Source: Aquimarina sp. MAR_2010_214 (GTDB taxonomy: Bacteria; Bacteroidota; Bacteroidia; Flavobacteriales; Flavobacteriaceae). Taken from it: a stretch of 64,000 nucleotides of DNA. A program made the translations under genes and the position numbers. The first letter of the stretch is position 1; each line of letters opens with the position of its first letter. The notes under the pieces were generated by a model. The model saw only the letters and a program-made list of their open reading frames with translations. It was not told where the DNA came from and did not search any database. Positions 1 to 64,000 of the stretch are shown here, in pieces. The stretch is from the NCBI RefSeq assembly GCF_002846555.1, contig NZ_PJMS01000001.1, forward strand, positions 1,302,001 to 1,366,000, written 5' to 3'.

Positions 1-94
1 AATGGGGCATATAGAAGATAATAGAACTTTGATTATGGGTGCAGAAGTCTTTTTGCAAGTCCATAAGAATCAAGTAACATTAGAATATATATAA
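1..94 (+). CDS. Peptidase family S66 (LD-carboxypeptidase-like), C-terminal end only
   Basis: An open frame enters from the left edge and stops at a TAA two bases before the yraN start. The last 30 residues contain GHIEDNR, then LIMGAEVFLQV and a final beta-strand-like LEYI. S66 LD-carboxypeptidases (cytoplasmic enzymes that trim murein tetrapeptides) end in this way, with a conserved G-H active-site segment, an asparagine-arginine pair and a 'lGa.v.L' strand. The catalytic serine region lies outside the window, so the assignment rests on the tail only. Adjacency to yraN fits what I recall of flavobacterial gene order. Confidence 0.55.
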   Translation, partial: MGHIEDNRTLIMGAEVFLQVHKNQVTLEYI

Positions 95-96
95 GG

Positions 97-456
97 ATGG
101 CAGAACATAATGCTCTTGGTGAAAAAGGAGAAAAAATGGCAGTTGATTTTCTTATCGAAAAAGGATACGATATTTTAGAAAGAAATTATAGGTATCTGAA
201 ACATGAAGTTGATGTTATTGCTCGAAAAGAAAATATTGTAGTTGCTGTAGAAGTAAAAACGAGAAGTACACCCGAATTTGGTGACCCACAAGATTTTGTA
301 AAACCGAAACAAATACAATCTCTTGTGAAGGTTATTGATCATTATGTTACCGAACAGGATTTGGATGTAGAAGTACGTTTTGATATCATCGCTATTATAA
401 AAAATAAAATAGGAACAAGAATAGAACATCTCGAAGATGCATTTTACCATTTTTGA
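97..456 (+). CDS. yraN: YraN family endonuclease-like protein (UPF0102)
   Basis: 119 residues, normal for the family. It has the restriction-endonuclease-like fold signature: E12 in the first helix, the RNYR segment at 29-32, then D39 and the E52-x-K54 pair in VEVKTR. These are the D-ExK metal-binding residues of the PD-(D/E)xK superfamily. The family is almost universal in bacteria and is thought to act in DNA processing, but its substrate is not established. The gene starts two bases after the stop of the S66 peptidase frame, so the two are probably co-transcribed. ATG start. Confidence 0.9.
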   Translation: MAEHNALGEKGEKMAVDFLIEKGYDILERNYRYLKHEVDVIARKENIVVAVEVKTRSTPEFGDPQDFVKPKQIQSLVKVIDHYVTEQDLDVEVRFDIIAIIKNKIGTRIEHLEDAFYHF

Positions 457-519
457 TACTACTAAGTCTTCATAAAATTTGTAATCCTTGAATCTAAAAT
501 AGAGAAGAGAAGACGTAGG

Positions 520-556
520 AATTAAAAAAAATAAGGGGGCATTTTATAGGCCCCCT
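520..556 (-). terminator. Rho-independent terminator of the secreted DUF3472 gene
   Basis: AGGGGGC at 534-540 pairs with GCCCCCT at 550-556 around a 9-base loop. Read on the minus strand, the stem is followed by a T-rich run (reverse of 524-533). It lies 25 bases beyond the stop of the minus-strand gene. It may also stop yraN transcription on the plus strand, where the following sequence is only weakly U-rich. Confidence 0.8.
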
Positions 557-580
557 AAATTATTTTATGATTTTTGATAT

Positions 581-2293
581 CTATTTTACAACAAACTTTT
601 TTATTAAACTTTCTCCTGACCTAATGATATATATTCCTTTTGCCAAATCAGAAATATTAATTTCAGAAACGTTTTGTGTAGAGATTTCTTTATGAATTAC
701 TCGTACCCCTTGAATGGTATACACATCTATATCGGTTTTTTCTTGTAAAGCATCATTCGTTTGAATATTTAAAATACCTGATTTATGATTTGTATATACA
801 GATAAATTTGGTTGAATATTGTTTTTTGCTGTTGAAATAGAAGTAAATTTAAGTCTTTGGTTGTTACCACCATGATACTCATAAATACCAACATTTGCAT
901 TATTATTTGTACCAAAGGCATCTATAGATTTTTGACTTCTAGAATCTATAACTTTATAAATATTTGTGTCAAGCTTACTTATTTTCCATTTTTGATTTGA
1001 CCCTCCGTGGTACGTATAGGACCCTATATTATCACCATTATTTTGTCCAAAAGCATCCAAAGATTTTCTGCTATTTACATTTATAATTTTGTAAATACTA
1101 TTTCCTAAATTAGTTACCTCCCATTTTTGTAAACTTTCTTCATTATAGTTGTTGATTTGAATATTGGAACCATTAGAATTTCCTTGAGCAGTCAAAGCTT
1201 TTCCATTGTGTTCAAAAGTGATATTATAAGTACCACTGGGAAGAGTATCGTTATCAACAGTTACAGTATGTTTACTTGTTCTTCCTAATATATCCTCTAG
1301 TATAACTTCTACTACACTTCCTGAAGAGGCCGATATTGATGAAGATCTAGTTTCTGGGGCAATTATAGATTTTACCGTATTACCATCCACTTTGATTGTA
1401 TATTTGAATTGAGGAGTCGAAGATGTTGGTACATTCCATGAAATATTTGAAGAAGATACTGATTGTATTGAAAATGAAATAGCAGGATTTGAAGGTGCAG
1501 CATTTGTGTCGGTATTAAAGGTAATAGGCGGATTACCAGAAAAACTTGGCGAAGTATTTCCTCCACTTTGCATAAAATAGATTCCATCATCAGCTCCAGC
1601 ATCTACAGCGTTGGTGTAATTGGATGATCTGGGTTCTACATTTCGATTATAAGTACCTTGATTCATGGGTGCCCAGGTTCCATTTGTTTTTCTTTTAAAA
1701 CCATCTTTCATTTCAAATCGTCTTTTATGCATTCCGGTACTAAGCCAGTCTTCCAAAAAAGCATTTGTAGTGCCATTAAATGTTACACCGCTAACCGGAT
1801 AATTCATTGTAACCATATGATACCATTTGTTTTGAGAATCTCTACGAATCCAAAAACCAAAATACGTGTGAGAACCTACATTCCAGCGACGAGTTACTAC
1901 GGTATTCCATTCATTAAGATTCCATCCAATAGTAGGATTCATAGATTTTAATCCCGTTCCTTCGCCTCCAAAATTTTCAACAATTGTACCGGGACCAACA
2001 TAATCGGCAGTAATAGCTTGTCCATTACTAGGATCCCATATTGAATAAATAAAGACATGTCCTTTATCAGGAGAGTCCTGAAAACCACAGTATGCCCCTC
2101 CTTCACTGCCGGCATTCCATTGCATTGTACAATAATAGGTAGCGTTGGTAGTAATGGTAGACCTTACGGTTTTCATAAGAATATCACCTGTACCATTATC
2201 ATTGGCTCTAAGATGTGAAGACGGAGCAGAGTTTTGCGCAGAAGAAAAATTAATTATCGAAATTAAAACTAAAAAGAATATTGTGTTTTTCAT
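581..2293 (-). CDS. Secreted DUF3472 protein with ricin-type lectin and T9SS sorting tail
   Basis: 570 residues. Signal peptide at 1-19 (hydrophobic, ending SSAQ). A DUF3472 domain, in the family to which carbohydrate-related surface roles are ascribed, spans about 40-245, with tryptophan-rich strands and the segment NEWNTVVTRRW. A fibronectin-III-like stretch covers about 265-345. Residues about 355-490 form a ricin B-type lectin domain with repeated QKW motifs (LQKWEV, NQKWKI, NQRLKF) and tandem S-x-D-A-F-G. The last 75 residues are a Por secretion tail (GIYIIRSG...KKFVVK). The protein is therefore expected in the outer membrane or medium via type IX secretion. It is probably a polysaccharide-binding or degrading factor; no catalytic motif was identified. 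Confidence 0.85.
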   Translation of the reverse strand: MKNTIFFLVLISIINFSSAQNSAPSSHLRANDNGTGDILMKTVRSTITTNATYYCTMQWNAGSEGGAYCGFQDSPDKGHVFIYSIWDPSNGQAITADYVGPGTIVENFGGEGTGLKSMNPTIGWNLNEWNTVVTRRWNVGSHTYFGFWIRRDSQNKWYHMVTMNYPVSGVTFNGTTNAFLEDWLSTGMHKRRFEMKDGFKRKTNGTWAPMNQGTYNRNVEPRSSNYTNAVDAGADDGIYFMQSGGNTSPSFSGNPPITFNTDTNAAPSNPAISFSIQSVSSSNISWNVPTSSTPQFKYTIKVDGNTVKSIIAPETRSSSISASSGSVVEVILEDILGRTSKHTVTVDNDTLPSGTYNITFEHNGKALTAQGNSNGSNIQINNYNEESLQKWEVTNLGNSIYKIINVNSRKSLDAFGQNNGDNIGSYTYHGGSNQKWKISKLDTNIYKVIDSRSQKSIDAFGTNNNANVGIYEYHGGNNQRLKFTSISTAKNNIQPNLSVYTNHKSGILNIQTNDALQEKTDIDVYTIQGVRVIHKEISTQNVSEINISDLAKGIYIIRSGESLIKKFVVK

Positions 2294-2629
2294 AATATAA
2301 AGATTGTTAAGTGTTAGTTGGTTTTATGAAGACATTTTTTATGTTCTGATGTTGTTCAAATATCCTTATAATGATTTAGTTACATGTGGATATTTTAGTC
2401 ATATACCTCTAGATTTTCGGAATATCGTGATTAGAGTCTTAATACTATGGTTTGAAAAAGACATATACTAGTTTGGGCAGATTACATCAAGCGGCACCTG
2501 TCTTAATTGAATATATTGTTAAGGAGTAGAAGGAGATAGGTTTCTATGAGTTAGAATAGAGTATAGTAAAATCGTTACTAGATTATAGTGTCCTAACCCG
2601 TTGTGCATTTGTGAAAAACATTGTAAAAA

Positions 2630-2720
2630 AAGCGTCAATTCGAGTGGTTTTTCGAAATAGAATGAAGAAAAATTGTACTTCGGCAAGCTCAGCAGAACTA
2701 TCGAAAATAGAATTTTGAAT
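2630..2720. repeat. Probable dispersed intergenic repeat, composite
   Basis: The sequence TTCGAGTGGTTTTTCGAAAT, then a GTA / CTATCGAAAATAGAATTTTG context interrupted by CTTCGGCAAGCTCAGCAG, resembles intergenic repeats that I recall from flavobacterial genomes. The CTTCGGCAAGCTCAG part is a degenerate copy of one arm (CTTCGACAGGCTCAG) of the perfect palindrome at 34818-34853. No coding potential is seen. Confidence 0.4.
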
Positions 2721-2790
2721 TAAAAAATCTCAAATGCATAACGAGTTATTCTAATTATACCTGTACAATGATTTTTTGAGGTGTGAATAT

Positions 2791-2831
2791 ATACATTAGG
2801 TCGAAAAATAGTTAATAATAAGATAGTTTTG
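2791..2831 (+). promoter_or_regulatory. Shared regulon operator plus -7 box, regulator 1
   Basis: The element ATACATTAGGTCGA (2791-2804) is followed after 19 bases by TAGTTTTG (2824-2831), a perfect Bacteroidota -7 box (TAnnTTTG). The element sits where the -33 box would be and no good -33 TTG is present, which suggests an activator site. The same arrangement occurs before four other genes (3994, 5101, 6300, 8508). The ATG follows the -7 box by 21 bases. Confidence 0.7.
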
Positions 2832-2852
2832 TATAAAAATTAATTACTTCTT

Positions 2853-3971
2853 ATGCAGTCTTTTGAATTAATTGACCTAATTGTATTTTTAGGTATTAGC
2901 CAAGGAATATTTTTAGCTATTGTAATTCAGGTGTTACAAAATAAGAATAGACTTGCTAATAGAACATTATCTCTGATTTTAACCATAGCTTCAATAATGT
3001 TAACAGGTCGATTTTTCTTTACTATAGAGACCGATAACAAAGTCTTCTTTAGGCTAGCACTTTTTGTAGATATACTAGTATTTGTATTTGGCCCCTTGTT
3101 ATATCTTTATTATAGAAGATTAATATTTAATGAAAAATCAAAATACAAATTACACTATACATGTTTTATTCCTGCAACAGGAATGTTAGCATATCATTTT
3201 TGGACGTATCAATTTTCTTATGATGAATTTGTTTTACTGGCTCAGAATGGCAATCTTACACTATCTTTTTTAATTATAGAAGCGGTTGGAATTCTCTTCA
3301 ACTTATATTTTGTATATCAGTGTTTTCAGTTATTAGGGATATACCAAAAAGAAGAAAAAAACAATTTATCATATTCTCAAAATCTGGTAAGATACCTTAA
3401 TGCAATTTTGATTATAGGGAGTTTGTTTTTATTGTTATGGATAATAAGTTTTGTGCTAGGATATGGTTTTAAGATATATTCCTCATTTTTAAGCTACAAT
3501 GCCATATGGATAGTGGTTTGTGTTTTTGTTTATATAATAGGTTTTTATAGTCTAAAACAACCTGATCTTTTTAGAATGCCTTTATATCTAAACACACACA
3601 TTAAAAAGAAAGAACGACTGGATAATGAAGTGGTTAAAAACTTAGAGGTTATGCTAGAAAAACTTATGATAAATGAGAAAATATATCTGAATCATAAACT
3701 TACCTTAGTGGATCTTGCAAAAAAATTGGATACATCAACAAACAATGTTTCCTGGTTACTCAATAATATTCATAAATGTACTTTTTATGATTATATCAAT
3801 ACATATAGAGTAAAAGCATTTATAGAAAAGATTCATAATGGAGAGCATCATCATCATACGCTCCTAGCATTATCAATGGATTCTGGATTTAATTCTAAGT
3901 CTACTTTCAATAAAGCATTTAAGGCAGTTATTAAAGATACGCCAAGCAACTATATAAAAAAAACTGCTTAA
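2853..3971 (+). CDS. Membrane-anchored AraC-type transcriptional regulator, copy 1
   Basis: 372 residues. The N-terminal two thirds (about 1-235) is an integral membrane domain with about seven hydrophobic helices, opening with SFELIDLIVFLGISQGIFLA. After a basic linker (HIKKKERL, about 250) comes a C-terminal AraC/XylS double helix-turn-helix (about 265-372). It includes a first HTH around LTLVDLAKKLDTSTNNVSWL and the family signature near GFNSKSTFNKAFK. The architecture predicts an inner-membrane receptor that senses a signal directly and binds DNA. It is a close paralogue of the regulator at 5166. A beta-propeller lipoprotein follows on the same strand with its own promoter. The ligand is unknown; the nearby secreted peptide at 8623 is my candidate. 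Confidence 0.88.
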   Translation: MQSFELIDLIVFLGISQGIFLAIVIQVLQNKNRLANRTLSLILTIASIMLTGRFFFTIETDNKVFFRLALFVDILVFVFGPLLYLYYRRLIFNEKSKYKLHYTCFIPATGMLAYHFWTYQFSYDEFVLLAQNGNLTLSFLIIEAVGILFNLYFVYQCFQLLGIYQKEEKNNLSYSQNLVRYLNAILIIGSLFLLLWIISFVLGYGFKIYSSFLSYNAIWIVVCVFVYIIGFYSLKQPDLFRMPLYLNTHIKKKERLDNEVVKNLEVMLEKLMINEKIYLNHKLTLVDLAKKLDTSTNNVSWLLNNIHKCTFYDYINTYRVKAFIEKIHNGEHHHHTLLALSMDSGFNSKSTFNKAFKAVIKDTPSNYIKKTA

Positions 3972-3993
3972 TTGTATAAAAATGTTTAAACGT

Positions 3994-4034
3994 ACCCAAA
4001 CGGTCGATTTCTTTGTTTCCTGAAGTTACTTTCA
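3994..4034 (+). promoter_or_regulatory. Shared regulon operator plus -7 box, lipoprotein 1
   Basis: ACCCAAACGGTCGA (3994-4007) precedes, by 19 bases, TACTTTCA (4027-4034), a degenerate TAnnTTTG. The expected transcription start (about 4041) lies past an upstream in-frame ATG at 4013 and about 17 bases before the ATG at 4058. That supports 4058 as the real start of the lipoprotein gene. Confidence 0.6.
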
Positions 4035-4057
4035 CAAAAACTTTAAAAATTAAAGAA

Positions 4058-4987
4058 ATGAAAACACTTTTTAAAAGAATTAAAATTATAACGACTTCAT
4101 TAGTTGCTTTATTGAGTATGTTCTTATTATTCCTGTCTTGTAGTGGTGATGGAATCGACCCTGATCCTGAAGTAAAAACCATACTTAACAATTTTGTAGG
4201 GAATGGTGCAGTATCTGTAGATAGAAACGGAAATGTTTATGTTTCAGAATACGGTAGATTTATTGATACAGGTGGTAGTGGAACTCGAATTTTTAAACTT
4301 TCTCCACAAGGAAAAATTTTAGATACAATACAAGGCCTTTCTGGACCTATGGGGACTGCGAAAGATTCTAAGGGAAACTTGTATGTTAATAATGCCAATA
4401 ATACTGTAAATGGCCAAGTGTTAAAAATAACACCTGAAGGAGATCGTATAGTTATTGCAACTATTAATGGTTGGCCTAGTAGCATGACCATAGATCACCA
4501 TGATAATTTATATATTTCTAATTATACTGCATCTACGGTACATAAAGTTTCTTCGAATGGAGAAGTTACAGAATATGCAAATGACCCTAGGTTATTAGGA
4601 GGTGTAGGAATTGATTTGGATAGTAAAGGGAATGTAATTGTTGCCAATTTTTACACAGCCGATATATATTCTATTGATAAGAATGGCCAAATCTCATTGA
4701 TTGCCAATATCCCCGATATTGTAATTCAAAATTTTGGGATTGGTTATATCACAATAATAAACGATACTATTTATGCTACAGGAATTGCTGTAAATTATAT
4801 TTATAAAGTTTCATTAGAAGGTGAAATAGAGATTCTAGCTGGTAATGGAGAAGTCAAACAAGTAGATGGGCCTTTATTAGAAGCTTCTTTTCAAAATCCA
4901 AATGGAATATCTTCTAATAAATATGCTAAGATTTTATATGTTTCTGAATATACAGGTAGTGGAGGTATTCGTAAAATAGAGCTTTAA
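4058..4987 (+). CDS. NHL/SMP-30-like beta-propeller lipoprotein, copy 1
   Basis: 309 residues from the ATG at 4058. I prefer it to the in-frame ATG at 4013 because it starts directly with a lipoprotein signal (K-rich n-region, hydrophobic core, lipobox LFLSC with C28) and fits the promoter. After the cysteine comes SGDGIDPDPE, an acidic stretch compatible with Bacteroidota surface-export signals. The rest is a propeller of about six blades with repeated G-N-x-Y-V/I-S/A strands (GNVYVSEYG, GNLYVNNAN, DNLYISNYT, GNVIVANFY), typical of SMP-30/gluconolactonase/NHL-type folds. No metal ligand set could be assigned with confidence. It pairs with the upstream regulator. The role is probably binding or processing of a ligand at the envelope. 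Confidence 0.82.
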   Translation: MKTLFKRIKIITTSLVALLSMFLLFLSCSGDGIDPDPEVKTILNNFVGNGAVSVDRNGNVYVSEYGRFIDTGGSGTRIFKLSPQGKILDTIQGLSGPMGTAKDSKGNLYVNNANNTVNGQVLKITPEGDRIVIATINGWPSSMTIDHHDNLYISNYTASTVHKVSSNGEVTEYANDPRLLGGVGIDLDSKGNVIVANFYTADIYSIDKNGQISLIANIPDIVIQNFGIGYITIINDTIYATGIAVNYIYKVSLEGEIEILAGNGEVKQVDGPLLEASFQNPNGISSNKYAKILYVSEYTGSGGIRKIEL

Positions 4988-5100
4988 TCAAATATATTGA
5001 TAGGAATTAATATTAGATGAAATTATTTCATTAGAATAGAAAACAGCTGCTAAAAAAGAGATGAGGTGATATGTAATTTCTTTTTTTAAAGTACGATATG

Positions 5101-5142
5101 ATCCATTCGGTCGAAAAAGTATAAGATAATATGATAGTTTTG
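5101..5142 (+). promoter_or_regulatory. Shared regulon operator plus -7 box, regulator 2
   Basis: ATCCATTCGGTCGA (5101-5114), a 20-base gap, then TAGTTTTG (5135-5142), a perfect TAnnTTTG -7 box identical to that of regulator 1. The ATG at 5166 follows the -7 box by 23 bases. Confidence 0.72.
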
Positions 5143-5165
5143 TAATAAACAGTAATTATTTGTTA

Positions 5166-6284
5166 ATGCAATCTTTCGAATTCATTGATCTTATACTTTT
5201 TTTTGGAATTAGCCAAGGTGTTTTTTTGGCGGTTACTCTTCAGATTATTAAGAATAAGAATAAAGCGGCAAACAGAATACTTTCTATAATGTTAATGCTT
5301 TCTGTTTTTATGCTTTTGGGCAGAATGATTTTTTTTAAATTCTTGACTATAAGATTGTTTCAATGGTCTATTCTTATTGATTCGGTAATTTTCTTATTTG
5401 GGCCGCTATGTTATATGTATAGTAGACGATTGATATTTTTTAAAAATGATACGTTTAGACTTTCTTGGTTTCACTATATACCTGTTGGTTTTCATCTTTT
5501 ATTTTCGTTTTACATTTTTTCTTTTCAAGTAGATGATTTTTCAGATAAGTTATCGTCAGGATTTTTTAGAATACCTTTTTTTATTATTGAAGGAGCAGGG
5601 ATTGTTTCTAATATATACTATTGGGTTCTTAATGTGAAAATTTTGAAAACATATATTCATAAAGAGAAAAATCATGTTTCTTATACTCAAAGTTTGGTGT
5701 CGTTTTTCAAATTTTTTCAAATCTCAATCTTTATTGTTATTACGGTATGGATGATCAGTTTTATCTCAATGAACTTTTTTAATTATTCTATAAAATTTAT
5801 TAATTATAATTCGGTTTGGAGTACAATTTCGGTATTCATATTTGTGATCGGATATTATAGTCTTAAAGAACCAGAATTGTTTAGAGTACCGTTTCAAAAA
5901 GAAAAAACAAAATCATCACAACGTTTACCACAAGATCAGATTATTTCTATAGGAAAAGAACTAAACAGGCTGATCGAAAAAGAAAAGATTTTTCTAAAAC
6001 CTGATTTAACGCTTCGTGATCTTTCTGTACATTTAGATACTTCTACTCATAATATTTCATGGTATCTCAATCATATATCAAAAAGTAATTTTTATGATTA
6101 TATCAATCATTTTAGGATAAAGGAATTTTTATCGAAGATAGATAATAATGAACATCTTCATCATACCATACTCGCCATTGCTATGGAAGTAGGTTTTAAT
6201 TCGAAATCAACTTTTAATAAGGCCTTTAAATTCGAAATTAAGGATACACCAAGAAATTATATTAAGGGATTAAAGGCGGCTTAA
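5166..6284 (+). CDS. Membrane-anchored AraC-type transcriptional regulator, copy 2
   Basis: 372 residues from the ATG at 5166. A TTG two codons upstream is possible, but MQSFEFIDL matches the start of copy 1. The layout is the same: about seven hydrophobic helices in the first 235 residues and a C-terminal AraC double HTH, with LTLRDLSVHLDTSTHNISWY and GFNSKSTFNKAFK. Near-identical stretches with copy 1 (GPLCYMYSRRLIF versus GPLLYLYYRRLIF, FYDYINHFRIKEF versus FYDYINTYRVKAF) show a recent duplication. Divergence is greatest in the membrane half, so the two may read different signals or variants of one signal. It is followed by its own lipoprotein partner. Confidence 0.88.
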   Translation: MQSFEFIDLILFFGISQGVFLAVTLQIIKNKNKAANRILSIMLMLSVFMLLGRMIFFKFLTIRLFQWSILIDSVIFLFGPLCYMYSRRLIFFKNDTFRLSWFHYIPVGFHLLFSFYIFSFQVDDFSDKLSSGFFRIPFFIIEGAGIVSNIYYWVLNVKILKTYIHKEKNHVSYTQSLVSFFKFFQISIFIVITVWMISFISMNFFNYSIKFINYNSVWSTISVFIFVIGYYSLKEPELFRVPFQKEKTKSSQRLPQDQIISIGKELNRLIEKEKIFLKPDLTLRDLSVHLDTSTHNISWYLNHISKSNFYDYINHFRIKEFLSKIDNNEHLHHTILAIAMEVGFNSKSTFNKAFKFEIKDTPRNYIKGLKAA

Positions 6285-6299
6285 AATAAGTGCGAATAG

Positions 6300-6340
6300 A
6301 TCCAAACCGTCGATTTTTATGAAGTGCTTGCATATTTTAG
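6300..6340 (+). promoter_or_regulatory. Shared regulon operator plus -7 box, lipoprotein 2
   Basis: ATCCAAACCGTCGA (6300-6313), a 19-base gap, then TATTTTAG (6333-6340), one mismatch from TAnnTTTG. The predicted start lies about 17 bases before the ATG at 6364, the same leader length as for lipoprotein 1. Confidence 0.65.
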
Positions 6341-6363
6341 GGCAAACTTAAAAATCATTCAAT

Positions 6364-7299
6364 ATGAAAACATGTATTCAACACATTAGTATAAAAGCAT
6401 TGATGCTTTTTGTTTTATCTTCAATGGCAATCACACTAATTTCTTGTTATGGAGATGGAATTGATCCAGACCTCGAAGTAGAAACTGTAGTTTCACCTTT
6501 TTTTGGTAATGATGCCGTTAGTGTAGATAAATTTGGCAATATTTATGTCTCAGAATTTGGCCAGTTTGCAGGAGCAAATGGTAATGGAACCAGGGTTTTT
6601 AAAATATCCAAAAATGGTGATGTTACAGAATTTGCGTCGAATTTAACAGGTCCATTAGGGAATGCAATTGATCAACAAGGTAATTTGTTTGTTGTTAACA
6701 GTAGTGGTGGTGGATCAGGAGAGATTCTTAAAATTACACCAGACGGCACACAAACTGTAGTAGCGACCATTAGTGGTTTTCCATCGGGACTAACTTTGGA
6801 CCATGATAATAATCTATATGTGTCAAATTTTGGAACCCCGACGGTTCATAAAGTTACGACTGAAGGAGAAGTAACCGTATATGCATCTGATCCAAAATTA
6901 GCAGGAGGAGTAGGGATTGATTTTGACCGTAAAGGAAATCTAATTGTTGGTAATTTTGCTACGGCAGATATATTATCTATAGATCCAAAAGGGAATGTTT
7001 CTCTTATCACTACTATTACTGATGCTGTGGTTAATGGTTTCGGAATTGGGTATATAACTGTTGTTAGAAATACGATATTTGCTACAGGTATTGGGGTAAA
7101 TAAGATATTTAAAATTTCTATGGATGGTACAACAGAAGAGTTTGCAGGTACAGGAGATGCAGCTCAAACCGATGGATTACTTAAAGAAGCATCATTTAAT
7201 GGCCCTAACGGAATTACTTCTGATCCATACCATACAGCGATGTATATCTCAGAATTTGGAGGAACCGGAGGGGTGAGAAAAATTAAATTTTATGGCTAA
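6364..7299 (+). CDS. NHL/SMP-30-like beta-propeller lipoprotein, copy 2
   Basis: 311 residues. Lipoprotein signal with lipobox LISC (C28) followed by YGDGIDPDLE, almost the same as copy 1 (SGDGIDPDPE). Propeller strands repeat GNIYVSEFG, GNLFVVNSS, NNLYVSNFG and GNLIVGNFA, and the protein ends with a GGVRKIKF strand. The last codon (glycine) and the stop TAA come from the left end of the IS element inserted at 7294. Without the insertion the frame would read ...KFY and stop at a TAA, so function is probably intact. The original transcription terminator now lies beyond the IS (8421-8447). Confidence 0.83.
   Translation: MKTCIQHISIKALMLFVLSSMAITLISCYGDGIDPDLEVETVVSPFFGNDAVSVDKFGNIYVSEFGQFAGANGNGTRVFKISKNGDVTEFASNLTGPLGNAIDQQGNLFVVNSSGGGSGEILKITPDGTQTVVATISGFPSGLTLDHDNNLYVSNFGTPTVHKVTTEGEVTVYASDPKLAGGVGIDFDRKGNLIVGNFATADILSIDPKGNVSLITTITDAVVNGFGIGYITVVRNTIFATGIGVNKIFKISMDGTTEEFAGTGDAAQTDGLLKEASFNGPNGITSDPYHTAMYISEFGGTGGVRKIKFYG
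7286..7293. repeat. Left target-site duplication of the IS
   Basis: AATTTTAT directly precedes the left terminal inverted repeat, and the identical 8-mer follows the right one at 8347-8354. Eight-base duplications are usual for the IS1595 family. Confidence 0.88.
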
Positions 7300-8346
7300 G
7301 TTCTAATTAGAATATGTTTTATCTTTACTTTATAAAAACGGAGAAATGATACCAGAAGATTTTAGAGATTTTTTCATTAGTTCATCGGCTTTGGTTCAAT
7401 CAGAAATTGTTTCCACATTATTGGAGATCTCTACTGAGGGTTCAGCCCTGATTGATAGCAATCAGAGTAAAGCCATAAGCTGTCCTCATTGTAAGTGCAA
7501 TAAAATTAAGGCTAATGGTAAGCTCAAAGGAGTACAGCGCTATGTTTGTAATACTTGTCATAAAAACTTTAGTGAAACTACCGGTAAGTTCTGGTACAAC
7601 CTCAAGAAGAAAGACAAAGTTAATCGTTATTTATTCTGTTTACTCTCTGGATATAGTATTCGCAAGAGTGCCAAAGAAACAGGGATTTCTATTCAGACTT
7701 CTTTTGATTGGAGGCACAAATTACTTGTCTCCTTTGGGAGCGTAAGTGTGGATGAATTCCAAGGAATCCTAGAGAGTGATGATCTTTTCTTTGCTTACTC
7801 TGAAAAAGGGAATCGAAATTTGGATCGTCCTGCTAGAAAACGTGGCGCAAAGGCAAGTAAAGCTGGTCTCAGTAATGAAAAAGTAGCTGTGATAGCCAGT
7901 TGTGACCGATCAGGGAACAAAGATTTCAAAGTAGCTACCAGAGGTCGCATTAGTAAAAGTGACTTGGAGACTATATTACAAGGGAAGTTGGCTAAAGTAG
8001 AAACCCTTTGTAGCGACAGTCACAGAAGCTATACTGCATTTGCAAAAGACAAGAAGGTAGCACACAAAAAATTTAATGCTTCGAAGGGTCAAAGAGCTGT
8101 TGACAAAATATATCACGTACAAAATGTGAATAATATGGATATGCGTCTAAGGAAATTTATGGAGCCCTTCAATGGAGTGGCAACAAAATACCTTCAGAAT
8201 TATCTGAATTGGTTTTTAGTCTTAGAAAAAATAAAAAATTCAACCAGTAAAATGGCAACCGTAGCAGCTATAGCCTTTGCTTCCAATACTGCCTGGATGG
8301 AATTTAAAAACATAGTAGTAAATAATATGCTTTTTAGAACTTAGCC
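7294..8346 (+). mobile_element. IS1595-family insertion sequence, complete, 1053 bp
   Basis: Terminal inverted repeats GGCTAAGTTCTAA (7294-7306) and its exact complement (8334-8346), with imperfect pairing further inward, bracket a single transposase gene. An 8-bp direct repeat AATTTTAT flanks the element. Both ends overlap coding sequence: the left end supplies the stop of the lipoprotein gene, and the right repeat includes the transposase stop codon. Intact ends, perfect target duplication and an uninterrupted transposase indicate a recent, potentially active insertion. Confidence 0.9.
7346..8344 (+). CDS. IS1595-family (ISXO2-like) transposase
   Basis: 332 residues. An N-terminal zinc ribbon (C46-x2-C49 and C68-x2-C71) is followed by a small HTH-like region (GYSIRKSAKETGIS, about 102-115). 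The ISXO2-like DDE catalytic domain (about 138-310) contains ESDD near 143-146, SDSHRSY near 223-229 and the late segment FNGVATKYLQNYLNWF. That last segment is characteristic of the family. The enzyme cuts and pastes the surrounding 1.05-kb element. The frame is intact. An overlapping plus-strand ORF at 7515-7745 is a shadow. Confidence 0.92.
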   Translation: MIPEDFRDFFISSSALVQSEIVSTLLEISTEGSALIDSNQSKAISCPHCKCNKIKANGKLKGVQRYVCNTCHKNFSETTGKFWYNLKKKDKVNRYLFCLLSGYSIRKSAKETGISIQTSFDWRHKLLVSFGSVSVDEFQGILESDDLFFAYSEKGNRNLDRPARKRGAKASKAGLSNEKVAVIASCDRSGNKDFKVATRGRISKSDLETILQGKLAKVETLCSDSHRSYTAFAKDKKVAHKKFNASKGQRAVDKIYHVQNVNNMDMRLRKFMEPFNGVATKYLQNYLNWFLVLEKIKNSTSKMATVAAIAFASNTAWMEFKNIVVNNMLFRT

Positions 8347-8354
8347 AATTTTAT
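8347..8354. repeat. Right target-site duplication of the IS
   Basis: AATTTTAT, identical to 7286-7293, directly after the right terminal inverted repeat. Confidence 0.88.
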
Positions 8355-8420
8355 TAAAACATTAAAGATGTTAGAGTTAGACTAATTTACACTTCTATTT
8401 TGAAAGAAATATTATAAAAC

Positions 8421-8447
8421 AAGCCCGTACAAATGATGTATGGGCTT
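8421..8447 (+). terminator. Hairpin terminator, displaced end of the lipoprotein 2 transcript
   Basis: AAGCCCGTAC (8421-8430) pairs with GTATGGGCTT (8438-8447) with one G-T wobble and a 7-base loop. TTTCAAATTTCTT follows. It lies 75 bases right of the IS and was probably the terminator of the lipoprotein gene before the insertion. Confidence 0.6.
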
Positions 8448-8507
8448 TCAAATTTCTTAATAATTCTATTAAGATTATTTAAAATAGATACTAAGAGGTT
8501 CGTTTGT

Positions 8508-8548
8508 ATACATTCGGTCGACTCAATGAGCAATACAATTTAGATTTG
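8508..8548 (+). promoter_or_regulatory. Shared regulon operator plus -7 box, peptide precursor
   Basis: ATACATTCGGTCGA (8508-8521), a 19-base gap, then TAGATTTG (8541-8548), a perfect TAnnTTTG. This is the clearest of the five copies. It predicts a start near 8555 and a leader of about 68 bases before the peptide ATG. Confidence 0.75.
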
Positions 8549-8622
8549 TGATCAACTTAAAAATTGTAATAGGCACTTATACCTGTTATGATATTAATTA
8601 TTCATCTTAAAACTAGATCATT

Positions 8623-8829
8623 ATGTTACAGTCAATTTTAAAATTAAAACAAGTTAAACTACTAGACAGAAAAGCTAAAGTAAATATTAATGGAGGAGGT
8701 ATTAATAATACAGTTTGTCCTAAAGAGGGAGATATTTGTTCTTCAAGTTTTTTGTTAATACCTTGTATGGGGCCTGCAGATGATATTTCATGTGTCAATG
8801 GAGTTTGGACTTCTTGCAGCTACTGTTGA
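8623..8829 (+). CDS. Double-glycine-leader, cysteine-rich secreted peptide precursor
   Basis: 68 residues. The first 25 (MLQSILKLKQVKLLDRK...INGG) match the Bacteroidota double-glycine leader type, with an LKL.-V-K-L motif, a basic middle and an N-x-GG cleavage point at G24-G25. C39-peptidase ABC transporters remove such leaders during export. The predicted mature peptide of about 43 residues has six cysteines (32, 39, 48, 57, 65, 68), enough for three disulfides, and ends in CSYC. It could be a bacteriocin or a signalling peptide; the shared operator with two membrane regulators favours signalling or self-regulated production. No exporter or modifying enzyme is in the window. ATG start, own promoter at 8541. 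Confidence 0.72.
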   Translation: MLQSILKLKQVKLLDRKAKVNINGGGINNTVCPKEGDICSSSFLLIPCMGPADDISCVNGVWTSCSYC

Positions 8830-8866
8830 TAGGTTAGTTCAAATCGAAGCTCATGAATTGTCTTAA

Positions 8867-8905
8867 CCTTAAAACCATATCATTATGTTACAATCAATTT
8901 TGTGA
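8867..8905 (+). pseudogene. Remnant of a second peptide precursor (start region only)
   Basis: Positions 8867-8902 match 8605-8640, the upstream region and first codons of the precursor gene, at 31 of 36 bases. The copied reading frame starts at ATG 8885 and reads MLQSIL before a TGA at 8903-8905. Homology ends there. It is the 5' stub of a tandem duplicate lost by deletion or recombination. Confidence 0.7.
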
Positions 8906-8945
8906 GCTTTGATTTTGAATACAGATTAATAAAATTTAAGAAATA

Positions 8946-9266
8946 CTAAGCTGTTCTTATTTTTAGTGCCCTTAGATAACTTTTAACTTCAATGTACATT
9001 GCTTCTTTGCTGTATACATCATCAATGTTATTATAGCAATGATACCCAAAAGAATAATTCATAGAAAATTCTTCTATATCGATCAATTCTGGATTGTTTT
9101 TGTAGTTTTCTATTTCTTCTGTAAACCTCCTCTTTAGGTTTGAATAGTTTATTGCATACAGTTTATTAGTATTAAGGTCATCTATCAATTGACTAACTCG
9201 ATTATTTATCTTTTGTAGTTGTTTCCAGGGATCTTTTAGAAAACTAAATTCTTCTCTTGCATTCAT
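8946..9266 (-). CDS. Hypothetical protein, about 106 residues
   Basis: I do not recognise a family. The ATG at 9266 is preferred to a TTG two codons upstream. The protein is soluble and charged, predicted mostly helical (segments DPWKQLQKINNRVSQLIDDL and a C-terminal KSYLRALKIR), without signal peptide or membrane segment. It is convergent with the peptide locus and separated from it by only 40 bases. Codon use looks like its neighbours. A self-protection (immunity) role for the peptide is possible from position alone, but nothing in the sequence proves it. Confidence 0.5.
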   Translation of the reverse strand: MNAREEFSFLKDPWKQLQKINNRVSQLIDDLNTNKLYAINYSNLKRRFTEEIENYKNNPELIDIEEFSMNYSFGYHCYNNIDDVYSKEAMYIEVKSYLRALKIRTA

Positions 9267-9359
9267 AATCAATGTTGGTTTGTTGTTATAATTATGATGA
9301 AATTAAAAATATTTACCTCGTTAAAAGATATTTCTCGACAAAACACATTAAAACTGGCG

Positions 9360-9520
9360 TTAAAGTGTTGTTTTTTGTCGGCGAATGGTTTTTGTGATAT
9401 GACTTCTGAGAATTACTTCCTCGACTTCAGGATACTGTATGGTACGAACACTAATATTACATTGTTCTACCAGTTCTTTTTGGGTAAGTCCTTTAATTTT
9501 ATGACCTAGGGTTTTAACTG
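9360..9520 (-). pseudogene. Degraded XRE-type helix-turn-helix regulator fragment
   Basis: On the minus strand the frame reads ...LGHKIKGLTQKELVEQ, then CNISVRTIQ and, after a garbled 'YPEVEEV', LRSHITKTI before a stop at 9360-9362. Intact Bacteroidota XRE repressors carry 'KGLTQEELAEKCNVSVRTIQRIESGEVTPRSYTIKTI'-like sequence here. The fragment has no start codon, lacks the residues usually found between the first helix and LTQ, and ends early. The plus-strand ORF at 9294-9509 is its antisense shadow. Confidence 0.55.
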
Positions 9521-9781
9521 TTATATGATTTGATCTATTTCCTTTATCCCCAGCTCCCTAAGATTCATATCATATAAAAGTATTGAGCGAATTTGGATAT
9601 TAGGACCTTTTAATAATAGCAAATAGAAGGAGTTTAGTGGTTTGTTAATACAGGTTTTCTTTATTTTTACACTTTATAGTGGTTTATACTTTTATGGTTC
9701 TAGCAAAAAAGTATAAATCATTTCTTTTAATAATTGTGTTTTCAGAACTCTAATTTTTTAAAATTAAAATAGTATCATAAA
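9521..9781. other. Intergenic region with one inverted repeat
   Basis: TTTATACTTTT (9683-9693) and AAAAGTATAAA (9707-9717) form an 11-bp perfect inverted repeat with a 13-base loop. It could be an operator or a leftover terminator. I see no other structure and no clear -7 box for the gene at 9782. Confidence 0.45.
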
Positions 9782-10747
9782 ATGAACTACAAATCAAAAA
9801 CCTTAATTATTGTCATAATTCTTTTTACCTCAGCACTTGGGGTTTCTCAGGTAAGAGTTGGGAATTTTTCACATATTAAAAATAAATTTAAGAAATTAAA
9901 TAATAAAGATTTAAAAAGGTTTACGAATACCCAAACAACATTTGTTTTTCCTAATGTTTTTCCTAAATCATCTTATGAAAATATCCTTAATCAGGTTTGG
10001 GATATAACCCCTTATAAAGTAGTTTATGAAGATGATTTTACAGGGGATGACTTAGAAATTGACAATGCTTTGGCTAGATTTGAAATTATGGAGCTTGAAG
10101 TAACTACACAATCAGGGATGATGAAATCATATAGTTTTACCTGTATAGATTTTGGTGTTATTGACAAAATTAAAAAGAAAAAGAAAAACAATGTTTGGAG
10201 CATATCAAGAGTAGGTGCAATTTATTTTACACCAGATATCAAAATAAGGCAGCAAATAGCAGCACCATTTAACGCAGGAGAAGTTGTTGGTGATTTTATC
10301 AATTTTAGATTAGGATATTTAAAAAATTATCTACAATTAGTAAATAAAAATTTAAAAAATGAAAGGCCTGTTGATATTTATGATGATTATGTCCTCCCTG
10401 AGTTAAAAGATCTTAAAAATCATACTTTGTATATAGATTCTAATCTATTATACGGGTATGATGGCTTTTTTGGATTAGAAAAAAAGAGCCCAGAAATAGA
10501 AAAGTTAATGCAAGATTATCCTTTTAAATATGAAGTAGTTAAATACGGCACACTAGAAGAAAAAATCTTTAACGAAAAGAAAGATTTCTATTACTTAATG
10601 TATAATCAGATAAATTATAATAAAATAATAAACATTGTAAATGGAAAAACCGGAAATGCAATTTATCAAGAACACACTAAAATGTCCTTTAATATAAAAC
10701 CTAAAGATTTTAAAAAAATTAGTTCTAAAATAAGTAAACTGAACTAA
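9782..10747 (+). CDS. Secreted protein of unknown function
   Basis: 321 residues with a signal peptide (about 1-22, ending GVSQ). The remainder is lysine- and aromatic-rich, with a lysine cluster (KIKKKKKNN, about 130) and no transmembrane helix, lipobox or sorting tail. I do not recognise a domain. It probably acts in the periplasm or is released. It stands alone: pseudogene and repeat sequence upstream, mfd convergent downstream. The shared operator of the upstream regulon is not found in front of it. Confidence 0.7.
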   Translation: MNYKSKTLIIVIILFTSALGVSQVRVGNFSHIKNKFKKLNNKDLKRFTNTQTTFVFPNVFPKSSYENILNQVWDITPYKVVYEDDFTGDDLEIDNALARFEIMELEVTTQSGMMKSYSFTCIDFGVIDKIKKKKKNNVWSISRVGAIYFTPDIKIRQQIAAPFNAGEVVGDFINFRLGYLKNYLQLVNKNLKNERPVDIYDDYVLPELKDLKNHTLYIDSNLLYGYDGFFGLEKKSPEIEKLMQDYPFKYEVVKYGTLEEKIFNEKKDFYYLMYNQINYNKIINIVNGKTGNAIYQEHTKMSFNIKPKDFKKISSKISKLN

Positions 10748-10758
10748 TCTTTATAACA

Positions 10759-10801
10759 TGAGTTCGACAGAAAATTATATCGAAAATCTACACCGAACTC
10801 A
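10759..10801. repeat. Inverted repeat between convergent genes
   Basis: TGAGTTCG (10759-10766) pairs with CGAACTCA (10794-10801) across 27 bases containing ATCGAAAA. It lies between the stop codons of two convergent genes. It may act as a weak bidirectional terminator or be a dispersed flavobacterial repeat. Confidence 0.4.
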
Positions 10802-10816
10802 CGTTATTTATTGTCA

Positions 10817-13800
10817 TTACGCTTCAACATCAACCTTAGATTGTAACGGTTGTAACACTTGTAGTGCCATATCAACAGAACTAATATTTTCAAAAGTTAA
10901 TAATAATCGTAGGCCGTTTCGCGTATTTTTTTCTTTCATTTTACAAATTTCAGAATTTTGTTGTACATATTTCAATACATATGTAAATGCCGGACTTTGA
11001 TAAAAACCAGATTGTTGATCGCTTATAAAATAGCCAATCAATTTACCTTGTTTCATAATAATTTTTTCAAGTCCAATAGATGTGGCTATCCATTTTATTC
11101 TAACCGAATTTAATAAATCTACTGCCTGATCAGGTAATTCACCAAATCGATCTACCAATCGTTTTTCGTACTCCTGCAAGTCTGATTCTTCTTTGATCCC
11201 ATTAAGCTCGGTATATAAACTAAGTCGTTCGGTAATATTATTGATATAATCATCAGGGAACAACAATTCGAAGTCGGTATCGATCTGTGTGTCTTTTAGA
11301 TATACTTTATCCGTTGCTTCTTCTTTATATAATTCTGCAAACTCGTTTTCTTTGAGTTCTTCGATGGCTTCATTAAGGATTTTTTGGTATGTTTCGAAAC
11401 CAATTTCATTAATAAATCCACTCTGTTCTCCTCCTAACAAATCTCCCGCTCCACGAATTTCGAGATCTTTCATCGCAATATTAAAACCACTTCCTAGTTC
11501 TGAGAATTGCTCTAGTGCTGTAATACGTTTACGAGCATCATCGGTCATAGCAGAATATGGAGGAGTGATAAAATAACAAAATGCTTTTTTATTACTTCGA
11601 CCTACACGCCCTCGCATCTGATGTAAATCAGAAAGTCCAAAATTATTGGCATTATTGATAAAAATAGTATTTGCATTTGGGACATCTAATCCACTTTCTA
11701 CAATAGTGGTAGAGATCAATACATCAAACTCTCCGTTCATAAAAGAAAGCATAAGACTTTCTAGTTTTTTTCCTTCCATCTGCCCATGGCCAATACCAAC
11801 TTTGGCATCAGGAACCAATCGTTGTACCAATCCCGCAACTTCTTTTATATTTTCAATTCGATTATGAATAAAAAACACCTGGCCACCACGCTGGATTTCA
11901 TAACTTACAGCATCTCGTATTGTTTCTTCACTAAACCGTATTACATTGGTCTCAATAGGGTAGCGATTGGGAGGGGGAGTGGTAATGGTTGATAAATCCC
12001 GAGCTGCCATGAGGCTAAACTGTAATGTTCTTGGAATTGGTGTAGCAGTTAAAGTTAGTGTATCTACATTTTCTTTTATGGTCTTGAGTTTATCTTTTAC
12101 TGATACCCCAAATTTTTGCTCTTCGTCAATAACTAATAATCCGAGATCTTTAAATTTTACATTTTTGTTAACCAGTTGGTGAGTCCCAATAATGATATCT
12201 ACTTTACCTGCGGCTAAATCTTCGAGAGTCTCTCTTTTTTGTTTTGCTGAGCGGAAACGATTTATATATTCTACAGTTACCGGGAAATCTTTAAGGCGTT
12301 CTCTAAACGTTTTTGCATGCTGAAAGGCAAGAATTGTAGTTGGCACTAGAATAGCTACTTGTTTCCCATTGTCAACAGCTTTAAATGCGGCCCGGATTGC
12401 AACTTCGGTTTTACCAAAACCAACATCTCCACAAATAAGACGGTCCATTGGGCGTTCACTTTCCATATCAGCTTTTACTGCGGCTGTAGCAGTACTTTGA
12501 TCGGGGGTATCTTCATATATAAAAGAAGCTTCCAGTTCGTGTTGTAAATAACTATCAGGATTGTACTGAAATCCTTTTTGAAGCTTTCGCTTGGCATATA
12601 ACTGAATCAAATTAAAGGCAATATGCTTTACCCGAGCTTTGGTCTTTTGTTTAAGTGTTTTCCAGGCTTTTGAACCTAATTTGTAGATCTGTGGTGGTTT
12701 GCCATCTTTACCATTAAACTTTGAAATTTTATGGAGCGAATGAATACTTAGGTATAGTACATCTCTTTCTCCATAAATTAGTTTGATAGCTTCTTGTTTT
12801 TTGCCTTCTACATCTATCTTTTGTAATCCACCAAATTTACCAATTCCATGATCAATATGAGTTACATAATCTCCTACATCCAGGTTAGTAAGCTCTTTTA
12901 GAGTGATCGCCTGTTTTTTGGCATACCCATTCTTAAGATTAAATTTATGGTATCGTTCAAATATCTGATGATCAGTATAGCAAACAATTTTGTGATCGTG
13001 ATCAATAAATCCCTGAAAGGCAGAAAAAACAATAGTTTCATATTGTTTTACATCAAGATCTGCATCGTCAAAAATATCATGGAAACGTTTTGCTTGTTGT
13101 TCGCTTACGCAAAAAATATAATTTTTATATCCTGTTTCATGATTTTCATTCAGATTTTGAATTAATAAATCAAATTGTTTATTGAAAGAGGGTTGGGGCT
13201 TAGTGTTAAATTTAATCGCATAATCTGCCTTGGTAAGAGGGCGATTTCCGATTTCAACCAAAGTAAAATCTAATAATTGCTTTTTGATGAGTTCTGAAGT
13301 AGCAAAAAGTTCTGTTGGAGTGCCATGCTTGATATCCTTAGAAAGCGTTTTGAAGGCTTCTTGCGCTTTTTCAAAATTTTTATCAATTCTGGCAGAAAGA
13401 AGGTCGATGTCTTTTGTAAAGATTACCGTTTTTGAAGCAATGTATTTTAGAAAACTCTCTCTGGTTTCTTGCAATGCTTTGTTTTCAACGTTTGGAATGA
13501 TAGAGATTTTTTTGATCTGATCTGTAGATAGTTGAGTTTCGACATCAAAAGTTCTAATGCTATCGACTTCATCACCAAAAAATTCTATTCTATAAGGTTC
13601 ATCATTGCTAAAAGAAAATACGTCTACGATCCCTCCACGAACCGAAAATTCTCCTGGTTCGGTAACAAAATCTACTCTTTGAAACTGATATTCAAATAGT
13701 ACTTCATTCACAAAGTCAAGTGAAAGCGTATCATTAATATTAATTTTTAAGGTATTTTTCTCCAGCTCTTTTCGAGTCACTACTTTTTCAAATAATGCAT

Positions 13801-14176
13801 CAGGATAGGTGATTATTAATGCTGGTTTTTTTCGGGAGTTGATACGATTGAGTACTTCTGCTCTCAGTAATACATTTGCATTATCAGTTTCTTCAATTTG
13901 ATAAGGTCGACGGTAACTCCCGGGGTAAAAAAGAACATTCTTATCCCCGAGTAATTGTTCGAGGTCATTAAGATAGTAGGCAGCTTCTTCTTTGTCGTTA
14001 AAAATACAGAGAAATGGTTTGTCGGCTTGCCTAAAACTGTTTTCAATAATAAAAGATAATGATGATCCAATACCACCTTGCAGATGTGTTTTTGTTTCAG
14101 ACTGGGCAATAGCTTTTCCCAGTTTCTGCAATTGCTGAGACTGTAAAAAAGTTTGCGAGATTATGGTTGTACTCAC
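10817..14176 (-). CDS. mfd: Transcription-repair coupling factor Mfd
   Basis: 1119 residues, near the usual length. The N-terminal UvrB-like module (1 to about 300) recruits UvrA. A CarD-like RNA polymerase-interaction domain (about 430-500) contains DYVTHIDHGIGKFGG. The RecG-like translocase has Walker A GDVGFGKTEV near 587, Walker B VIDEEQKFG and the ATPIPRTL motif. A C-terminal TRCF domain ends the protein. Mfd removes RNA polymerase stalled at lesions and hands the site to UvrAB. The start is GTG at 14176; a TATATTTG -7 box (14193-14200, minus strand) supports it. Convergent with the secreted protein at 9782; next upstream is the aminotransferase. Confidence 0.97.
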   Translation of the reverse strand: MSTTIISQTFLQSQQLQKLGKAIAQSETKTHLQGGIGSSLSFIIENSFRQADKPFLCIFNDKEEAAYYLNDLEQLLGDKNVLFYPGSYRRPYQIEETDNANVLLRAEVLNRINSRKKPALIITYPDALFEKVVTRKELEKNTLKININDTLSLDFVNEVLFEYQFQRVDFVTEPGEFSVRGGIVDVFSFSNDEPYRIEFFGDEVDSIRTFDVETQLSTDQIKKISIIPNVENKALQETRESFLKYIASKTVIFTKDIDLLSARIDKNFEKAQEAFKTLSKDIKHGTPTELFATSELIKKQLLDFTLVEIGNRPLTKADYAIKFNTKPQPSFNKQFDLLIQNLNENHETGYKNYIFCVSEQQAKRFHDIFDDADLDVKQYETIVFSAFQGFIDHDHKIVCYTDHQIFERYHKFNLKNGYAKKQAITLKELTNLDVGDYVTHIDHGIGKFGGLQKIDVEGKKQEAIKLIYGERDVLYLSIHSLHKISKFNGKDGKPPQIYKLGSKAWKTLKQKTKARVKHIAFNLIQLYAKRKLQKGFQYNPDSYLQHELEASFIYEDTPDQSTATAAVKADMESERPMDRLICGDVGFGKTEVAIRAAFKAVDNGKQVAILVPTTILAFQHAKTFRERLKDFPVTVEYINRFRSAKQKRETLEDLAAGKVDIIIGTHQLVNKNVKFKDLGLLVIDEEQKFGVSVKDKLKTIKENVDTLTLTATPIPRTLQFSLMAARDLSTITTPPPNRYPIETNVIRFSEETIRDAVSYEIQRGGQVFFIHNRIENIKEVAGLVQRLVPDAKVGIGHGQMEGKKLESLMLSFMNGEFDVLISTTIVESGLDVPNANTIFINNANNFGLSDLHQMRGRVGRSNKKAFCYFITPPYSAMTDDARKRITALEQFSELGSGFNIAMKDLEIRGAGDLLGGEQSGFINEIGFETYQKILNEAIEELKENEFAELYKEEATDKVYLKDTQIDTDFELLFPDDYINNITERLSLYTELNGIKEESDLQEYEKRLVDRFGELPDQAVDLLNSVRIKWIATSIGLEKIIMKQGKLIGYFISDQQSGFYQSPAFTYVLKYVQQNSEICKMKEKNTRNGLRLLLTFENISSVDMALQVLQPLQSKVDVEA

Positions 14177-14192
14177 GTAGCAGATTTTGAGA

Positions 14193-14200
14193 CAAATATA
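14193..14200 (-). promoter_or_regulatory. -7 box of mfd
   Basis: TATATTTG on the minus strand (CAAATATA on plus), a perfect TAnnTTTG. It lies 16 bases before the GTG start and supports that start choice. Confidence 0.55.
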
Positions 14201-14239
14201 AGTGCTATATCAATTTCTGGCAAAGAGATATTAGATTTC

Positions 14240-15382
14240 TTAACCAAATTGTGCTAGTAATCGATCAAAATCTGTTTCAGAATTATATACATTAGAGGAT
14301 ATTCGTATGGCATTACCGCGAAAAGAAATAAAAATATCTTCTTGTTTCAGCTTTCTTTTTAATTTTTCTAAATCTATATGAGCTGGTAAATAAATACCAA
14401 AAAGGTGATGTGCTCTATGGTGATCTTCTTCGATAAAACAGCCTAAACTTCTAAGTTGTTGTACTGCAGTTGTAGAGATTGTTTTACAATATTCCTGAAT
14501 TGCAGCAGGTGTCCATTCGATCAATTGTTCTATTGCACGAATCAACATTGGGGTTAACACAAAATTACTAGATTCGCCAACCGAATATCTGGCAGCTTTT
14601 TCCTGGTAACGATCTTCATATTGGGTCAATCCAGCAAAATCCTCACTGTTATAACGGTTCATCCAGTTATGTTCTATAGGTATTCCTTCATTAAAAGAGT
14701 CACTATAATATGCTACTCCGGTAGAATAAGGACCAAGTAACCATTTATATCCTGCACAAATCAAAGCATCGGGTTTAATTTCTGAAACAGAAAAAGGAAG
14801 GGCTCCCACGCTTTGAGTTCCATCAATGATTAAAAAAGCATTTACATTTTCAGTCTTTGCACGTATTGCTTTTAGGTCAAATAATGTTCCATCTGCCCAA
14901 TGCACATGGGGCATCGCTACAACAGCAGTTTTTTTGGTAATTGCATCTAGAATATTCTGATTCCATGTTGCGCCTCGATTTTCAAATTTTTTTGGAGGTT
15001 TGATTACCGTTATAGAAGCACCATGTTTTTTTGCTACCTCTTGCCAGACATATACATTACTGGGAAATTGCTCATCGATTACTATAATTTCATCCCCAGA
15101 ATGGATGGGGACATTATTAGCAGCATTAGCAATACCATAGGATACCGAAGGTATAATTGCAATGTTATTATAATCAGGAGCATTAACCAAAGTGGCAAAA
15201 CGTTGTTTTAGGATCTCTCTTTTGGTAAAAAAATCTTTGGGCATGATCTCATTAGGCCTGGCTTTTTGGATAACAGTAGTTAATCCAACTTCGGTTACAG
15301 ATTTTAATTGAGGGGCCATATAAGCTCCGTTTAGATAAGTGATATTATCTGATAGATCAAAGAGGTGCTTTTGATGTTGCAT
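14240..15382 (-). CDS. Aminotransferase class V-fold PLP enzyme
   Basis: 380 residues. Fold-type I PLP enzyme of the class V family (cysteine desulfurase / isopenicillin-N-epimerase-like). It has a cofactor-binding histidine region (PHVHWADGTLFDL), the aspartate segment IDGTQSVGALPF and the Schiff-base lysine in CAGYKWLLGPYSTG near 213. It lacks the active-site cysteine loop expected of a true cysteine desulfurase, and there are no Isc/Suf genes nearby, so the substrate is undetermined. ATG start; it is transcribed upstream of mfd with a 63-base gap but mfd has its own promoter. Confidence 0.85.
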   Translation of the reverse strand: MQHQKHLFDLSDNITYLNGAYMAPQLKSVTEVGLTTVIQKARPNEIMPKDFFTKREILKQRFATLVNAPDYNNIAIIPSVSYGIANAANNVPIHSGDEIIVIDEQFPSNVYVWQEVAKKHGASITVIKPPKKFENRGATWNQNILDAITKKTAVVAMPHVHWADGTLFDLKAIRAKTENVNAFLIIDGTQSVGALPFSVSEIKPDALICAGYKWLLGPYSTGVAYYSDSFNEGIPIEHNWMNRYNSEDFAGLTQYEDRYQEKAARYSVGESSNFVLTPMLIRAIEQLIEWTPAAIQEYCKTISTTAVQQLRSLGCFIEEDHHRAHHLFGIYLPAHIDLEKLKRKLKQEDIFISFRGNAIRISSNVYNSETDFDRLLAQFG

Positions 15383-15407
15383 ATGTATCTGTTATTGAAT
15401 ATAAAAA

Positions 15408-15544
15408 AGAAGGTGTCTAAAAAATCAATTTTTCTGTGATCTCGAGCGAAGTCGAGAGATAATTATCCTTGATTATCAGTACATTTAGAATCCACTCAAT
15501 GTGACAGTTAGTTCTAAAATATTTTTTTTAGACACCCTCTTCTG
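15408..15544. repeat. MITE-like inverted-repeat element with internal CTCGA hairpin
   Basis: GGTGTCTAAAAAA (15412-15424) is the exact complement of TTTTTTAGACACC (15524-15536); the outer bases (GAAG / CTCTTC) pair imperfectly. Inside lies CTCGAGCGAAGTCGAG (15441-15456), a short hairpin resembling dispersed elements I recall from Flavobacteriia. It lies downstream of no gene (15382 is a start codon), so a plain terminator role is unlikely. Confidence 0.5.
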
Positions 15545-15734
15545 TAAAGGTATATGATTAGGAATGTGTGATGATATTGATCAAAGTTAAAACTATCCTA
15601 ATTATACAAACTTCTAGTTTTAGTAGTCAGAAAAGATAATAAAAACTTAATTTATTCTAAAGAGTAGTGGAATAAGGAGTTAGTGATCTTTTCTTTTAAC
15701 AAGAAAAAAAATATCAAAAAATAACATTTTTTTT

Positions 15735-15761
15735 TGCCAGTCCCGAAAAACGAAACTGGCA
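15735..15761. terminator. Bidirectional hairpin terminator candidate
   Basis: TGCCAGT (15735-15741) pairs with ACTGGCA (15755-15761). On the minus strand it is followed by a run of nine T (complement of 15727-15735 region) and on plus by TGTTTTATTATT. Strong intrinsic-terminator form on the minus strand, although no annotated gene ends here. Confidence 0.5.
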
Positions 15762-15794
15762 TGTTTTATTATTGCACTATAAACATTTGCAATA

Positions 15795-15896
15795 ATGATA
15801 AATCCAATTTTAAATCCTGATCAGGGTAGGACTAAGTCGGGAGGAAATTTTGGACTATGTAGGGTAGGGTTACCCCTTTATTTTTCCAGCTATTAG
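15795..15896 (+). CDS. Possible 33-residue small ORF in a structured region
   Basis: The frame starts at ATG 15795 and reads MINPILNPDQGRTKSGGNFG, then a cysteine-containing tail ending FSSY before TAG at about 15894-15896. The stop lies inside a small hairpin (CAGCT 15887-15891 with AGCTG 15895-15899) followed by T6, which would terminate the transcript. No promoter box or ribosome site is evident. It could equally be non-coding structured RNA. Confidence 0.2.
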   Translation: MINPILNPDQGRTKSGGNFGLCRVGLPLYFSSY

Positions 15897-15921
15897 CTGA
15901 TTTTTTGCAATTCTTAAAATT

Positions 15922-15942
15922 CTCCCATGCCTAGCATGGGAG
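15922..15942. other. Perfect 9-bp hairpin
   Basis: CTCCCATGC (15922-15930) and GCATGGGAG (15934-15942) with a 3-base loop, followed by GGTTTTAT on plus. A terminator or RNA structural element; no gene assigned. Confidence 0.4.
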
Positions 15943-16065
15943 GGTTTTATCACTGTAATGTACAAAGAAAATAGATTTTTGGTAAGATTTATTAACAAAA
16001 GCAGCAATGAATTAAGTTTTTCTTAACAATTAAAATTTCAACATATGGGAATACCTTAATGTTTC

Positions 16066-16073
16066 TATATTTG
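16066..16073 (+). promoter_or_regulatory. -7 box of a putative small RNA
   Basis: TATATTTG, a perfect TAnnTTTG, predicting a start near 16080. No ORF follows. A matching -33 TTG is not obvious. Confidence 0.5.
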
Positions 16074-16079
16074 CGCCTT

Positions 16080-16176
16080 CTTTTTATTGTCTAAGAAAAG
16101 AAGATAAATAAATCAAGATTATTGTATTCAAAGAGATAAAAACAAAAAGCGAGATCAAAATTACCTCGCTTTTTTA
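16080..16176 (+). ncRNA. Putative small RNA of about 100 nt
   Basis: The unit runs from the promoter at 16066 to an intrinsic terminator (AAGCGAG 16147-16153, CTCGCTT 16165-16171, then T5). The 5' end carries a hairpin, CTTCTTTT (about 16077-16084) with AAAAGAAG (about 16096-16103). The middle is A-rich and single-stranded, a layout usual for trans-acting sRNAs. No ORF of meaning lies inside. I do not recognise an Rfam family. Confidence 0.45.
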
Positions 16177-16635
16177 CATTTTATATACCAGTCTCGATAA
16201 GAGAGGTGCTATCCTATATCTCCTCATGGCTTACCTGTGTATAGCATAACTAGAAGAAGCAGGTAGTTGTTTTATAAAATTAATAAATGGTTTAAAGTTT
16301 AACGTTACTGTAAATGTGTATAAAGTTTTCATATCTGATTATTTTTAGATTATTAATTTCTTTGGATATAATATAAACAATTGCCGTGCCAAAAAAACAA
16401 AAACGCTGTTAAGTCAATGGTATCAGGATGTTACAAGGGGTGTGTTTTTGGATGAACACGTATAAAGTGTTCAATATTTACTTTTTATAGTCTCATTTCT
16501 AAGCTTATATGAAACTAAGGGTAGTTGAGTTTGACATAACTTTTAAACTGATCAGAAGCCGTTAAATAGTGGTGTTTCACTGAAAATGGGGTAGCTTTAA
16601 AAATTAATAATATTTAAATTTGAAAAAAGTGTAAA

Positions 16636-17451
16636 ATGAAGATGATAAGAATATTATTTTTTTTAGTTGTTACTACAGTAAACTTAGGCTATGGTCAAGC
16701 CAATAATAATGCAGAGCTACATACTTCGAATTCGAATGATACAACATTAGTAATAACAGGAGATAATATTTGGGTTCGCGAATATCCAAAGACAGGAGAA
16801 GTTGTGTTTACTCTAAATGATGGTGAGGTATGTCGTGTTTTGGAAAAAGGAGAAGAACAAATTATTCGAGGAAATAGGGATTTTTGGTATAAGATAGAAC
16901 ATAGTAGTAAAATTGGATGGGTCTTTGGTTCACAGACTTCAATAAGACAGAATGCCGATCTTAAAAGTTTTGAACCCTTTCTGGAGCATTTTTTAGAAAC
17001 TTCTTTTTTTGGAAAAAAAATTGATAGTTTAATGCATTTTAGAGCTTCAATAATTACAGATATTATCCATAAGGAGATAGGTTTTTATAGATTGTATAAT
17101 CCTGGTGCTGCTTGTGCACGTTATCAATCTTATGATAATTATAGTATTATAATGCCTAAAGTAGATACTCCCGTTTTTTTTGCAGAAGAATTTCCTGAAG
17201 ATGGTTTTTGTGAAAAAAGCTCCAGTCCAGATGGAATATATTATAAAAGAATTGACAGTTTACCCAGATATCTAAATATGGATGAAGTTTTTGAAATGGA
17301 AAAAATTAATATTCCAACAAAATATAGAGGTGGGCCAAAGGTAAAAGTGAATATTTTATACAAAGAATGGATAATCAAGACGATGTATTTTATGGTGGCT
17401 GATAATAAATGGTGGCTTGTAGTTATTGATGATTGTGATTGTTCTGCATAG
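16636..17451 (+). CDS. Secreted SH3-domain protein
   Basis: 271 residues. Signal peptide about 1-20 (ending LGYGQ). Residues about 38-105 form a bacterial SH3b-like domain, with the typical opening 'VITGDNIWVREYP' and closing 'WYKIEHSSKIGWVFG'. The remaining 165 residues are unrecognised and contain several cysteines (GAACARY, DGFCEKS, DDCDCSA). SH3b domains usually bind peptidoglycan or proteins, so a periplasmic or surface role is likely. ATG start; monocistronic. Upstream sequence shows no clear -7 box. Confidence 0.7.
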   Translation: MKMIRILFFLVVTTVNLGYGQANNNAELHTSNSNDTTLVITGDNIWVREYPKTGEVVFTLNDGEVCRVLEKGEEQIIRGNRDFWYKIEHSSKIGWVFGSQTSIRQNADLKSFEPFLEHFLETSFFGKKIDSLMHFRASIITDIIHKEIGFYRLYNPGAACARYQSYDNYSIIMPKVDTPVFFAEEFPEDGFCEKSSSPDGIYYKRIDSLPRYLNMDEVFEMEKINIPTKYRGGPKVKVNILYKEWIIKTMYFMVADNKWWLVVIDDCDCSA

Positions 17452-17566
17452 AATTATAGTAGCAGACATAAAATATAATGCATAGTTAACTATATACTAT
17501 TTATGTCTTTGAAGAGTAAATATACTTCCACTATATAAGTCAAGGTATAAAACAAGATTGGAGTTA

Positions 17567-17593
17567 TTGCTTAAAAACTTAGTTTTTGAGCAA
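17567..17593. other. Thirteen-bp hairpin after the SH3 gene
   Basis: TTGCTTAAAAACT (17567-17579) pairs with AGTTTTTGAGCAA (17581-17593), with one T-G wobble and a tight loop. A T-rich run comes only about 20 bases later. Possible terminator of the SH3 gene. Confidence 0.35.
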
Positions 17594-17695
17594 AGAAATT
17601 AAAAAACAATCTCCTTTTTTGATCAAATTATAAATCCAAATAGTCGAGTTCAAAAAAATGACAATTATTAATTTTAATAAGGTATATAGTTTAGT

Positions 17696-17703
17696 TATAT
17701 TTG
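17696..17703 (+). promoter_or_regulatory. -7 box of the TerB-like gene
   Basis: TATATTTG, a perfect TAnnTTTG, 23 bases before the ATG at 17727. Confidence 0.55.
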
Positions 17704-17726
17704 CGGCAAATTAAACAAAATATACA

Positions 17727-18158
17727 ATGTCAATATCTGATTTATTTGATAGCGGATTTCAGAAAAGAAACCAGGACCATTTTGCAGCAATTGTAAAAGT
17801 AGCAATGAGTGATGGAGTAATTACTGACGAAGAGAAGGCTTTTTTGGATAGATTAGCCAGAAGACTGGATATTTCTGAGAATGATTATAAAGAAATTTTA
17901 AAAGATTATAGTACACATCCTATTAACCCTCCAACAAGTTATGAAAGAAGGCTTGAACGATTGTATGATCTATCTAGGATGGTATATGCAGATCATATTA
18001 AAGGTGAGGATCAGGTAGTTTTACTAGAGAAGTTGAGTATTGGATTAGGGTTTAATCCAGAAAATGCAAAATATATTGTTGATAAAGCTTTAAATCTAGT
18101 TGATCAGGGTGTAGACAGTGATACTTTTGAAGAAGAGGTTAAAAATATGAATAGATAA
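17727..18158 (+). CDS. TerB-like protein
   Basis: 143 residues, all-helical. The motif 'HFAAIVKVAMSDGVITDEEKAFL' (about 18-40) followed by a second helical repeat with 'YADHIKGEDQVVLLEKLS' (about 91-108) is the TerB/TerB-like fold, each repeat carrying acidic D-G-x-I-x-x-E-E residues. TerB domains bind metal and sit at the membrane in tellurite-resistance and stress systems. Single TerB-like genes without other ter genes, as here, have no settled function. Clear promoter upstream and shared terminator with the convergent histidine kinase. Confidence 0.8.
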   Translation: MSISDLFDSGFQKRNQDHFAAIVKVAMSDGVITDEEKAFLDRLARRLDISENDYKEILKDYSTHPINPPTSYERRLERLYDLSRMVYADHIKGEDQVVLLEKLSIGLGFNPENAKYIVDKALNLVDQGVDSDTFEEEVKNMNR

Positions 18159-18180
18159 TGCGTATCTATTTTTACATGAT

Positions 18181-18211
18181 AAAAAAGCAGCCTAATTGGC
18201 TGCTTTTTTTG
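18181..18211. terminator. Bidirectional terminator between convergent genes
   Basis: AGCAGCC (18186-18192) and GGCTGCT (18198-18204) with a 5-base loop, flanked by A6 on the left and T7 on the right. It overlaps the stop codon of the histidine kinase gene. Confidence 0.85.
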
Positions 18212-19739
18212 CTATTTGTTTTGTGATTTTATAAATCAATTCTTCCTGCTCAAAAGGTTTTGCTATAAAATCATCCATCCCAGATCGTATACATTTATCT
18301 CTGGCAGCATCACTAGCTTTCCCAGAAAAACCAATAATAGGTACTTCTGAAATGAATTTATCTCCATAATTATTTCGAATCATGTGAGTAGCTTGATATC
18401 CATCTATTTTGGAAACCGTAAGGTCCATCAAAATCAAGTCATACTTGCGACGTTCTATATAATTAATTGCCTCTTCGCCGTTAATAGCAATGTCAACAAA
18501 AAAATTACCTTGCGAGATCAATACCTTCATAATTAGATACTGCGTTATTTCTTCATCTTCAACAACTAAAATTCTAAATTTAGTTGCGCTTTTTGGTAAG
18601 GTATATTTTTTCTTTTTTCGTTCTGGAGTTGATTTTGTGATCTCAAATTTAAATGGAAGCTTTATATTAAACATAGTTCCTTTTTCGGGCTCACTGGTTA
18701 CTTCTATCTTTCCATTTAAGAGATCTACTAGGTTCTTTACTATAGCAAGTCCAAGACCAGTACCAGAAATTCGTTTGTCAAGATCAAAGCGAGTAAATCG
18801 CTCAAAAAGATAAGGGATGTTTTCTTCCATGATACCAATCCCAGTATCTTCGATTTTAAAATTAAGACTTAGCTTATTGGTACGTTGATAATTTTTGGTT
18901 ATCGAAAAGATAATCTTCCCTTCTTCAGTAAATTTGAAAGCATTGGTCAGGATATTATTTAAAATCTGATATATTCTGGTTCTGTCTCCGATAAGATATT
19001 CTTGAATGCTGGGGTCTATATTGGTCTCAAAAGTAATTTGCTTTTCTTCAGCTACCTTAGCATAAGATTCATGAAACCCATCTATTAAATTCTGAAAAGA
19101 AAAACGTTCTTCTACAATCTTTAGTTTTCCTGATTCTATTTTAGACAGATCAATCATATCATCTATCAGGGCATTAAGATGAAGGCTTTCTCTTTTTATA
19201 ATTCTGGCAAGTTCTTCTTGTTCAAAAGTCAATTTGGTTTTCTCTAGAACTTCTACAAACCCTAATATACTTGTGAGAGGAGTTCTTATTTCATGATTAA
19301 TATTAGCAATAAAACTATTCTTAAATTCTTCTTTCTCTAAAAGGTATTTGTTTTTAAGTTCTAATTCTTTAGCTAATAAAATTGACTCATTTTTTTGCTG
19401 TGCTATTTGATTCAGGTCTTTGTATTTTCCTGTATAATCAAAAAGAATAATTATAATTTCTTCTTTTTCAAGAGTAAACGTGACGTCGCAAATTTTTTCT
19501 GTTTCACCATCTTCTAGGTGAATACAAGGGAAGTTTAATTCTTTTTTATCAGAAGAGGTGTTTTTTTCAAATTCTCGTAGGATTTCAAAAAAGGGATGAG
19601 CATCAAAAATTAAGGAGCCTTTTTTCCAATCAAAAAAAGTAGCATCACTTTCTGTAATGATACTATCATAAGTAACATGAATAATTTGTACTTGTGGATT
19701 AAATTGCGAATGGTCGTTCTGATGTTTCGTCATGCTCAC
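18192..19739 (-). CDS. Hybrid histidine kinase with C-terminal receiver
   Basis: 515 residues, cytoplasmic, no membrane helix. A PAS-like N-terminal part (about 1-110) leads by a coiled coil to the HisKA domain with phospho-acceptor H in NINHEIRTPL (near 145). The HATPase_c has N-box NNILTNAFKF (near 258), DTGIGI and GTGLGLAIVKN. A receiver domain (about 390-510) has the aspartate in LILMDLT (near 437) and the K in FIAKPF. The GTG start overlaps the TGA of the GTPase gene (GTGA); an ATG lies two codons later. Translational coupling suggests that the kinase works with the GTPase module. Confidence 0.9.
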   Translation of the reverse strand: MSMTKHQNDHSQFNPQVQIIHVTYDSIITESDATFFDWKKGSLIFDAHPFFEILREFEKNTSSDKKELNFPCIHLEDGETEKICDVTFTLEKEEIIIILFDYTGKYKDLNQIAQQKNESILLAKELELKNKYLLEKEEFKNSFIANINHEIRTPLTSILGFVEVLEKTKLTFEQEELARIIKRESLHLNALIDDMIDLSKIESGKLKIVEERFSFQNLIDGFHESYAKVAEEKQITFETNIDPSIQEYLIGDRTRIYQILNNILTNAFKFTEEGKIIFSITKNYQRTNKLSLNFKIEDTGIGIMEENIPYLFERFTRFDLDKRISGTGLGLAIVKNLVDLLNGKIEVTSEPEKGTMFNIKLPFKFEITKSTPERKKKKYTLPKSATKFRILVVEDEEITQYLIMKVLISQGNFFVDIAINGEEAINYIERRKYDLILMDLTVSKIDGYQATHMIRNNYGDKFISEVPIIGFSGKASDAARDKCIRSGMDDFIAKPFEQEELIYKITKQIAKKAAN

Positions 19740-20230
19740 TTGGTTATTTCTTCTGCCAAATCTAAAAAGAAACTCTCGACATTCTTATTTGTTTTAGCAC
19801 TGGTTAGGCCATCAAAAGGAATGTTTTTTGCTGTAAGTTGGCTTCTGATTTCTTTTTCATTAACCAGATCAAGTTTATTACCTAACACTCTGGCTGGTAC
19901 TTTGATGTAATTTTCTTTAAGATATTCAAGATCTTTAGTAAGCGTTGCGTATGTTTCTTCTCTGGTAAGATCAAAGACATAAATAAAGGCATGCGATCCA
20001 AGAAGGTATGATTTTCTGGTGTCTTCTATACTAATAGAATGCCCTTCTGTATCCCAAATGATCATAGATAACTCTCTACCATCTGGAAGTTGTATCAATT
20101 TCTTTTTTATTTGAACTCCAAGGGTTACCTTGTATTCTTCAGAAAATTCGTTATCCATAAAACGTCTGAATAGAGATGTTTTTCCGACGCCAAAGTGCCC
20201 TAAAAGCACTACTTTTTTAGACAATTTCAT
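19736..20230 (-). CDS. Ras/Rab-like small GTPase
   Basis: 164 residues from the ATG at 20230; a TTG two codons upstream is less likely. It has the full G-box set: G1 GHFGVGKTS (11-19), G3 WDTEGH (about 59-64), G4 NKLD, and G5 SAK. The Gln61-equivalent of Ras is histidine (DTEGH), so intrinsic GTP hydrolysis may be slow and depend on a partner. No lipid-anchor motif. The 5' end overlaps the upstream longin/roadblock-like gene by 14 bases and the 3' end overlaps the kinase. The layout recalls MglA-MglB polarity switches. Confidence 0.9.
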   Translation of the reverse strand: MKLSKKVVLLGHFGVGKTSLFRRFMDNEFSEEYKVTLGVQIKKKLIQLPDGRELSMIIWDTEGHSISIEDTRKSYLLGSHAFIYVFDLTREETYATLTKDLEYLKENYIKVPARVLGNKLDLVNEKEIRSQLTAKNIPFDGLTSAKTNKNVESFFLDLAEEITK

Positions 20231-21041
20231 CTGCAAAATATTTTTTTAATTTTTTAGTAAAAAGGGTGCTGTTTTCTAAATCTTTGCTAGAAATATGATT
20301 TTTAGCAAAATCTATAATCTGATCTTCCAAAACTTCTTTAAACATCATAGTATATGCTCCAGAAATTACAGCAGCTACATAATACGAGTAAAAATTTTGT
20401 ATATGTATGGTATACAATTCATACTCTATGAGTTCTAAATTTTGATTCCCTCCTTCAAAAGCATCTTCAACAAAACTTTTTATAGCGGTGAGCATTCCTG
20501 CAACCATTTCTTTATCTATAGTGCCATCTGATAATGGGCTATAATCTGCAAGTAATATACCAGAGTTTTTTTCGATAACAAACATTTGTATTAACCTTGG
20601 TTTTGCGTAATCTGTAATAGCAAGATCACCTTCACTAACTCCTTGAACCTTGGCTTTAGTTTTGCGAAACCAATTTCTGAAAGAAAATGCTTTTTTTGTT
20701 TTTCTAGTAATGTTTTCACTCAATAATTTCATTTCATGAGCAATATATTTCTTGATCATTTTACCAATGATAGGAAATAAAGCTTCTACTACAGCATCTT
20801 GGGAATTTTGGATTTCTTCTCGTAAGGTTTCTGTAATGGTTGGCCCTAAGGTTTTAGGGATTTCTTGTACGAATTCCTCTAGTCTGTCATCAATTATGGG
20901 ATCGACTTTATTGGAGAGCTCTTTTTTTTGGTGAACAATTTTGGTTAAATCATCAATCTTTTGAGCAATGGAATCGGCAAATTCGTGTTCTTCTGTAAAA
21001 AGAAGTTCTTTAAGAATTTTAAGTTTATCCTGCTCTTCCAT
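20217..21041 (-). CDS. Coiled-coil protein with a roadblock/longin-like C-terminal domain
   Basis: 274 residues, no signal peptide. Residues 1-120 are charged and helical (KLKILKELLF...ADSIAQKIDDL), resembling the start of the neighbouring 117-residue protein. A basic patch (RNWFRKTKAKVQ, about 120-131) follows. Residues about 145-255 carry alternating strands and helices (QMFVIEKNSGILLADY, ELYTIHIQNFYSYYVAAVISG) that look like a roadblock/LC7 or longin fold. Such folds serve as GTPase-activating or recruiting partners of small GTPases, which fits the overlapping GTPase gene. The fold is my inference; no named family was recalled with certainty. Confidence 0.65.
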   Translation of the reverse strand: MEEQDKLKILKELLFTEEHEFADSIAQKIDDLTKIVHQKKELSNKVDPIIDDRLEEFVQEIPKTLGPTITETLREEIQNSQDAVVEALFPIIGKMIKKYIAHEMKLLSENITRKTKKAFSFRNWFRKTKAKVQGVSEGDLAITDYAKPRLIQMFVIEKNSGILLADYSPLSDGTIDKEMVAGMLTAIKSFVEDAFEGGNQNLELIEYELYTIHIQNFYSYYVAAVISGAYTMMFKEVLEDQIIDFAKNHISSKDLENSTLFTKKLKKYFADEIV

Positions 21042-21059
21042 AATTTAGGACAGATTGGA

Positions 21060-21413
21060 TTATTTTTGATTGATTTTCTCGCCTAGGTTGATAAGAAGAT
21101 CTCCCAATGTTTTTTTATCAACTTTTTTGGTGTCAAGCATATCAGTTTTATCAGCCAAATTATCTTCTAATTCAGTAATTCTGATATTTATATCTGTACT
21201 TAGATTGTCAATTGCTTGATTTAACTCTTTACGGGTATCATCGATAAAATCTTCAAGCTCCTTCTTTTTTGAAGTAATTTCTTTTTTTACTTTTTCAAAC
21301 TCTGAATTATAAGCAGCAATATTTTCCCCAAAAATCAGATTCTTTATTGCTTCTATTTTTGAAGATGGGTCATCAGCAACTTTTTCTTCAACAGCTTTAT
21401 TTTCTTTAGCCAT
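21060..21413 (-). CDS. Small coiled-coil protein of the GTPase operon
   Basis: 117 residues, acidic and almost entirely helical, with heptad-like spacing (FEKVKKEITSKKKELEDFID, ITELEDNLADKTDML). Residues about 18-45 (SKIEAIKNLIFGENIAAYNS) resemble residues 6-30 of the next protein (KLKILKELLFTEEHEFADS), suggesting a shared dimerisation or docking module. It starts the four-gene GTPase cluster, 18 bases before the next gene. No known family; likely a scaffold or regulator. Confidence 0.65.
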   Translation of the reverse strand: MAKENKAVEEKVADDPSSKIEAIKNLIFGENIAAYNSEFEKVKKEITSKKKELEDFIDDTRKELNQAIDNLSTDINIRITELEDNLADKTDMLDTKKVDKKTLGDLLINLGEKINQK

Positions 21414-21653
21414 TTTAATCGGTTTATTAGATTCTTAATTTTGAATTCACGTAAAATTAACATAAAAACGTTAGAAAAGGCGCTATAATAGCGATAATGT
21501 TAATTTTACTAATTCAAAATCTTATTCTTTTAAAAAGATTGCGTTGTACGTTTTATTCTAATTCTTAAGATAGGGATATATCGAAGTTCTATAAAAATAC
21601 AAATATTCGATATACAAGGATAATAAAAATAAGGTTATTTTATCTATTTAGAC

Positions 21654-22652
21654 TTATTTCATAAACGACTCTACTTTTTCAACCATATTTTTACTACCAC
21701 AAATAAAAGGAGTACGTTCATGCAATTGAGTCGGTTTAATATCCATGATTCGTCTATATCCATCACTAGCCTTACCGCCAGCTTGCTCAGTAATAAATGC
21801 CATAGGATTGCACTCGTATAATAAGCGAAGTTTTCCATTAGGAGATTTTGAAGTATTTGGATACATATACACTCCTCCTTTTATCATATTACGATGAATA
21901 TCACTCACCAGAGAACCAATATATCTCGAAGTATATGGGCGATCTTCTTTTTCTTCCTGGCAATATTTGATATAGTCTTTAATCCCTTGGGGGAAATGAA
22001 TATAGTTACCTTCGTTTACTGAGTATATGTTACCGTCTTCCGGGAATTTCATATTAGGGTGTGATAAATAGTATGTTCCCAATGCAGGATTTAATGTAAA
22101 ACCATTCACACCATGACCTGTAGTGTAGACAAGCATAGTAGAGGTTCCATAAATGATATATCCTGCTGCTACCTGTAAATTACCAGGTTGTAAAAAGTCA
22201 TCCAAAGTTACAGGAGTTCCTGTTGGCGTTATCCTTCGATAGATCGAGAAAATGGTTCCCACAGAAACATTAACATCTATATTAGAACTCCCATCTAATG
22301 GATCCATAAGAACCACATAATTATTGCGATGGTCGTTTTTTTGCCCTTTTATAGTAATGAACTCATCGTTTTCTTCAGAGGCAATTCCACATACAATCTC
22401 TCTATTTGTAAGAGTGTTGATAAAGGTCTCATTAGCCAAAACATCTAATTTTTGTTGATCTTCACCTTGTATGTTGGTTTCTCCGGCAGCTCCCGTAATA
22501 TCAACTAATCCAGCTTTGTTTACCTCATGATTCACCATTTTTGCAGCTAATCGAATTGAGTTGATCAAACGAGAAAGCTCTCCGCTTGCATACGGAAAAT
22601 CATTTTGATTCTCTATAATAAATTCTCCTAAGGTTTGATTTCTTCTTGTCAT
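21654..22652 (-). CDS. fbp: Fructose-1,6-bisphosphatase, class I
   Basis: 332 residues, family length. It hydrolyses fructose-1,6-bisphosphate to fructose-6-phosphate in gluconeogenesis. Metal and substrate motifs are visible: ASEENDEF (acidic metal ligands), [20 protein letters not shown], the arginine-tyrosine segment [16 protein letters not shown] and the closing [17 protein letters not shown]. The GTPase-operon genes lie 240 bases downstream on the same strand, with an A+T-rich gap between, so co-transcription is uncertain. ATG start. Confidence 0.96.
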
Positions 22653-22827
22653 TTATGGTGAAATTTAGTTGCTGCAAAAGTATTATTTTTTAGGCAACTA
22701 TAACGTTTTCGGAAGTTTTAATTATTAAAGTCCATTAAGAATTACAAAAACACATAATGTGACCGCATAACATTAGAAAATTATCTGATTTCTAATACAT
22801 ATTTTATAGTTTTGATAAACTTTTTTT

Positions 22828-23307
22828 ATGAATTATGTAATTAGAGATGCCAAACAAGAAGATATGGCTCAAGTGTTGGGTTTAATCCAAGAATTGGCAA
22901 TTTTTGAAAAAGAACCTGATGCGGTTGAAATAACTGTTGAAGAACTTATACGTGAGGGTTTTGGAGATCATCCGCTTTTTCATTGTTTTGTAGCAGAAGT
23001 AAAAGATGAAATAGTAGGAATAGCCTTGGTTTATTATCGATTTTCTACCTGGCAGGGACGTTCTATTCATTTAGAAGATCTTATCGTTAAAGAATCTATG
23101 AGAGGAACTGGTTTGGGTAAAGCATTATATAAAGAAGTGCTAAAATACGCTAAATCAAAAGGAGTGAGAAGAGTAGAGTGGGTTGTTTTGGATTGGAATA
23201 CTCCTGCTATTGATTTTTATGAAAAAAGCGGAGCAAAGCTTTTAAAAGATTGGTATTTGGTTCAAATGGATCAGGATGGAGTTAATAAATTTGTGTCAGA
23301 ATCATAA
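22828..23307 (+). CDS. GNAT-family N-acetyltransferase
   Basis: 159 residues, one GNAT domain. Motif A with the acetyl-CoA pyrophosphate loop is RGTGLGKALYKEV (about 92-104), preceded by the strand IHLEDLIVKES. The C-terminal motif is TPAIDFYEKSGAKLLKDW. The spacing resembles the diamine/polyamine acetyltransferase (SSAT-like) subgroup, in which the strand 'HLEDLyV' is conserved. The substrate is not proved. The aspartate kinase follows 49 bases later on the same strand. Confidence 0.88.
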   Translation: MNYVIRDAKQEDMAQVLGLIQELAIFEKEPDAVEITVEELIREGFGDHPLFHCFVAEVKDEIVGIALVYYRFSTWQGRSIHLEDLIVKESMRGTGLGKALYKEVLKYAKSKGVRRVEWVVLDWNTPAIDFYEKSGAKLLKDWYLVQMDQDGVNKFVSES

Positions 23308-23356
23308 TGCTTTCAAAATAAGATTATCTAATTATTATTAAAGAAACACTTGGTTA

Positions 23357-24610
23357 ATGAGAGTTTTTAAATTCGGTGGAGCATCTGTAAAAGATGCTAA
23401 TGGGGTAAAAAATGTACTCAATGTACTTGATAAAACAGGGTTTTCTAATCTTGTAATTGTTATTTCCGCAATGGGAAAGACAACCAATGCTTTAGAGCGT
23501 ATTGTCGAATTATATAGTAACAATAGTAAAGAACTCAAAACATCACTTCGAGATCTGGAGATTTATCATAACGAAATTCTAGAAGCACTTTTTGAAAACA
23601 AACAACACCCTGTTTTTGATAGAATTGAAGGGCTTTTACTAGATATGCAAACAACATTGACTAGAAATAAGTCAACTCAATATGATTATGTTTATGATCA
23701 AATAGTAAGCTATGGAGAGTTAATTTCAACGACCATTGTAAGTGAGTATTTAAATCACAAAGGGTACCAGAATGAATGGTTAGATGCACGAGATTTTATT
23801 AAAACAGATAACATTTATAGAGATGCCGAGGTAGATTGGGAAACTACCCAACACTTGATACTTGAAAAGGTTAATAAAAATGGTCTTAGTATTACTCAGG
23901 GATTTATTGGATCTGATGAGAATAATTTCACTACTACTTTGGGCAGAGAAGGGAGTGATTATACTGCCGGGATTTTGGCATATTGCTTAAATGCAGATAG
24001 TGTAAGTATTTGGAAAGATGTGCCAGGGGTGCTAAATGCAGATCCCAGGGTATTTGATAAAACCCAATTATTGTCTCATATTTCTTATGAAGAAGCGATA
24101 GAACTTGCGTTTTATGGAGCTTCTGTAATTCACCCAAAAACGATTCAACCTTTACAGCGTAAAGAAATACCGCTATATGTTAAATCCTTTCTTAACCCTG
24201 TTGATCAAGGAACCTCTGTAAAGAAAGGCCAACCATTGGACCCTCACTTACCCTGTTATATTGTAAAGAGAAATCAGGTTTTAGTCTCACTTTCTTCTTT
24301 GGATTTTTCATTTATCGTCGAAAATAATATTAGTGAGATTTTTAGTCTTTTTCATCAATATCATATAAAAGTAGATCTGATTCAGAATTCTGCAATTAGT
24401 TTTTCGGTATGCCTTGACGATAAATTTGATCATTTTGAAAAACTTTTAAGTAAACTTAAAGCAAAATTTAGAGTTACTTATAATACAAATGTGTCCTTAT
24501 TTACGATTAGACACTTTACAAATGAAGCTATTACCTCTTTAGAAAGAAATAAAGAAATTTTGCTAAAACAAATAACCAGAGAGACTTATCAAATGGTATC
24601 CAGAGATTAG
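23357..24610 (+). CDS. Aspartate kinase
   Basis: 417 residues, monofunctional. It begins with KFGGASV (residues 4-10), the nucleotide-binding start of the amino-acid kinase fold. GREGSDYTAGILAYCLNAD (about 197-215) and IWKDVPGVLNADPR (about 219-232) bind aspartate and phosphate. A C-terminal ACT region (from about 300) mediates feedback control. It phosphorylates aspartate on the way to lysine, threonine and methionine. The pathway partners are not in the window. Confidence 0.93.
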   Translation: MRVFKFGGASVKDANGVKNVLNVLDKTGFSNLVIVISAMGKTTNALERIVELYSNNSKELKTSLRDLEIYHNEILEALFENKQHPVFDRIEGLLLDMQTTLTRNKSTQYDYVYDQIVSYGELISTTIVSEYLNHKGYQNEWLDARDFIKTDNIYRDAEVDWETTQHLILEKVNKNGLSITQGFIGSDENNFTTTLGREGSDYTAGILAYCLNADSVSIWKDVPGVLNADPRVFDKTQLLSHISYEEAIELAFYGASVIHPKTIQPLQRKEIPLYVKSFLNPVDQGTSVKKGQPLDPHLPCYIVKRNQVLVSLSSLDFSFIVENNISEIFSLFHQYHIKVDLIQNSAISFSVCLDDKFDHFEKLLSKLKAKFRVTYNTNVSLFTIRHFTNEAITSLERNKEILLKQITRETYQMVSRD

Positions 24611-24633
24611 TGATATCAATTCAAGGATTTTGC

Positions 24634-24641
24634 TATATTTG
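24634..24641 (+). promoter_or_regulatory. -7 box of the acyltransferase gene
   Basis: TATATTTG, a perfect TAnnTTTG, 22 bases before the ATG at 24664. It lies beyond the stop of the aspartate kinase gene and shows that the next gene has its own promoter. Confidence 0.6.
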
Positions 24642-24663
24642 CAGTTAGCGCAAATTGTATTTA

Positions 24664-26472
24664 ATGCCCATAGTCACAGCAAGAGAAGTAGCCGCGGGGC
24701 TCAAAATGGAAAAAATTGGTTTTATAGGCACCTTTATTGGTTGGGTGATTCTTAAAGTTACCCGGATATCAAAAATAAATCGACAGTATGATAAACTTAG
24801 CCATTTAAAAGGGCTGGAGTATATAAATACAACACTTGATTTATATGGCGTTACTTTTGAAATCCCTGAAGAAGATTTAAAACGATTGCCAAAAGAAGGA
24901 CCGTTTATTACATTATCAAATCATCCGCTTGGAGGAATTGATGGAGGGGTATTACTTAAATTAATGCTTGAACATCGTTCTGATTATAAGATTATCGCAA
25001 ATTTTTTATTGCATAGTTTTAAACCATTAGAACCTTATGTTATGCCTGTCAATCCTTTTGAGGATAGAAAAGAAGCAAAGTCTAGTCATAAAGGAATTAA
25101 GGAAGCTATTTTACATCTTCGAGAAGGGAAACCATTAGGTATTTTTCCGGCAGGAGAGGTATCTACTTTTAGAGAAGGAAAGAATTATGTAGATAGACCG
25201 TGGGAACCAAGTGCAATGAGATTAGTTCAAAAAGCAAAAGTTCCTGTAATTCCTATATATTTTCATGCTCGTAATAGCAGACTTTTTTATCGTTTAGCTT
25301 CTATGAGTGATATCTTAAGAACAGCTAAATTGCCGAGTGAGCTTTTTTCTCAGGAAAATAAAGTAATCAAGGTACGAATTGGTAATCCGGTTTCTGTAAA
25401 AGATCAGGAAGAGCATACTAATCTTGAGGATTTTACGAATTTCTTACGCAAGAAAACGTATATGTTAGCCAATCCTTTTGAGAAAAAGACATTAAGAGAA
25501 TCGATTCCTCAAAATTTGAAATTGCCTAAATCACCTAAAGAAATAGCTGTTGAAGGAAATATCAATGCGATAGAATCAGAATTGCAATATTGTAGAGATC
25601 ATGATAAACGATTATTGACCAGTAAGAATTATGAAGTTTTTCTGGCAAAGAAAAAGCATATCCCAAATGTAGTTCATGAAATAGGAAGGCTTAGAGAGAT
25701 TACATTTAGAGAAATTGGAGAAGGAACTAATAATTCGTTGGATCTGGATCCTTTTGATGAATATTATCATCATATGTTTTTATGGGATAGTGAAGCAAAA
25801 AAAATGGTTGGAGCATATCGAATGGGAATGGGTTCACAGATTTATGCTAGTCGTGGTATTGACGGGTTTTACCTTCAGGATTTATTTAGATTTGAACCAG
25901 AATTACATAAAATGATGAATGAATCTATCGAGATGGGTAGAGCTTTTATTATTAAAGAATATCAACAGCGTCCTATGCCATTATTTTTACTTTGGAAAGG
26001 TATAGTACATTGTACACTTCGTTTCCCTGAACATAAGTATCTTATTGGAGGAGTTAGTATTAGTAATAAATTTAGTAATTTTTCTAAATCTCTGATGATA
26101 GAGTTTATGAAATCTCATTATTACGATCCTTATGTAGCACAATATGTTAGACCTAAAAAGGAATTTAAGGTAAAGCTAAAAGATGCTGATAAAGATTTCG
26201 TTTTTGATGAAAGTAAAAGTGATCTGAATAAATTTGATAAAATTATCGACGAAGTAGAACCAGGAAGTCTTCGTATTCCGGTTTTAATTAAAAAATATAT
26301 TAAGCAAAATGCTAAAGTAGTAGCATTTAATGTTGATCCATTATTTAATAATGCAGTTGATGGTTTAATGTATATTCGTATCGCCGATCTTCCCGATAGT
26401 ACTGTAAAACCTGTTATGGAAGAATTTCAGGCAGAATTAGAGCAGAAATATTTTAAAAATGGTGATAAATAA
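24664..26472 (+). CDS. olsF: OlsF-type bifunctional acyltransferase (aminolipid synthesis)
   Basis: 602 residues from the ATG at 24664; an upstream in-frame TTG lies too close to the promoter. The N-terminal half is a PlsC-like O-acyltransferase with NHPLGGIDGG (a variant of the HX4D box), GIFPAGEVS and PVIPIYFHARN. The C-terminal half (from about 330) is an OlsB/hemolysin-like GNAT N-acyltransferase (MVGAYRMGMG, MGRAFIIKEY). The fusion corresponds to OlsF, which makes ornithine or glycine lipids by sequential N- and O-acylation. The product amino acid cannot be read from the sequence. It acts at the inner membrane. Confidence 0.85.
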   Translation: MPIVTAREVAAGLKMEKIGFIGTFIGWVILKVTRISKINRQYDKLSHLKGLEYINTTLDLYGVTFEIPEEDLKRLPKEGPFITLSNHPLGGIDGGVLLKLMLEHRSDYKIIANFLLHSFKPLEPYVMPVNPFEDRKEAKSSHKGIKEAILHLREGKPLGIFPAGEVSTFREGKNYVDRPWEPSAMRLVQKAKVPVIPIYFHARNSRLFYRLASMSDILRTAKLPSELFSQENKVIKVRIGNPVSVKDQEEHTNLEDFTNFLRKKTYMLANPFEKKTLRESIPQNLKLPKSPKEIAVEGNINAIESELQYCRDHDKRLLTSKNYEVFLAKKKHIPNVVHEIGRLREITFREIGEGTNNSLDLDPFDEYYHHMFLWDSEAKKMVGAYRMGMGSQIYASRGIDGFYLQDLFRFEPELHKMMNESIEMGRAFIIKEYQQRPMPLFLLWKGIVHCTLRFPEHKYLIGGVSISNKFSNFSKSLMIEFMKSHYYDPYVAQYVRPKKEFKVKLKDADKDFVFDESKSDLNKFDKIIDEVEPGSLRIPVLIKKYIKQNAKVVAFNVDPLFNNAVDGLMYIRIADLPDSTVKPVMEEFQAELEQKYFKNGDK

Positions 26473-26519
26473 TACCATTTGTAATTTGAATTTACTGTAA
26501 AAATGATAATTATAAAATT

Positions 26520-26561
26520 AAAAAAGGTCTCGCAGATTTTAAAATCTGCGAGACCTTTTTT
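26520..26561. terminator. Long perfect palindrome terminator
   Basis: A 21-bp arm (A6, then GGTCTCGCAGATTTT) at 26520-26540 is exactly complementary to 26541-26561. It is flanked by A and T runs and lies between the convergent olsF and arsC genes. It should end transcription in both directions. Confidence 0.9.
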
Positions 26562-26571
26562 AGTTGTTACT

Positions 26572-27000
26572 TTATTGAGATATGGTTTTCAATATGTTTT
26601 TCTCTACAAAATCTTTGCAATATTCTTTAATCTGATTTCTGGTTTTTGTAAATGCAGTATGAATTTCTTCTTCCGTACCATCTATCTTTGATGGATCAAA
26701 GAAATTATAATGCAATCGTTCTGCCTTACCAGGAAAGAAAGGGCATCTTTCTTTGGCATTATCGCATACCGTAATGATGTAATCAAATTGCACATCTAAA
26801 TATTCATCTAGGTTATTAGAAGTATGAGTAGTGATATCAATACCATCTTCTTTCATAATAGCTATTGCTCTGGGATTTACTCCATGTGTTTCTACTCCAG
26901 CACTATAAATAGTTGCGTTGTCTTTGGCAAAATGTTTTAAATATCCTTCTGCCATTTGACTTCTACAGGAATTACCGGTGCATAATACTAAAATATTCAT
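26572..27000 (-). CDS. arsC: Arsenate reductase, low-molecular-weight phosphatase type
   Basis: 142 residues, thioredoxin-coupled ArsC. The anion-binding loop is C7-TGNSC-R13 followed by SQMAEG, and the redox pair lies in TVCDNAKERCPFFPG (about 78-92). It reduces arsenate to arsenite by an intramolecular cysteine relay. It is the last gene of a minus-strand operon with arsN, DUF6428 and arsR. No arsenite efflux gene is present in the cluster. Confidence 0.93.
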   Translation of the reverse strand: MNILVLCTGNSCRSQMAEGYLKHFAKDNATIYSAGVETHGVNPRAIAIMKEDGIDITTHTSNNLDEYLDVQFDYIITVCDNAKERCPFFPGKAERLHYNFFDPSKIDGTEEEIHTAFTKTRNQIKEYCKDFVEKNILKTISQ

Positions 27001-27059
27001 AAGTGTTTTCTCTTTTAATTTTCCTCTTTCTAGAAGAGAATTTGTGGTGTTTGTTGTGG

Positions 27060-27557
27060 TTATATTATTATTTTGCTTCTTCGTTCCAAGAGTATATTGT
27101 CGTACCAGACATTATTTAGTTTCGCCACTTTTTCTCTATACCCTATTTCTCTAAATCCTAGAGATTTATGTAAATCAATACTAGCTTTGTTATTCCTAAA
27201 TATTCCAGCTTGTAAGGTCGAAAATCCTCCTTTTTCGCTTTCCTCAATCAATTTGTATAAAAGTAGTTTACCTATACCCAAACCTCTATATTTTGATGTT
27301 ATATAAATGCTAACTTCTGCTACTCCTTTATATACTTCTCTTTTTGAAGTAGGGGATAGGGCTGCCCAACCTGCAATAGTATTTTTGCTGATTGCTTTAA
27401 TTCTACACGATTTTATGTGCGAAACATCCCATGTTTCCCAAGTAGGTATCTGAGTTTCAAAAGTGGCAATCCCTGTATCAATTCCCTCTTTATAGATTGA
27501 AGAGATTGTGGGCCAATCCTCTTGGGTAAAATATGTTATTTTGATTGTAGTATCCAT
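27060..27557 (-). CDS. arsN: ArsN-like GNAT acetyltransferase (phosphinothricin/arsinothricin type)
   Basis: 165 residues. GNAT of the phosphinothricin N-acetyltransferase group: 'TFETQIPTWETWD' (about 33-45) and 'AEVSIYITSKYRGLGIGKLLLYKLI' with the acetyl-CoA loop RGLGIG. Members found in ars operons (ArsN) acetylate the antibiotic arsinothricin; relatives act on phosphinothricin or methionine sulfoximine. Position between arsC and arsR supports ArsN. It starts directly after the stop of the DUF6428 gene (TAG then ATG), which indicates coupling. Confidence 0.75.
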   Translation of the reverse strand: MDTTIKITYFTQEDWPTISSIYKEGIDTGIATFETQIPTWETWDVSHIKSCRIKAISKNTIAGWAALSPTSKREVYKGVAEVSIYITSKYRGLGIGKLLLYKLIEESEKGGFSTLQAGIFRNNKASIDLHKSLGFREIGYREKVAKLNNVWYDNILLERRSKIII

Positions 27558-28043
27558 CTAGCAACAACCACTACCTGGTGCACAAGAAGCAGTTTCTTCA
27601 GAATTGGCTTCTGTAATTCCGCAAACTTCTTTAGCCTTGCAATCTGTTGGATTTACGGTTAGTTTTAGGATCAACTGATCATTTTTAATTTCAAAATCTG
27701 AAATATGCAATTGCGCTGTATGAAACATAGTATTTCCATATTCTATTTTAGCAACGGCGTCCATTTCATAAGGCTTCATCTTTCCTACTTTTCTTAATAT
27801 TCCTAAAGCTTTAAGAGTGCTCATATATTCTGGTTTACCTAACTCGTTTGGACTCTCCCATAGTTGAATAATAGTTTCTTTCCAGAAATCGGTACCAGTG
27901 CCACAATCCACAGCATCAACGGTAACATGTTTTACTTCGGTAATGTGATAATTAGTTCCTACCAGCATTCCTGGAGCATATTCGAATAGTAATGATTTAT
28001 CTTGGTGTTCTGCTAATAGTGTTATAAAGTCTGATGTATTCAT
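27558..28043 (-). CDS. DUF6428 family protein of the ars operon
   Basis: 161 residues, soluble. The family occurs beside arsR/arsC in Bacteroidota and has no established function. The last third holds the cysteines: TDCKAKEVCG, then the C-terminal ETASCAPGSGCC. The terminal CC pair and preceding cysteines could bind trivalent arsenic or another soft metal. The gene lies 21 bases after arsR and abuts arsN. The family name is from memory of operon context and was not checked by search. Confidence 0.65.
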   Translation of the reverse strand: MNTSDFITLLAEHQDKSLLFEYAPGMLVGTNYHITEVKHVTVDAVDCGTGTDFWKETIIQLWESPNELGKPEYMSTLKALGILRKVGKMKPYEMDAVAKIEYGNTMFHTAQLHISDFEIKNDQLILKLTVNPTDCKAKEVCGITEANSEETASCAPGSGCC

Positions 28044-28064
28044 AGTTTTTAATAATTAATAGAT

Positions 28065-28388
28065 TTAACAACAATTCTTTTTGGTCGTATTAAAAAATGA
28101 GTTTAGATTTTTTTGCAAAGCTGTCCATCGATCGATATCGATACAGTAGCACATACTTTTACCTTCAATCTCTCCCTTAAGTAATCCTAAGCTTTTTAGT
28201 TCTTTAAGATGTTGAGATATTGTAGCTTGTGCTAATCCTATTTCTTCAACCAAATCATTACAGATACAAGCATTTTGTTTACTTATGTATTGAAGAATGG
28301 CAATACGAGCAGGGTGCCCTAGTATTTTGAAGAACTGTGCCAATTCATTTTGTTGTTGATCGAATATTTGCGTTTTGGTAATTCCCAT
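28065..28388 (-). CDS. arsR: ArsR-type repressor
   Basis: 107 residues, a winged helix (about 15-90) with the recognition helix in LAQATISQHLKELKSLGLL. The metal-sensing cysteines are in ACICNDL (about 40-46), the ELCVCDL-like As(III) site, and at the C-terminal KKNCC. It represses its own operon until arsenite binds. The palindromic operator at 28403-28420 lies directly in front of the ATG. Confidence 0.9.
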   Translation of the reverse strand: MGITKTQIFDQQQNELAQFFKILGHPARIAILQYISKQNACICNDLVEEIGLAQATISQHLKELKSLGLLKGEIEGKSMCYCIDIDRWTALQKNLNSFFNTTKKNCC

Positions 28389-28402
28389 AATTGATATTAT
28401 AA

Positions 28403-28420
28403 TATCGCAATATTACGATA
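28403..28420. promoter_or_regulatory. ArsR operator
   Basis: TATCGCAATATTACGATA is an 18-bp palindrome with one mismatched pair, centred 23 bases before the arsR ATG. ArsR-family operators are A+T-rich inverted repeats in this position. Confidence 0.65.
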
Positions 28421-28433
28421 ATAAAATGTAATA

Positions 28434-28465
28434 AAAAAGCTGAAAGTTAAAATTTCCAGCTTTTA
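28434..28465 (-). terminator. Terminator of the TM2 gene
   Basis: AAAAGCTG near 28435 pairs with CAGCTTTT near 28457, with imperfect pairing toward the loop and A/T runs on both sides. It lies between the TM2 gene stop and the arsR promoter. Confidence 0.65.
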
Positions 28466-28471
28466 TTATGA

Positions 28472-28843
28472 TTAGAACCAAGGTTTTTTGTTTACTTGAT
28501 ACGTTTGATAGAACTCATCATCAGATTTTACTAAGTACATAATACCTTCTATTAGCCCTATAATTCCGGAAATCGAAGAAGTAATTCCACAGGTAAAAAA
28601 ACCAAGAAGTCCACAAACAAGCATAATAACACCTTCTTTATTATATCCTAAAATAAATTTATGAATTCCTAACCAGCCCAAAAGTATTCCTAAGATACCA
28701 GCCAACATTTTTTTGTTATCTGTAGAATTAACAAATTCTTTAGCTTCTTCTGCAAAATCACTGGCTGCTTCTTTAACAGTTTCTGCCGCTTCTTCTGCTC
28801 CTTTTTTTATGTCGTCTCCTAGGTTATTGTTTTCTTCGCTCAT
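28472..28843 (-). CDS. TM2-domain membrane protein
   Basis: 123 residues from the ATG at 28843; a TTG three codons earlier is possible. The N-terminal 40 residues are acidic, helical and amphipathic (KKGAEEAAETVKEAASDF). Then comes a TM2 domain: helix LAGILGILLGWLGIHKFILG, a short loop with YNKEG, and helix IMLVCGLLGFFTCG, with a third hydrophobic stretch ISGIIGLIEGIMYLV. TM2 proteins are small inner-membrane proteins of unknown function. Confidence 0.8.
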   Translation of the reverse strand: MSEENNNLGDDIKKGAEEAAETVKEAASDFAEEAKEFVNSTDNKKMLAGILGILLGWLGIHKFILGYNKEGVIMLVCGLLGFFTCGITSSISGIIGLIEGIMYLVKSDDEFYQTYQVNKKPWF

Positions 28844-28990
28844 ATTATTCAAAATGATTTATTAGTTTGGAGAAAATTACAAAAAAATATCAATTAAAAA
28901 TTAGAAGATTAGCAGAATATTTGAGAGTGTTAATCATTAGTATATACGATAGCTATAGCATGGAGTATTTTGATAAGTCATATTTATTAC

Positions 28991-28998
28991 TATATTTG
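28991..28998 (+). promoter_or_regulatory. -7 box of the 29052 membrane protein gene
   Basis: TATATTTG, a perfect TAnnTTTG. The expected transcription start near 29005 argues against the TTG at 29010 as translation start and for the ATG at 29052. Confidence 0.5.
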
Positions 28999-29051
28999 GT
29001 ATAACAACTTTGAATAAAAAAACAAATACTAACCTTTTAAATTTGAAAACT

Positions 29052-29474
29052 ATGATATGGGGAATCTCATTAATCGTTTTAAGTATTCTTGCAGTACCAT
29101 CATTGCTATTATCTAAAAAACCAAATGCAAAAGAACTTTTAGAAAAAATCGAGCCTTACCAGGGTTGGATTGGGTTCATATTTTGTATTTGGGGTATTTG
29201 GGGTATTATTTCTGCAATTTTAAATCTGGGGTGGCTTACAACATATCCTATTTGGTGGATAACCTTGTTGGCAGGAAACATTGTTTCTGCAACATTAGGA
29301 TTTATGCTTGGATTTGGTCTCATCAGCAAATATTTTTTATCCAAAAGTGAAGAGGCAAAAGAAAAAGCGAATCGCCTTAGAGAGAAATTGGCTCCAAAAC
29401 AAGGTAAGCTAGGTATCTTAGGAATAATAGTAGGTTGCTGGATGATTGTGGCATCTTTATTATTCTTTATGTAA
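29052..29474 (+). CDS. Small membrane protein of unknown function
   Basis: 140 residues from the ATG at 29052; the frame is open from a TTG at 29010. About four hydrophobic helices: [58 protein letters not shown], and a C-terminal [19 protein letters not shown] charged segment ([20 protein letters not shown]) separates the last two. No family recognised. A strong terminator follows. Confidence 0.65.
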
Positions 29475-29495
29475 TATTCTAGATGAAATTGTATA

Positions 29496-29527
29496 TAAAA
29501 AAGGTTGGCTATATAGTCAACCTTTTT
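29496..29527. terminator. Bidirectional terminator
   Basis: A6-GGTTG (29496-29506) pairs with CAACC-T6 (29517-29527), between convergent genes. Confidence 0.85.
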
Positions 29528-29537
29528 TGTTAATACC

Positions 29538-29921
29538 TTATAAGAATGCTTTATCTACGGGTTCCCAAAGTTCTATTTTATTGCCTTCTGGATCGATAAT
29601 CCATCCAAATTTACCATATTCATATTCTTCTACTTTGTCAATTACAGTTACTCCTTCTTTTTTGAGCACTTCTAGAAGTTCGATTAGATTTTCTACCCTG
29701 AAATTCATCATAAATTCTTTCTTACTTGGCGCAAAATAGGTGGTGTCGTTTTTAAAAGGACTCCATTGTGTAGAACAATCGTTACCTTCTTTGTCTTTCC
29801 ACCAGAATGTGCATCCATAATCATCTGTATTAAATCCTAGATGATCTCTGTACCAATCTTTTGTTTTTTTAGGATCTGCTGTTTTAAAAAATATGCCCCC
29901 TATCCCTGTTACTCGTTTCAT
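29538..29921 (-). CDS. VOC-family (glyoxalase-like) protein
   Basis: 127 residues, two beta-alpha-beta-beta-beta modules of the vicinal-oxygen-chelate fold. It opens with GIGGIFFKTADPKKTKDWYRDHLGF and closes with the typical DPEGNKIELWEP. Metal-ligand positions (H/E) are partly replaced: the first-module start has F rather than H. It is therefore likely to be a binding or resistance-type VOC protein rather than glyoxalase I. It lies in a run of small minus-strand genes. Confidence 0.82.
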   Translation of the reverse strand: MKRVTGIGGIFFKTADPKKTKDWYRDHLGFNTDDYGCTFWWKDKEGNDCSTQWSPFKNDTTYFAPSKKEFMMNFRVENLIELLEVLKKEGVTVIDKVEEYEYGKFGWIIDPEGNKIELWEPVDKAFL

Positions 29922-29931
29922 AGTTATATTG

Positions 29932-30390
29932 TTATTTGTTTTTTACTTTAGATTCATACATAGCAATCCATTCTTGCGGAGTCATTTTGGTTGATAATTC
30001 TCCGATCAATTTCATCGGAATCTGATCTATTTTCTTAAAACGGATACAACTTTTACCCATATCTAATTTTGTTTTTACATGCTTGGAATATTCTTTAACA
30101 AACCAATCCATTAATTCGGGATTTGCATAAATACCACTATGATAGATTGCTATAAAATTCTTTTGAGAAGCTATATTCATAAATGGTAACGGTAGCTTAG
30201 GGTCGCAATGATATCCAGATGGATATAACTCATGTGGTACAACATAACCAATCATTTTATAATTAATTACTTCAGAAAAACCTTTTGGAAGATGTTCTTT
30301 AATCACCTTTCTAATATTTTGCATAACCTCTTTTCTTTCTTCAGGAATTGCATCTATATATTCATCTGGTGTTTTAGCTTCGTATTGCAT
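29932..30390 (-). CDS. DUF1801 domain protein
   Basis: 152 residues. DUF1801 (YdhG-like) fold: starts with the helical TPDEYIDAIPEERKEVMQNIRKVI, followed by the conserved YKMIGYVVP and a strand pair with FIAIYHSGI. It has no signal peptide. Function is unknown. It begins 10 bases before the VOC gene, so the two are probably co-transcribed. Confidence 0.82.
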   Translation of the reverse strand: MQYEAKTPDEYIDAIPEERKEVMQNIRKVIKEHLPKGFSEVINYKMIGYVVPHELYPSGYHCDPKLPLPFMNIASQKNFIAIYHSGIYANPELMDWFVKEYSKHVKTKLDMGKSCIRFKKIDQIPMKLIGELSTKMTPQEWIAMYESKVKNK

Positions 30391-30403
30391 GTCTTTTGAT
30401 GTT

Positions 30404-30925
30404 TTAGTTACTTCTTTTGGGTTTACGTTGAAGAATCAGTGCAGAGATTAACGAAATTATAAATCCAACAATCATGACTGTAGCAAACATTAAAAAGAAG
30501 CTTATAAACCGGTTAGAAAACAACTCTTTTTGAGCTTCTAACTCTGCCAATTTTACTTCAAGTTCGGCTTGTGGGAGAGAGTTTTTCATCTGTTCAACAT
30601 AATGTGAATAGTATTCTGCCATAAAATCCGGATTGATATATTTTATATAAATTACATCTAATATTCCAAATGCCAAAGCCGCAATAAGAGTGATAAGTAC
30701 ACCTATCAATAATGCTTTTCCAAAGGAAACAATACCATTATTTTCTTTATCTCGATACTGTTTAATTCCAAGAAACACAAAAAGCAGTGATATTATAATA
30801 CCAGCATACCCAATTACTTCTTGAATAGAATAATCTAGATTTTTTCCTAAAAACCATCCTGCAAGTGCTAACAAACATATAGAAATGGCACTTCGTAATC
30901 CATAACGTATAATTGTATTTTTCAT
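30404..30925 (-). CDS. DUF4199 membrane protein
   Basis: 173 residues from the ATG at 30925 (MKNTIIRYG), preferred to a frame extension at 30982 that lacks support. Four hydrophobic segments: near residues 7-25, 37-55, 72-95 and at the C-terminus, with a long charged loop between (MKNSLPQAELEVKLAELEA). This pattern is the Bacteroidota DUF4199 family, which has no known function. It ends 13 bases before the DUF1801 gene. Confidence 0.78.
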   Translation of the reverse strand: MKNTIIRYGLRSAISICLLALAGWFLGKNLDYSIQEVIGYAGIIISLLFVFLGIKQYRDKENNGIVSFGKALLIGVLITLIAALAFGILDVIYIKYINPDFMAEYYSHYVEQMKNSLPQAELEVKLAELEAQKELFSNRFISFFLMFATVMIVGFIISLISALILQRKPKRSN

Positions 30926-31026
30926 TGATTTATAAGTGTTTATTGTTAGTCTCAAAAGTAAATTTAGACTAATAAATAGCATTCATACTAAAGTATGAAA
31001 TTTACAGTATATAGGGTTGAAATGCC

Positions 31027-31443
31027 TTAAAGAGGTATAATTTGTAGTTTTTTTGCAATCTGTATTGCCTGAGTACGACGTTTGGCATCTAGTTTTACTA
31101 ACATATTAGAAACGTGAGTCTTTACAGTACTTTCTGAAACAAAGAGTTTTTCGGCTATTTCCTTATTTGATAATCCCAAAGCAATCTGGCATAAGACTTC
31201 ATATTCTCGTTTACTTAAGCCTAATTCTTCAATTTTTTGATAATTTATTTCTTGCGTAGGACTTTTCTTTTTATGCAGGACTCTTTTGTTTATTATAACG
31301 CCAATTACAAAAAAAATAACAGCGATTATGGCAATTACAGTTTCTATTGATGTATCTCCTGTAATAATACTGTATTTACTTAACTGAAAAAGAGCTAGTA
31401 TTGCGACGACTAAAGCGGCAAAAGTAAAAATTGTTTTCCTCAC
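31027..31443 (-). CDS. Membrane-anchored LuxR-type (GerE HTH) regulator
   Basis: 139 residues from the GTG at 31443. An upstream ATG at 31524 would overlap the HD gene by 56 bases and add a non-conserved basic stretch. Two hydrophobic helices (IFTFAALVVAILALF and VIAIIAVIFFVIGVII) lead to a GerE/LuxR HTH (about 75-139) with LSKREYEVLCQIALGLSNKE and LFVSESTVKTHVSNMLVKL. Membrane tethering places DNA binding at the inner membrane; no receiver domain is present. It follows the HD gene by 25 bases. Confidence 0.78.
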   Translation of the reverse strand: MRKTIFTFAALVVAILALFQLSKYSIITGDTSIETVIAIIAVIFFVIGVIINKRVLHKKKSPTQEINYQKIEELGLSKREYEVLCQIALGLSNKEIAEKLFVSESTVKTHVSNMLVKLDAKRRTQAIQIAKKLQIIPL

Positions 31444-31468
31444 TCTATAAATGTAATAAAACTGAAAT

Positions 31469-32089
31469 TTACTTAGCAAGCAAATCAATTTCTTGTTGAA
31501 GATTTTCTTTTGCTTTAGCTTCAAACCTTTTATAGAAGTATTCAGATTTAAAGATGGCGGGCATATTTATAAAATGATTTAAAACTTTGATTCTTCCTTT
31601 GTTATACATAAAATCGGGATAGTACTTATATTCTTTCCTTACATTTTTAAAGTACTCCTCATAGTTTTTCCAATCACTTCCTAATATCGAGAGATCTGCA
31701 TCTGTGAAGTAGTTTATGTCTTTATTTTCTGAAATATGATGTCCTTTGGTGGCCAATATAATATCCGAACAAAGAGTGATTCGATTATCTTCAATAGATA
31801 ATGAACTTAAGATTCCTACTGCTTTCTTTGCACTTTGTTCCTCGTTATCCTGTTTTAGTGCGTTGTAGATATAATCATGATAAAACAAAGCAAATAAGAC
31901 TATATCCCAGTCTTTGATTTCGTTTTTAACTTCGGTTAGTTTATGATAAAGATGTTCTAGGTGAGAAAGGTTGTGATAGTACCTATTCTTTTTGCTATGG
32001 TACTTTACAACATCATCCCATAAAGATTTGATATAACCAACATCCGTTGTGTAGTTTGATAATAATGTGATAAATGCTTGTTTTAACAA
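31469..32089 (-). CDS. HD-domain predicted metal-dependent phosphohydrolase
   Basis: 206 residues. Metal ligands of the HD fold can be seen: YHNLSHLEHLYHKL (about 38-51), FYHDYIYNA (H-D pair, about 69-77), ATKGHH, and the late DADLSILG. It belongs to the stand-alone HD proteins of bacteria sometimes annotated as 'metal-dependent HD superfamily phosphohydrolase'; the substrate is unknown. The start is a TTG that overlaps the stop of the upstream dehydrogenase gene by seven bases. Confidence 0.8.
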   Translation of the reverse strand: MLKQAFITLLSNYTTDVGYIKSLWDDVVKYHSKKNRYYHNLSHLEHLYHKLTEVKNEIKDWDIVLFALFYHDYIYNALKQDNEEQSAKKAVGILSSLSIEDNRITLCSDIILATKGHHISENKDINYFTDADLSILGSDWKNYEEYFKNVRKEYKYYPDFMYNKGRIKVLNHFINMPAIFKSEYFYKRFEAKAKENLQQEIDLLAK

Positions 32090-33024
32090 AACTCTGCTTT
32101 AATTTTATCAACTATGGTTTGTGCTAATTTTTCTTTAGACTCTACAGTCCAGCCTGCTACATGAGGACTCAAGATTATATTATCCATTTTTAATAAAGAG
32201 GCAAACGCATCTGGTATTTCTTTTTTTGAAGCAAATAAATTCTCAAAAGAGGATTTTTCATATTCTAAAACATCAAGACCAGCACCAAGAATTTTACCAT
32301 TGTTAATGGCTTCAACCAGGTCAGCGGTTACGACACTTTTTCCACGAGCAGTGTTGATTAACCAAAATGGTTTTTTAAATTTATTGATGAACGTGTTATT
32401 GATCATTCCTATAGTCTCTGGAGTTTCTGGAGTGTGTAGACTTAATACGTCTGTTTTTTCAAATAATTCGTCAAGTTCGACTTGCATCGCATCACTGTTT
32501 TCTACATCTTCTTTGATGTCGTAACATATAACTTCTACCGCAAAACCACGAAGTTTTTTGGCAAAGGCTCTACCCATATTACCATATCCAATAATACCCA
32601 CAGTTTTACCATCGAGTTCTATGCCACGATGTGCTTCTCTAAGCCATTGCCCATTTCGTACACTTTGATCCCCGTTATTCAATTTATTAAATAGAGATAA
32701 GATCATTCCCAATGTATGCTCTCCTACAGCATTACGATTGCCTTCTGGAGCATTAAATAGTTTAACTCCTAGCGTTAAAGCATATTCGATATCGATATTC
32801 TCTAACCCGGCACCTACACGTCCTATAAATTTTAGGTTTTTTGCCTTGTCTAAAAAAGCTTTGTCAATAGTAAATCGGCTTCTGATAATAATCCCATCAT
32901 ACATATGGATTTTGGATTCGACCTCTTCTTTATTAGAAGTATAATCTACATCGTTTTGAAAATTCGCCTGTTTGAGTTGACTTAAAAGTAGAGGATGGTT
33001 TGTATCGAGGTGAAGTATTTTCAT
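32083..33024 (-). CDS. D-2-hydroxyacid dehydrogenase (phosphoglycerate dehydrogenase-like)
   Basis: 313 residues from the ATG at 33024 (MKILHLDTN); the open frame extends upstream to 33045 without support. The NAD-binding motif GIIGYGNMGRAFAK lies near 145-158. Catalytic residues appear as the Arg in NTARGK, a Glu in the region GLDVLEYEKSS and His in SPHVAGWT. The enzyme oxidises a 2-hydroxyacid with NAD; 3-phosphoglycerate is one possible substrate, but no ACT domain is present. The downstream HD gene overlaps its stop. Confidence 0.88.
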   Translation of the reverse strand: MKILHLDTNHPLLLSQLKQANFQNDVDYTSNKEEVESKIHMYDGIIIRSRFTIDKAFLDKAKNLKFIGRVGAGLENIDIEYALTLGVKLFNAPEGNRNAVGEHTLGMILSLFNKLNNGDQSVRNGQWLREAHRGIELDGKTVGIIGYGNMGRAFAKKLRGFAVEVICYDIKEDVENSDAMQVELDELFEKTDVLSLHTPETPETIGMINNTFINKFKKPFWLINTARGKSVVTADLVEAINNGKILGAGLDVLEYEKSSFENLFASKKEIPDAFASLLKMDNIILSPHVAGWTVESKEKLAQTIVDKIKAEFC

Positions 33025-33072
33025 ATATTTTGTATAGATCATCAAAATTAGTTAATAAAAGATTAGATACAG

Positions 33073-33080
33073 TATCTTTG
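33073..33080 (+). promoter_or_regulatory. -7 box of the TPR regulator gene
   Basis: TATCTTTG, a perfect TAnnTTTG, 35 bases before the ATG at 33116. Confidence 0.5.
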
Positions 33081-33115
33081 GTATGTATCATCCCTTAATT
33101 TTAGAAATATTTAAG

Positions 33116-34762
33116 ATGAAGTCATCAATTGTTCTTGTTTTAATTTTTTGTCTTTTTACTATAACCTCTCTTTTTGCTCAAGGAAATGATATAAAAAATG
33201 ATAGCCTACAAGTAGAAGAATTATATGCAAAGGCAATAGAAATAAAAGATAATGATCTTGTAGAAGCAAAGAAAAAGTTTGAAAGCGCCATAGAGATCAT
33301 TGATAAGAGCTTATTATCCAAAGATGAATTTTTATTAAAAAAGGCTTCTATATTAGAACAGCTTGCCTATTTTTTGAGAAGAGAAAACAAGTTTGGCCCC
33401 GCACTAAAGAACCTTCAGGAAAGCTTAAAATTAAAAAGAAAAATAGGAGAAACATATACCTTGGGATATACCTATTCTCAAACAGCTTGGTTATGGCTTT
33501 ATCAGTCGGAATTTGAAAAAACGAAGGTTAATTTGGACTCGGCATACGCTCTGAGTAAAAAATACAATAATACAATAGAAATTATTAGGACATTGAGTCG
33601 ATATGGGATTCTTTATCTAAATATAAAGGATAGTACTAAGGCAGAACAACATCATCTTCTAGCGATTAAACTTGCAGATTCAATTAATGAAACCAAATCT
33701 ATCGCGGCTACCAATGCGAATTATGCTTTCTTTTTAAGACGACAAAAAAGGTATAAAGAAAACATACCATATCTTGAGAGAGCAGTAGAGATGCATCAAA
33801 AAGCAAATAATCAAATAGGATTAGAATCTGGTTATTTTGCTTTGGGAGTTACCTATAGAGTTTTAGGAATGCCTCATAAAGCGATCGAACTATATAATAA
33901 GACTCTTGTTATGTCTAAAGAGCAAAAAAATGAAGCTGTTTTGCATTCTAGATATTTGGGGTTAAGTAATAGTTATGCAGATCTCAAAGATTATGAAAAA
34001 GCGTATTCATATCATTTAGAATATACTAAGTGGTGGATAAAAGTCAAGAATGAGAAGAACTATCAAAAGATGGTAGATCTGGAGACTAAATATAAATACG
34101 AACAGCAGCTTGCTGTAGATAGCCTCAAATTTGCGCAAGAGAAAAGAGAAGTAGAACTTGTGGCACAAACAGAATCTTCAAAAAAGAAATTATACTTTGC
34201 CTTATTACTTGTTACACTTATTGGAGGTGGAGTTATTGGTTATCTAATACGACGCAATTATCAACAACGTTCAAAACTTGCGAAGGCTACATATGAGAAT
34301 GAAAAAAAGATATTAGATCAGAAAATTAATGCGAAAGAAGAAGACATCAAACGACTTGTTGCTGATAATAGCATGCGTTTGGCGTTTAAAGAAGAATTGT
34401 TGGATAAAATAAAAAATGAAGTTATAGGGGCTGAGCCAGAAAATATTAAGAAGTCTCTTAGTTCTTTAACCACCCAATTACGATTACAAATTGAAACCGA
34501 AAGTAAATTATCAGGTCTGCAAGAAAAAATAGAAGTAGTTAATAAAAGTTTTGATACTAAACTTCAAAAATTATATCCCGAACTCACAAAAGGAGAACGA
34601 GAGGTCTGTGCATTACTACGATTAAATCTCTCTATCAAAGAAATCATGACTATTCGTAACGTTTCTTCAGATTCAGTCAAATCTATGCGACGCCGTATTC
34701 GTAAGAAGATGCAAGTTTCTTCAGAAATTGAACTTGAGAAGTTTATCCAGGAGTTAGTCTAA
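33116..34762 (+). CDS. TPR sensor protein with C-terminal LuxR-like HTH
   Basis: 548 residues from the ATG at 33116 (signal-peptide start MKSSIVLVLIFCLF; an upstream ATG at 33083 is non-conserved). Signal peptide to about 22, then about six TPR units (30-340), one transmembrane helix (LYFALLLVTLIGGGVIGYLI, about 362-382), a coiled coil, and a C-terminal HTH (LTKGEREVCALLRLNLSIKE and VSSDSVKSMRRRIRKKM). The periplasmic TPR part would sense a protein or peptide and the cytoplasmic HTH would bind DNA. Bacteroidota have many such one-component regulators. The target genes are unknown; the secreted protein at 35006 is a neighbour. Confidence 0.82.
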   Translation: MKSSIVLVLIFCLFTITSLFAQGNDIKNDSLQVEELYAKAIEIKDNDLVEAKKKFESAIEIIDKSLLSKDEFLLKKASILEQLAYFLRRENKFGPALKNLQESLKLKRKIGETYTLGYTYSQTAWLWLYQSEFEKTKVNLDSAYALSKKYNNTIEIIRTLSRYGILYLNIKDSTKAEQHHLLAIKLADSINETKSIAATNANYAFFLRRQKRYKENIPYLERAVEMHQKANNQIGLESGYFALGVTYRVLGMPHKAIELYNKTLVMSKEQKNEAVLHSRYLGLSNSYADLKDYEKAYSYHLEYTKWWIKVKNEKNYQKMVDLETKYKYEQQLAVDSLKFAQEKREVELVAQTESSKKKLYFALLLVTLIGGGVIGYLIRRNYQQRSKLAKATYENEKKILDQKINAKEEDIKRLVADNSMRLAFKEELLDKIKNEVIGAEPENIKKSLSSLTTQLRLQIETESKLSGLQEKIEVVNKSFDTKLQKLYPELTKGEREVCALLRLNLSIKEIMTIRNVSSDSVKSMRRRIRKKMQVSSEIELEKFIQELV

Positions 34763-34817
34763 ATGAATTGTCTATGTTGTGCTTAATCCTGTGTATAGAG
34801 CTTGTCGAATCCGTACA

Positions 34818-34853
34818 CTGAGCCTGTCGAAGTGTAGTCTTCGACAGGCTCAG
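34818..34853. repeat. REP-like 15-bp palindrome
   Basis: CTGAGCCTGTCGAAG (34818-34832) is exactly complementary to CTTCGACAGGCTCAG (34839-34853), with a 6-base loop. This motif recurs in flavobacterial intergenic regions in my recollection, and a degenerate arm occurs at about 2679-2693 here. It lies in the 240-bp gap after the TPR regulator gene. Confidence 0.7.
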
Positions 34854-34971
34854 ATTATACGATCATAAAACTTCACGCAATCCCATACGTGGCACTACGT
34901 ATTTTGAGCTAATCATTATAAATGACACCTTTTGACACTGTTAAAACTATCTTAAAATCAGATATTTGTAG

Positions 34972-34979
34972 TATTTTTG
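34972..34979 (+). promoter_or_regulatory. -7 box of the head-repeat protein gene
   Basis: TATTTTTG, a TAnnTTTG match, 26 bases before the ATG at 35006. It rules against the longer frame from 34922. Confidence 0.45.
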
Positions 34980-35005
34980 CACTAATATCCAATAAATCCC
35001 AAAAT

Positions 35006-37324
35006 ATGATAAAACAACTACCCTTCGTTTTAGCACTTTTTTTATTGATCACTGTATCACAAGCGCAGACAAATAATCAATTTGATGGAGCAACAGTAAC
35101 ACCAACGCAAGATTTCAATACACATACACCTGCTCCTTATGATGGCACCCAAACATTTACTCCTGGATCATCTTTTACCTCTGGAGATTGGAACCTTTCT
35201 ATAGGTCCTGGCGCGGGAGCCTCCTTGGGAGTGTCATATAGTAATATTTTGATAGGAGGTATGGCCGGAGCATTATTAAATGAAAATACTTCTGGTATTG
35301 ATGCTGAAGATAATATTGTTATCGGAACATTTGCTGCTGATCGAACTCTTAGTGCATCTGATAATGTATTTATTGGAAATTATGTAGCCAGGAATGCCAC
35401 CGGAAATGATAATGTTGTTGTTGGGCATCGAGCAGGAGGCAATTTAACTACCGGATATGACAATACTATTATTGGAGAACAAGCAGGTGCGTTTCTTACT
35501 GAGGGAAGCGATAATGTACTCATTGGTGAAGATGCAGGATATGATTTAACAACAGGTAAAGACAATTGCTTTGTAGGAAGTAGGGCTGGAGCAAATACAA
35601 CGACAGCCAGCGGTAATACTTTTATTGGTGGAGAAAGCAATTACTCACTACCTAGTTCTTTGGGTAATGGAGTTGATTATGATTTTAATAATTTAGGGGA
35701 TGGGGTAGGAGAACGAAATACAACAGGTCAAGCCAATACGTTTGTAGGTTCTGGTGCAGGTTTGGATAATGTTGATGGTTTTGCGAATACGTTTTTGGGG
35801 TATGCCGCAGGTGCTAATAGCCAGTATGGAGATGGAAACACATTTATCGGTTATGGTACAGGTTGGGATAATAATCGTACTAATGAAAGAAATAATGCAA
35901 ATCGAAATACTTATGTAGGGGCACTAACTGGAGGTGTGAATAGAGAAGGGTCTGATAATATAGGAATGGGATGGAAAGCTGATTTTAATAGTACAGGATC
36001 CGATGGGAGCTCTGATGGTAAGAATAACCGAAATATCTTTTTAGGAAATTCTGTATCGGTTTTTGGAGATGATCAGGTGATTATTGGTCACGCCGCCAGA
36101 ACTACAGGAAATAGAGGTTCAATTACGATTGGGTCGCAAAGTAGTACAGCCAATTCATATGCTGCAGCTATTGGGTACGATGTAGATGTTACTCAAGCGA
36201 ATACGATGGCATTAGGAGGAAGCACTACTACCAATCGCATGAGTGTAGGAATTGGTACAGTAGCGGCAAATCAAAATGCGTCACTAGAACTGGCAGATAT
36301 AGATAAAGGATTTTTGGTAAACAGATTGACCACGACACAACGTACCGCCATGGAAACTGCTGCGGCAAGTGGTAATCCTTTGGCAGCGACTGAAGCAGGA
36401 ATGCTCGTATATGATACTGATCTTTCTTCTTTATTTGTATGGGATGGAACACAATGGATTAACTCTACCATAGATACTAATACAGATACCGATGATCAAA
36501 CCATAGATGAGTTTCAGTTAAATGGTGATGATCTCGAACTTTCTTTATTAGATGATGCTGAAGCTACTAAAACGGTTGATCTTTCGGGTTATTTGGACAA
36601 CACAGATAGTCAAGCCTTATCTTTAGCAACGAATACTTTAAGTATTTCTGGAGCTGCAGGAACTATTGATTTATCTGGATATCTGGATAATACTGATGCT
36701 CAGGATCTAAATTTATCTTCTAATACGCTTAGTTTGACTAATGATGGTACAACGGTTGATCTTTCAGGATACCTGGATAATACCGATGCGCAAGAATTGT
36801 CTTTAGCTGGTAGTACATTAAGTATTTCTGGAGGGACCAACACTATAGATTTATCAACAGCACTCACCAGTTCTGATAATCAAAACTTAACTTCTGCTAC
36901 ATTAAGTGGTACAGATCTTACGATTACAATAGAAGGTGGTGATGCAGTATCTGTTGATCTTTCTCCCATTATTTCTTCACTACAGACGCAAATAACAGAT
37001 GTTTTATCAAGGTTGGACACTGTAGAAAATTGTGCCTGTGATAGTCAAGGTAATAAAAACTTAGGTCCTATATTATATCAAAATATACCAAACCCGTTTA
37101 ACGGAACATCTTCGATCAAATACTATTTGCCTAATGGTATTACTAATGCATCTATTGTTTTTAGTAATTCAATGGGTCAAGTCATATCAACCGTTCCTTT
37201 ACATAAAACAGGTACAGAAGAAGTAAATATTAATAGCGATAGTTTATCCGCTGGAACGTATTTCTATACATTGTATGTAGGAAGCCAAAAGATCAATACC
37301 AAAAAGATGGTGATCAAAAATTAA
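35006..37324 (+). CDS. T9SS-secreted protein with YadA-head-like repeats
   Basis: 772 residues from the ATG at 35006 (signal peptide to about 21, ending VSQAQ). Residues about 70-400 contain many short repeats of the trimeric-autotransporter head type (DNVFIGNYVA, DNVVVGHRAG, DNTIIGEQAG, DNVLIGEDAG), spaced about 20-28 residues. Residues about 490-640 hold three 'DLSGYLDNTD' units alternating with 'LSLxxxTLSISG'. A short coiled coil (ISSLQTQITDVLSRLDTVEN) follows. The C-terminus is a Por secretion tail (SAGTYFYTLYVGSQKINTKK). It is probably a surface fibre or adhesin exported by type IX, not type V, secretion. A strong terminator follows. Confidence 0.83.
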   Translation: MIKQLPFVLALFLLITVSQAQTNNQFDGATVTPTQDFNTHTPAPYDGTQTFTPGSSFTSGDWNLSIGPGAGASLGVSYSNILIGGMAGALLNENTSGIDAEDNIVIGTFAADRTLSASDNVFIGNYVARNATGNDNVVVGHRAGGNLTTGYDNTIIGEQAGAFLTEGSDNVLIGEDAGYDLTTGKDNCFVGSRAGANTTTASGNTFIGGESNYSLPSSLGNGVDYDFNNLGDGVGERNTTGQANTFVGSGAGLDNVDGFANTFLGYAAGANSQYGDGNTFIGYGTGWDNNRTNERNNANRNTYVGALTGGVNREGSDNIGMGWKADFNSTGSDGSSDGKNNRNIFLGNSVSVFGDDQVIIGHAARTTGNRGSITIGSQSSTANSYAAAIGYDVDVTQANTMALGGSTTTNRMSVGIGTVAANQNASLELADIDKGFLVNRLTTTQRTAMETAAASGNPLAATEAGMLVYDTDLSSLFVWDGTQWINSTIDTNTDTDDQTIDEFQLNGDDLELSLLDDAEATKTVDLSGYLDNTDSQALSLATNTLSISGAAGTIDLSGYLDNTDAQDLNLSSNTLSLTNDGTTVDLSGYLDNTDAQELSLAGSTLSISGGTNTIDLSTALTSSDNQNLTSATLSGTDLTITIEGGDAVSVDLSPIISSLQTQITDVLSRLDTVENCACDSQGNKNLGPILYQNIPNPFNGTSSIKYYLPNGITNASIVFSNSMGQVISTVPLHKTGTEEVNINSDSLSAGTYFYTLYVGSQKINTKKMVIKN

Positions 37325-37343
37325 GAATTTAAAGTATAAGAAC

Positions 37344-37376
37344 AAAAAAGCTTCGTTGTATGGCGAAGCTTTTTTT
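37344..37376 (+). terminator. Terminator of the head-repeat protein gene
   Basis: A6-GCTTCG (37344-37355) pairs with CGAAGC-T6 (37364-37375), 8-base loop. Confidence 0.88.
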
Positions 37377-37470
37377 AGCAAATCACTATTCTCGATACAA
37401 TCCTCCTGCCTGTACTAGCTATGTCGAAGTACTTGATCACTCCTTTAGATTTGTATTTAGAATTTATACA

Positions 37471-37866
37471 TTAAACAAATAAAGAAATGATTTCATCAGG
37501 TATCCTTGCTGGCCGTAATGATTTCTTATGTAAAAAACACCAACTTGTCTTGGCCGAAACCAATACTTTTTGAGTGGTTGTGTTTATTATTTTGGTATGG
37601 CGTTCACTTCTAACACCTCTATAGTTATCAATCCAGGTTTGTAGCGTGATTTCATCATTTTCAAAAGCAGGGCTATGATATTCTATATAATGATTAAGAA
37701 CTACCCAAACATAAGTATTCCTAATATCTTCATTGGTTCCGGATTCCCAATGTTTTTTGGCAACATCTTGTACCCACTGTAGATATACTACATTATTTAC
37801 ATGATCCATATCATCTATTGCAGACTTTGGTACTGTAAAACGGAATTCAAAAATTTTGGATTTCAT
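37471..37866 (-). CDS. Acyl-CoA thioesterase (4-hydroxybenzoyl-CoA thioesterase fold)
   Basis: 131 residues, hot-dog fold. The catalytic segment D-D-MDHVNNVVYLQWVQD (about 18-33) has the conserved Asp/His-N-N-x-x-Y-L-x-W pattern of the 4HBT/YbgC group. The ending TSWCFLHKKSLRPARIPDEI is typical of FatA-like members. It hydrolyses an acyl-CoA or acyl-ACP; chain preference is unknown. Monocistronic minus-strand gene, separated by 63 bases from mgtE. Confidence 0.87.
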   Translation of the reverse strand: MKSKIFEFRFTVPKSAIDDMDHVNNVVYLQWVQDVAKKHWESGTNEDIRNTYVWVVLNHYIEYHSPAFENDEITLQTWIDNYRGVRSERHTKIINTTTQKVLVSAKTSWCFLHKKSLRPARIPDEIISLFV

Positions 37867-37929
37867 GAATAGGTGAGTTATATAGAATAAAAGTACAATT
37901 ATTTTAAAATTTGAAAGAAGATTTATGAT

Positions 37930-39285
37930 CTAAAATCCTAAAATAAGTTTTGCTATATAAAAGAATAAGAAGATCCCAAAAATGTCATTACTGGTTGTAA
38001 TAAAAGGACCTGTAGCAATTGCAGGATCAATACCTCTTTTGTCAAGAATAATAGGAACAAAAGTGCCAATAAGTGCAGCTACAATAATAACACTCATAAG
38101 TGCTGCTGCTATAGTAATACTAAACGAGATTTCATAGTTCATTATAAAACCAAAAACAATAATAAGTAGTGCTAATGCAGCACCATTAATTAAGCTAAGG
38201 CTCACTTCTTTTAATAGTCGATTTAATAAACTTCCTTTTACTACATTATTTGCCAATCCTTGTACTATAATTGCAGAGGATTGAACACCAACATTTCCTG
38301 CCATTGCAGCAATTAGTGGTGTATAGAAAAATAAATCTCTAATTCTTGGATTGGTCATTACACCTTCAAAGCCCTGCATGATGAATACACTTCCTAATCC
38401 TCCAAAAAGGCCTAAAATCAACCATGGTAATCGTGCTCTGGTAAGTTCCCATACATTATCATCTGCTTCTACATCTTGAGAAATACCTGCAGCTAATTGA
38501 TAATCTTTCTCGGCCTCATCCTTAATAAAATCTACAATATCATCTATAGTTACCCGACCAACTAATACGTTTTCATTATCTACTACAGGAATGGCTTCAA
38601 GATCGTATTTTTGCATAATACGAGCAACTTCTTCTCCTTCGGTATCTACATCTACAGAATCTACTTTAGGGATATATACTTCGCTAATATGAGTTTTTGC
38701 AGAGGCTGTAAGTAAATCTTTAAGAGATAGCCTACCTTTTAGCTTTCCATCTTTATCTACAACGTAAATAGAATGTACCCTAGTAACATTTTCTGCCTGT
38801 CGTCTCATCTCTCGAACACACCCCGCTACGGTCCATGTTTCTTTTACTTTTACTAGCTCTTTGGCCATGAGTCCACCTGCAGTATCTTCATCATAGGTAA
38901 GAAGCTCTTTAATATCTTCTGCACGTTTTTCATCTTCTATCTCAGCAATTACTTTTTCTGCACGATCATCAGGAAGTTCGGCAACAATATCAGCGGCATC
39001 ATCGGTATCCATTTCTTCTAACTCTTCTGCAATCTCTTTTTCAGAAAGGTTTTTAAGGATACGTTCACGAAAATCTTCCTCGAGCTCCATAAGAGCTTCA
39101 GAGGTTTTTTCGCTATCTAATAATTTAATAAGATAGGTAGCTTCAGATAAATCAAGTTCACTAATAATTTCTGCAACATCAGCAAAATGTATTTCACTAA
39201 GTATTTCGCGCAGACGAGTATCACCTTCTTCCCGGATGAGGTGCCGTACCTGTTTGATTAACTCATTAGAAACTTGAAATTGCAT
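37930..39285 (-). CDS. mgtE: Magnesium transporter MgtE
   Basis: 451 residues from the ATG at 39285 (MQFQVSNELIK); the frame extends to 39336 without a family match. Domain order: N-terminal superhelical MgtE_N (about 25-130, rich in EELEEMDTDDAADIVAELP), two CBS domains (about 135-260), a plug helix, and five membrane helices with the selectivity segment GNVGVQSSAIIVQGLA. Mg2+ binding between the N and CBS domains closes the channel at high cytosolic Mg2+. rsmA lies 90 bases upstream. Confidence 0.95.
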   Translation of the reverse strand: MQFQVSNELIKQVRHLIREEGDTRLREILSEIHFADVAEIISELDLSEATYLIKLLDSEKTSEALMELEEDFRERILKNLSEKEIAEELEEMDTDDAADIVAELPDDRAEKVIAEIEDEKRAEDIKELLTYDEDTAGGLMAKELVKVKETWTVAGCVREMRRQAENVTRVHSIYVVDKDGKLKGRLSLKDLLTASAKTHISEVYIPKVDSVDVDTEGEEVARIMQKYDLEAIPVVDNENVLVGRVTIDDIVDFIKDEAEKDYQLAAGISQDVEADDNVWELTRARLPWLILGLFGGLGSVFIMQGFEGVMTNPRIRDLFFYTPLIAAMAGNVGVQSSAIIVQGLANNVVKGSLLNRLLKEVSLSLINGAALALLIIVFGFIMNYEISFSITIAAALMSVIIVAALIGTFVPIILDKRGIDPAIATGPFITTSNDIFGIFLFFYIAKLILGF

Positions 39286-39377
39286 ATACTCTGTATTTAG
39301 TGATCTCCCCGCACAAACGCTCACAAAGATAACCAAAGAATTTAATTGGACTTTATGGAGGTGTTAAATCACTTAAC

Positions 39378-40235
39378 CTATTGCTTTTCAATTAATAATG
39401 TTAATTCTATAAATTGATCTACAGATAATTGTTCAGGTCGTTTAGTCAGTATTTCTAATGTTTTGATCTCATCGTTCAATTCTAAAGTTTTAAGACTGTT
39501 TCTTAGGGTTTTACGACGTTGCCCAAAAGCAGTTTTTACGACTCTGAAAAATAATTTTTCGTCACAAGGTAGCGCATATTCATTTTTTCTAATCAATCTC
39601 AATACTCCACTATCTACCTTAGGGGGAGGATTAAAAACATCGGGAGGAACAGTAAACAAATATTCAGCATCATAAAATGCTTGTGTAAGCACCGAAAGGA
39701 TACCATAGGCTTTACTACCCGCTTTTTCGCAAATACGTTGGGCGACTTCTTTTTGAAACATTCCGGTGAATTCGGGAATACGATCTTTGTTTTCTAATGT
39801 TTTAAAAACAATTTGAGTAGAAATATTGTACGGAAAGTTACCCGTTATGGCAAATTGCTCTTTAGTAAATATAGTATCTAGATCAAATTTCAGAAAATCT
39901 GCTTCGATTACCCTAAATGTAGTATTACCTCTTAGTGTTTCATTTTGTTCTAGACGAAAATTGGTGTTAAGATATTCGATAGATTCCTTGTCCAGATCCA
40001 TGGCGATGACATCGAGATCTTTTTGAAGGATATATTTGGTAAGAACACCCATTCCCGGGCCAATTTCAATAACATTTTTATAGCCTTGCAAAGTAAGTGT
40101 GTCACCAATCTTTTTGGCTATATTTTCATCCTTTAGAAAATGTTGACCCAGGTGTTTTTTTGCCTTTACAGCAGTTTTTTCAAAAGAAGATTTGGGATTA
40201 GAACTGTATTTTTTATTTTTTTTTGGTTTACCCAT
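39378..40235 (-). CDS. rsmA: 16S rRNA (adenine1518/1519-N6)-dimethyltransferase
   Basis: 285 residues. SAM-binding motif I is [11 protein letters not shown], and the catalytic motif IV is GNFPYNIST (N-F/L-P-Y-N). HLGQHFLKD at the N-terminus positions the substrate. The C-terminal helical domain has [11 protein letters not shown]. It dimethylates two adenines near the 3' end of 16S rRNA. A lysine-rich N-terminal extension of about 25 residues ([15 protein letters not shown]) is present. It overlaps the DUF4286 gene by eight bases. Confidence 0.96.
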
Positions 40236-40542
40236 CTTGTTCGCTTACAATTTCTAATTCTGTTCTAAATGCTACAAATTTACCCGTGAAACGATTAGAT
40301 TTTGACCTAAGATGATCTGCATCTTCATCATAGTATTTTTGTAAAGTTGCTTTATTATTGGTCGTGTATTGTACAGAATAGGTGGCACCTCCCATTTCTT
40401 CTTCTACCAATACTTTGGTCATTAAAGCTTTGCTAAACTTTCCTGTAGAAAGCATATCGGGTATATGTTCCTTTTTCATCCAATCCAACCATTCATCATG
40501 AATAGTTTCTTCTATATTTATGGTAACGTTATATATGTACAT
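40228..40542 (-). CDS. DUF4286 family protein
   Basis: 104 residues from the ATG at 40542 ([12 protein letters not shown]); an upstream GTG/TTG region to 40563 is not conserved. The fold is ferredoxin-like (strand [11 protein letters not shown], helix [17 protein letters not shown], strand YSVQYTTN), as in the dabb/EthD-type DUF4286 family. Function is unknown. The 3' end overlaps rsmA, suggesting co-transcription. Confidence 0.8.
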
Positions 40543-40574
40543 TTTATAGGTGTTAGTTGACAATGAATAACAGT

Positions 40575-41126
40575 TTATACATTGTTATTACTGCGTTTTT
40601 TTATGTTCTCTTTGATTTCTGATTGAATGTATTCTTTTGACTTTCCTTTTGGAATAGAAGGCGAATCCCATCTTTCATTTAAAATCATTTTTCCTATATA
40701 TGCTATCTGTCCAATATGATATGGATAATGAGCAATCTGTCTGGTAATACTTTCTATTAATTTATATTCCTTATTTCTGATATAAATAGGAGTGTTAAAA
40801 TTAGTAGAATCTAATGACTCCAGACTAGAAAAAAGGCAATTCCATCCGTTTTCCCATTTTAAAATAATTTCATCATACGTCAAGTTCTGTTCTAAAAATT
40901 CATCATCACGATTTCTCCAGTCTTTTTCTCCGTCACTATTGAAGAAATCTGTCCATCGTGATGTCATATTCTCTGATAAATGAACAATGATACATGCAAT
41001 ATTATTGCTCTCTGTATTGTATCTCCAATAAAGATCTTCTTGGGTTAATTGTGAGATGGTTTTATCTGCAACAGTTTTATAAGACCTAAATTGTTTTTTA
41101 ATATTCTCTAAATATTCCTCTATCAT
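40575..41126 (-). CDS. DinB-like protein (DUF1572 family)
   Basis: 183 residues, a four-helix bundle. Metal-ligand histidines are in ACIIVHLSENMTSRW (about 44-58) and IAHYPYHIGQIAYIGKM (about 135-151), matching the H...HxxxH pattern of DinB/DUF1572 proteins. Such proteins are often thiol transferases (bacillithiol) or of unknown activity. The end is lysine-rich. ATG start; about 33 bases upstream of DUF4286. Confidence 0.78.
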   Translation of the reverse strand: MIEEYLENIKKQFRSYKTVADKTISQLTQEDLYWRYNTESNNIACIIVHLSENMTSRWTDFFNSDGEKDWRNRDDEFLEQNLTYDEIILKWENGWNCLFSSLESLDSTNFNTPIYIRNKEYKLIESITRQIAHYPYHIGQIAYIGKMILNERWDSPSIPKGKSKEYIQSEIKENIKKRSNNNV

Positions 41127-41358
41127 TTTATTTTTTCAAAGTATTTGTACAATAGATTATAATACTCGCACAAAGTTACAAAGATGCAAAGACCTAATAT
41201 AGAGTAATTATGTCTAAAAAGATAAATTGCCGATTTAATCTATGTATTGTCTGTTTTTAGGATATAAAGAAAAGAGTAGTTTTTATGTACTAGTGTAATA
41301 GAAAAATTACAGCCTGTGTCCCCCGTTGTGTAAAGATCTTTTGGAAATCAATGGATAT

Positions 41359-43146
41359 TTAATTTATGGCATCTCCTCGCAAGGTTCTGTATTTTTTTCG
41401 TGCTTCCACAAAATAAATACTATCAGCGTGATTAAAAATTATCTTTTCATATAATTCTTTAGCTTTTTCAGGTTCCCCTAGTTCGTTTACATAGAGTTCG
41501 GCTAACCAATAATAGGCATCATCAACAAGAATATCCTCGGTATAGAATTCGATAATTTTCAGGTAGTTAATTTTAGCTTTTTCGAATTGTTTTTCTTTTT
41601 CAAATAGTTTTGCTTGTCGTAAAAAAGCTTCATCTTCAATCTTTTCACCTTTATGTTGAGTCAAGATAATTTCATACATAGTAATAGCTTCTTGATTTTT
41701 ACTCTGGAAGGCCAATAGATCAGCCTTTGCAAAAATCTTTAAAGCGGTTTGAGTAGAATCCTCAAGAGAATTATCGCTGATAATTAAGCTTAATTCCATA
41801 GCATCGTTAGCAATCAATTGAGAGGTAGAAGATTTTAGTACATCGAGTTGCGTTTGTGCCCAGGCAAAATCCCCTTTGTAATAACTGGTTTTTGCGACTT
41901 TAAACCTGGCATCTTGTGCTAGGAAATTATTTTTTAAAGCATTTTGTACCTGAGTATAGTAAATTAATGCCTGATTAAATTTTTGATCTAATACCAGGAT
42001 ATCTGCAATTTTCATTTTTATTCTAGAGGATTGAAACCTTGATAACGGTTCTCTATCCAGTATATCTTTTAAAAAACGAATAGCTTCCTGTTTTTTATCT
42101 TGATTAAATGCAAGAAAATGTGAATAATCAATTTGTAATCCTATAGTTTCTCTGCCTTTTCCATATTCCTTAAATACGGTATTATATTGTTCTATAATAG
42201 TTTTATGTTCTTTTTTAGAAGCATTATCTACTTTTGCTTTCAGGATAATTTTATGTGCTGTAAGCTTCATGTCTTTTGAAGCTGGTGTTTCCAAAATATA
42301 ATTTAGAATTTCTACTGCAGACTTAATATCTTTCTCCGAAATAGCAATTCTGGCCAAATCTATGATACCTTCTGGACTTTCCTGTTTACGCTTGTATATT
42401 GCTTTCTCTTGTATAAATGCTTTTTTAAATTCCTTTTGTTGTACAAAAAGCCAGCTTAGCATTTCGTTGTATAAAATATCGGGATTCTGTTGAAGTTTTT
42501 TAATCAATAATTTTCTAAATATAACATTTGCCTCACCCGTTGGGGTATCTGTTATGTAATCACTAAAATTTCGTTGTACAATATTTATATAATTAGGTTG
42601 TAACCGTAATAAAGCCAAATAACTATTAAACATTTTTTCTAGTTCTCCCTGTTCTCCATAAATTTTAGCTAATTGTACATTAAAATTAGCTCTGGGATTA
42701 TTCTTCATCCCTTTTTCATAAATCAATGCGGCTTCATCTAATAAACTATATTTTTCAAAGGTTTGAGCAAGCGAATATGCATGATTTGCATTATTATTAC
42801 TATAGTTTTCTATAGCCTTATCATAGTAGGTACGAGCTTGTTCTGTTTTCCCTTGTAGATCATAATGATGTCCTAATTCGACCAGAATTTGAGAATTATT
42901 TGGAACTTTCTCAATTCTCTTTTTTAGAATGCTCTCTGCTTTATCAAAATGTTCTAATTGTTGATGAGATTCTACCAATCCTAGTAAATAATTGATTCGG
43001 TTTGGGTTTTTGGCATATAATTTTTTATAAACAGAAAGTGCTTTTTCGAATTGTCCCTGCTGGATATAGTTTTTTGCTAACTGCTCCGACTGCGCAAACG
43101 TCGAAAAAGCAAATAAAAAGGAGATGTAGAAAAAGATAAAGCGCAT
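41359..43146 (-). CDS. Periplasmic TPR-repeat protein
   Basis: 595 residues with a signal peptide (about 1-18, ending FAQS). TPR units run almost through the whole chain, with clear ones at about 20-120 (FEKALSVYKKLYAKNPNRIN, FDKAESILKKRIEKVPNNSQ) and at about 480-585 (QEAITMYEIILTQHKG, PEKAKELYEKIIFNHADS). It is probably an envelope scaffold. The serS gene is 59 bases upstream on the same strand. No enzymatic domain is present. Confidence 0.83.
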   Translation of the reverse strand: MRFIFFYISFLFAFSTFAQSEQLAKNYIQQGQFEKALSVYKKLYAKNPNRINYLLGLVESHQQLEHFDKAESILKKRIEKVPNNSQILVELGHHYDLQGKTEQARTYYDKAIENYSNNNANHAYSLAQTFEKYSLLDEAALIYEKGMKNNPRANFNVQLAKIYGEQGELEKMFNSYLALLRLQPNYINIVQRNFSDYITDTPTGEANVIFRKLLIKKLQQNPDILYNEMLSWLFVQQKEFKKAFIQEKAIYKRKQESPEGIIDLARIAISEKDIKSAVEILNYILETPASKDMKLTAHKIILKAKVDNASKKEHKTIIEQYNTVFKEYGKGRETIGLQIDYSHFLAFNQDKKQEAIRFLKDILDREPLSRFQSSRIKMKIADILVLDQKFNQALIYYTQVQNALKNNFLAQDARFKVAKTSYYKGDFAWAQTQLDVLKSSTSQLIANDAMELSLIISDNSLEDSTQTALKIFAKADLLAFQSKNQEAITMYEIILTQHKGEKIEDEAFLRQAKLFEKEKQFEKAKINYLKIIEFYTEDILVDDAYYWLAELYVNELGEPEKAKELYEKIIFNHADSIYFVEARKKYRTLRGDAIN

Positions 43147-43204
43147 TTTGCAAGTTTTTTTGTAAAGATAGCAAAATGCGCTTTAGTAATATGTTATGGA
43201 TCCC

Positions 43205-44476
43205 TTAATCTATATATTCAAATCCACAGTAAGGAACTAATACTTCAGGGATTTTGATACCTTTTGGGGTCTGGTAATTTTCTAATATACCTGCAAGTAC
43301 TCTAGGTAATGCCAAAGAACTTCCATTAAGCGTATGTGCTAATTGGTTTTTTCCGTTTGCATCTTTAAACCTTAATTTTAAGCGATTAGCTTGATAAGAT
43401 TCGAAGTTAGATACAGAACTAATCTCTAACCAGCGGTCCTGTGCTGTAGAGAAAACTTCAAAATCAAATGTTAGTGCAGAAGTAAATCCGATATCCCCTC
43501 CACAAAGACGTAGGATACGATATGGTAATTGTAAATCGTTAAGGATGCTTTTTATATGATCTACCATCCCATCAAGAGCCTTGTATGAATTTTCAGGAGT
43601 TTCTACACGCACAATTTCTACTTTATCAAATTGATGCAATCGATTCAATCCACGCACATGTGCGCCATAAGAACCTGCTTCGCGCCTAAAACATGGCGTA
43701 TATGCTGTACAACAAATAGGAAGATCACTTTCTTGTAACAATTCGTCTCTAAACATATTGGTCACAGGAACCTCTGCAGTAGGGATAAGGTATAAGTCAT
43801 CTCCGGTTGCATGATACATTTGCCCTTCTTTATCGGGTAATTGTCCAGTACCATATCCTGATGCTTCATTAACCAGATGAGGGACCTGATATTCTTTATA
43901 TCCTGCTTCAGTGTTTTTATCCAAAAAATAACTAATCAAAGCACGTTGTAATCGTGCACCTTTACCTTTATACACGGGAAAACCTGCTCCGGTTATTTTT
44001 ACACCCAATTCAAAATCAATAATGTCATATTTTTTGGCAAGCTCCCAATGTGGTAATGCACCTTCTTCTAATACAGGAATATCCCCTTCGCGAAAAATCT
44101 CTTCGTTGTCTTCATCACTTTGACCATTTGGTACAGAATCATGAGGAATATTAGGAATGGTATATAGTAACTGTATTAATTTTTCTTGGATATTGGTAAG
44201 CTCTGTCGATAACTCTTTAGAACTTTCTTTTAGTTGTGCAGTTTTCTCCTTCAGAAGGTTTGCTTTTTGCTGCTCTCCATTTTTGAACAACATCCCTATT
44301 TCTTTAGAGAATTTGTTTGAGTCAGCCAGAGTATTATCTAATTTGGCCTGTGTAGCACGGCGATTCTCGTCTAGACTAATAACTTCTTCTATAACAGAAG
44401 CGGCATCAAAATTTCGTTTTGCCAAAGCTTCTATATAAGCACCTTTGTTTGCTATGATGTTTTGTACTACTAACAT
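43205..44476 (-). CDS. serS: Seryl-tRNA synthetase
   Basis: 423 residues. N-terminal coiled-coil arm (about 30-105) that contacts tRNA-Ser. The class II core shows TAEVPVTNMF, motif 2 CFRREAGSYG (about 265-274) and motif 3 with LNGSSLALPRVLAGILEN (about 380-397). It charges tRNA-Ser and tRNA-Sec. No T-box leader is seen; upstream lies a dispersed intergenic element (44489-44557). Confidence 0.97.
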   Translation of the reverse strand: MLVVQNIIANKGAYIEALAKRNFDAASVIEEVISLDENRRATQAKLDNTLADSNKFSKEIGMLFKNGEQQKANLLKEKTAQLKESSKELSTELTNIQEKLIQLLYTIPNIPHDSVPNGQSDEDNEEIFREGDIPVLEEGALPHWELAKKYDIIDFELGVKITGAGFPVYKGKGARLQRALISYFLDKNTEAGYKEYQVPHLVNEASGYGTGQLPDKEGQMYHATGDDLYLIPTAEVPVTNMFRDELLQESDLPICCTAYTPCFRREAGSYGAHVRGLNRLHQFDKVEIVRVETPENSYKALDGMVDHIKSILNDLQLPYRILRLCGGDIGFTSALTFDFEVFSTAQDRWLEISSVSNFESYQANRLKLRFKDANGKNQLAHTLNGSSLALPRVLAGILENYQTPKGIKIPEVLVPYCGFEYID

Positions 44477-44488
44477 GATGTCTTTTTT

Positions 44489-44557
44489 GGGCGATTACCG
44501 GGCTATTCGTTATATCCCTGAAACAAGTTCAGGGGATGCCACTACTATCCCTATCGC
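44489..44557 (-). repeat. Dispersed GGGATAG...AGCCCG element, copy 1
   Basis: On the minus strand it reads GCGATAGGGATAGTAGTGGC, then ATCC, an insert with a CCCTGAA/TTCAGGG hairpin (44516-44534), then GGATATAACGAATAGCCCG. The same two conserved arms, around a different hairpin, occur at 49772-49860 on the other strand. It lies directly upstream of serS. Confidence 0.6.
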
Positions 44558-44655
44558 ATTGAAGCAGCAAATTTAAAGAAAAGTGAGGTTTGTAGGTTAT
44601 AGTTCTGTAGTGAATTTTAAGAAATTTATTTAAACCTTTTTTTTAACATAAAAAT

Positions 44656-46557
44656 TTATGCAACAGGTACTTCAATATTAATGACTGTACCTCTTTGAAT
44701 TACAGAGTCTATAAACATATTTCCAGATAGAGTATTCAAACGGGTCTTTATATTTTTAAACCCAATTCCATCAACCGCTTTTCCACTTTCAAAACCTACT
44801 CCATCGTCCTCAAAAAGTAGTTGTATCGAATCATCGTGATGATTGAGATAGATATCAATATTTTTGGCTTTAGCATGTTTAAGACAGTTAGTTAATAGTT
44901 CTTGTATAATTTTAAATAATTCTTCAGTAAGCGTCGGGCTAATTTGATTGACTTGATTTTTGGGATATGGGTGAAATGATATTTGCTGACCACTACCATT
45001 GATCACATTATTGATGTATTCTTTTATCAATGAAGTAATTGGGTTTTTTTGAAACTTTTTAGGGATAAGGTTATGAGAAAAATCTCTTACCTGATTATAG
45101 GTTTCATCTACTTGTTTAATAATACTTGCTTCCTGGTCATTGGTTTTGTCTGAGTTAGAAAGTTGCAATTTGATACTTGCCAGATTACCTCCAACACTAT
45201 CGTGTAGCTCTCGTGCCAGGCGTTGTCTTTCTTTATCCTGTCCTTCCATGGTGGCTTTGATGAGGTTTAGTTCCTGATCTTTCATCAACCCATATACTTT
45301 TTGAGTATTTACTTCTTCCTGAGATTTGTTAAGCGCTATTTGAGTCTTTAATTTCTGAAAATACATAAATAATAAACCTACTACTGGTAATAGTACAGCA
45401 AGAAAACCAATCAAAAACGCTTTTTTGATAGTGCGTTGTCTATTAAGTTCACTTTCTTTTAATAATTGTTCCTCTTTAAGCGATAATATCTCTTTTTCTT
45501 TTTGAAGTGTCTGATATTTAATTTCTAATTCTTTTACAATTTTTTTGTTTTGCTTTGTGATAATTTTATTAGAAACATCTACATATTGGGTCATTAATGC
45601 ATATGCGTTTTTATAATTTCCGCGACTTGCATACAGACCCTTTAGCATATTGATAACTTTTCTTTGCAATTCTAGCCTGTTCCATCGTACTGCATTTGTA
45701 TAAGCAGAGGTTAGTACCATTTCTGCAGAGTCGTATTGTTCTAGTTTATAATAAACCCGACCGATATGGTATACAGCATCTATATATAGATCATAAAAAT
45801 GGTTTTCTTGTGCTTCTTCTTTTACAGGAACCAAATACTCCATTGCTTTAATAGTTCGATCATGAAAAAGTTCTATTCTACCCAAATTTATTTGTGTTTC
45901 CATGCGAATTTTGTTGGGAGTTTGGGTAGGAATATTTTCAAGAACATCTAAGTAATACGATGAAGCCTTTTCGGTATTTTGTCGATCAAAGTAAATATCA
46001 CCTAAGAATTTTTTGGCAAGTGTTATCGTTTCCTTATTCTTAGATTCTAGGATACAAGCTTCAAAAATAGGAAAAGCAATATCATGTTTTTTTTGTTCGA
46101 GATATACAAGACCTAGCCCGAGTTGATGCTTGTAGTGCATTATTGGCATTTCTGAAACAGGAGAGTTAGAAATACCCTCAAGAAAATGTTTCATTGCTTC
46201 ATCATAGAGTCCGTTTTTTAGCTTCCCCCAGCCAATAATGTAGTTGGCTTTAGAGAGATATAATGGTTGGTTAGATATACTTTCTGCTAATGCTTCTGTT
46301 TTTAAAAGATCCCCATAATAAATAATAGAATCTGTATTCCCAGATTGTTTGTGGATTTGAGATATTTCTTCAATTAACTGTAATGTTGTGGTGATGTTTT
46401 TGCTATTCTTAAGTTCTTGATACAGTTCGGGATCCACGGTATTAGGGGTGATACCAAAAGAGGTAAAAGTAATAAGTTCCCTATTTTCCTGACTATATAA
46501 AGAAATCGAAGACAATATGAATATGCCAAAGATCCCTCTTACTAAATATTGATACAT
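44656..46557 (-). CDS. TPR-containing sensor histidine kinase (HisKA_3 type)
   Basis: 633 residues. Signal-like N-terminus (about 1-20), periplasmic TPR units (about 65-340), a helix IKKAFLIGFLAVLLPVVGLLFMYF (about 375-398), then a NarX/DesK-type kinase: HisKA_3 with H in RLARELHDSVGGNLASIKL (near 445) and HATPase_c with LTNCLKHAKAKN and DDGVGFESG. Its response regulator, normally a LuxR-type protein, is not adjacent. Monocistronic minus-strand gene. Confidence 0.88.
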   Translation of the reverse strand: MYQYLVRGIFGIFILSSISLYSQENRELITFTSFGITPNTVDPELYQELKNSKNITTTLQLIEEISQIHKQSGNTDSIIYYGDLLKTEALAESISNQPLYLSKANYIIGWGKLKNGLYDEAMKHFLEGISNSPVSEMPIMHYKHQLGLGLVYLEQKKHDIAFPIFEACILESKNKETITLAKKFLGDIYFDRQNTEKASSYYLDVLENIPTQTPNKIRMETQINLGRIELFHDRTIKAMEYLVPVKEEAQENHFYDLYIDAVYHIGRVYYKLEQYDSAEMVLTSAYTNAVRWNRLELQRKVINMLKGLYASRGNYKNAYALMTQYVDVSNKIITKQNKKIVKELEIKYQTLQKEKEILSLKEEQLLKESELNRQRTIKKAFLIGFLAVLLPVVGLLFMYFQKLKTQIALNKSQEEVNTQKVYGLMKDQELNLIKATMEGQDKERQRLARELHDSVGGNLASIKLQLSNSDKTNDQEASIIKQVDETYNQVRDFSHNLIPKKFQKNPITSLIKEYINNVINGSGQQISFHPYPKNQVNQISPTLTEELFKIIQELLTNCLKHAKAKNIDIYLNHHDDSIQLLFEDDGVGFESGKAVDGIGFKNIKTRLNTLSGNMFIDSVIQRGTVINIEVPVA

Positions 46558-46711
46558 TGCAATGGTTTTTGTGAGTCGAAATTAGATACAAATTAGAGTG
46601 TATAATTTCGAATTAAAATCGTATTTCCCTGATTTTAAACTATACAAAACTACATAAGGTTTTATAATGAAGAGCCATAGGTGCTGAAAAATAACTTAAT
46701 TTTAGCTCTTT

Positions 46712-48037
46712 TTATTCTTTTTCTTCATATTTGAGAATCCATGGATTCGTAGTAAAATAATTCCATGAAGCATTCGCTAAGTCAACCTTTGGGTCGATAA
46801 GAGTTTGATATTTTTTGCCATTGATTGATACTTTGCTATGAACATAGATGGCAATATCTTTTTCTTTGGTTGCATATTCTGTTTTGAGTCTTTGCGCAAA
46901 TTGCCACATTGCATCGGGTTTTGAAGAGACTAATCGCAATTGTTTTTTAGAGAGGTAATCATTTTTGTTTATTAATTTCTGTAGTGCTTTAGGATCATTT
47001 TTATCTACAACATAAAAATTTGTAGTACCATATCTACCTCTTAGCATCATACGCCAACTCATTCGATGACCTTCTTCTGTCCATAATACATCTCCCGGAA
47101 TAGTCCAGTGTCGAATGGGAAGTAGGATTTGAATAATAAACCAGAGTGTAATTACCGGAATTAGAAATTTACGATACGAAGGTATAATTATTTCTCCCTC
47201 GTTATAAAATTCCTTTTTTTTCATAAACAAATGATGTATCCGTTCTCTTGAAAAGAAAAAGACAGTAAAAGCCAATGATAAATATGGAAATATCCCTATT
47301 TGAAAAACAATAGAATTAAAAATATGGAAAAACACACTAAAACAAAAAGCAGCTAGTCGAGTTCTCTTCCATAGTAACAATGGAACAATTAATAAATCAA
47401 ATAAAATACCGTAATACGCAATAAAAACATGTGCCCAACGCTCCTGAAGAATTTCTCCTACAATAGGGTAATTTGCTTTACCAGCCATCAAGTTTTTGGC
47501 AACAGTAAAATCTAGCCAGTCTGGATATAGTTTGGCTACCGATGCATAGGTATATACAATCCATAGTTGAGCAATAATGACCAATACACACCATCTGGGC
47601 ATCGCAATTTTTTTGAGTAATGGATTTCGTTTTACATCTACCGAGAAATAATTCCCTGCGGGTAACGTACACATTAGTATGCAAAGTAGTAATAAGAGAT
47701 AGTAATGGTTGTTATAAGATGCTTTTTGCATAAAATAAACTCCTGCCCATAATATGGTATAGCTAATCATACTCCATCGATATTTAAAACCAATCATTAC
47801 CAACAGGCCAAAAATCCCCATTACAGCAAAATAATAATACATACCATTACCAGGTAAGGGTTGTAAAAAATCTAAACCAATAAAATTGAAGGTGAATTTG
47901 GGTTCAACAAGAGTGCGAGTAACCCAGCCTGTAAAAATGGCTCCAATAGCTTCTGCAGCGATCAGGAATCCAAAAAACACTCTAAAAATAATAAGGGAGC
48001 TATTATCTATATGTGTGAATAGCCAACGATTGATCAT
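46712..48037 (-). CDS. HTTM-domain membrane protein
   Basis: 441 residues. About eight to ten hydrophobic helices in the first 310 residues, with the opening IDNSSLIIFRVFFGFLIAAE and the segment FMQKASYNNHYYLLLLLCIL typical of the HTTM domain. That domain is the membrane part related to vitamin K-dependent gamma-glutamyl carboxylase. The C-terminal about 125 residues are soluble (TNFYVVDKNDPKALQKLINK). Bacterial HTTM substrates are unknown. The start overlaps the ribF stop by four bases (ATGA-type), so the two genes are coupled. Confidence 0.86.
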   Translation of the reverse strand: MINRWLFTHIDNSSLIIFRVFFGFLIAAEAIGAIFTGWVTRTLVEPKFTFNFIGLDFLQPLPGNGMYYYFAVMGIFGLLVMIGFKYRWSMISYTILWAGVYFMQKASYNNHYYLLLLLCILMCTLPAGNYFSVDVKRNPLLKKIAMPRWCVLVIIAQLWIVYTYASVAKLYPDWLDFTVAKNLMAGKANYPIVGEILQERWAHVFIAYYGILFDLLIVPLLLWKRTRLAAFCFSVFFHIFNSIVFQIGIFPYLSLAFTVFFFSRERIHHLFMKKKEFYNEGEIIIPSYRKFLIPVITLWFIIQILLPIRHWTIPGDVLWTEEGHRMSWRMMLRGRYGTTNFYVVDKNDPKALQKLINKNDYLSKKQLRLVSSKPDAMWQFAQRLKTEYATKEKDIAIYVHSKVSINGKKYQTLIDPKVDLANASWNYFTTNPWILKYEEKE

Positions 48038-48966
48038 ACTAAAGAGTTTATAAAATCACGAGAAAATTCCTCATCTTGTTGCATGGCATCTTGCAACTGT
48101 TCTAGGGAATCAAATTTTTTCTCGTCTCTGATTCGTTTTATCATTTCTATTTGAATCTTTTTACCATATAAATTAAAAGAAGTGTCAAAGAAATGAGTTT
48201 CTATCGTTTGGTGGGTACCATTTACCGTAGGATTTGTGCCGATATTCATCATCCCAAAATAGGTTTTGCTATCAATAAATGATTTTACAATATAAACTCC
48301 ATTTTTTGGAATTAGTTTGTAATCTTCTTCAATATGTAGATTAGCCGTCGGATAGTTAAGTTTACGTCCGAGTTTTTTTCCTTTTACTACTTTACCGGTT
48401 AACATAAAGTAATACCCAAGGTATGCATTTGCTTTAGTAATATTGCCTTCAAATAGTGCTTTTCTGATTTTGGTAGAACTTACGGCAACATCATCAAGAT
48501 CTTGTTTAGAAATTTCTTCTACTGTAAAATCATACTGTACACCATAAGAAGCAAGATCTGTGATATTAGAATTACGATTACGTCCAAATCGATGATCATA
48601 TCCTATAATAATATGTTTTGATTTAAGGCAATCAATAAGCATTTGTTGTACATATTCTCCTGCGTTTAGACGAGAGAATTCCTTGGTAAACGGATGAATA
48701 ACCAGATTGTCAAGCCCGGTCTTTTCTAATATTTGGATACGCTCATCAATAGTGTTGATCAGTTTAATATCAGAATCCTGTTGTAATACCATTCTGGGAT
48801 GTGGAAAAAACGTAAGAATAACCGACTCTAGGTTATTTTTTTTAGCATTTTCAATCAGGCGTTCTATTATTTTTTTGTGACCAATATGTACACCATCAAA
48901 AGTACCTATGGTAACTACAGAATGTGTTTGGCTATCGTATGTCTTTGCATTTGTATAACGTTTCAT
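48034..48966 (-). CDS. ribF: Bifunctional riboflavin kinase / FAD synthetase
   Basis: 310 residues. FAD synthetase (N-terminal, nucleotidyltransferase) has TIGTFDGVHIGHKKIIERL (about 18-36) and the later ISSTKIRKAL-like segment AVSSTKIRKALFEG. The flavokinase (C-terminal) has GKKLGRKLNYPTANLHIE and the end YGVM-like FGMMNIGTNPTVNG. It converts riboflavin to FMN and then FAD in the cytoplasm. Forms an operon with the HTTM gene downstream. Confidence 0.96.
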   Translation of the reverse strand: MKRYTNAKTYDSQTHSVVTIGTFDGVHIGHKKIIERLIENAKKNNLESVILTFFPHPRMVLQQDSDIKLINTIDERIQILEKTGLDNLVIHPFTKEFSRLNAGEYVQQMLIDCLKSKHIIIGYDHRFGRNRNSNITDLASYGVQYDFTVEEISKQDLDDVAVSSTKIRKALFEGNITKANAYLGYYFMLTGKVVKGKKLGRKLNYPTANLHIEEDYKLIPKNGVYIVKSFIDSKTYFGMMNIGTNPTVNGTHQTIETHFFDTSFNLYGKKIQIEMIKRIRDEKKFDSLEQLQDAMQQDEEFSRDFINSLV

Positions 48967-49131
48967 CTGTTCATTTTTGATTTGATTTCAACTGTCAGAT
49001 AGAATTCGTTAATGAATAGTATAACCCGTCTATTGTTGGATAGGTAGGTGTTAATATGATTATTATAACTCATTTTGAGAAGTAAGATTTTAAGCAATTG
49101 TAAAAATAAAAAATAGTTGTGAGACATTTCT

Positions 49132-49758
49132 TTATTTTCCGTTAAAGCTATTCATTGTATTTGATGTTCCTGCGGTAGCAAAAGATTTAATCAAAGCGAT
49201 TCCTTTTTCTAATCGTTCTGGTATAGCAGACTCTTCTTCGGGATTCCACTCTCCAAGTACATAATCTACTTGCCTGCCTTTGCCAAATTCATCACCAACT
49301 CCAAATCTAAATCTACAATATTTAGAAGTTTGTAATTGAACTTCGATATCTTTAAGTCCATTATGACCCCCAGCACTACCTTTTGATTTGAGTCGGATAG
49401 TACCAAAAGAAAGATTGATATCATCGGTAACAACCAAAAGGTTTTCTAAAGGTATTTTTTCTTTCTCTAACCAATATCGAACTGCTTTTCCGCTAAGGTT
49501 CATATAGGTGTTGGGTTTGAGAAGTATAATGGTTCTTCCTTTGTGTTTGTACATAGTAAGGTCGCCTAGTTTTTTGGTTTCGAAAGTTAGATCTTCTTCT
49601 TTGGCCAAGGCATCTAGTATTTTAAAACCAATATTATGGCGGGTATTGTGATATTTAGGACCAATATTACCAAGACCGGCAACAAGAAATTTTTTCATGA
49701 GATCTTCTTGATTTTCATGGGGTTGTTTAGAAAATAATTTTTTAATTATCGAAAACAT
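49132..49758 (-). CDS. pth: Peptidyl-tRNA hydrolase
   Basis: 208 residues. The core has LVAGLGNIGPKYHNTRHNIGF with the catalytic H of NTRHNIG (near 41), KPNTYMNLSG, DDINLSFG, and GSAGGHNGLKDI. It frees tRNA from stalled peptidyl-tRNA. About 20 residues precede the usual start (MFSIIKKLFSKQP...), a flavobacterial extension; a second ATG at 49698 begins the core directly. Two hundred bases downstream of rplY on the same strand, with the dispersed element between. Confidence 0.94.
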   Translation of the reverse strand: MFSIIKKLFSKQPHENQEDLMKKFLVAGLGNIGPKYHNTRHNIGFKILDALAKEEDLTFETKKLGDLTMYKHKGRTIILLKPNTYMNLSGKAVRYWLEKEKIPLENLLVVTDDINLSFGTIRLKSKGSAGGHNGLKDIEVQLQTSKYCRFRFGVGDEFGKGRQVDYVLGEWNPEEESAIPERLEKGIALIKSFATAGTSNTMNSFNGK

Positions 49759-49771
49759 GTTGTTTTTATTT

Positions 49772-49877
49772 GCGTAAGGGATAGGAGCGGCATCCTTTTT
49801 TATACTATTCTGAACTAGTACTCAGAATAGTATAAAAAAGATACAGCATATAGCCCGACCTACACGCCAAAGCGTGT
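49772..49877 (+). repeat. Dispersed GGGATAG...AGCCCG element, copy 2
   Basis: Left arm GCGTAAGGGATAGGAGCGGC plus ATCC (49772-49795), then an 18-bp perfect hairpin TTTTTTATACTATTCTGA (49796-49813) with its complement (49822-49839), then GATACAGCATATAGCCCG and a small hairpin ACACGC/GCGTGT (49862-49877). Arms match copy 1 at 44489-44557. It lies between rplY and pth and could end rplY transcription. Confidence 0.6.
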
Positions 49878-49965
49878 GGGATACGCCCCGAAAATTTTCA
49901 TAAAAATAAAAAAAGCATTCTGAATTCAATTCAGAATGCTTTTATATTATATTAAAACTGTAAGA

Positions 49966-50598
49966 TTATGCTTCTGCTGCAGGAGCTTCTGCACCTTCGG
50001 TTGCACCCTCGGCTGCACCTTCAGTTTCTTCTTCTTCTTCGTCTTCAACCGCTGTACGAGATGTCTTAATCATACAGATAACAGTATTATCTGGATGTAG
50101 GATAGTATAATCATCACTTGCTATATCGGTAATGGTTAACTTATTTCCGATTTTTAGGTTGGTGATATCTCCTTCGATAAGGTCTGGAAGATTAGTTGCA
50201 AGACCTTTTACTTTGATACGTCTTAAGTTAAAACGTAGCACACCTCCATTAAGAACCCCACGAGAATTTCCTATAGTTCTGAAAGGAATCTCCATAGTAA
50301 TAGGTTTATCATCGAAGATTTCAATAAAATCGATATGTAAAATTTTATCGGTTACAGGGTGAAATTGGATATCCTGTAGAATAGCATTTACTTTTGTACC
50401 ATTATCCAACGCTATTACCACGGTATGAACGTCTGGAGTATACACTAAGTTTTTGAAAGCAATTTCTGGTGCTGCAAAGTGTACAATAGTGTCTCCACCG
50501 TAAATAACACAAGGTACCTGTCCAGCATTACGTAAGGCTTTTGTTGCTTTCTTGCCTACGCTTTCTCTTTGAGATGCGTTGATTGTTAATGATTTCAT
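49966..50598 (-). CDS. rplY: 50S ribosomal protein L25 (general stress protein Ctc form)
   Basis: 210 residues. The L25 beta-barrel (about 5-90) starts with [25 protein letters not shown] and has the [23 protein letters not shown] segment that contacts 5S rRNA. The C-terminal TL5/Ctc extension (about 95-185) is followed by an acidic tail ([20 protein letters not shown]). It follows prs by 25 bases on the same strand, the usual prs-rplY-pth order. Confidence 0.96.
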
Positions 50599-50622
50599 TT
50601 TTAAAAATTTATTAATTAGTAT

Positions 50623-51564
50623 TTACATTATAAAGTTAGAGCTGATCGACTCGTTTTTATGAACTTTGTTCATAACATCTGCAAATAAATTTGCACAGCT
50701 TACAACTCTGATTTTACTACTTTCTTGTTTTAGAGGAATAGAATCGGTTACAATTAATTCTTCTAATTTTGAGTTTTCTAATCGCTCATAAGCATTACCC
50801 GAAAGAATAGGATGTGTACAAATAGCTCTAACACTTTTTGCTCCTCTTTCGATCATAAGATCTGCTGCTTTGGTTAATGTGCCGGCAGTGTCAACCATAT
50901 CATCAACTAATACTACATTTTTTCCGGTAACATCTCCAATGAGTTCCATATGTGAAATTACATTGGCTTTTGCTCTTTGTTTATAGCATATTACTACATC
51001 ACTAGTTAATGCTTTAGAATAGGCATAGGCTCTTTTTGATCCTCCCATATCTGGTGAAGCGATCGTAAGGTCGGTCAGATTTAACGATTGTAGATAAGGC
51101 AAGAAAATAGTAGAAGCAAATAAATGATCTACTGGCTTTTCAAAGAACCCCTGAATTTGATCTGCATGCAGATCCATTGTAATGATTCTTGTCGCTCCTG
51201 CAGTTTCAAGCATTTTTGCAATTAATTTTGCAGCAATCGGAACCCTTGGTTTATCTTTTCTGTCTTGACGAGCCCATCCATAATAAGGCATTACTGCAGT
51301 AATATGTCTTGCAGAAGCTCTTTTGGCAGCATCAAGCATTAATAACATTTCCATAAGATGATCAGAATTTGGATGTGTTGATCCAATAATAAAAACTCTG
51401 GATCCTCTTACAGATTCTTCAAAAGAAGGTTGAAACTCACCATCACTATAGGTTGATGTAATAACTCTACCTAGTTTAGCACCATAGGCAGCAGCTATTT
51501 TTTCTGCAAGTTCGGTACTTTGACTACATGTAAAAAATTTTGCTTCTGTAACTGCAGTTGACAT
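50623..51564 (-). CDS. prs: Ribose-phosphate pyrophosphokinase
   Basis: 313 residues. PRPP synthetase: N-terminal FSDGEF-like TYSDGEFQPSFEESVRG, the metal/ATP region HPNSDHLMEMLLMLDAAKRA, the flexible-loop region YGWARQDRKDKPRVP and the PRPP-binding loop VLVDDMVDTAGTL (about 215-227). It makes phosphoribosyl diphosphate for nucleotide, histidine and tryptophan synthesis. A -7 box TAAATTTG (minus strand, 51617-51624) lies upstream. Confidence 0.97.
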   Translation of the reverse strand: MSTAVTEAKFFTCSQSTELAEKIAAAYGAKLGRVITSTYSDGEFQPSFEESVRGSRVFIIGSTHPNSDHLMEMLLMLDAAKRASARHITAVMPYYGWARQDRKDKPRVPIAAKLIAKMLETAGATRIITMDLHADQIQGFFEKPVDHLFASTIFLPYLQSLNLTDLTIASPDMGGSKRAYAYSKALTSDVVICYKQRAKANVISHMELIGDVTGKNVVLVDDMVDTAGTLTKAADLMIERGAKSVRAICTHPILSGNAYERLENSKLEELIVTDSIPLKQESSKIRVVSCANLFADVMNKVHKNESISSNFIM

Positions 51565-51616
51565 AGGGTAAAATGTTGTATTGTAATGAGTTAAAACTTT
51601 TTTCTGAAAACAAGGT

Positions 51617-51624
51617 GCAAATTT
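51617..51624 (-). promoter_or_regulatory. -7 box of the prs operon
   Basis: TAAATTTG on the minus strand, a perfect TAnnTTTG, 52 bases before the prs ATG. Confidence 0.45.
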
Positions 51625-51691
51625 AGAAATTTATTTTCACTCTGACCTTTATTTTGTTACTTAATTTAATGGCTAGGAAGAAATATTTTGC

Positions 51692-51699
51692 TAATTTTG
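51692..51699 (+). promoter_or_regulatory. -7 box of tRNA-Leu
   Basis: TAATTTTG, a perfect TAnnTTTG, 12 bases before the mature tRNA. Confidence 0.55.
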
Positions 51700-51711
51700 C
51701 CATCCGAATAT

Positions 51712-51793
51712 GCTCGAGTGGCGGAATTGGTAGACGCGCTGGATTCAAAATCCAGTGACTTCGGTCGTGTGGGTTCGATTCCCACCTCGAGTA
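51712..51793 (+). tRNA. tRNA-Leu (anticodon CAA)
   Basis: An 82-base cloverleaf: acceptor GCTCGAG with CTCGAGT (G1-T72 wobble), anticodon stem CTGGA / TCCAG around loop TTCAAAA (anticodon CAA), a class II variable arm, and the T-arm GTGGG-TTCGATT-CCCAC. Discriminator base A. CCA is not encoded. It reads UUG codons. It sits at the edge of the putative mobile island and is intact. Confidence 0.96.
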
Positions 51794-51800
51794 CTAGAAG

Positions 51801-51834
51801 CCCTGATAAACAATTGTTTATCAGGGTTTTGTTG
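51801..51834 (+). terminator. Terminator of tRNA-Leu
   Basis: A 13-bp arm CCCTGATAAACAA (51801-51813) is exactly complementary to 51814-51826, followed by TTTTGTTGTTTTT. Confidence 0.85.
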
Positions 51835-51923
51835 TTTTTAAGGGCAACGAATAGGGCAACTTTTGAGTTAAAAACCTTCATTGTCTTACATTTATATTAA
51901 GTAAGGTAAAGGGTTTATTTTGT

Positions 51924-53054
51924 TTACTCTGCCCTATACTTATTAGGAATTTTATCTCTTATAGATTCTTTAAACCTGTGTAAAGTAGAATATGATACTT
52001 TTTTATTGAAGGCTAATATACCAACTACAATTGATGGATGTAATTTATGTGTTCTTGAAAACTCTCTTACTTTGTCATCGGTAATATAACCGAAGTCATT
52101 ATTGAAGTATTCAAAAATCTCATCTTTAAGTAACATTTTCTCTGCCATATCATTTGCTTCCTCCTCTTTTTTAGAAATTTCATTTATGGCACTAGATGTG
52201 TCATCTATAAAGATAGTGTCTTTAGCTTTTTTATTAGTCAAATGAGCATAAACATGGCTGATTTCATGTGCAATTGTGAACCAAAAATTATCTACTCTAT
52301 CGTATCTTCCTGTTAGTGCTATAACAGGATTTATTTCGGATAAAAATGCTGCACCATCAAGATATGTTTTGGATAAGTGAGATAAAAAGCAAAACTTAAC
52401 CCCAGATTTAGTCAGTTCATTCAAGAATTTACTAACACCATTTGTTTGAATCGTATATTGATGTAATTCAGACATTAATACTTCTAGCTTTTTTTTATTA
52501 AATACTTCTGCCTTGATTTTTTTAGAATGAGTAAGTGCTTTTTGGTGCCAAATTAGCGCATTAAATTCTTTGAACTGACCTTTGTATGATTCAGATGTTC
52601 TATATTCAAGTTGTACAGATTTCGAATTTAGAAGAAATGAAAGGTCAATCTCATTATTGTCGGATAAACCCCAGAATGATTGAAGCTGTTTGTCTAGTTC
52701 TTTCGAGTCTTTGTAGGGTTTTAACCAGCCTTTTTTGATTAATTCATTAATTGGTAAATATTTATAAACTTCAGCTTTACGCTCAACAAACTGTTCTTTT
52801 TTTTGTTCAACCTTTTTAGAGAGTTGAAAGTTTGTGTCTAACATTACCCAATCATAAGCATTCCATTCAAAAACTTTTTCAAGAAGTCTGGCTATATCAA
52901 TTGATATTGATTTTTTGTCTTTTATTAATTCATTGGTGTGTTTCAAAGAAACAGAGAGGATGTGCGCTAAATCTTCTTGAGTCCATCCATTTAGAGCTAA
53001 AAAATGCCTGAGTGCTTGTCCAGGACTTTTAAAATCAGAAGTTGTCTTTGTCAT
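51924..53054 (-). CDS. XRE helix-turn-helix / ImmA-IrrE peptidase fusion
   Basis: 376 residues. An N-terminal HigA-type HTH (about 8-65: GQALRHFLALNGWTQEDLAH, then LSVSLKHTNELI) is fused to a linker and a C-terminal ImmA/IrrE zinc metallopeptidase (about 220-330) with HEISHVYAHL (near 255) and a downstream EEEANDMAEKML glutamate. Such proteins repress mobile-element genes until the peptidase inactivates the repressor, or act as antitoxin regulators. It is the first gene after tRNA-Leu and reads toward the tRNA. Two palindromes overlap its promoter (53160-53242). Confidence 0.86.
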   Translation of the reverse strand: MTKTTSDFKSPGQALRHFLALNGWTQEDLAHILSVSLKHTNELIKDKKSISIDIARLLEKVFEWNAYDWVMLDTNFQLSKKVEQKKEQFVERKAEVYKYLPINELIKKGWLKPYKDSKELDKQLQSFWGLSDNNEIDLSFLLNSKSVQLEYRTSESYKGQFKEFNALIWHQKALTHSKKIKAEVFNKKKLEVLMSELHQYTIQTNGVSKFLNELTKSGVKFCFLSHLSKTYLDGAAFLSEINPVIALTGRYDRVDNFWFTIAHEISHVYAHLTNKKAKDTIFIDDTSSAINEISKKEEEANDMAEKMLLKDEIFEYFNNDFGYITDDKVREFSRTHKLHPSIVVGILAFNKKVSYSTLHRFKESIRDKIPNKYRAE

Positions 53055-53148
53055 AGAGAGTGTCTTGCCGAATAAAGATGGTTTTCTATATCAGGAAGTT
53101 TGATTACCTGTTATTAAGGTTCAGTAAACAATTCTTAAAATAAGATTC

Positions 53149-53180
53149 ATGTAAATATAACCTTTTTGGTAAAATTTGCA
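53149..53180 (-). promoter_or_regulatory. Promoter of the XRE-ImmA gene with palindromic operator
   Basis: On the minus strand: TTG (-33, complement of 53176-53178 region), 19 bases, then TATATTTA (complement of about 53149-53156), one mismatch from TAnnTTTG. The spacer contains ACC-AAAAA-GGT (complement of 53160-53170), an inverted repeat between the two promoter boxes. It fits autorepression. Confidence 0.55.
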
Positions 53181-53230
53181 AATTATTTAACGTTTTTAAC
53201 CGAATGAGTTATGAACTATATTTTATATTT

Positions 53231-53243
53231 TACCTGTTTGGTA
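53231..53243. promoter_or_regulatory. Second copy of the ACC-N5-GGT operator
   Basis: TACCTGTTTGGTA, an inverted repeat of the same form as ACCTTTTTGGT at 53160-53170 (the two central T-rich spacers differ by one base). The copy lies about 60 bp upstream of the XRE-ImmA promoter and just before the plus-strand -7 box at 53275. Confidence 0.55.
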
Positions 53244-53312
53244 ATATTTGTTTTTCAGGTATTGATATTTTTCTTATCTTTGTATTTGTTCAGATAGTAG
53301 ATATCTGTATAA

Positions 53313-53408
53313 ACAAAAAAAATCAGACAGCAAGCTATCTGATTTTGGTATTTTAGAAAATTTGATTTTGGATTGCGTAATCCTGAGTCAAACCTATTGT
53401 AATTCGGA
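53313..53408 (-). ncRNA. Putative small RNA of about 95 nt
   Basis: On the minus strand a TTTGG -33 region, 20 bases, and TACCTTTG (-7, complement of 53415-53422) form a good Bacteroidota promoter. Transcription would start near 53408 and stop at the hairpin ATCAGA-TAGC/GC-TGTCTGAT (53320-53344 complement) followed by T8. The inside holds a GGATT-ACGC-AATCC hairpin. No ORF. It may regulate the flanking XRE-ImmA or ubiquitin-like genes. Confidence 0.5.
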
Positions 53409-53641
53409 CTACAAAGGTATATATTCTTTTCAGGAATACCAAATTCACCTAGCTTTTGTTTGATTATCTATTAATCTTTTTAATATAAAATATTACGCGA
53501 AGTAAGTACTGATTTTCCTTTTTTTTAATCTATTTCTATATAAAAAATAGGTTGAACATCTTTGCGATGATTATCTCCATTTTTAAGGGTTTTATGAAGA
53601 ATTTGGAGAAAAAATATTTTATAATTTTAAATTTTAAGAAC

Positions 53642-54598
53642 ATGTCCATACAAAAGACAGATTTAAGAAAATGCTTTTGCAGTGGGGTAAAACCAGCGAT
53701 CGCATACGAATATATATTCGACATAAATGAGGGAAGATATTCCTCTAAAGAGCAAGTAATAACAGGTAATACCTTACATGAACTAGCTGGTACAGATCCT
53801 AATACACATTTTATTAGGATGGTCACCAATAAAGGAAAAACACTTGTGGGACCTGATATCAAAATCGATCTAACAGAGTGCGGTATCGAAAGGTTTATCA
53901 TACGTCCTTACAAACAAGAAACTATTGATTTAGAAAATTGTTTTTGTGAAGGAGTAAAACCGATAATAACATACAAATATCTTATCAAAATTAATGGTAA
54001 AAAATATATCATTGAAAAAGAAAAGATTACTGGTCGTGAAATATTGGAATTGGTAGATAAAGATCCTAAGAATTATAGGCTTAGGATGTTCACTAAAAAC
54101 GGTAAAGTAATAGTTAAGCCAGATGATGTCATCGATGTTACCGAATGTGGAGTTGAAAGGTTTGTTTGCGAACCTCTGGATTGCACAGAAGGATTTATTC
54201 AGAAAACGGATTTTGATATACCTGCAGATGATAGTGAGTTCTTGAACTCACTATCAAATAAAGTTGATATATTAAAAGAAGGGAATGTTTGCTGGATCAT
54301 GCTTAGGGATTATGCTTTGCCAGAGGGATATAATGTAAATACAGCCGATGTGGCGATTATGATTCCTCCTCATTATCCCAGAACCGCCTTAGATATGGTT
54401 TACTTTACCCCTCCTTTGCATAGGAAAGATGGTAAACAGATTGGGCAATTGGTAAATCAGTCAATAGAAGGTAAAAATTATCAGCGTTGGTCGAGGCACA
54501 GGACACAATATAATCCTTGGCATCCCGAAATTGATAATTTCGAATCTCATTTAGATCTGATGATGCATTGTTTGATAGCTGAATTTAATAAACGTTAA
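53642..54598 (+). CDS. Tandem ubiquitin-like (multiubiquitin) domains fused to an E2-like domain
   Basis: 318 residues from the ATG at 53642 (MSIQKTDL); the frame runs on upstream without conservation. Two repeats of 89 residues (about 7-95 and 96-184) share LxxCFCxGVKP, then ITGxxxLEL, then RMxTxxGK and IDxTECGxERF. They match the bacterial multi-ubiquitin (beta-grasp) family. Residues about 190-318 look like the prokaryotic E2 family E, with IPPHYPRTALDMVYFTPPL. After that proline motif no cysteine occurs until MMHC near the end, so a canonical E2 catalytic cysteine is not evident; conserved-looking H/W residues (WSRHRTQYNPWHP) stand there. It is the first gene of a three-gene conjugation operon. 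Confidence 0.82.
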   Translation: MSIQKTDLRKCFCSGVKPAIAYEYIFDINEGRYSSKEQVITGNTLHELAGTDPNTHFIRMVTNKGKTLVGPDIKIDLTECGIERFIIRPYKQETIDLENCFCEGVKPIITYKYLIKINGKKYIIEKEKITGREILELVDKDPKNYRLRMFTKNGKVIVKPDDVIDVTECGVERFVCEPLDCTEGFIQKTDFDIPADDSEFLNSLSNKVDILKEGNVCWIMLRDYALPEGYNVNTADVAIMIPPHYPRTALDMVYFTPPLHRKDGKQIGQLVNQSIEGKNYQRWSRHRTQYNPWHPEIDNFESHLDLMMHCLIAEFNKR

Positions 54599-54608
54599 AA
54601 TCAGTATT

Positions 54609-55982
54609 ATGATGCATATTAAATTAACAAGCAAGATGCATCAAGAGCTAAAGAGCCATCTCCATCCAGGAGATGGTTTGGAAGCCCTTGCATTTGCAGT
54701 TTGTGGGAGGCTAAATTTTGGTAAAGACAATTGGTTGTTTGTTCATGAATTGTTTCTTATGCCTTATGATAAATGTGATCGAAAAGTTGATTCTATTCGC
54801 TGGAAAACTGAATATGTAGAGGATATTTTGGAGAAAGCGAGAACCAAAGGATTTGGAATAATAAAATTACATTCTCATCCTAGATTTGCAACTGATTTCT
54901 CAGATTTAGATGACATTTCTGATACAACTTTTTTTGAAAGTGTTTATGGTTGGACAGATACACCGTTGCCTCATGCTAGTGTAATTATGTTTCCTGATGG
55001 TTCTTTAAAAGGCAGGCTAATAGCAGAAGATCTAAGTTTTCAGCCGATTAAAAAAATATCAATAATTGGAGAAAATATTGAAGTTTTTGAGAAGCATACC
55101 AAATGTATTCAGCTGAGCAGAGCTTTTAAAAGAAACGAACAAACATTCGGAAAAAAAACAACCGATTTGTTAAGTAATTTGAAAGTTGCAGTTATTGGCT
55201 GTTCGGGTACTGGAAGTCCAGTTATTGAACAATTAGTAAGACTTGGAGTAGGAGAATTAGTTTTAATCGATTCTGATATTGTTGAAGAAAAAAACTTGAA
55301 TAGAATTATTGGTACTACGTTACAGGATGCTAAAAATGGTCGATACAAGGTAGATGTTTTAAAAGAGTATATTGAAAATATCGGTTTAAATACTAAGGTA
55401 ACTGTTTGTCCAGTTTTACTGCAGGAGAGTAGGGAAGCAATGGATGAATTGGCAAGCTGTGATGTAATATTTGGTTGCCTAGATTCTATAGAAGGGAGGT
55501 ATGTTTTAAACCTAATGTCTACTTATTACCTAATTCCGTTAGTCGATATTGGTGTTAAACTCGTTGCAGATGGTGAAGGTGGTATTGATTCGATTAATGG
55601 AAACATACATTATGTTTACCCAGGATCTCAAACTCTTATAGAGAGAAAAGTATTTACAATTGATCAGCTGTCAGCAGAAAGTTTGGAAAGAATCTCTCCA
55701 GAAGAGCATCAAAATAGACAAGTTTATTTTGATAATATAGAGGTAGATAGTCCAGCTGTAATAAGTGTAAACATGATTTATGCTTCACTTGGAGTAAATG
55801 AAATGCTTAATAGGCTACATCCTTTTAGATATGGTAATAACAGTAAATATTCTCATACCTGTTTTAATCTTACCGATTGGGATATAAATATTTCGTCTAC
55901 TGAATTAAGTACATCAATGTTGGATAACAAGTATATTGGAGTAGGGAATTTAGAACCCGATCTAAAGAATATATCTATATGA
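54609..55982 (+). CDS. JAB deubiquitinase-like / E1 (ThiF-type) fusion
   Basis: 457 residues. The N-terminal JAB/JAMM metallopeptidase (about 1-150) has LEALAFAVCG (glutamate) and the zinc motif HSHPRFATDFSDLD (about 97-110). The C-terminal E1-like adenylation domain (about 185-430) has VIGCSGTGSP, LIDSDIVEEKNLNR and CDVIFGCLDS, so ATP binding and Ubl adenylation look intact. The loop where ThiF/MoeB/E1 enzymes carry 'PGxPCLxC' reads YPGSQTLIERK, without cysteine. The gene lies 10 bases after the E2 gene; its last four bases overlap the next gene. Confidence 0.86.
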   Translation: MMHIKLTSKMHQELKSHLHPGDGLEALAFAVCGRLNFGKDNWLFVHELFLMPYDKCDRKVDSIRWKTEYVEDILEKARTKGFGIIKLHSHPRFATDFSDLDDISDTTFFESVYGWTDTPLPHASVIMFPDGSLKGRLIAEDLSFQPIKKISIIGENIEVFEKHTKCIQLSRAFKRNEQTFGKKTTDLLSNLKVAVIGCSGTGSPVIEQLVRLGVGELVLIDSDIVEEKNLNRIIGTTLQDAKNGRYKVDVLKEYIENIGLNTKVTVCPVLLQESREAMDELASCDVIFGCLDSIEGRYVLNLMSTYYLIPLVDIGVKLVADGEGGIDSINGNIHYVYPGSQTLIERKVFTIDQLSAESLERISPEEHQNRQVYFDNIEVDSPAVISVNMIYASLGVNEMLNRLHPFRYGNNSKYSHTCFNLTDWDINISSTELSTSMLDNKYIGVGNLEPDLKNISI

Positions 55983-56317
55983 GAAAGTTTTTTAGATGGT
56001 TAGGAAGTTTATTTACTAAACAGGTAAATGAAGAAGTTTATCATTTGAAAATAGTTTCTGAATTACCGGAAAATATTCTTGATCGAACACTTTATCTTGA
56101 AGGAGATCCTTCAAAAGAAGATTATTGGTACGCTTTGTTAAAGTGCCCTTGTGGTTGTAATGAGAGAATAATGCTTAATTTGATGCAAGATGCCGAACCT
56201 TGTTGGGAGATAAGAATGGATAAAAATGATTTTTCTATTTATCCTTCTGTATGGCGTACTAAAAATTGTAAAAGCCATTTTTGGTTAAGGAATCGAAAGA
56301 TTATTTGGACTAAGTAG
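55979..56317 (+). CDS. DUF6527 (CEHH-type) protein of the ubiquitin-like operon
   Basis: 112 residues. A basic amphipathic N-terminus (MRKFFRWLGSLFTKQ) precedes a small domain with KCPCGCNERIML (about 55-66), then WEI, PSVW and CKSHFWLRN (about 98-106), the Cys-Glu-His-His-like pattern of the protein commonly linked to multi-ubiquitin/E1/E2 operons. The CPCGC and C..HF groups could bind a metal. Function is not established; a target-recognition or E3-like role has been considered. The ATG overlaps the stop of the E1 gene (ATGA). Confidence 0.78.
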   Translation: MRKFFRWLGSLFTKQVNEEVYHLKIVSELPENILDRTLYLEGDPSKEDYWYALLKCPCGCNERIMLNLMQDAEPCWEIRMDKNDFSIYPSVWRTKNCKSHFWLRNRKIIWTK

Positions 56318-56376
56318 TTTGTTTTAAATTGTTTGTGAAATATTTTTATTAACTTAGAAGCAACGTAAATTAATAA

Positions 56377-56416
56377 TTACCCCATATCCAGAATAGCTCT
56401 GGGTATGGGGTAATTA
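56377..56416 (+). terminator. Terminator of the ubiquitin-like operon
   Basis: ATTACCCCATATCCAGA (about 56377-56393) pairs with TCTGGGTATGGGGTAAT (about 56399-56415), with one mismatch, followed by TAATAATAG. It lies between DUF6527 and the HNH gene. Confidence 0.65.
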
Positions 56417-56435
56417 ATAATAGTAGAAATTTTAA

Positions 56436-57575
56436 ATGAATAATATACGTTGCTACAACTGTACTGAAGAAATTAATCGGGAAAATCAATCCCTGGAACA
56501 TATTATTCCAAATGCTTGCGGAGGAAGACTAACTTCTAGAGATTTACTCTGTAAAGAATGCAATTCTTATTTTGGTGAAAAATGGGACGCAGCCCTGGCT
56601 AAAACTACCAATGCATTCGCAAATCTATTAATGATCACCAGAGATAGGGGAGAACCTCAATCCGAAAAAGGGGTTGGATTGCGTACTCAGGAGGAGTTTA
56701 AACTTCCTCCGGGAAAACCACCGGTGCTTTCAAAGCCTACCATTATAGAAGACCTGAAAAATGGTGAAATTGAAATACATGCTAATTCAGAAAAAGAGTT
56801 AAGAAAGGTTCTGGAGGGGTATAAAAGAACATATCCTGAAATAGATGTCGAGAAGGCATTAGCTTCTACAGAGCACAAAAGAGAATACTTCGATCAAGCA
56901 GTGAATCTTAAAGTGCATATAGGAGGTCCTGAAGTATTAAAGGCTATAGTTAAAATTGCTGTTAATTTTTTTATTCACAAAGGTGGGGGAAGAGATGACA
57001 TAAAACATCTGTTACCATATTTAAAAGGGACAAAAGAATTAAATATTGTGTGGCTTTATCATCCTGAAGAAAGGGTATATGCTGCAGGAATCAAAGAGGT
57101 TCCTCACGTGATAAAAATTATCGGGGATCCAAAAGAGGGTGTCCTTTACGCTTATGTGGAATTATTTGATACACATAGTTTTATTGTGCTTCTAAACGAA
57201 AATTACAAGGACGCACCTGTGGATCTGGACTATGTCTTCGATGTGGTTTCGCAAACCTCTAAAGAAAATGTGACTAAACTTACCCTAGTAAAAAATGACA
57301 TTATAGAGATTTTAAAACAAAAACCTTTTAACATAAATAAGGTTAGAAGTAGGATTGACAGGGTTCGTAAAATATCGAATAAGCTTCACGATCATAGGGA
57401 AATAGATAAAATTATCAGGAATGCAGTAAAGGTGTTTGAAAAAGAATCGGAAGGAGTTCTCATTAGCGAAGAAGCAAAGAATAAATTCTTAGAACAAGTC
57501 AGTTTAGATTTTGCAAAATTTATGTTGCACAAACAAAACTCAGTAGCGTATTTAAGAGAGGATAAACCAAAATAA
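56436..57575 (+). CDS. HNH endonuclease-domain protein
   Basis: 379 residues. An N-terminal HNH_5-type nuclease: zinc pair CYNC (6-9), EHIIPNACGG (about 21-30), and CKECNSYFG (about 39-47). The rest (about 80-379) is unrecognised, with a positively charged helix-rich C-terminus (RSRIDRVRKISNKLHDHREI). HNH proteins in defence islands cut phage or plasmid DNA, and this one follows the ubiquitin-like operon on the same strand after a terminator. Whether it belongs to that system is unknown. ATG start. Confidence 0.78.
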   Translation: MNNIRCYNCTEEINRENQSLEHIIPNACGGRLTSRDLLCKECNSYFGEKWDAALAKTTNAFANLLMITRDRGEPQSEKGVGLRTQEEFKLPPGKPPVLSKPTIIEDLKNGEIEIHANSEKELRKVLEGYKRTYPEIDVEKALASTEHKREYFDQAVNLKVHIGGPEVLKAIVKIAVNFFIHKGGGRDDIKHLLPYLKGTKELNIVWLYHPEERVYAAGIKEVPHVIKIIGDPKEGVLYAYVELFDTHSFIVLLNENYKDAPVDLDYVFDVVSQTSKENVTKLTLVKNDIIEILKQKPFNINKVRSRIDRVRKISNKLHDHREIDKIIRNAVKVFEKESEGVLISEEAKNKFLEQVSLDFAKFMLHKQNSVAYLREDKPK

Positions 57576-57734
57576 AATTAGTTGACACAGTATGTGATAA
57601 TTAGGAACCATAACCAAAAATGAGGGTTTACTTTAATACACGATGAGGGAGGTGTTTAGACTTCAGGAACTTATATTTGAATCAAGAATTATAAGCAAAA
57701 CGCTCAAAATAGATCTGAGAGAAGTAATAGTATA

Positions 57735-58652
57735 CTAAAAAATATCCCATAAAGGTTCATTCTGCCAGTTGGGTTTCATTCCTAAAGCACCTGGATCAAC
57801 ATTAGGATATTTTTGAAACAATGTATCCAATTTGTTTGTAAACGTGTTACCTGGCTGTACCGTATTGAGCAAATATTTCATTAAACAAAGATGTACGTAT
57901 AATTTCAGGAACTCGTGCTGCTTGGGTATATTTTGTGTTTCAAGTATCCATGGATTAGGAGGTTTTGGTAATAGTTTTGGAGCTCCAGGTAGATTCCTGT
58001 TCCAAAGTCTTGAATGATGTGCACAGTAGTTGCGTATTTGAGCTATAGATTGTAACCAACTAGGTAGAAATGTATGATTTACTACTCCGTATTCTTCTGC
58101 AATCTTATCTTTAGATTCTATAGTGTTTTTAAGGTTTCCATATAATTTTGATAAAGCACCAAAGCTAGTTTGCTCTAAGGATTTCCAAGCAGGAGGAAAG
58201 CGTAAATCATCTCCATATTTTTTTCTGTGATTTTTTATAGTTGGGTCTTTAGATCGAGAAAGTTCTCTTTTTAAATTAGCTAAGGTTTTTTCTAACTCAT
58301 ACTTATTTTTGAATAACTGTTCGTTTGCAAACCACCAAGGATCTGATTCATGCGATAGGTGATAAATAAGTTTAGTTCTAAGACTTATCTCTATTTTTTC
58401 AATAACATCAAAAAGTAAAATACGCAATTCTCTGTCAAAACTATAAAGTGCAATAACATCAGAAAAACGGCTATTTTCTTTAAAAAGGTGTTGCTCTTTA
58501 TCATATTGCATAGAATGCCAATATTCACCTAATCGGTAATAGCTTATGTGAGAAAGATAATGATCTGCTTTATCTTCAGGAGCTATTTTTAGACCTCTAT
58601 CTTTAAGTTTTTGAATTTGTTCCTGTATTGTAGTTGGTTTTTTTTGAAACAT
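57735..58652 (-). CDS. AbiF/Abi_2-family abortive-infection HEPN protein
   Basis: 305 residues, Abi_2 family (AbiD/AbiF-like). It opens with 'TTIQEQIQKLKDRGLKI' and has HYLSHISYYRLGEYWHSM (about 31-48), FDRELRILLFDVIEKIEISLRTK (about 73-95) and the HEPN-type RNase motif RNYCAHHSRLWNR (R-x4-H, about 220-232). HEPN proteins cleave RNA and shut down the host on phage infection. The gene is convergent with the HNH gene. A structured RNA with its own promoter lies upstream (58709-58767), as in described AbiF loci. Confidence 0.86.
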   Translation of the reverse strand: MFQKKPTTIQEQIQKLKDRGLKIAPEDKADHYLSHISYYRLGEYWHSMQYDKEQHLFKENSRFSDVIALYSFDRELRILLFDVIEKIEISLRTKLIYHLSHESDPWWFANEQLFKNKYELEKTLANLKRELSRSKDPTIKNHRKKYGDDLRFPPAWKSLEQTSFGALSKLYGNLKNTIESKDKIAEEYGVVNHTFLPSWLQSIAQIRNYCAHHSRLWNRNLPGAPKLLPKPPNPWILETQNIPKQHEFLKLYVHLCLMKYLLNTVQPGNTFTNKLDTLFQKYPNVDPGALGMKPNWQNEPLWDIF

Positions 58653-58699
58653 TTTAGCCGTAAAATAGGTGTGTAATTCTGAAAACAGAAAGGTTTATA

Positions 58700-58753
58700 A
58701 AGCAAAAGACACACCCTGGGACGCTGTTCTAATGGGTAGCGTGGTGTGTACTG
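58700..58753 (-). ncRNA. Structured RNA associated with AbiF (antitoxin/guide-like candidate)
   Basis: On the minus strand a perfect -7 box TATATTTG (complement of 58760-58767) predicts a start near 58753. The RNA begins AGTAACAGTACACACC and folds as GGTGTGT/ACACACC (58743-58749 with 58709-58715) with inner AGCGT/ACGCT (58738-58742 with 58721-58725), a 12-base loop GTTCTAATGGGT and a 5-base bulge CTGGG. The loop GGG and bulge CCC-type sequences could form a pseudoknot. I recall conserved RNAs of this kind at AbiF loci, but could not check the family. The AbiF ORF follows 50 bases after the hairpin and may share the transcript. Confidence 0.62.
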
Positions 58754-58759
58754 TTACTG

Positions 58760-58767
58760 CAAATATA
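58760..58767 (-). promoter_or_regulatory. -7 box of the AbiF RNA
   Basis: CAAATATA on plus, TATATTTG on minus; it directs transcription toward the hairpin RNA and AbiF. Confidence 0.55.
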
Positions 58768-58857
58768 TAGTTTTTATATCTTTTTTCTGTCTTTTTTAAC
58801 AATATTTTTCTATAGCAGAGGAAGGTAATCTTGTTTTTCTATGTATTGTGAACATTC

Positions 58858-58894
58858 ATATTGTCACAAAAGTAGTATGTTTTTGTGACAATAT
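58858..58894. repeat. 14-bp perfect inverted repeat
   Basis: ATATTGTCACAAAA (58858-58871) and its complement (58881-58894) with a 9-base spacer. The TTGTCACAAAA/TTTTGTGACAA arms form either an RNA hairpin or a dimeric repressor site. It lies between AbiF and the minus-strand gene ending at 58963. Confidence 0.55.
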
Positions 58895-58962
58895 TTGTTT
58901 GCTCTTTGCTTCTTCTTGTGAATTTAACAGATAGTGTCTGCTAAATTTTTGTGCTCTTAAAT

Positions 58963-59448
58963 TTATCTACGCTTTTTTCGAGCTTTCTTTTTAATTTTTT
59001 GTTCTTCACGTAATAAATCTATTGCACTGTCTACAGACATACAACAAATATTGCCAAATGAACTCTCTCCATTATCTTGTAAATTATATGCATTGATGAA
59101 ATTATAGTATGCAATAATTGCTTTTGGATTATCTTTTGCTTCTAACAATGTCCTGTATGAAGATACTCTATATTCTTCTGCAAAAATATCATTTACATAT
59201 TCCTCCAGTACTTCATCAGAAACAGAAACCTCTTTATTAAGTTTTGACCAAAATTCTTTACTCTCTTTTCTAGAATTCCTTTTGTCAAACAAATTTCTTA
59301 ATTCACCTTTTTTATATGCACTATAATCTTTTTGATTTTTTGTAGGTCTGGCATTAAGGGAATTTCCATCTTTATCAGTCGGATACAACCATAAACCTTT
59401 ATTGAGTTTCTTTTTGGTCTTTCTCTGCAGCCTGAATTTTTTGATCAT
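58963..59448 (-). CDS. Hypothetical basic protein of the island
   Basis: 161 residues, rich in lysine at both ends (FRLQRKTKKKLNKG and KIKKKARKKRR), with an acidic middle (VSDEVLEEYVNDIFAEEY). No signal peptide, membrane helix or recognised family. The charge pattern suggests nucleic-acid binding, but that is only a guess. Its ATG overlaps the end of the membrane-protein gene upstream by four bases, so the two are an operon. Confidence 0.55.
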   Translation of the reverse strand: MIKKFRLQRKTKKKLNKGLWLYPTDKDGNSLNARPTKNQKDYSAYKKGELRNLFDKRNSRKESKEFWSKLNKEVSVSDEVLEEYVNDIFAEEYRVSSYRTLLEAKDNPKAIIAYYNFINAYNLQDNGESSFGNICCMSVDSAIDLLREEQKIKKKARKKRR

Positions 59449-60206
59449 TTCTTTTTCTTTTTAACAAGAACCATGTATTCTAAAAGGTCTTGAAGTTGTT
59501 TAGTATTCTTAAATCTAATTTCTAGATATCGTTTGGCAAAAAAAGCTGGGATTGAATAAAAAAATGTCTGAATAATAAGAACTATAGCTATCAAAAACAT
59601 TAATAAATATTTCATTTGATTAATCTCACTTTGATCACCTTCCTTAACTTTTCTTACTTTATCTAGTATATCTGTAAAGAAATCTACTTTAAGGTAAATT
59701 TTCACAAATTCGAGTAAAGAAACAGAAATTGCAACAACCAGTATACCAACAACAAAAACTAAAAAAGAAGCATTAACAGCTTCTCTATGTCTTAAACTAT
59801 TAATAATGAAATCGGGTTTAAAATCAATGCTATTTTCCTTTAGGAATTTCTTTGTTTTTTTTGCTCTAAGTTTTAAAATCTTTAGAGATAAACCATCATC
59901 TCCAATTTTGACGTTATTACCATCTTCAAATGCTCTATCAATCATAGCATCACGCTTGGTAAAATAATTATATAAAACCCCTTTCTTTTTATCTCTGATT
60001 AACAAGTTAGCGTCTACAACAATTATTAATAAAAGGATTATTGCTAAAATTGGAAAAAAATTAAGCAGTAAAATTGAGAAAAGAAAAACTCCGAAATACA
60101 AAAAAATCAAATTATGATAAATTCTTTGCCAAAAACCAAGTTTTTTTATTACTAGCTTTTTGTATGCTAATTCATTCTTGAAAAAGTTTTCCAGTTTATT
60201 GATCAT
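59445..60206 (-). CDS. Membrane protein of unknown function
   Basis: 253 residues from the ATG at 60206 (MINKLENFF, with an AAAG just upstream); ATGs at 60245 and 60254 are also possible. Four hydrophobic segments: IYHNLIFLYFGVFLFSILLL / FPILAIILLLIIVVDANLLI (about 30-75), FLVFVVGILVVAISVSLLEF (about 145-165), LLMFLIAIVLIIQTFFYSI (about 205-223). Charged loops between. No family recognised. It overlaps the next gene by four bases; both form a cargo pair of the island. Confidence 0.6.
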   Translation of the reverse strand: MINKLENFFKNELAYKKLVIKKLGFWQRIYHNLIFLYFGVFLFSILLLNFFPILAIILLLIIVVDANLLIRDKKKGVLYNYFTKRDAMIDRAFEDGNNVKIGDDGLSLKILKLRAKKTKKFLKENSIDFKPDFIINSLRHREAVNASFLVFVVGILVVAISVSLLEFVKIYLKVDFFTDILDKVRKVKEGDQSEINQMKYLLMFLIAIVLIIQTFFYSIPAFFAKRYLEIRFKNTKQLQDLLEYMVLVKKKKK

Positions 60207-60296
60207 CTTTAAAATTTTTAAGTTAAATGGTTTTATTCGAAACATATATTTCATCCAAAAAAAGATATAAAATCAACTCACTAAATCCATATATTA

Positions 60297-60836
60297 TTAT
60301 AAAACATTACTCTTTTGTTGCATTATTAACATTACCTCCTCGTAAGAAATAGGATAAAAGTCATGACAATCAACCCCAACATCTAAAGCAGATTTTCTAT
60401 TAAAGCTATTGAGTTTCCCGTGAGAGTGCCCGAAAATATGGTAAGAACCACTATGTTTTCCTTTCCAGGTCATTAATGGGTAATGCATCATCACAATAAG
60501 TTGATTATTGGCTGAATCTGGATCAGACAGCTTTAATTCGTGATAGTCTTTGATCCATTCAAACCGATCTTTACAATTTCGGTTCAAATCATCATGATTT
60601 CCTTTGATTAAATGAATTTTTCCATTTAGCCTCTCTAAGATCTTAACTAACTTACTAGATGCCATTAATCCAATATCACCAAGATGATAGACGATATCAT
60701 TCTTTTTTACTTTATCGTTCCATTTAAGAATCATAGTTTCATTCATTTCTTCCACTGATTTAAAAGGTCGTTTGGCATGTTTAATAATTCCTTTATGTCC
60801 GAAATGATGATCAGAAGTGAAAAATATAGTGCTCAT
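60297..60836 (-). CDS. Metallophosphoesterase (calcineurin-like)
   Basis: 179 residues. Metal-binding motifs in order: FTSDHHFGHKG (about 6-16), YHLGDIG (about 50-56), KGNHDDL (about 78-84), MMHYPLMTW (about 115-123) and IFGHSHGKLNS (about 132-142). This is the small YfcE/ phage-type phosphoesterase pattern, with five conserved metal ligands present. Substrate unknown. Likely island cargo; a long imperfect inverted repeat lies just upstream (60849-60949). Confidence 0.88.
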   Translation of the reverse strand: MSTIFFTSDHHFGHKGIIKHAKRPFKSVEEMNETMILKWNDKVKKNDIVYHLGDIGLMASSKLVKILERLNGKIHLIKGNHDDLNRNCKDRFEWIKDYHELKLSDPDSANNQLIVMMHYPLMTWKGKHSGSYHIFGHSHGKLNSFNRKSALDVGVDCHDFYPISYEEVMLIMQQKSNVL

Positions 60837-60848
60837 TTTTTTGATTAT

Positions 60849-60949
60849 TATATTGGCTTAGTGAAGTGAAACGAGCAAAGATTTCTGGTAAGTGCCTGTA
60901 TAGGCCTTAACAGGAATTTTGCGAAGCTTGATCGAGCTAAGCCAATATA
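60849..60949. repeat. About 100-bp imperfect inverted-repeat element
   Basis: TATATTGGCTTAG (60849-60861) is the exact complement of CTAAGCCAATATA (60937-60949). Inner parts pair partly (GCAAAGATTTCTGGTAAG versus GCAAAATTCCTGTTAAG), with the apex near TGCCTGTATAGGC. MITE-like or a transfer-linked structure between cargo and conjugation genes. Confidence 0.55.
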
Positions 60950-61000
60950 ATTTGCAGTTTAATTCGATTAATACTAAATTCTTAACTATTTTGATTACCT

Positions 61001-62074
61001 CTAATAGTCATAGTAATCCACATTTATTGATTTTTCATATGTTGCTCCGTTGGAATCTCTAAAATGAAATGTAACAACCCCTTTTCGAGGAGAAACCATC
61101 CCTAATTGTTTTAGTAAACCCCCATTCGAAATTCTATTACCAATATTCCACTCAAATCCTTGAGGAATATGATCTTCACTCCCGTCAATGATATACATTA
61201 AATCTCCTAATCCAACCGAAGTGATATGTAAATAATATTCAATTTCTTGCTTCAAATTATCTGGACGTTTAATGAAATAAGTAAAACTTAAATCCCAACG
61301 ATATGGTACAGATAAAGGATCAGGAGTCATTACTACCTCAAAATCCGTAAGTAATGTTTCAAAATTGATTACTTTAGATTTCACAACCCCATTAGAAGCT
61401 TCAGCTATAAACTCTATATCAGTATCTTGAGCCTTTGTTCCCTCATACTCTCCAAAAGTTATCCCTTCAGAAAGGTTAAACTCTCTATTTTGAAGTATTT
61501 CTTGATCTTCTGAATCCAATTTCACTTCTCCTTCCACATTTTTAAAGTATACTTTATACGTTAAGTTTTCTGTTCCTTTTGTTTTAATATCTATACTGAA
61601 TGGTGTGGATTCATTAATGTAGTTTTTCTCTTTATCAAAAAGAACTGTAAACTCAAAATCTGTTTCATTAACTGTTATTGGTACAATAATCTCTTTGGTA
61701 ATTTCATTTGAAGCTGTTACTTGAAAGGTTAGATTCCCAGCCCCTATTGACGTTCCTAGGTAATTCAAACTCATAATACCGTTTGAAATATTATTTATAA
61801 TTTCTCCCTGGGCATATTCGACACCATTTATAGAAAGCTTACCTTCAACGCCAGTGTCAAAATATTTCATTGAGAAATTAAGCTCTTCTGTTACTGGTTC
61901 TTCAATAGTAATAGATAGATTAAGTTCTATGCTTTGATTGATCAAAAGAGTTTCTTGATCTGTATTTGTAGTAAGTGTAAAATTTGTTTTTTCTAAATTT
62001 TGAATATCTACATCAAGTTCTTCACAAGAAATTATAGATAAAGCAATACTAACTAAGATGATTATTTTTTTCAT
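61001..62074 (-). CDS. TraQ-like conjugation lipoprotein (DUF3872-like repeats)
   Basis: 357 residues. Lipoprotein signal with lipobox SIISC (C17) followed by EELDVDIQ. About three Ig-like beta-sandwich repeats (about 30-130, 130-230, 230-357) contain FTLTTNTDQETLLINQSIEL and later FTVLFDKEKNYINESTPFSI and FEVVMTPDPLSVPYRWDLSF. In Bacteroidota conjugative elements, TraQ (DUF3872) is a small lipoprotein of this fold next to TraO. The present protein is much longer than a single-domain TraQ. Assignment rests on fold impression and position after TraO. Confidence 0.6.
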   Translation of the reverse strand: MKKIIILVSIALSIISCEELDVDIQNLEKTNFTLTTNTDQETLLINQSIELNLSITIEEPVTEELNFSMKYFDTGVEGKLSINGVEYAQGEIINNISNGIMSLNYLGTSIGAGNLTFQVTASNEITKEIIVPITVNETDFEFTVLFDKEKNYINESTPFSIDIKTKGTENLTYKVYFKNVEGEVKLDSEDQEILQNREFNLSEGITFGEYEGTKAQDTDIEFIAEASNGVVKSKVINFETLLTDFEVVMTPDPLSVPYRWDLSFTYFIKRPDNLKQEIEYYLHITSVGLGDLMYIIDGSEDHIPQGFEWNIGNRISNGGLLKQLGMVSPRKGVVTFHFRDSNGATYEKSINVDYYDY

Positions 62075-62085
62075 TGTTATAAAGT

Positions 62086-62631
62086 TTAAAATTTAAAGGC
62101 AAGTCCAAGCCCAATCATGAATTTGTTTTTTCCTATCTCGCTTTCAGGATGGTAAAAATGAGTATATCTAGCTATAGCAGAAAGATGATTTGTTATTTTG
62201 ACATCTGCTTCTGCAGCTCCATAACCACCATAAATAGCCCCTCCCTTCGTAGTTATAAACTCTCGTTCTTGTAATTGTATTTCTGAAAAATCAATAGATT
62301 CATTCCCTATAACTCCACCAACTCCGACAGAAAAGAGAAATGACTTACTGTAATTACTTATCAAAGGTATATTTGTGAAATACCCTACATTAAGAGTATA
62401 CACTTCTATTGGAATGTCATATCCAGTTTGTTTTTCTTCGAGAAAGCCTGCATATCCCCCAATCTCAAAATATCGTCCAATATTTTTATCTGGATAATAA
62501 TGAAAATTACCCGCAGCAGAATAGCCATTATTTGAATAGCCAATCAAACCGCTTACCTCATTTGAATACTGACCGCTTACAGTACAAAATGCTAGTAACA
62601 TAATAAGCAGAATTATATGTTGTTGTTTCAT
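62086..62631 (-). CDS. traO: TraO-like conjugation protein
   Basis: 181 residues from the ATG at 62631 (MKQQHIILLIMLL); the frame extends to 62664 without a signal. Signal peptide about 1-20 (CTVSGQ), then a beta-rich small outer-membrane-like barrel, ending GLGLAFKF with a terminal phenylalanine as in outer-membrane barrels. The strands (YFEIGGYAGFLEEK, TLNVGYFTNIPL, FLFSVGVGGVIGNE, GYGAAEADVKI) match the TraO family of Bacteroidota conjugative elements. It is followed 11 bases later by the TraQ-like gene. Confidence 0.72.
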   Translation of the reverse strand: MKQQHIILLIMLLAFCTVSGQYSNEVSGLIGYSNNGYSAAGNFHYYPDKNIGRYFEIGGYAGFLEEKQTGYDIPIEVYTLNVGYFTNIPLISNYSKSFLFSVGVGGVIGNESIDFSEIQLQEREFITTKGGAIYGGYGAAEADVKITNHLSAIARYTHFYHPESEIGKNKFMIGLGLAFKF

Positions 62632-62635
62632 GATC

Positions 62636-62926
62636 TTAATTTTGTTTGTTACTTGTGATTCCATAATGATTTAATAATAGATTAGTTTTAAATACTTCAT
62701 TTTTCATAAGTCTGATTTCTGTTTTTAGATGCTCATTTTCTAGTTCAATAAGATTAATGGTATTACTGTCGTTAAAAGTTAATGTCCTTCCTCTCAGCTT
62801 TTCTATTGATAGGTATACTAGCCCTATTGTTACTGCAATCATTATTGAGATAGATGATCGGTAGATTTTATCACTCAAAAACCAGTTTTCGGTTTTGTTC
62901 CATAAATTGTTTTCACTTGTTTCCAT
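62636..62926 (-). CDS. Small membrane protein of the conjugation cluster
   Basis: 96 residues, one N-terminal transmembrane helix (SISIMIAVTIGLVYLSIEKL, about 26-45), then a periplasmic or cytoplasmic coiled-coil-like tail (IELENEHLKTEIRLMKNEVF). It lies between the coupling-protein gene and traO, four bases upstream of the latter's start region. No family recognised; a minor transfer-apparatus or regulatory component is likely. Confidence 0.55.
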   Translation of the reverse strand: METSENNLWNKTENWFLSDKIYRSSISIMIAVTIGLVYLSIEKLRGRTLTFNDSNTINLIELENEHLKTEIRLMKNEVFKTNLLLNHYGITSNKQN

Positions 62927-62937
62927 AATTTTGATTT

Positions 62938-64000
62938 TTAGAAATTAATTAAATTGCCATCTTCTTTTTGGTCTATACCTGCAATGCCCAAAACTTCATT
63001 GATGATGTTGTTGTAATTACGTTTGAAATATTCTTCGGGAGTTTTGATGTTATAGGTATGTTTTATTTCAGGTTGTTCAGAAATCAAAAACTTAGTCTTT
63101 AAAAATTCTCGGGGTGTTCCTTCTGCTACAATTCCATAGAATTCCCCTTTATCCAAATTCATAATATCAGTAACCTTAACACGATCTCTTTCCTGAATCG
63201 ATTCATTTTGTCCTTTGCTCTTACTTCTTCCTAATTGCCAAGCTAATCCTCCAGATTTTCCATCATTCTGCGAAGTGGTTACAAAAGTTCTATCTTGTTT
63301 ACTGAAAATAGATTTTATCATTTCTGCAGTTTTTACATTTGCGGTTCGCCCATAAATTTGCGTACCTAAATTTGAAAGAATAGATTGAGCAGCCTCTTTT
63401 CCATTTTGAGCTTCGATTTGACCATAATCCTGTGCAGCATAGATTGTAGAAATTTTATTGGATCTTGCTGTGGCTAAAAATTCCGTTAGTCTAGGAATGA
63501 AAATTGTAGGAGCTTCATCAATTATAATTGTACTCTTATATTTATCTTCTTGATTCATTAACCGCAGTGTAGAAGATAGAATAAGGGAAATGACTGGGGC
63601 ATATGTAGCTGATAAAGTACTGTCATTACCAATGCACATAAACTTTGGATCGCTGGGATCATTAAGGTTTAATGAAAAATCATTCCCAGATAGAATCCAA
63701 AATATTTCAGGGTTATTAAGTGTTGATAAAGCATTTTGAAGTGTTGACATCACACTCGCTACTAATTTATTAGCTTTACGATCCATTGCTTGCCTCAAAC
63801 TAGAAATCATTCCAGAAGCTTCGGTATCTGTTCCTACCATTTCTATAATTTTCTCTATATCGACATGTAAAAACATGCTAATGATATGTGGTATGGTGCA
63901 ATACTCTGGGTGATTATTTCTCATATACCACATCACGCCTGTTAGAATACTTTGAGCTTCCCTATCAAAATATTCTCTCTGCTTTATAGTTTCTGGCAGA
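62938..64000 (-). CDS. VirD4/TraG-type conjugative coupling ATPase, C-terminal part
   Basis: The open frame runs through the right edge (residues PETIKQREYFDREAQSIL precede the first internal ATG), so the start and Walker A lie outside. Visible are the ATPase core with Walker B STIIIDEAPTIFIPRLTEF, the sensor segment TIYAAQDYGQIE, then LSNLGTQIYGRTANVKTAEM, and the end with the TraG/TraD family C-terminus (KGEFYGIVAEGTPREF). The protein links the relaxosome to the type IV secretion channel (MobC/TraG-type in Bacteroidota). It is the first gene of the visible transfer cluster. Confidence 0.88.
   Translation of the reverse strand, partial: LPETIKQREYFDREAQSILTGVMWYMRNNHPEYCTIPHIISMFLHVDIEKIIEMVGTDTEASGMISSLRQAMDRKANKLVASVMSTLQNALSTLNNPEIFWILSGNDFSLNLNDPSDPKFMCIGNDSTLSATYAPVISLILSSTLRLMNQEDKYKSTIIIDEAPTIFIPRLTEFLATARSNKISTIYAAQDYGQIEAQNGKEAAQSILSNLGTQIYGRTANVKTAEMIKSIFSKQDRTFVTTSQNDGKSGGLAWQLGRSKSKGQNESIQERDRVKVTDIMNLDKGEFYGIVAEGTPREFLKTKFLISEQPEIKHTYNIKTPEEYFKRNYNNIINEVLGIAGIDQKEDGNLINF

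Follow-up and report, generated by a model that had tools for sequence, protein, structure and literature searches.

Five genes in the window, by which we mean the whole 64-kb stretch of Aquimarina sp. MAR_2010_214 that was analysed, are likely co-regulated through two AraC-type membrane proteins, R1 and R2, whose binding to a common operator is predicted. We consider it probable that both are one-component activators of a core consisting of regulator, operator and beta-propeller gene, and that a double-glycine peptide is an exchangeable output of this core. The operator, its spacing, the gene order and the co-occurrence of these elements are conserved at the sequence level, and the peptide is exchanged.

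In the proposed mechanism, R1 and R2 would join a seven-helix domain with the N-terminus outside to a cytoplasmic AraC-type helix-turn-helix (HTH) domain. Each regulator probably binds an asymmetric operator of around 26 bp, the 3' end of which occupies the −33 position 19–20 bp before the −7 box, and would recruit RNA polymerase as a class II activator. Activation is predicted to cover the regulator's own gene and the adjacent gene, whose product is an exported NHL propeller; in some Aquimarina it would also include a double-glycine peptide. The peptide would be expressed either from its own operator, as in the window, or as the next gene behind the propeller, and would be exported by a C39 transporter that is not linked to the cluster. 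These comparisons tie a class of membrane AraC regulators that had been uncharacterised to a defined operator and target set, which makes its function testable.

Genes and promoters of the window

All features described here lie on the forward strand. R1 (2853..3971) is a membrane protein with a C-terminal AraC-type HTH (Pfam HTH_18, 42.8 bits at a cut-off of 33.6). Its paralogue R2 (5166..6284, 46% identity) scores slightly below the cut-off (32.5 bits) and is assigned to the AraC-type regulators, which are defined by a C-terminal double HTH, by its identity to R1. LP1 (4058..4987) is an NHL-type beta-propeller according to Pfam and has a lipoprotein-like signal when inspected by eye; LP2 (6364..7299) is its paralogue (54% identity). 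Both fall among the NHL, SGL and Vgb-lyase-like propellers of Pfam, with scores for the Vgb_lyase profile alone of 53.0 (LP2) and 36.2 bits (LP1) at a curated cut-off of 50. PEP (8623..8829) encodes a Cys-rich peptide of 68 aa with a double-glycine leader. The remnant of a second peptide start, consisting of an ATG, five codons shared with other peptide genes and a stop, is located at 8885..8905. The gene set named in the first-pass annotation, two membrane AraC-type regulators, two propellers and one double-glycine peptide, was borne out; the peptide itself could be assigned to no family.

The same annotation placed a 14-bp element before each gene (at 2791, 3994, 5101, 6300 and 8508), 19 or 20 bp upstream of a −7 box, and all five sites were confirmed. 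The R1 operator (2781..2806; 14-mer 2791–2804, GT at −10) is followed at 19 bp by the −7 box TAGTTTTG (2824..2831). The R2 operator (5091..5116; 14-mer 5101–5114) precedes the same box, TAGTTTTG (5135..5142), by 20 bp, and the PEP operator (8498..8523; 14-mer 8508–8521) lies 19 bp before TAGATTTG (8541..8548). These three boxes are perfect matches to TAnnTTTG. The propeller boxes are degenerate, as had been described: TACTTTCA (4027..4034) stands 19 bp past the 14-mer of the LP1 operator (3984..4009; 14-mer 3994–4007) and TATTTTAG (6333..6340) 19 bp past that of the LP2 operator (6290..6315; 14-mer 6300–6313).

Extent and specificity of the operator

When up to one mismatch was allowed, AYMCAWWMSGTCGA matched exactly five times in the 64-kb window, always at one of the five sites, compared to 0.37 matches expected (100 shuffles). 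The exact 14-bp pattern, which was derived from the same five sites it was tested on, likewise yielded five matches in the whole genome (a single contig of 5.98 Mb), all of them the sites of the window. With one mismatch, 47 matches were obtained genome-wide, fewer than the 112 in the reversed control, and this form was rejected as useless for genome-wide prediction. The claim that the motif stands out from the genome as a whole holds for the exact form only. An 82-site matrix from other Aquimarina genomes (window left out), partly circular since its sites were chosen by at most two mismatches to the 14-bp pattern, gave 26–36 bits for the five sites and below 8 bits for the rest of the 64 kb, with a maximum of 11.7 bits in five shuffles.

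A non-circular motif was obtained by Gibbs sampling, with no pattern given, from the 130-bp stretches that precede 34 propeller genes, all located in regions selected by their regulator. The input comprised 18 genes from Aquimarina and 16 of the 17 from outside the genus (G155 was left out as a near copy of G357). The resulting motif, GT.t.A.TGTAt.CAaAcGGTCGATT, mostly ends 47–50 bp before the ATG of the 34 genes and corresponds to the previously noticed element plus 10 bp. Hits of at least 9 bits in the window were limited to the five sites (LP1 31.1, LP2 28.3, PEP 26.3, R2 14.4 and R1 13.4 bits), while five shuffles reached at most 10.6 bits. The lower scores of the R1 and R2 sites result from the ending of regulator promoters, GTCGAAA and not GTCGATT.

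The full operator is predicted to span about 26 bp (GTnnnAnTGTATnCAAACGGTCGATT) and to be asymmetric, with the 14-mer as its promoter-proximal part. The element had been located correctly in the first-pass annotation, but it reaches around 10 bp further upstream, with GT at −10/−9 in all five window sites. This GT is conserved in the aligned Aquimarina promoters, where it is followed by ATCCAAACGGTCGATT. Propeller promoters from outside the genus (11, hand-picked from 17) read GT.cga.tGTAT.CAaACGGTCGATt and then TAggTTTG.

A relaxed 50-bp pattern revealed no further target in the own genome (12 matches, 15 in the control); its matches beyond the five sites comprised one with two mismatches and six with three. 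A direct repeat of ACACAAACCGTCAA (two copies) at C1:5267286 was not picked by the matrix and was set aside. A plasmid search with positions 2740–7299 of the window gave no match.

Distribution in Aquimarina and other Flavobacteriaceae

The motif was searched in 66 Aquimarina genomes, and 57 were scanned for the motif with TAnnTTTG and for the GT-extended form. Motif plus TAnnTTTG matched 23 times in 13 of the 57 genomes and never in the reversed control; 22 of these matches are located at regulator, propeller or peptide genes (exception: G052:C13). The GT(−10)-extended motif without −7 box yielded 60 matches in 30 genomes compared to 15 in the control. All but three (G008:C48, G027:C22 and G050:C65) lie next to a propeller or regulator gene; the regulator of G060 is a distant one. 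The extended operator was present in 28 of 35 genomes with a regulator of at least 40% identity, but in only 2 of 22 without.

Promoters were compared in 48 regions (the window and 47 fetched ones) that represent 42 Aquimarina genomes. The motif with at most two mismatches was found upstream of 54/58 propeller and 47/62 regulator genes, compared to 7/307 other ORFs of at least 200 aa; selection bears on these counts, as the first 40 regions were fetched on account of a motif match, one of them because of a one-mismatch repeat. Eight of those 40 showed no clear regulator cluster and were left out (L089, L108, L110, L113, L114, L115, L119 and L120). Five of 20 later regions came from out-of-clade relatives and served as controls (L167–L171). 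Also left out of the counts were 11 named loci (L041–L051), most or all of which duplicate genomes already present under a different name. In the regions taken later from the regulator list (L152–L164 and L166), 15/18 propeller and 10/18 regulator genes carry the motif.

A survey of 397 genomes of the family, including the own genome and two further Aquimarina, detected the regulator at E 1e-52 or better in 21 genomes. Of these, 18 belong to the regulator clade, the own genome included; the other three (G124, G142, G167) were counted as out-of-clade. At E 1e-60 the regulator was found in 2 of 296 genomes of the order, one of them the own genome. Among 11 named relatives of R2, ten are from Aquimarina and one is from a MAG titled Bacteroidia bacterium.

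The regulator–operator–propeller unit is found repeatedly in Aquimarina as well as in 14 further Flavobacteriaceae genomes. Outside the genus, 17 propeller genes were found beside a regulator in 15 genomes, 14 of them with an operator; the 17 do not count an additional propeller gene that immediately follows the first one in G422 (L204). Most regulator promoters outside Aquimarina bear a degenerate form of the operator only, and autoregulation may be weak there for this reason. No propeller lies beside the regulator in G243 and G371. In G371, operators (20.1 and 21.5 bits with the matrix) precede both the regulator and the following gene, which encodes a predicted 462-aa protein with a peptidase-like look. 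No operator was found with the matrix in G243, a member of the regulator clade. Next to the G243 regulator, the opposite strand carries two short leader-type ORFs of a different kind.

A stricter propeller-type operator with TAnnTTTG was present in 9 of the 397 genomes (reversed control: two matches), namely in 8/18 of the regulator clade and 1/379 of the others (Fisher 2.7e-11, in which independence is overstated for related species). Of its ten matches, seven fall at the regulator cluster; the others are found at a propeller gene of G221 that is not linked to the cluster, in G151 away from the regulator of that genome and in G454, which lacks a regulator (one each). The own genome is not matched by this pattern because its propeller −7 boxes are degenerate. 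Nine out-of-clade or outlying regions (L167–L171, L192–L194 and L198) contained no site of at least 12 bits.

It is the co-occurrence and adjacency across genomes that link the operator to the AraC proteins. The earlier proposal of a single regulon is supported. The HTH sequence alone fails to explain specificity, since the recognition helix GFNSKSTF is shared by out-of-clade paralogues without the operator; this helix was dropped as an argument for specificity. In many regions the unit adjoins yraN, and in several it lies between yraN and mfd.

Peptide genes and their exchange

A profile built from 20 peptides and run on the cluster regions detected 36 peptide genes in 26 of the 42 Aquimarina genomes. 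The family was not found near the cluster in the remaining 16, one of which (G060) has a distant regulator only, nor in any of 16 fetched regions (11–13 kb) outside the genus. PEP matched none of the NCBIfam double-glycine precursor families, and four other peptides gave no NCBIfam match above the cut-off (best: leader_Chryseo, 12.5 compared to 23.5). A search of 5.8 billion proteins, which reaches only relatives that share short words, returned 30 peptide matches at E 0.01. Those with a named organism are from Aquimarina, most carry no organism, and hypothetical protein is the only protein name assigned.

An own operator (at most two mismatches) precedes 8 of the 36 peptide genes. The gap to the propeller was measured for 16 of the 28 others: 15 start 17–98 bp past the propeller stop on the same strand and one starts at 290 bp. 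Two peptide types were distinguished, A (around 56 aa, five conserved Cys) and B (65–75 aa, including PEP), while a few peptides fit neither. The type B gene of G063 and the type A gene of G064 are near-identical from the operator over the 5' untranslated region to the sixth codon and then diverge. This swap looks like a cassette exchange of the output. With nearly all of the coding sequence replaced and everything from the operator to the sixth codon kept, the locus is a natural system for the study of peptide diversification in marine Bacteroidota.

According to the first-pass annotation, the mature exported peptide is sensed by the regulators, with the propellers as possible co-receptors, and all five promoters are then activated. 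Such a pheromone circuit would account for the common operator type of peptide and regulators in the window and for the peptide genes in 26 of 42 genomes, and seven-helix receptors can bind peptides. It is nevertheless unlikely, as the family was not found in the 16 regions fetched outside the genus or near the cluster in 16 Aquimarina genomes, and types A and B share the operator, with 98% identity between the R2 proteins of the type A genome G018 and the type B genome G063. Mean identities for same-type and different-type pairs are also nearly equal (R2 89.8 and 91.2%, R1 77.9 and 78.1%, LP2 91.4 and 92.0%). In this small sample of 21 pairs from 7 genomes, the similarity of R1, R2 and LP2 does not follow peptide type, and the match between receptor relatedness and peptide type expected of quorum sensing was not observed. 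A role of R1, R2 or the propellers as specific receptors of the mature peptide is disfavoured by these comparisons; they may sense a feature common to the peptide types. The distribution instead suggests that the regulator–operator–propeller unit is the older core and that the peptide was added later, as an exchangeable part and not as the signal that the receptor evolved to sense. The two leader-type ORFs beside the G243 regulator speak against this reading.

Mode of action at the promoter

A TAnnTT −7 box was found 18–20 bp behind the motif in 47/47 regulator promoters (at 19 bp in 42) and 19–20 bp behind it in 41/54 propeller promoters (at 19 bp in 36); the other 13 propeller promoters have no TAnnTT at 18–21 bp. 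The motif ends 49–52 bp before the ATG in 36/47 regulator and 43/54 propeller promoters. The operator consequently keeps a fixed orientation and spacing relative to the −35/−33 region, as do class II AraC activator sites, which supports the −33 position assigned to it earlier. From this position we infer activation rather than repression.

Alternatively, R1 and R2 or another factor could cover the −33 region and block the promoters until a signal releases them, in line with the overlap of the site with the polymerase contact region. This is somewhat less likely still than peptide sensing: by eye, no separate −33 element lies beneath the site, AraC-type proteins with sites beside −35 usually activate, and the co-occurrence points to an R1/R2-type regulator and not to another factor.

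Activators of the MarA/SoxS/Rob type act at class II promoters and share with R1 and R2 the AraC-type HTH and an asymmetric site of approximately 20–26 bp beside −35/−33. They differ in that the HTH of R1 and R2 follows a seven-helix membrane domain and the promoter has the −7 box of Bacteroidota. SoxS was also the best match of the regulator profile among sequences of solved structures (1.8e-06).

Predicted peptide export and relation to bacteriocins

The own genome has two C39 matches (C1:4151208 and C1:4720704), both far from the cluster, and no operator of at least 6 bits was detected around these domains (L172 and L173). The peptide could be a toxin against relatives from which the propeller lipoprotein protects the producer. 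The Cys-rich double-glycine peptide, the cassette exchange and the frequent position of the peptide gene directly past the propeller fit such a bacteriocin–immunity pair. We regard it as improbable, because propellers without peptide occur in Aquimarina and outside, propeller similarity is unrelated to peptide type, the C39 exporters are unlinked and no thiol oxidoreductase was present among nine ORFs scanned. Bacteroidetocins are likewise Cys-rich double-glycine peptides of Bacteroidota, but have a leader of 15–16 aa before the GG (around 25 aa in PEP) and a cluster of four genes that includes a C39 ABC transporter and a thiol oxidoreductase (PMC6671954). The C39 transporters of the own genome are unlinked to PEP, which has membrane regulator and propeller genes as neighbours and differs from that arrangement.

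That the promoter likeness is a mere leftover of the tandem duplication of one regulator–propeller pair, as the paralogy of R1/R2 and LP1/LP2 might suggest, is hardly credible, given that operator and −7 box are the blocks conserved between genera in the promoter alignment, the peptide is unrelated to the regulator and propeller genes, and the unlinked propeller gene of G221 also bears the operator.

Regulator and propeller domains

The membrane part of the regulators has no Pfam match. It probably consists of seven helices with the N-terminus outside and the AraC-type HTH in the cytoplasm, a fold that is predicted and fits the loop charges (N-out/C-in). The first helix starts at residue 6. 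7TMR-DISM receptors, which have an N-terminal extracytoplasmic DISM domain, and other bacterial seven-helix receptors similarly couple a sensor of seven helices to an output domain in the cytoplasm, but R1 and R2 lack a large extracytoplasmic domain and their output is an AraC HTH, which separates them from the 7TMR-DISM group. The predicted helix arrangement and topology may resemble the GPCR fold, although identities are 4–14% among the matches listed, Foldseek scores are weak (no match under E 0.001) and the regulator output is DNA binding. If the domain is truly arranged as in GPCRs, it would be a compact receptor acting straight on DNA.

We tentatively propose, as a possibility somewhat short of even, a receptor family with a GPCR-like seven-helix domain fused to an AraC HTH, an exported NHL propeller dedicated to it as partner or target and Cys-rich peptides recruited by cassette exchange in Aquimarina. 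The earlier statement that no described system has this gene set agrees with a literature search, judged at the level of search results, in which none was met.

LP1 and LP2 belong to the same propeller family as NHL, SMP-30 and virginiamycin-B-lyase-like proteins and the PknD sensor propeller (1rwi), from which they differ by their lipoprotein-like character. A type IX secretion tail was present in 6/9 of the relatives' propellers scanned, which makes export a common theme of these proteins. In L096 and L097, operators behind a regulator stand before genes for other exported-looking proteins.

Genes flanking and interrupting the cluster

The gene upstream of R1, the first of the two membrane regulators with an AraC-type HTH, encodes a secreted DUF3472 protein with a ricin-type lectin domain and a type IX secretion tail (window 581-2293), which is also present in two of the regions fetched from relatives (L041, L042). 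The gene order here is yraN, the DUF3472 protein gene and R1.

An IS1595-type element with 29-nt inverted ends occupies window positions 7293-8347, with a target duplication of 8 bp, AATTTTAT. It was inserted at the extreme end of the propeller gene LP2, which is thereby set apart from the peptide promoter.

Of a second peptide gene, only a start remnant was observed (window 8885-8905), consisting of six codons followed by a stop, with a similar 5' untranslated stretch. Further downstream of the peptide lies a 321-aa ORF (window 9782-10747), which had no match in the Pfam scan and shares 98% identity with its counterpart in L042.

Operators and related features elsewhere

In the strain's own genome, ACACAAACCGTCAA occurs twice, 21 bp apart, upstream of a 624-aa ORF (G000:C1:5267286-5267320). 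This direct repeat may serve a different regulator as its operator. The two C39-peptidase matches in this genome (G000:C1:4151208 and 4720704) are both unlinked to the cluster.

In L093, a regulator-type operator and promoter (~7539, -) directly precede the R2 promoter. No R1 gene was found at this site, a putative orphan promoter. Operators also precede non-propeller genes adjoining a regulator, encoding 346 aa (L097 15198, +), 414 aa (L096 3871, -) and 462 aa (L214 5918, +). For an unlinked propeller gene of G221, the operator is positioned 53 bp before the start (L224 1498, +).

Opposite to the regulator of G243, a genome outside Aquimarina, two short leader-type ORFs of 67 and 65 aa (L190 2654-3316, +) resemble the precursors of a different class of peptide.
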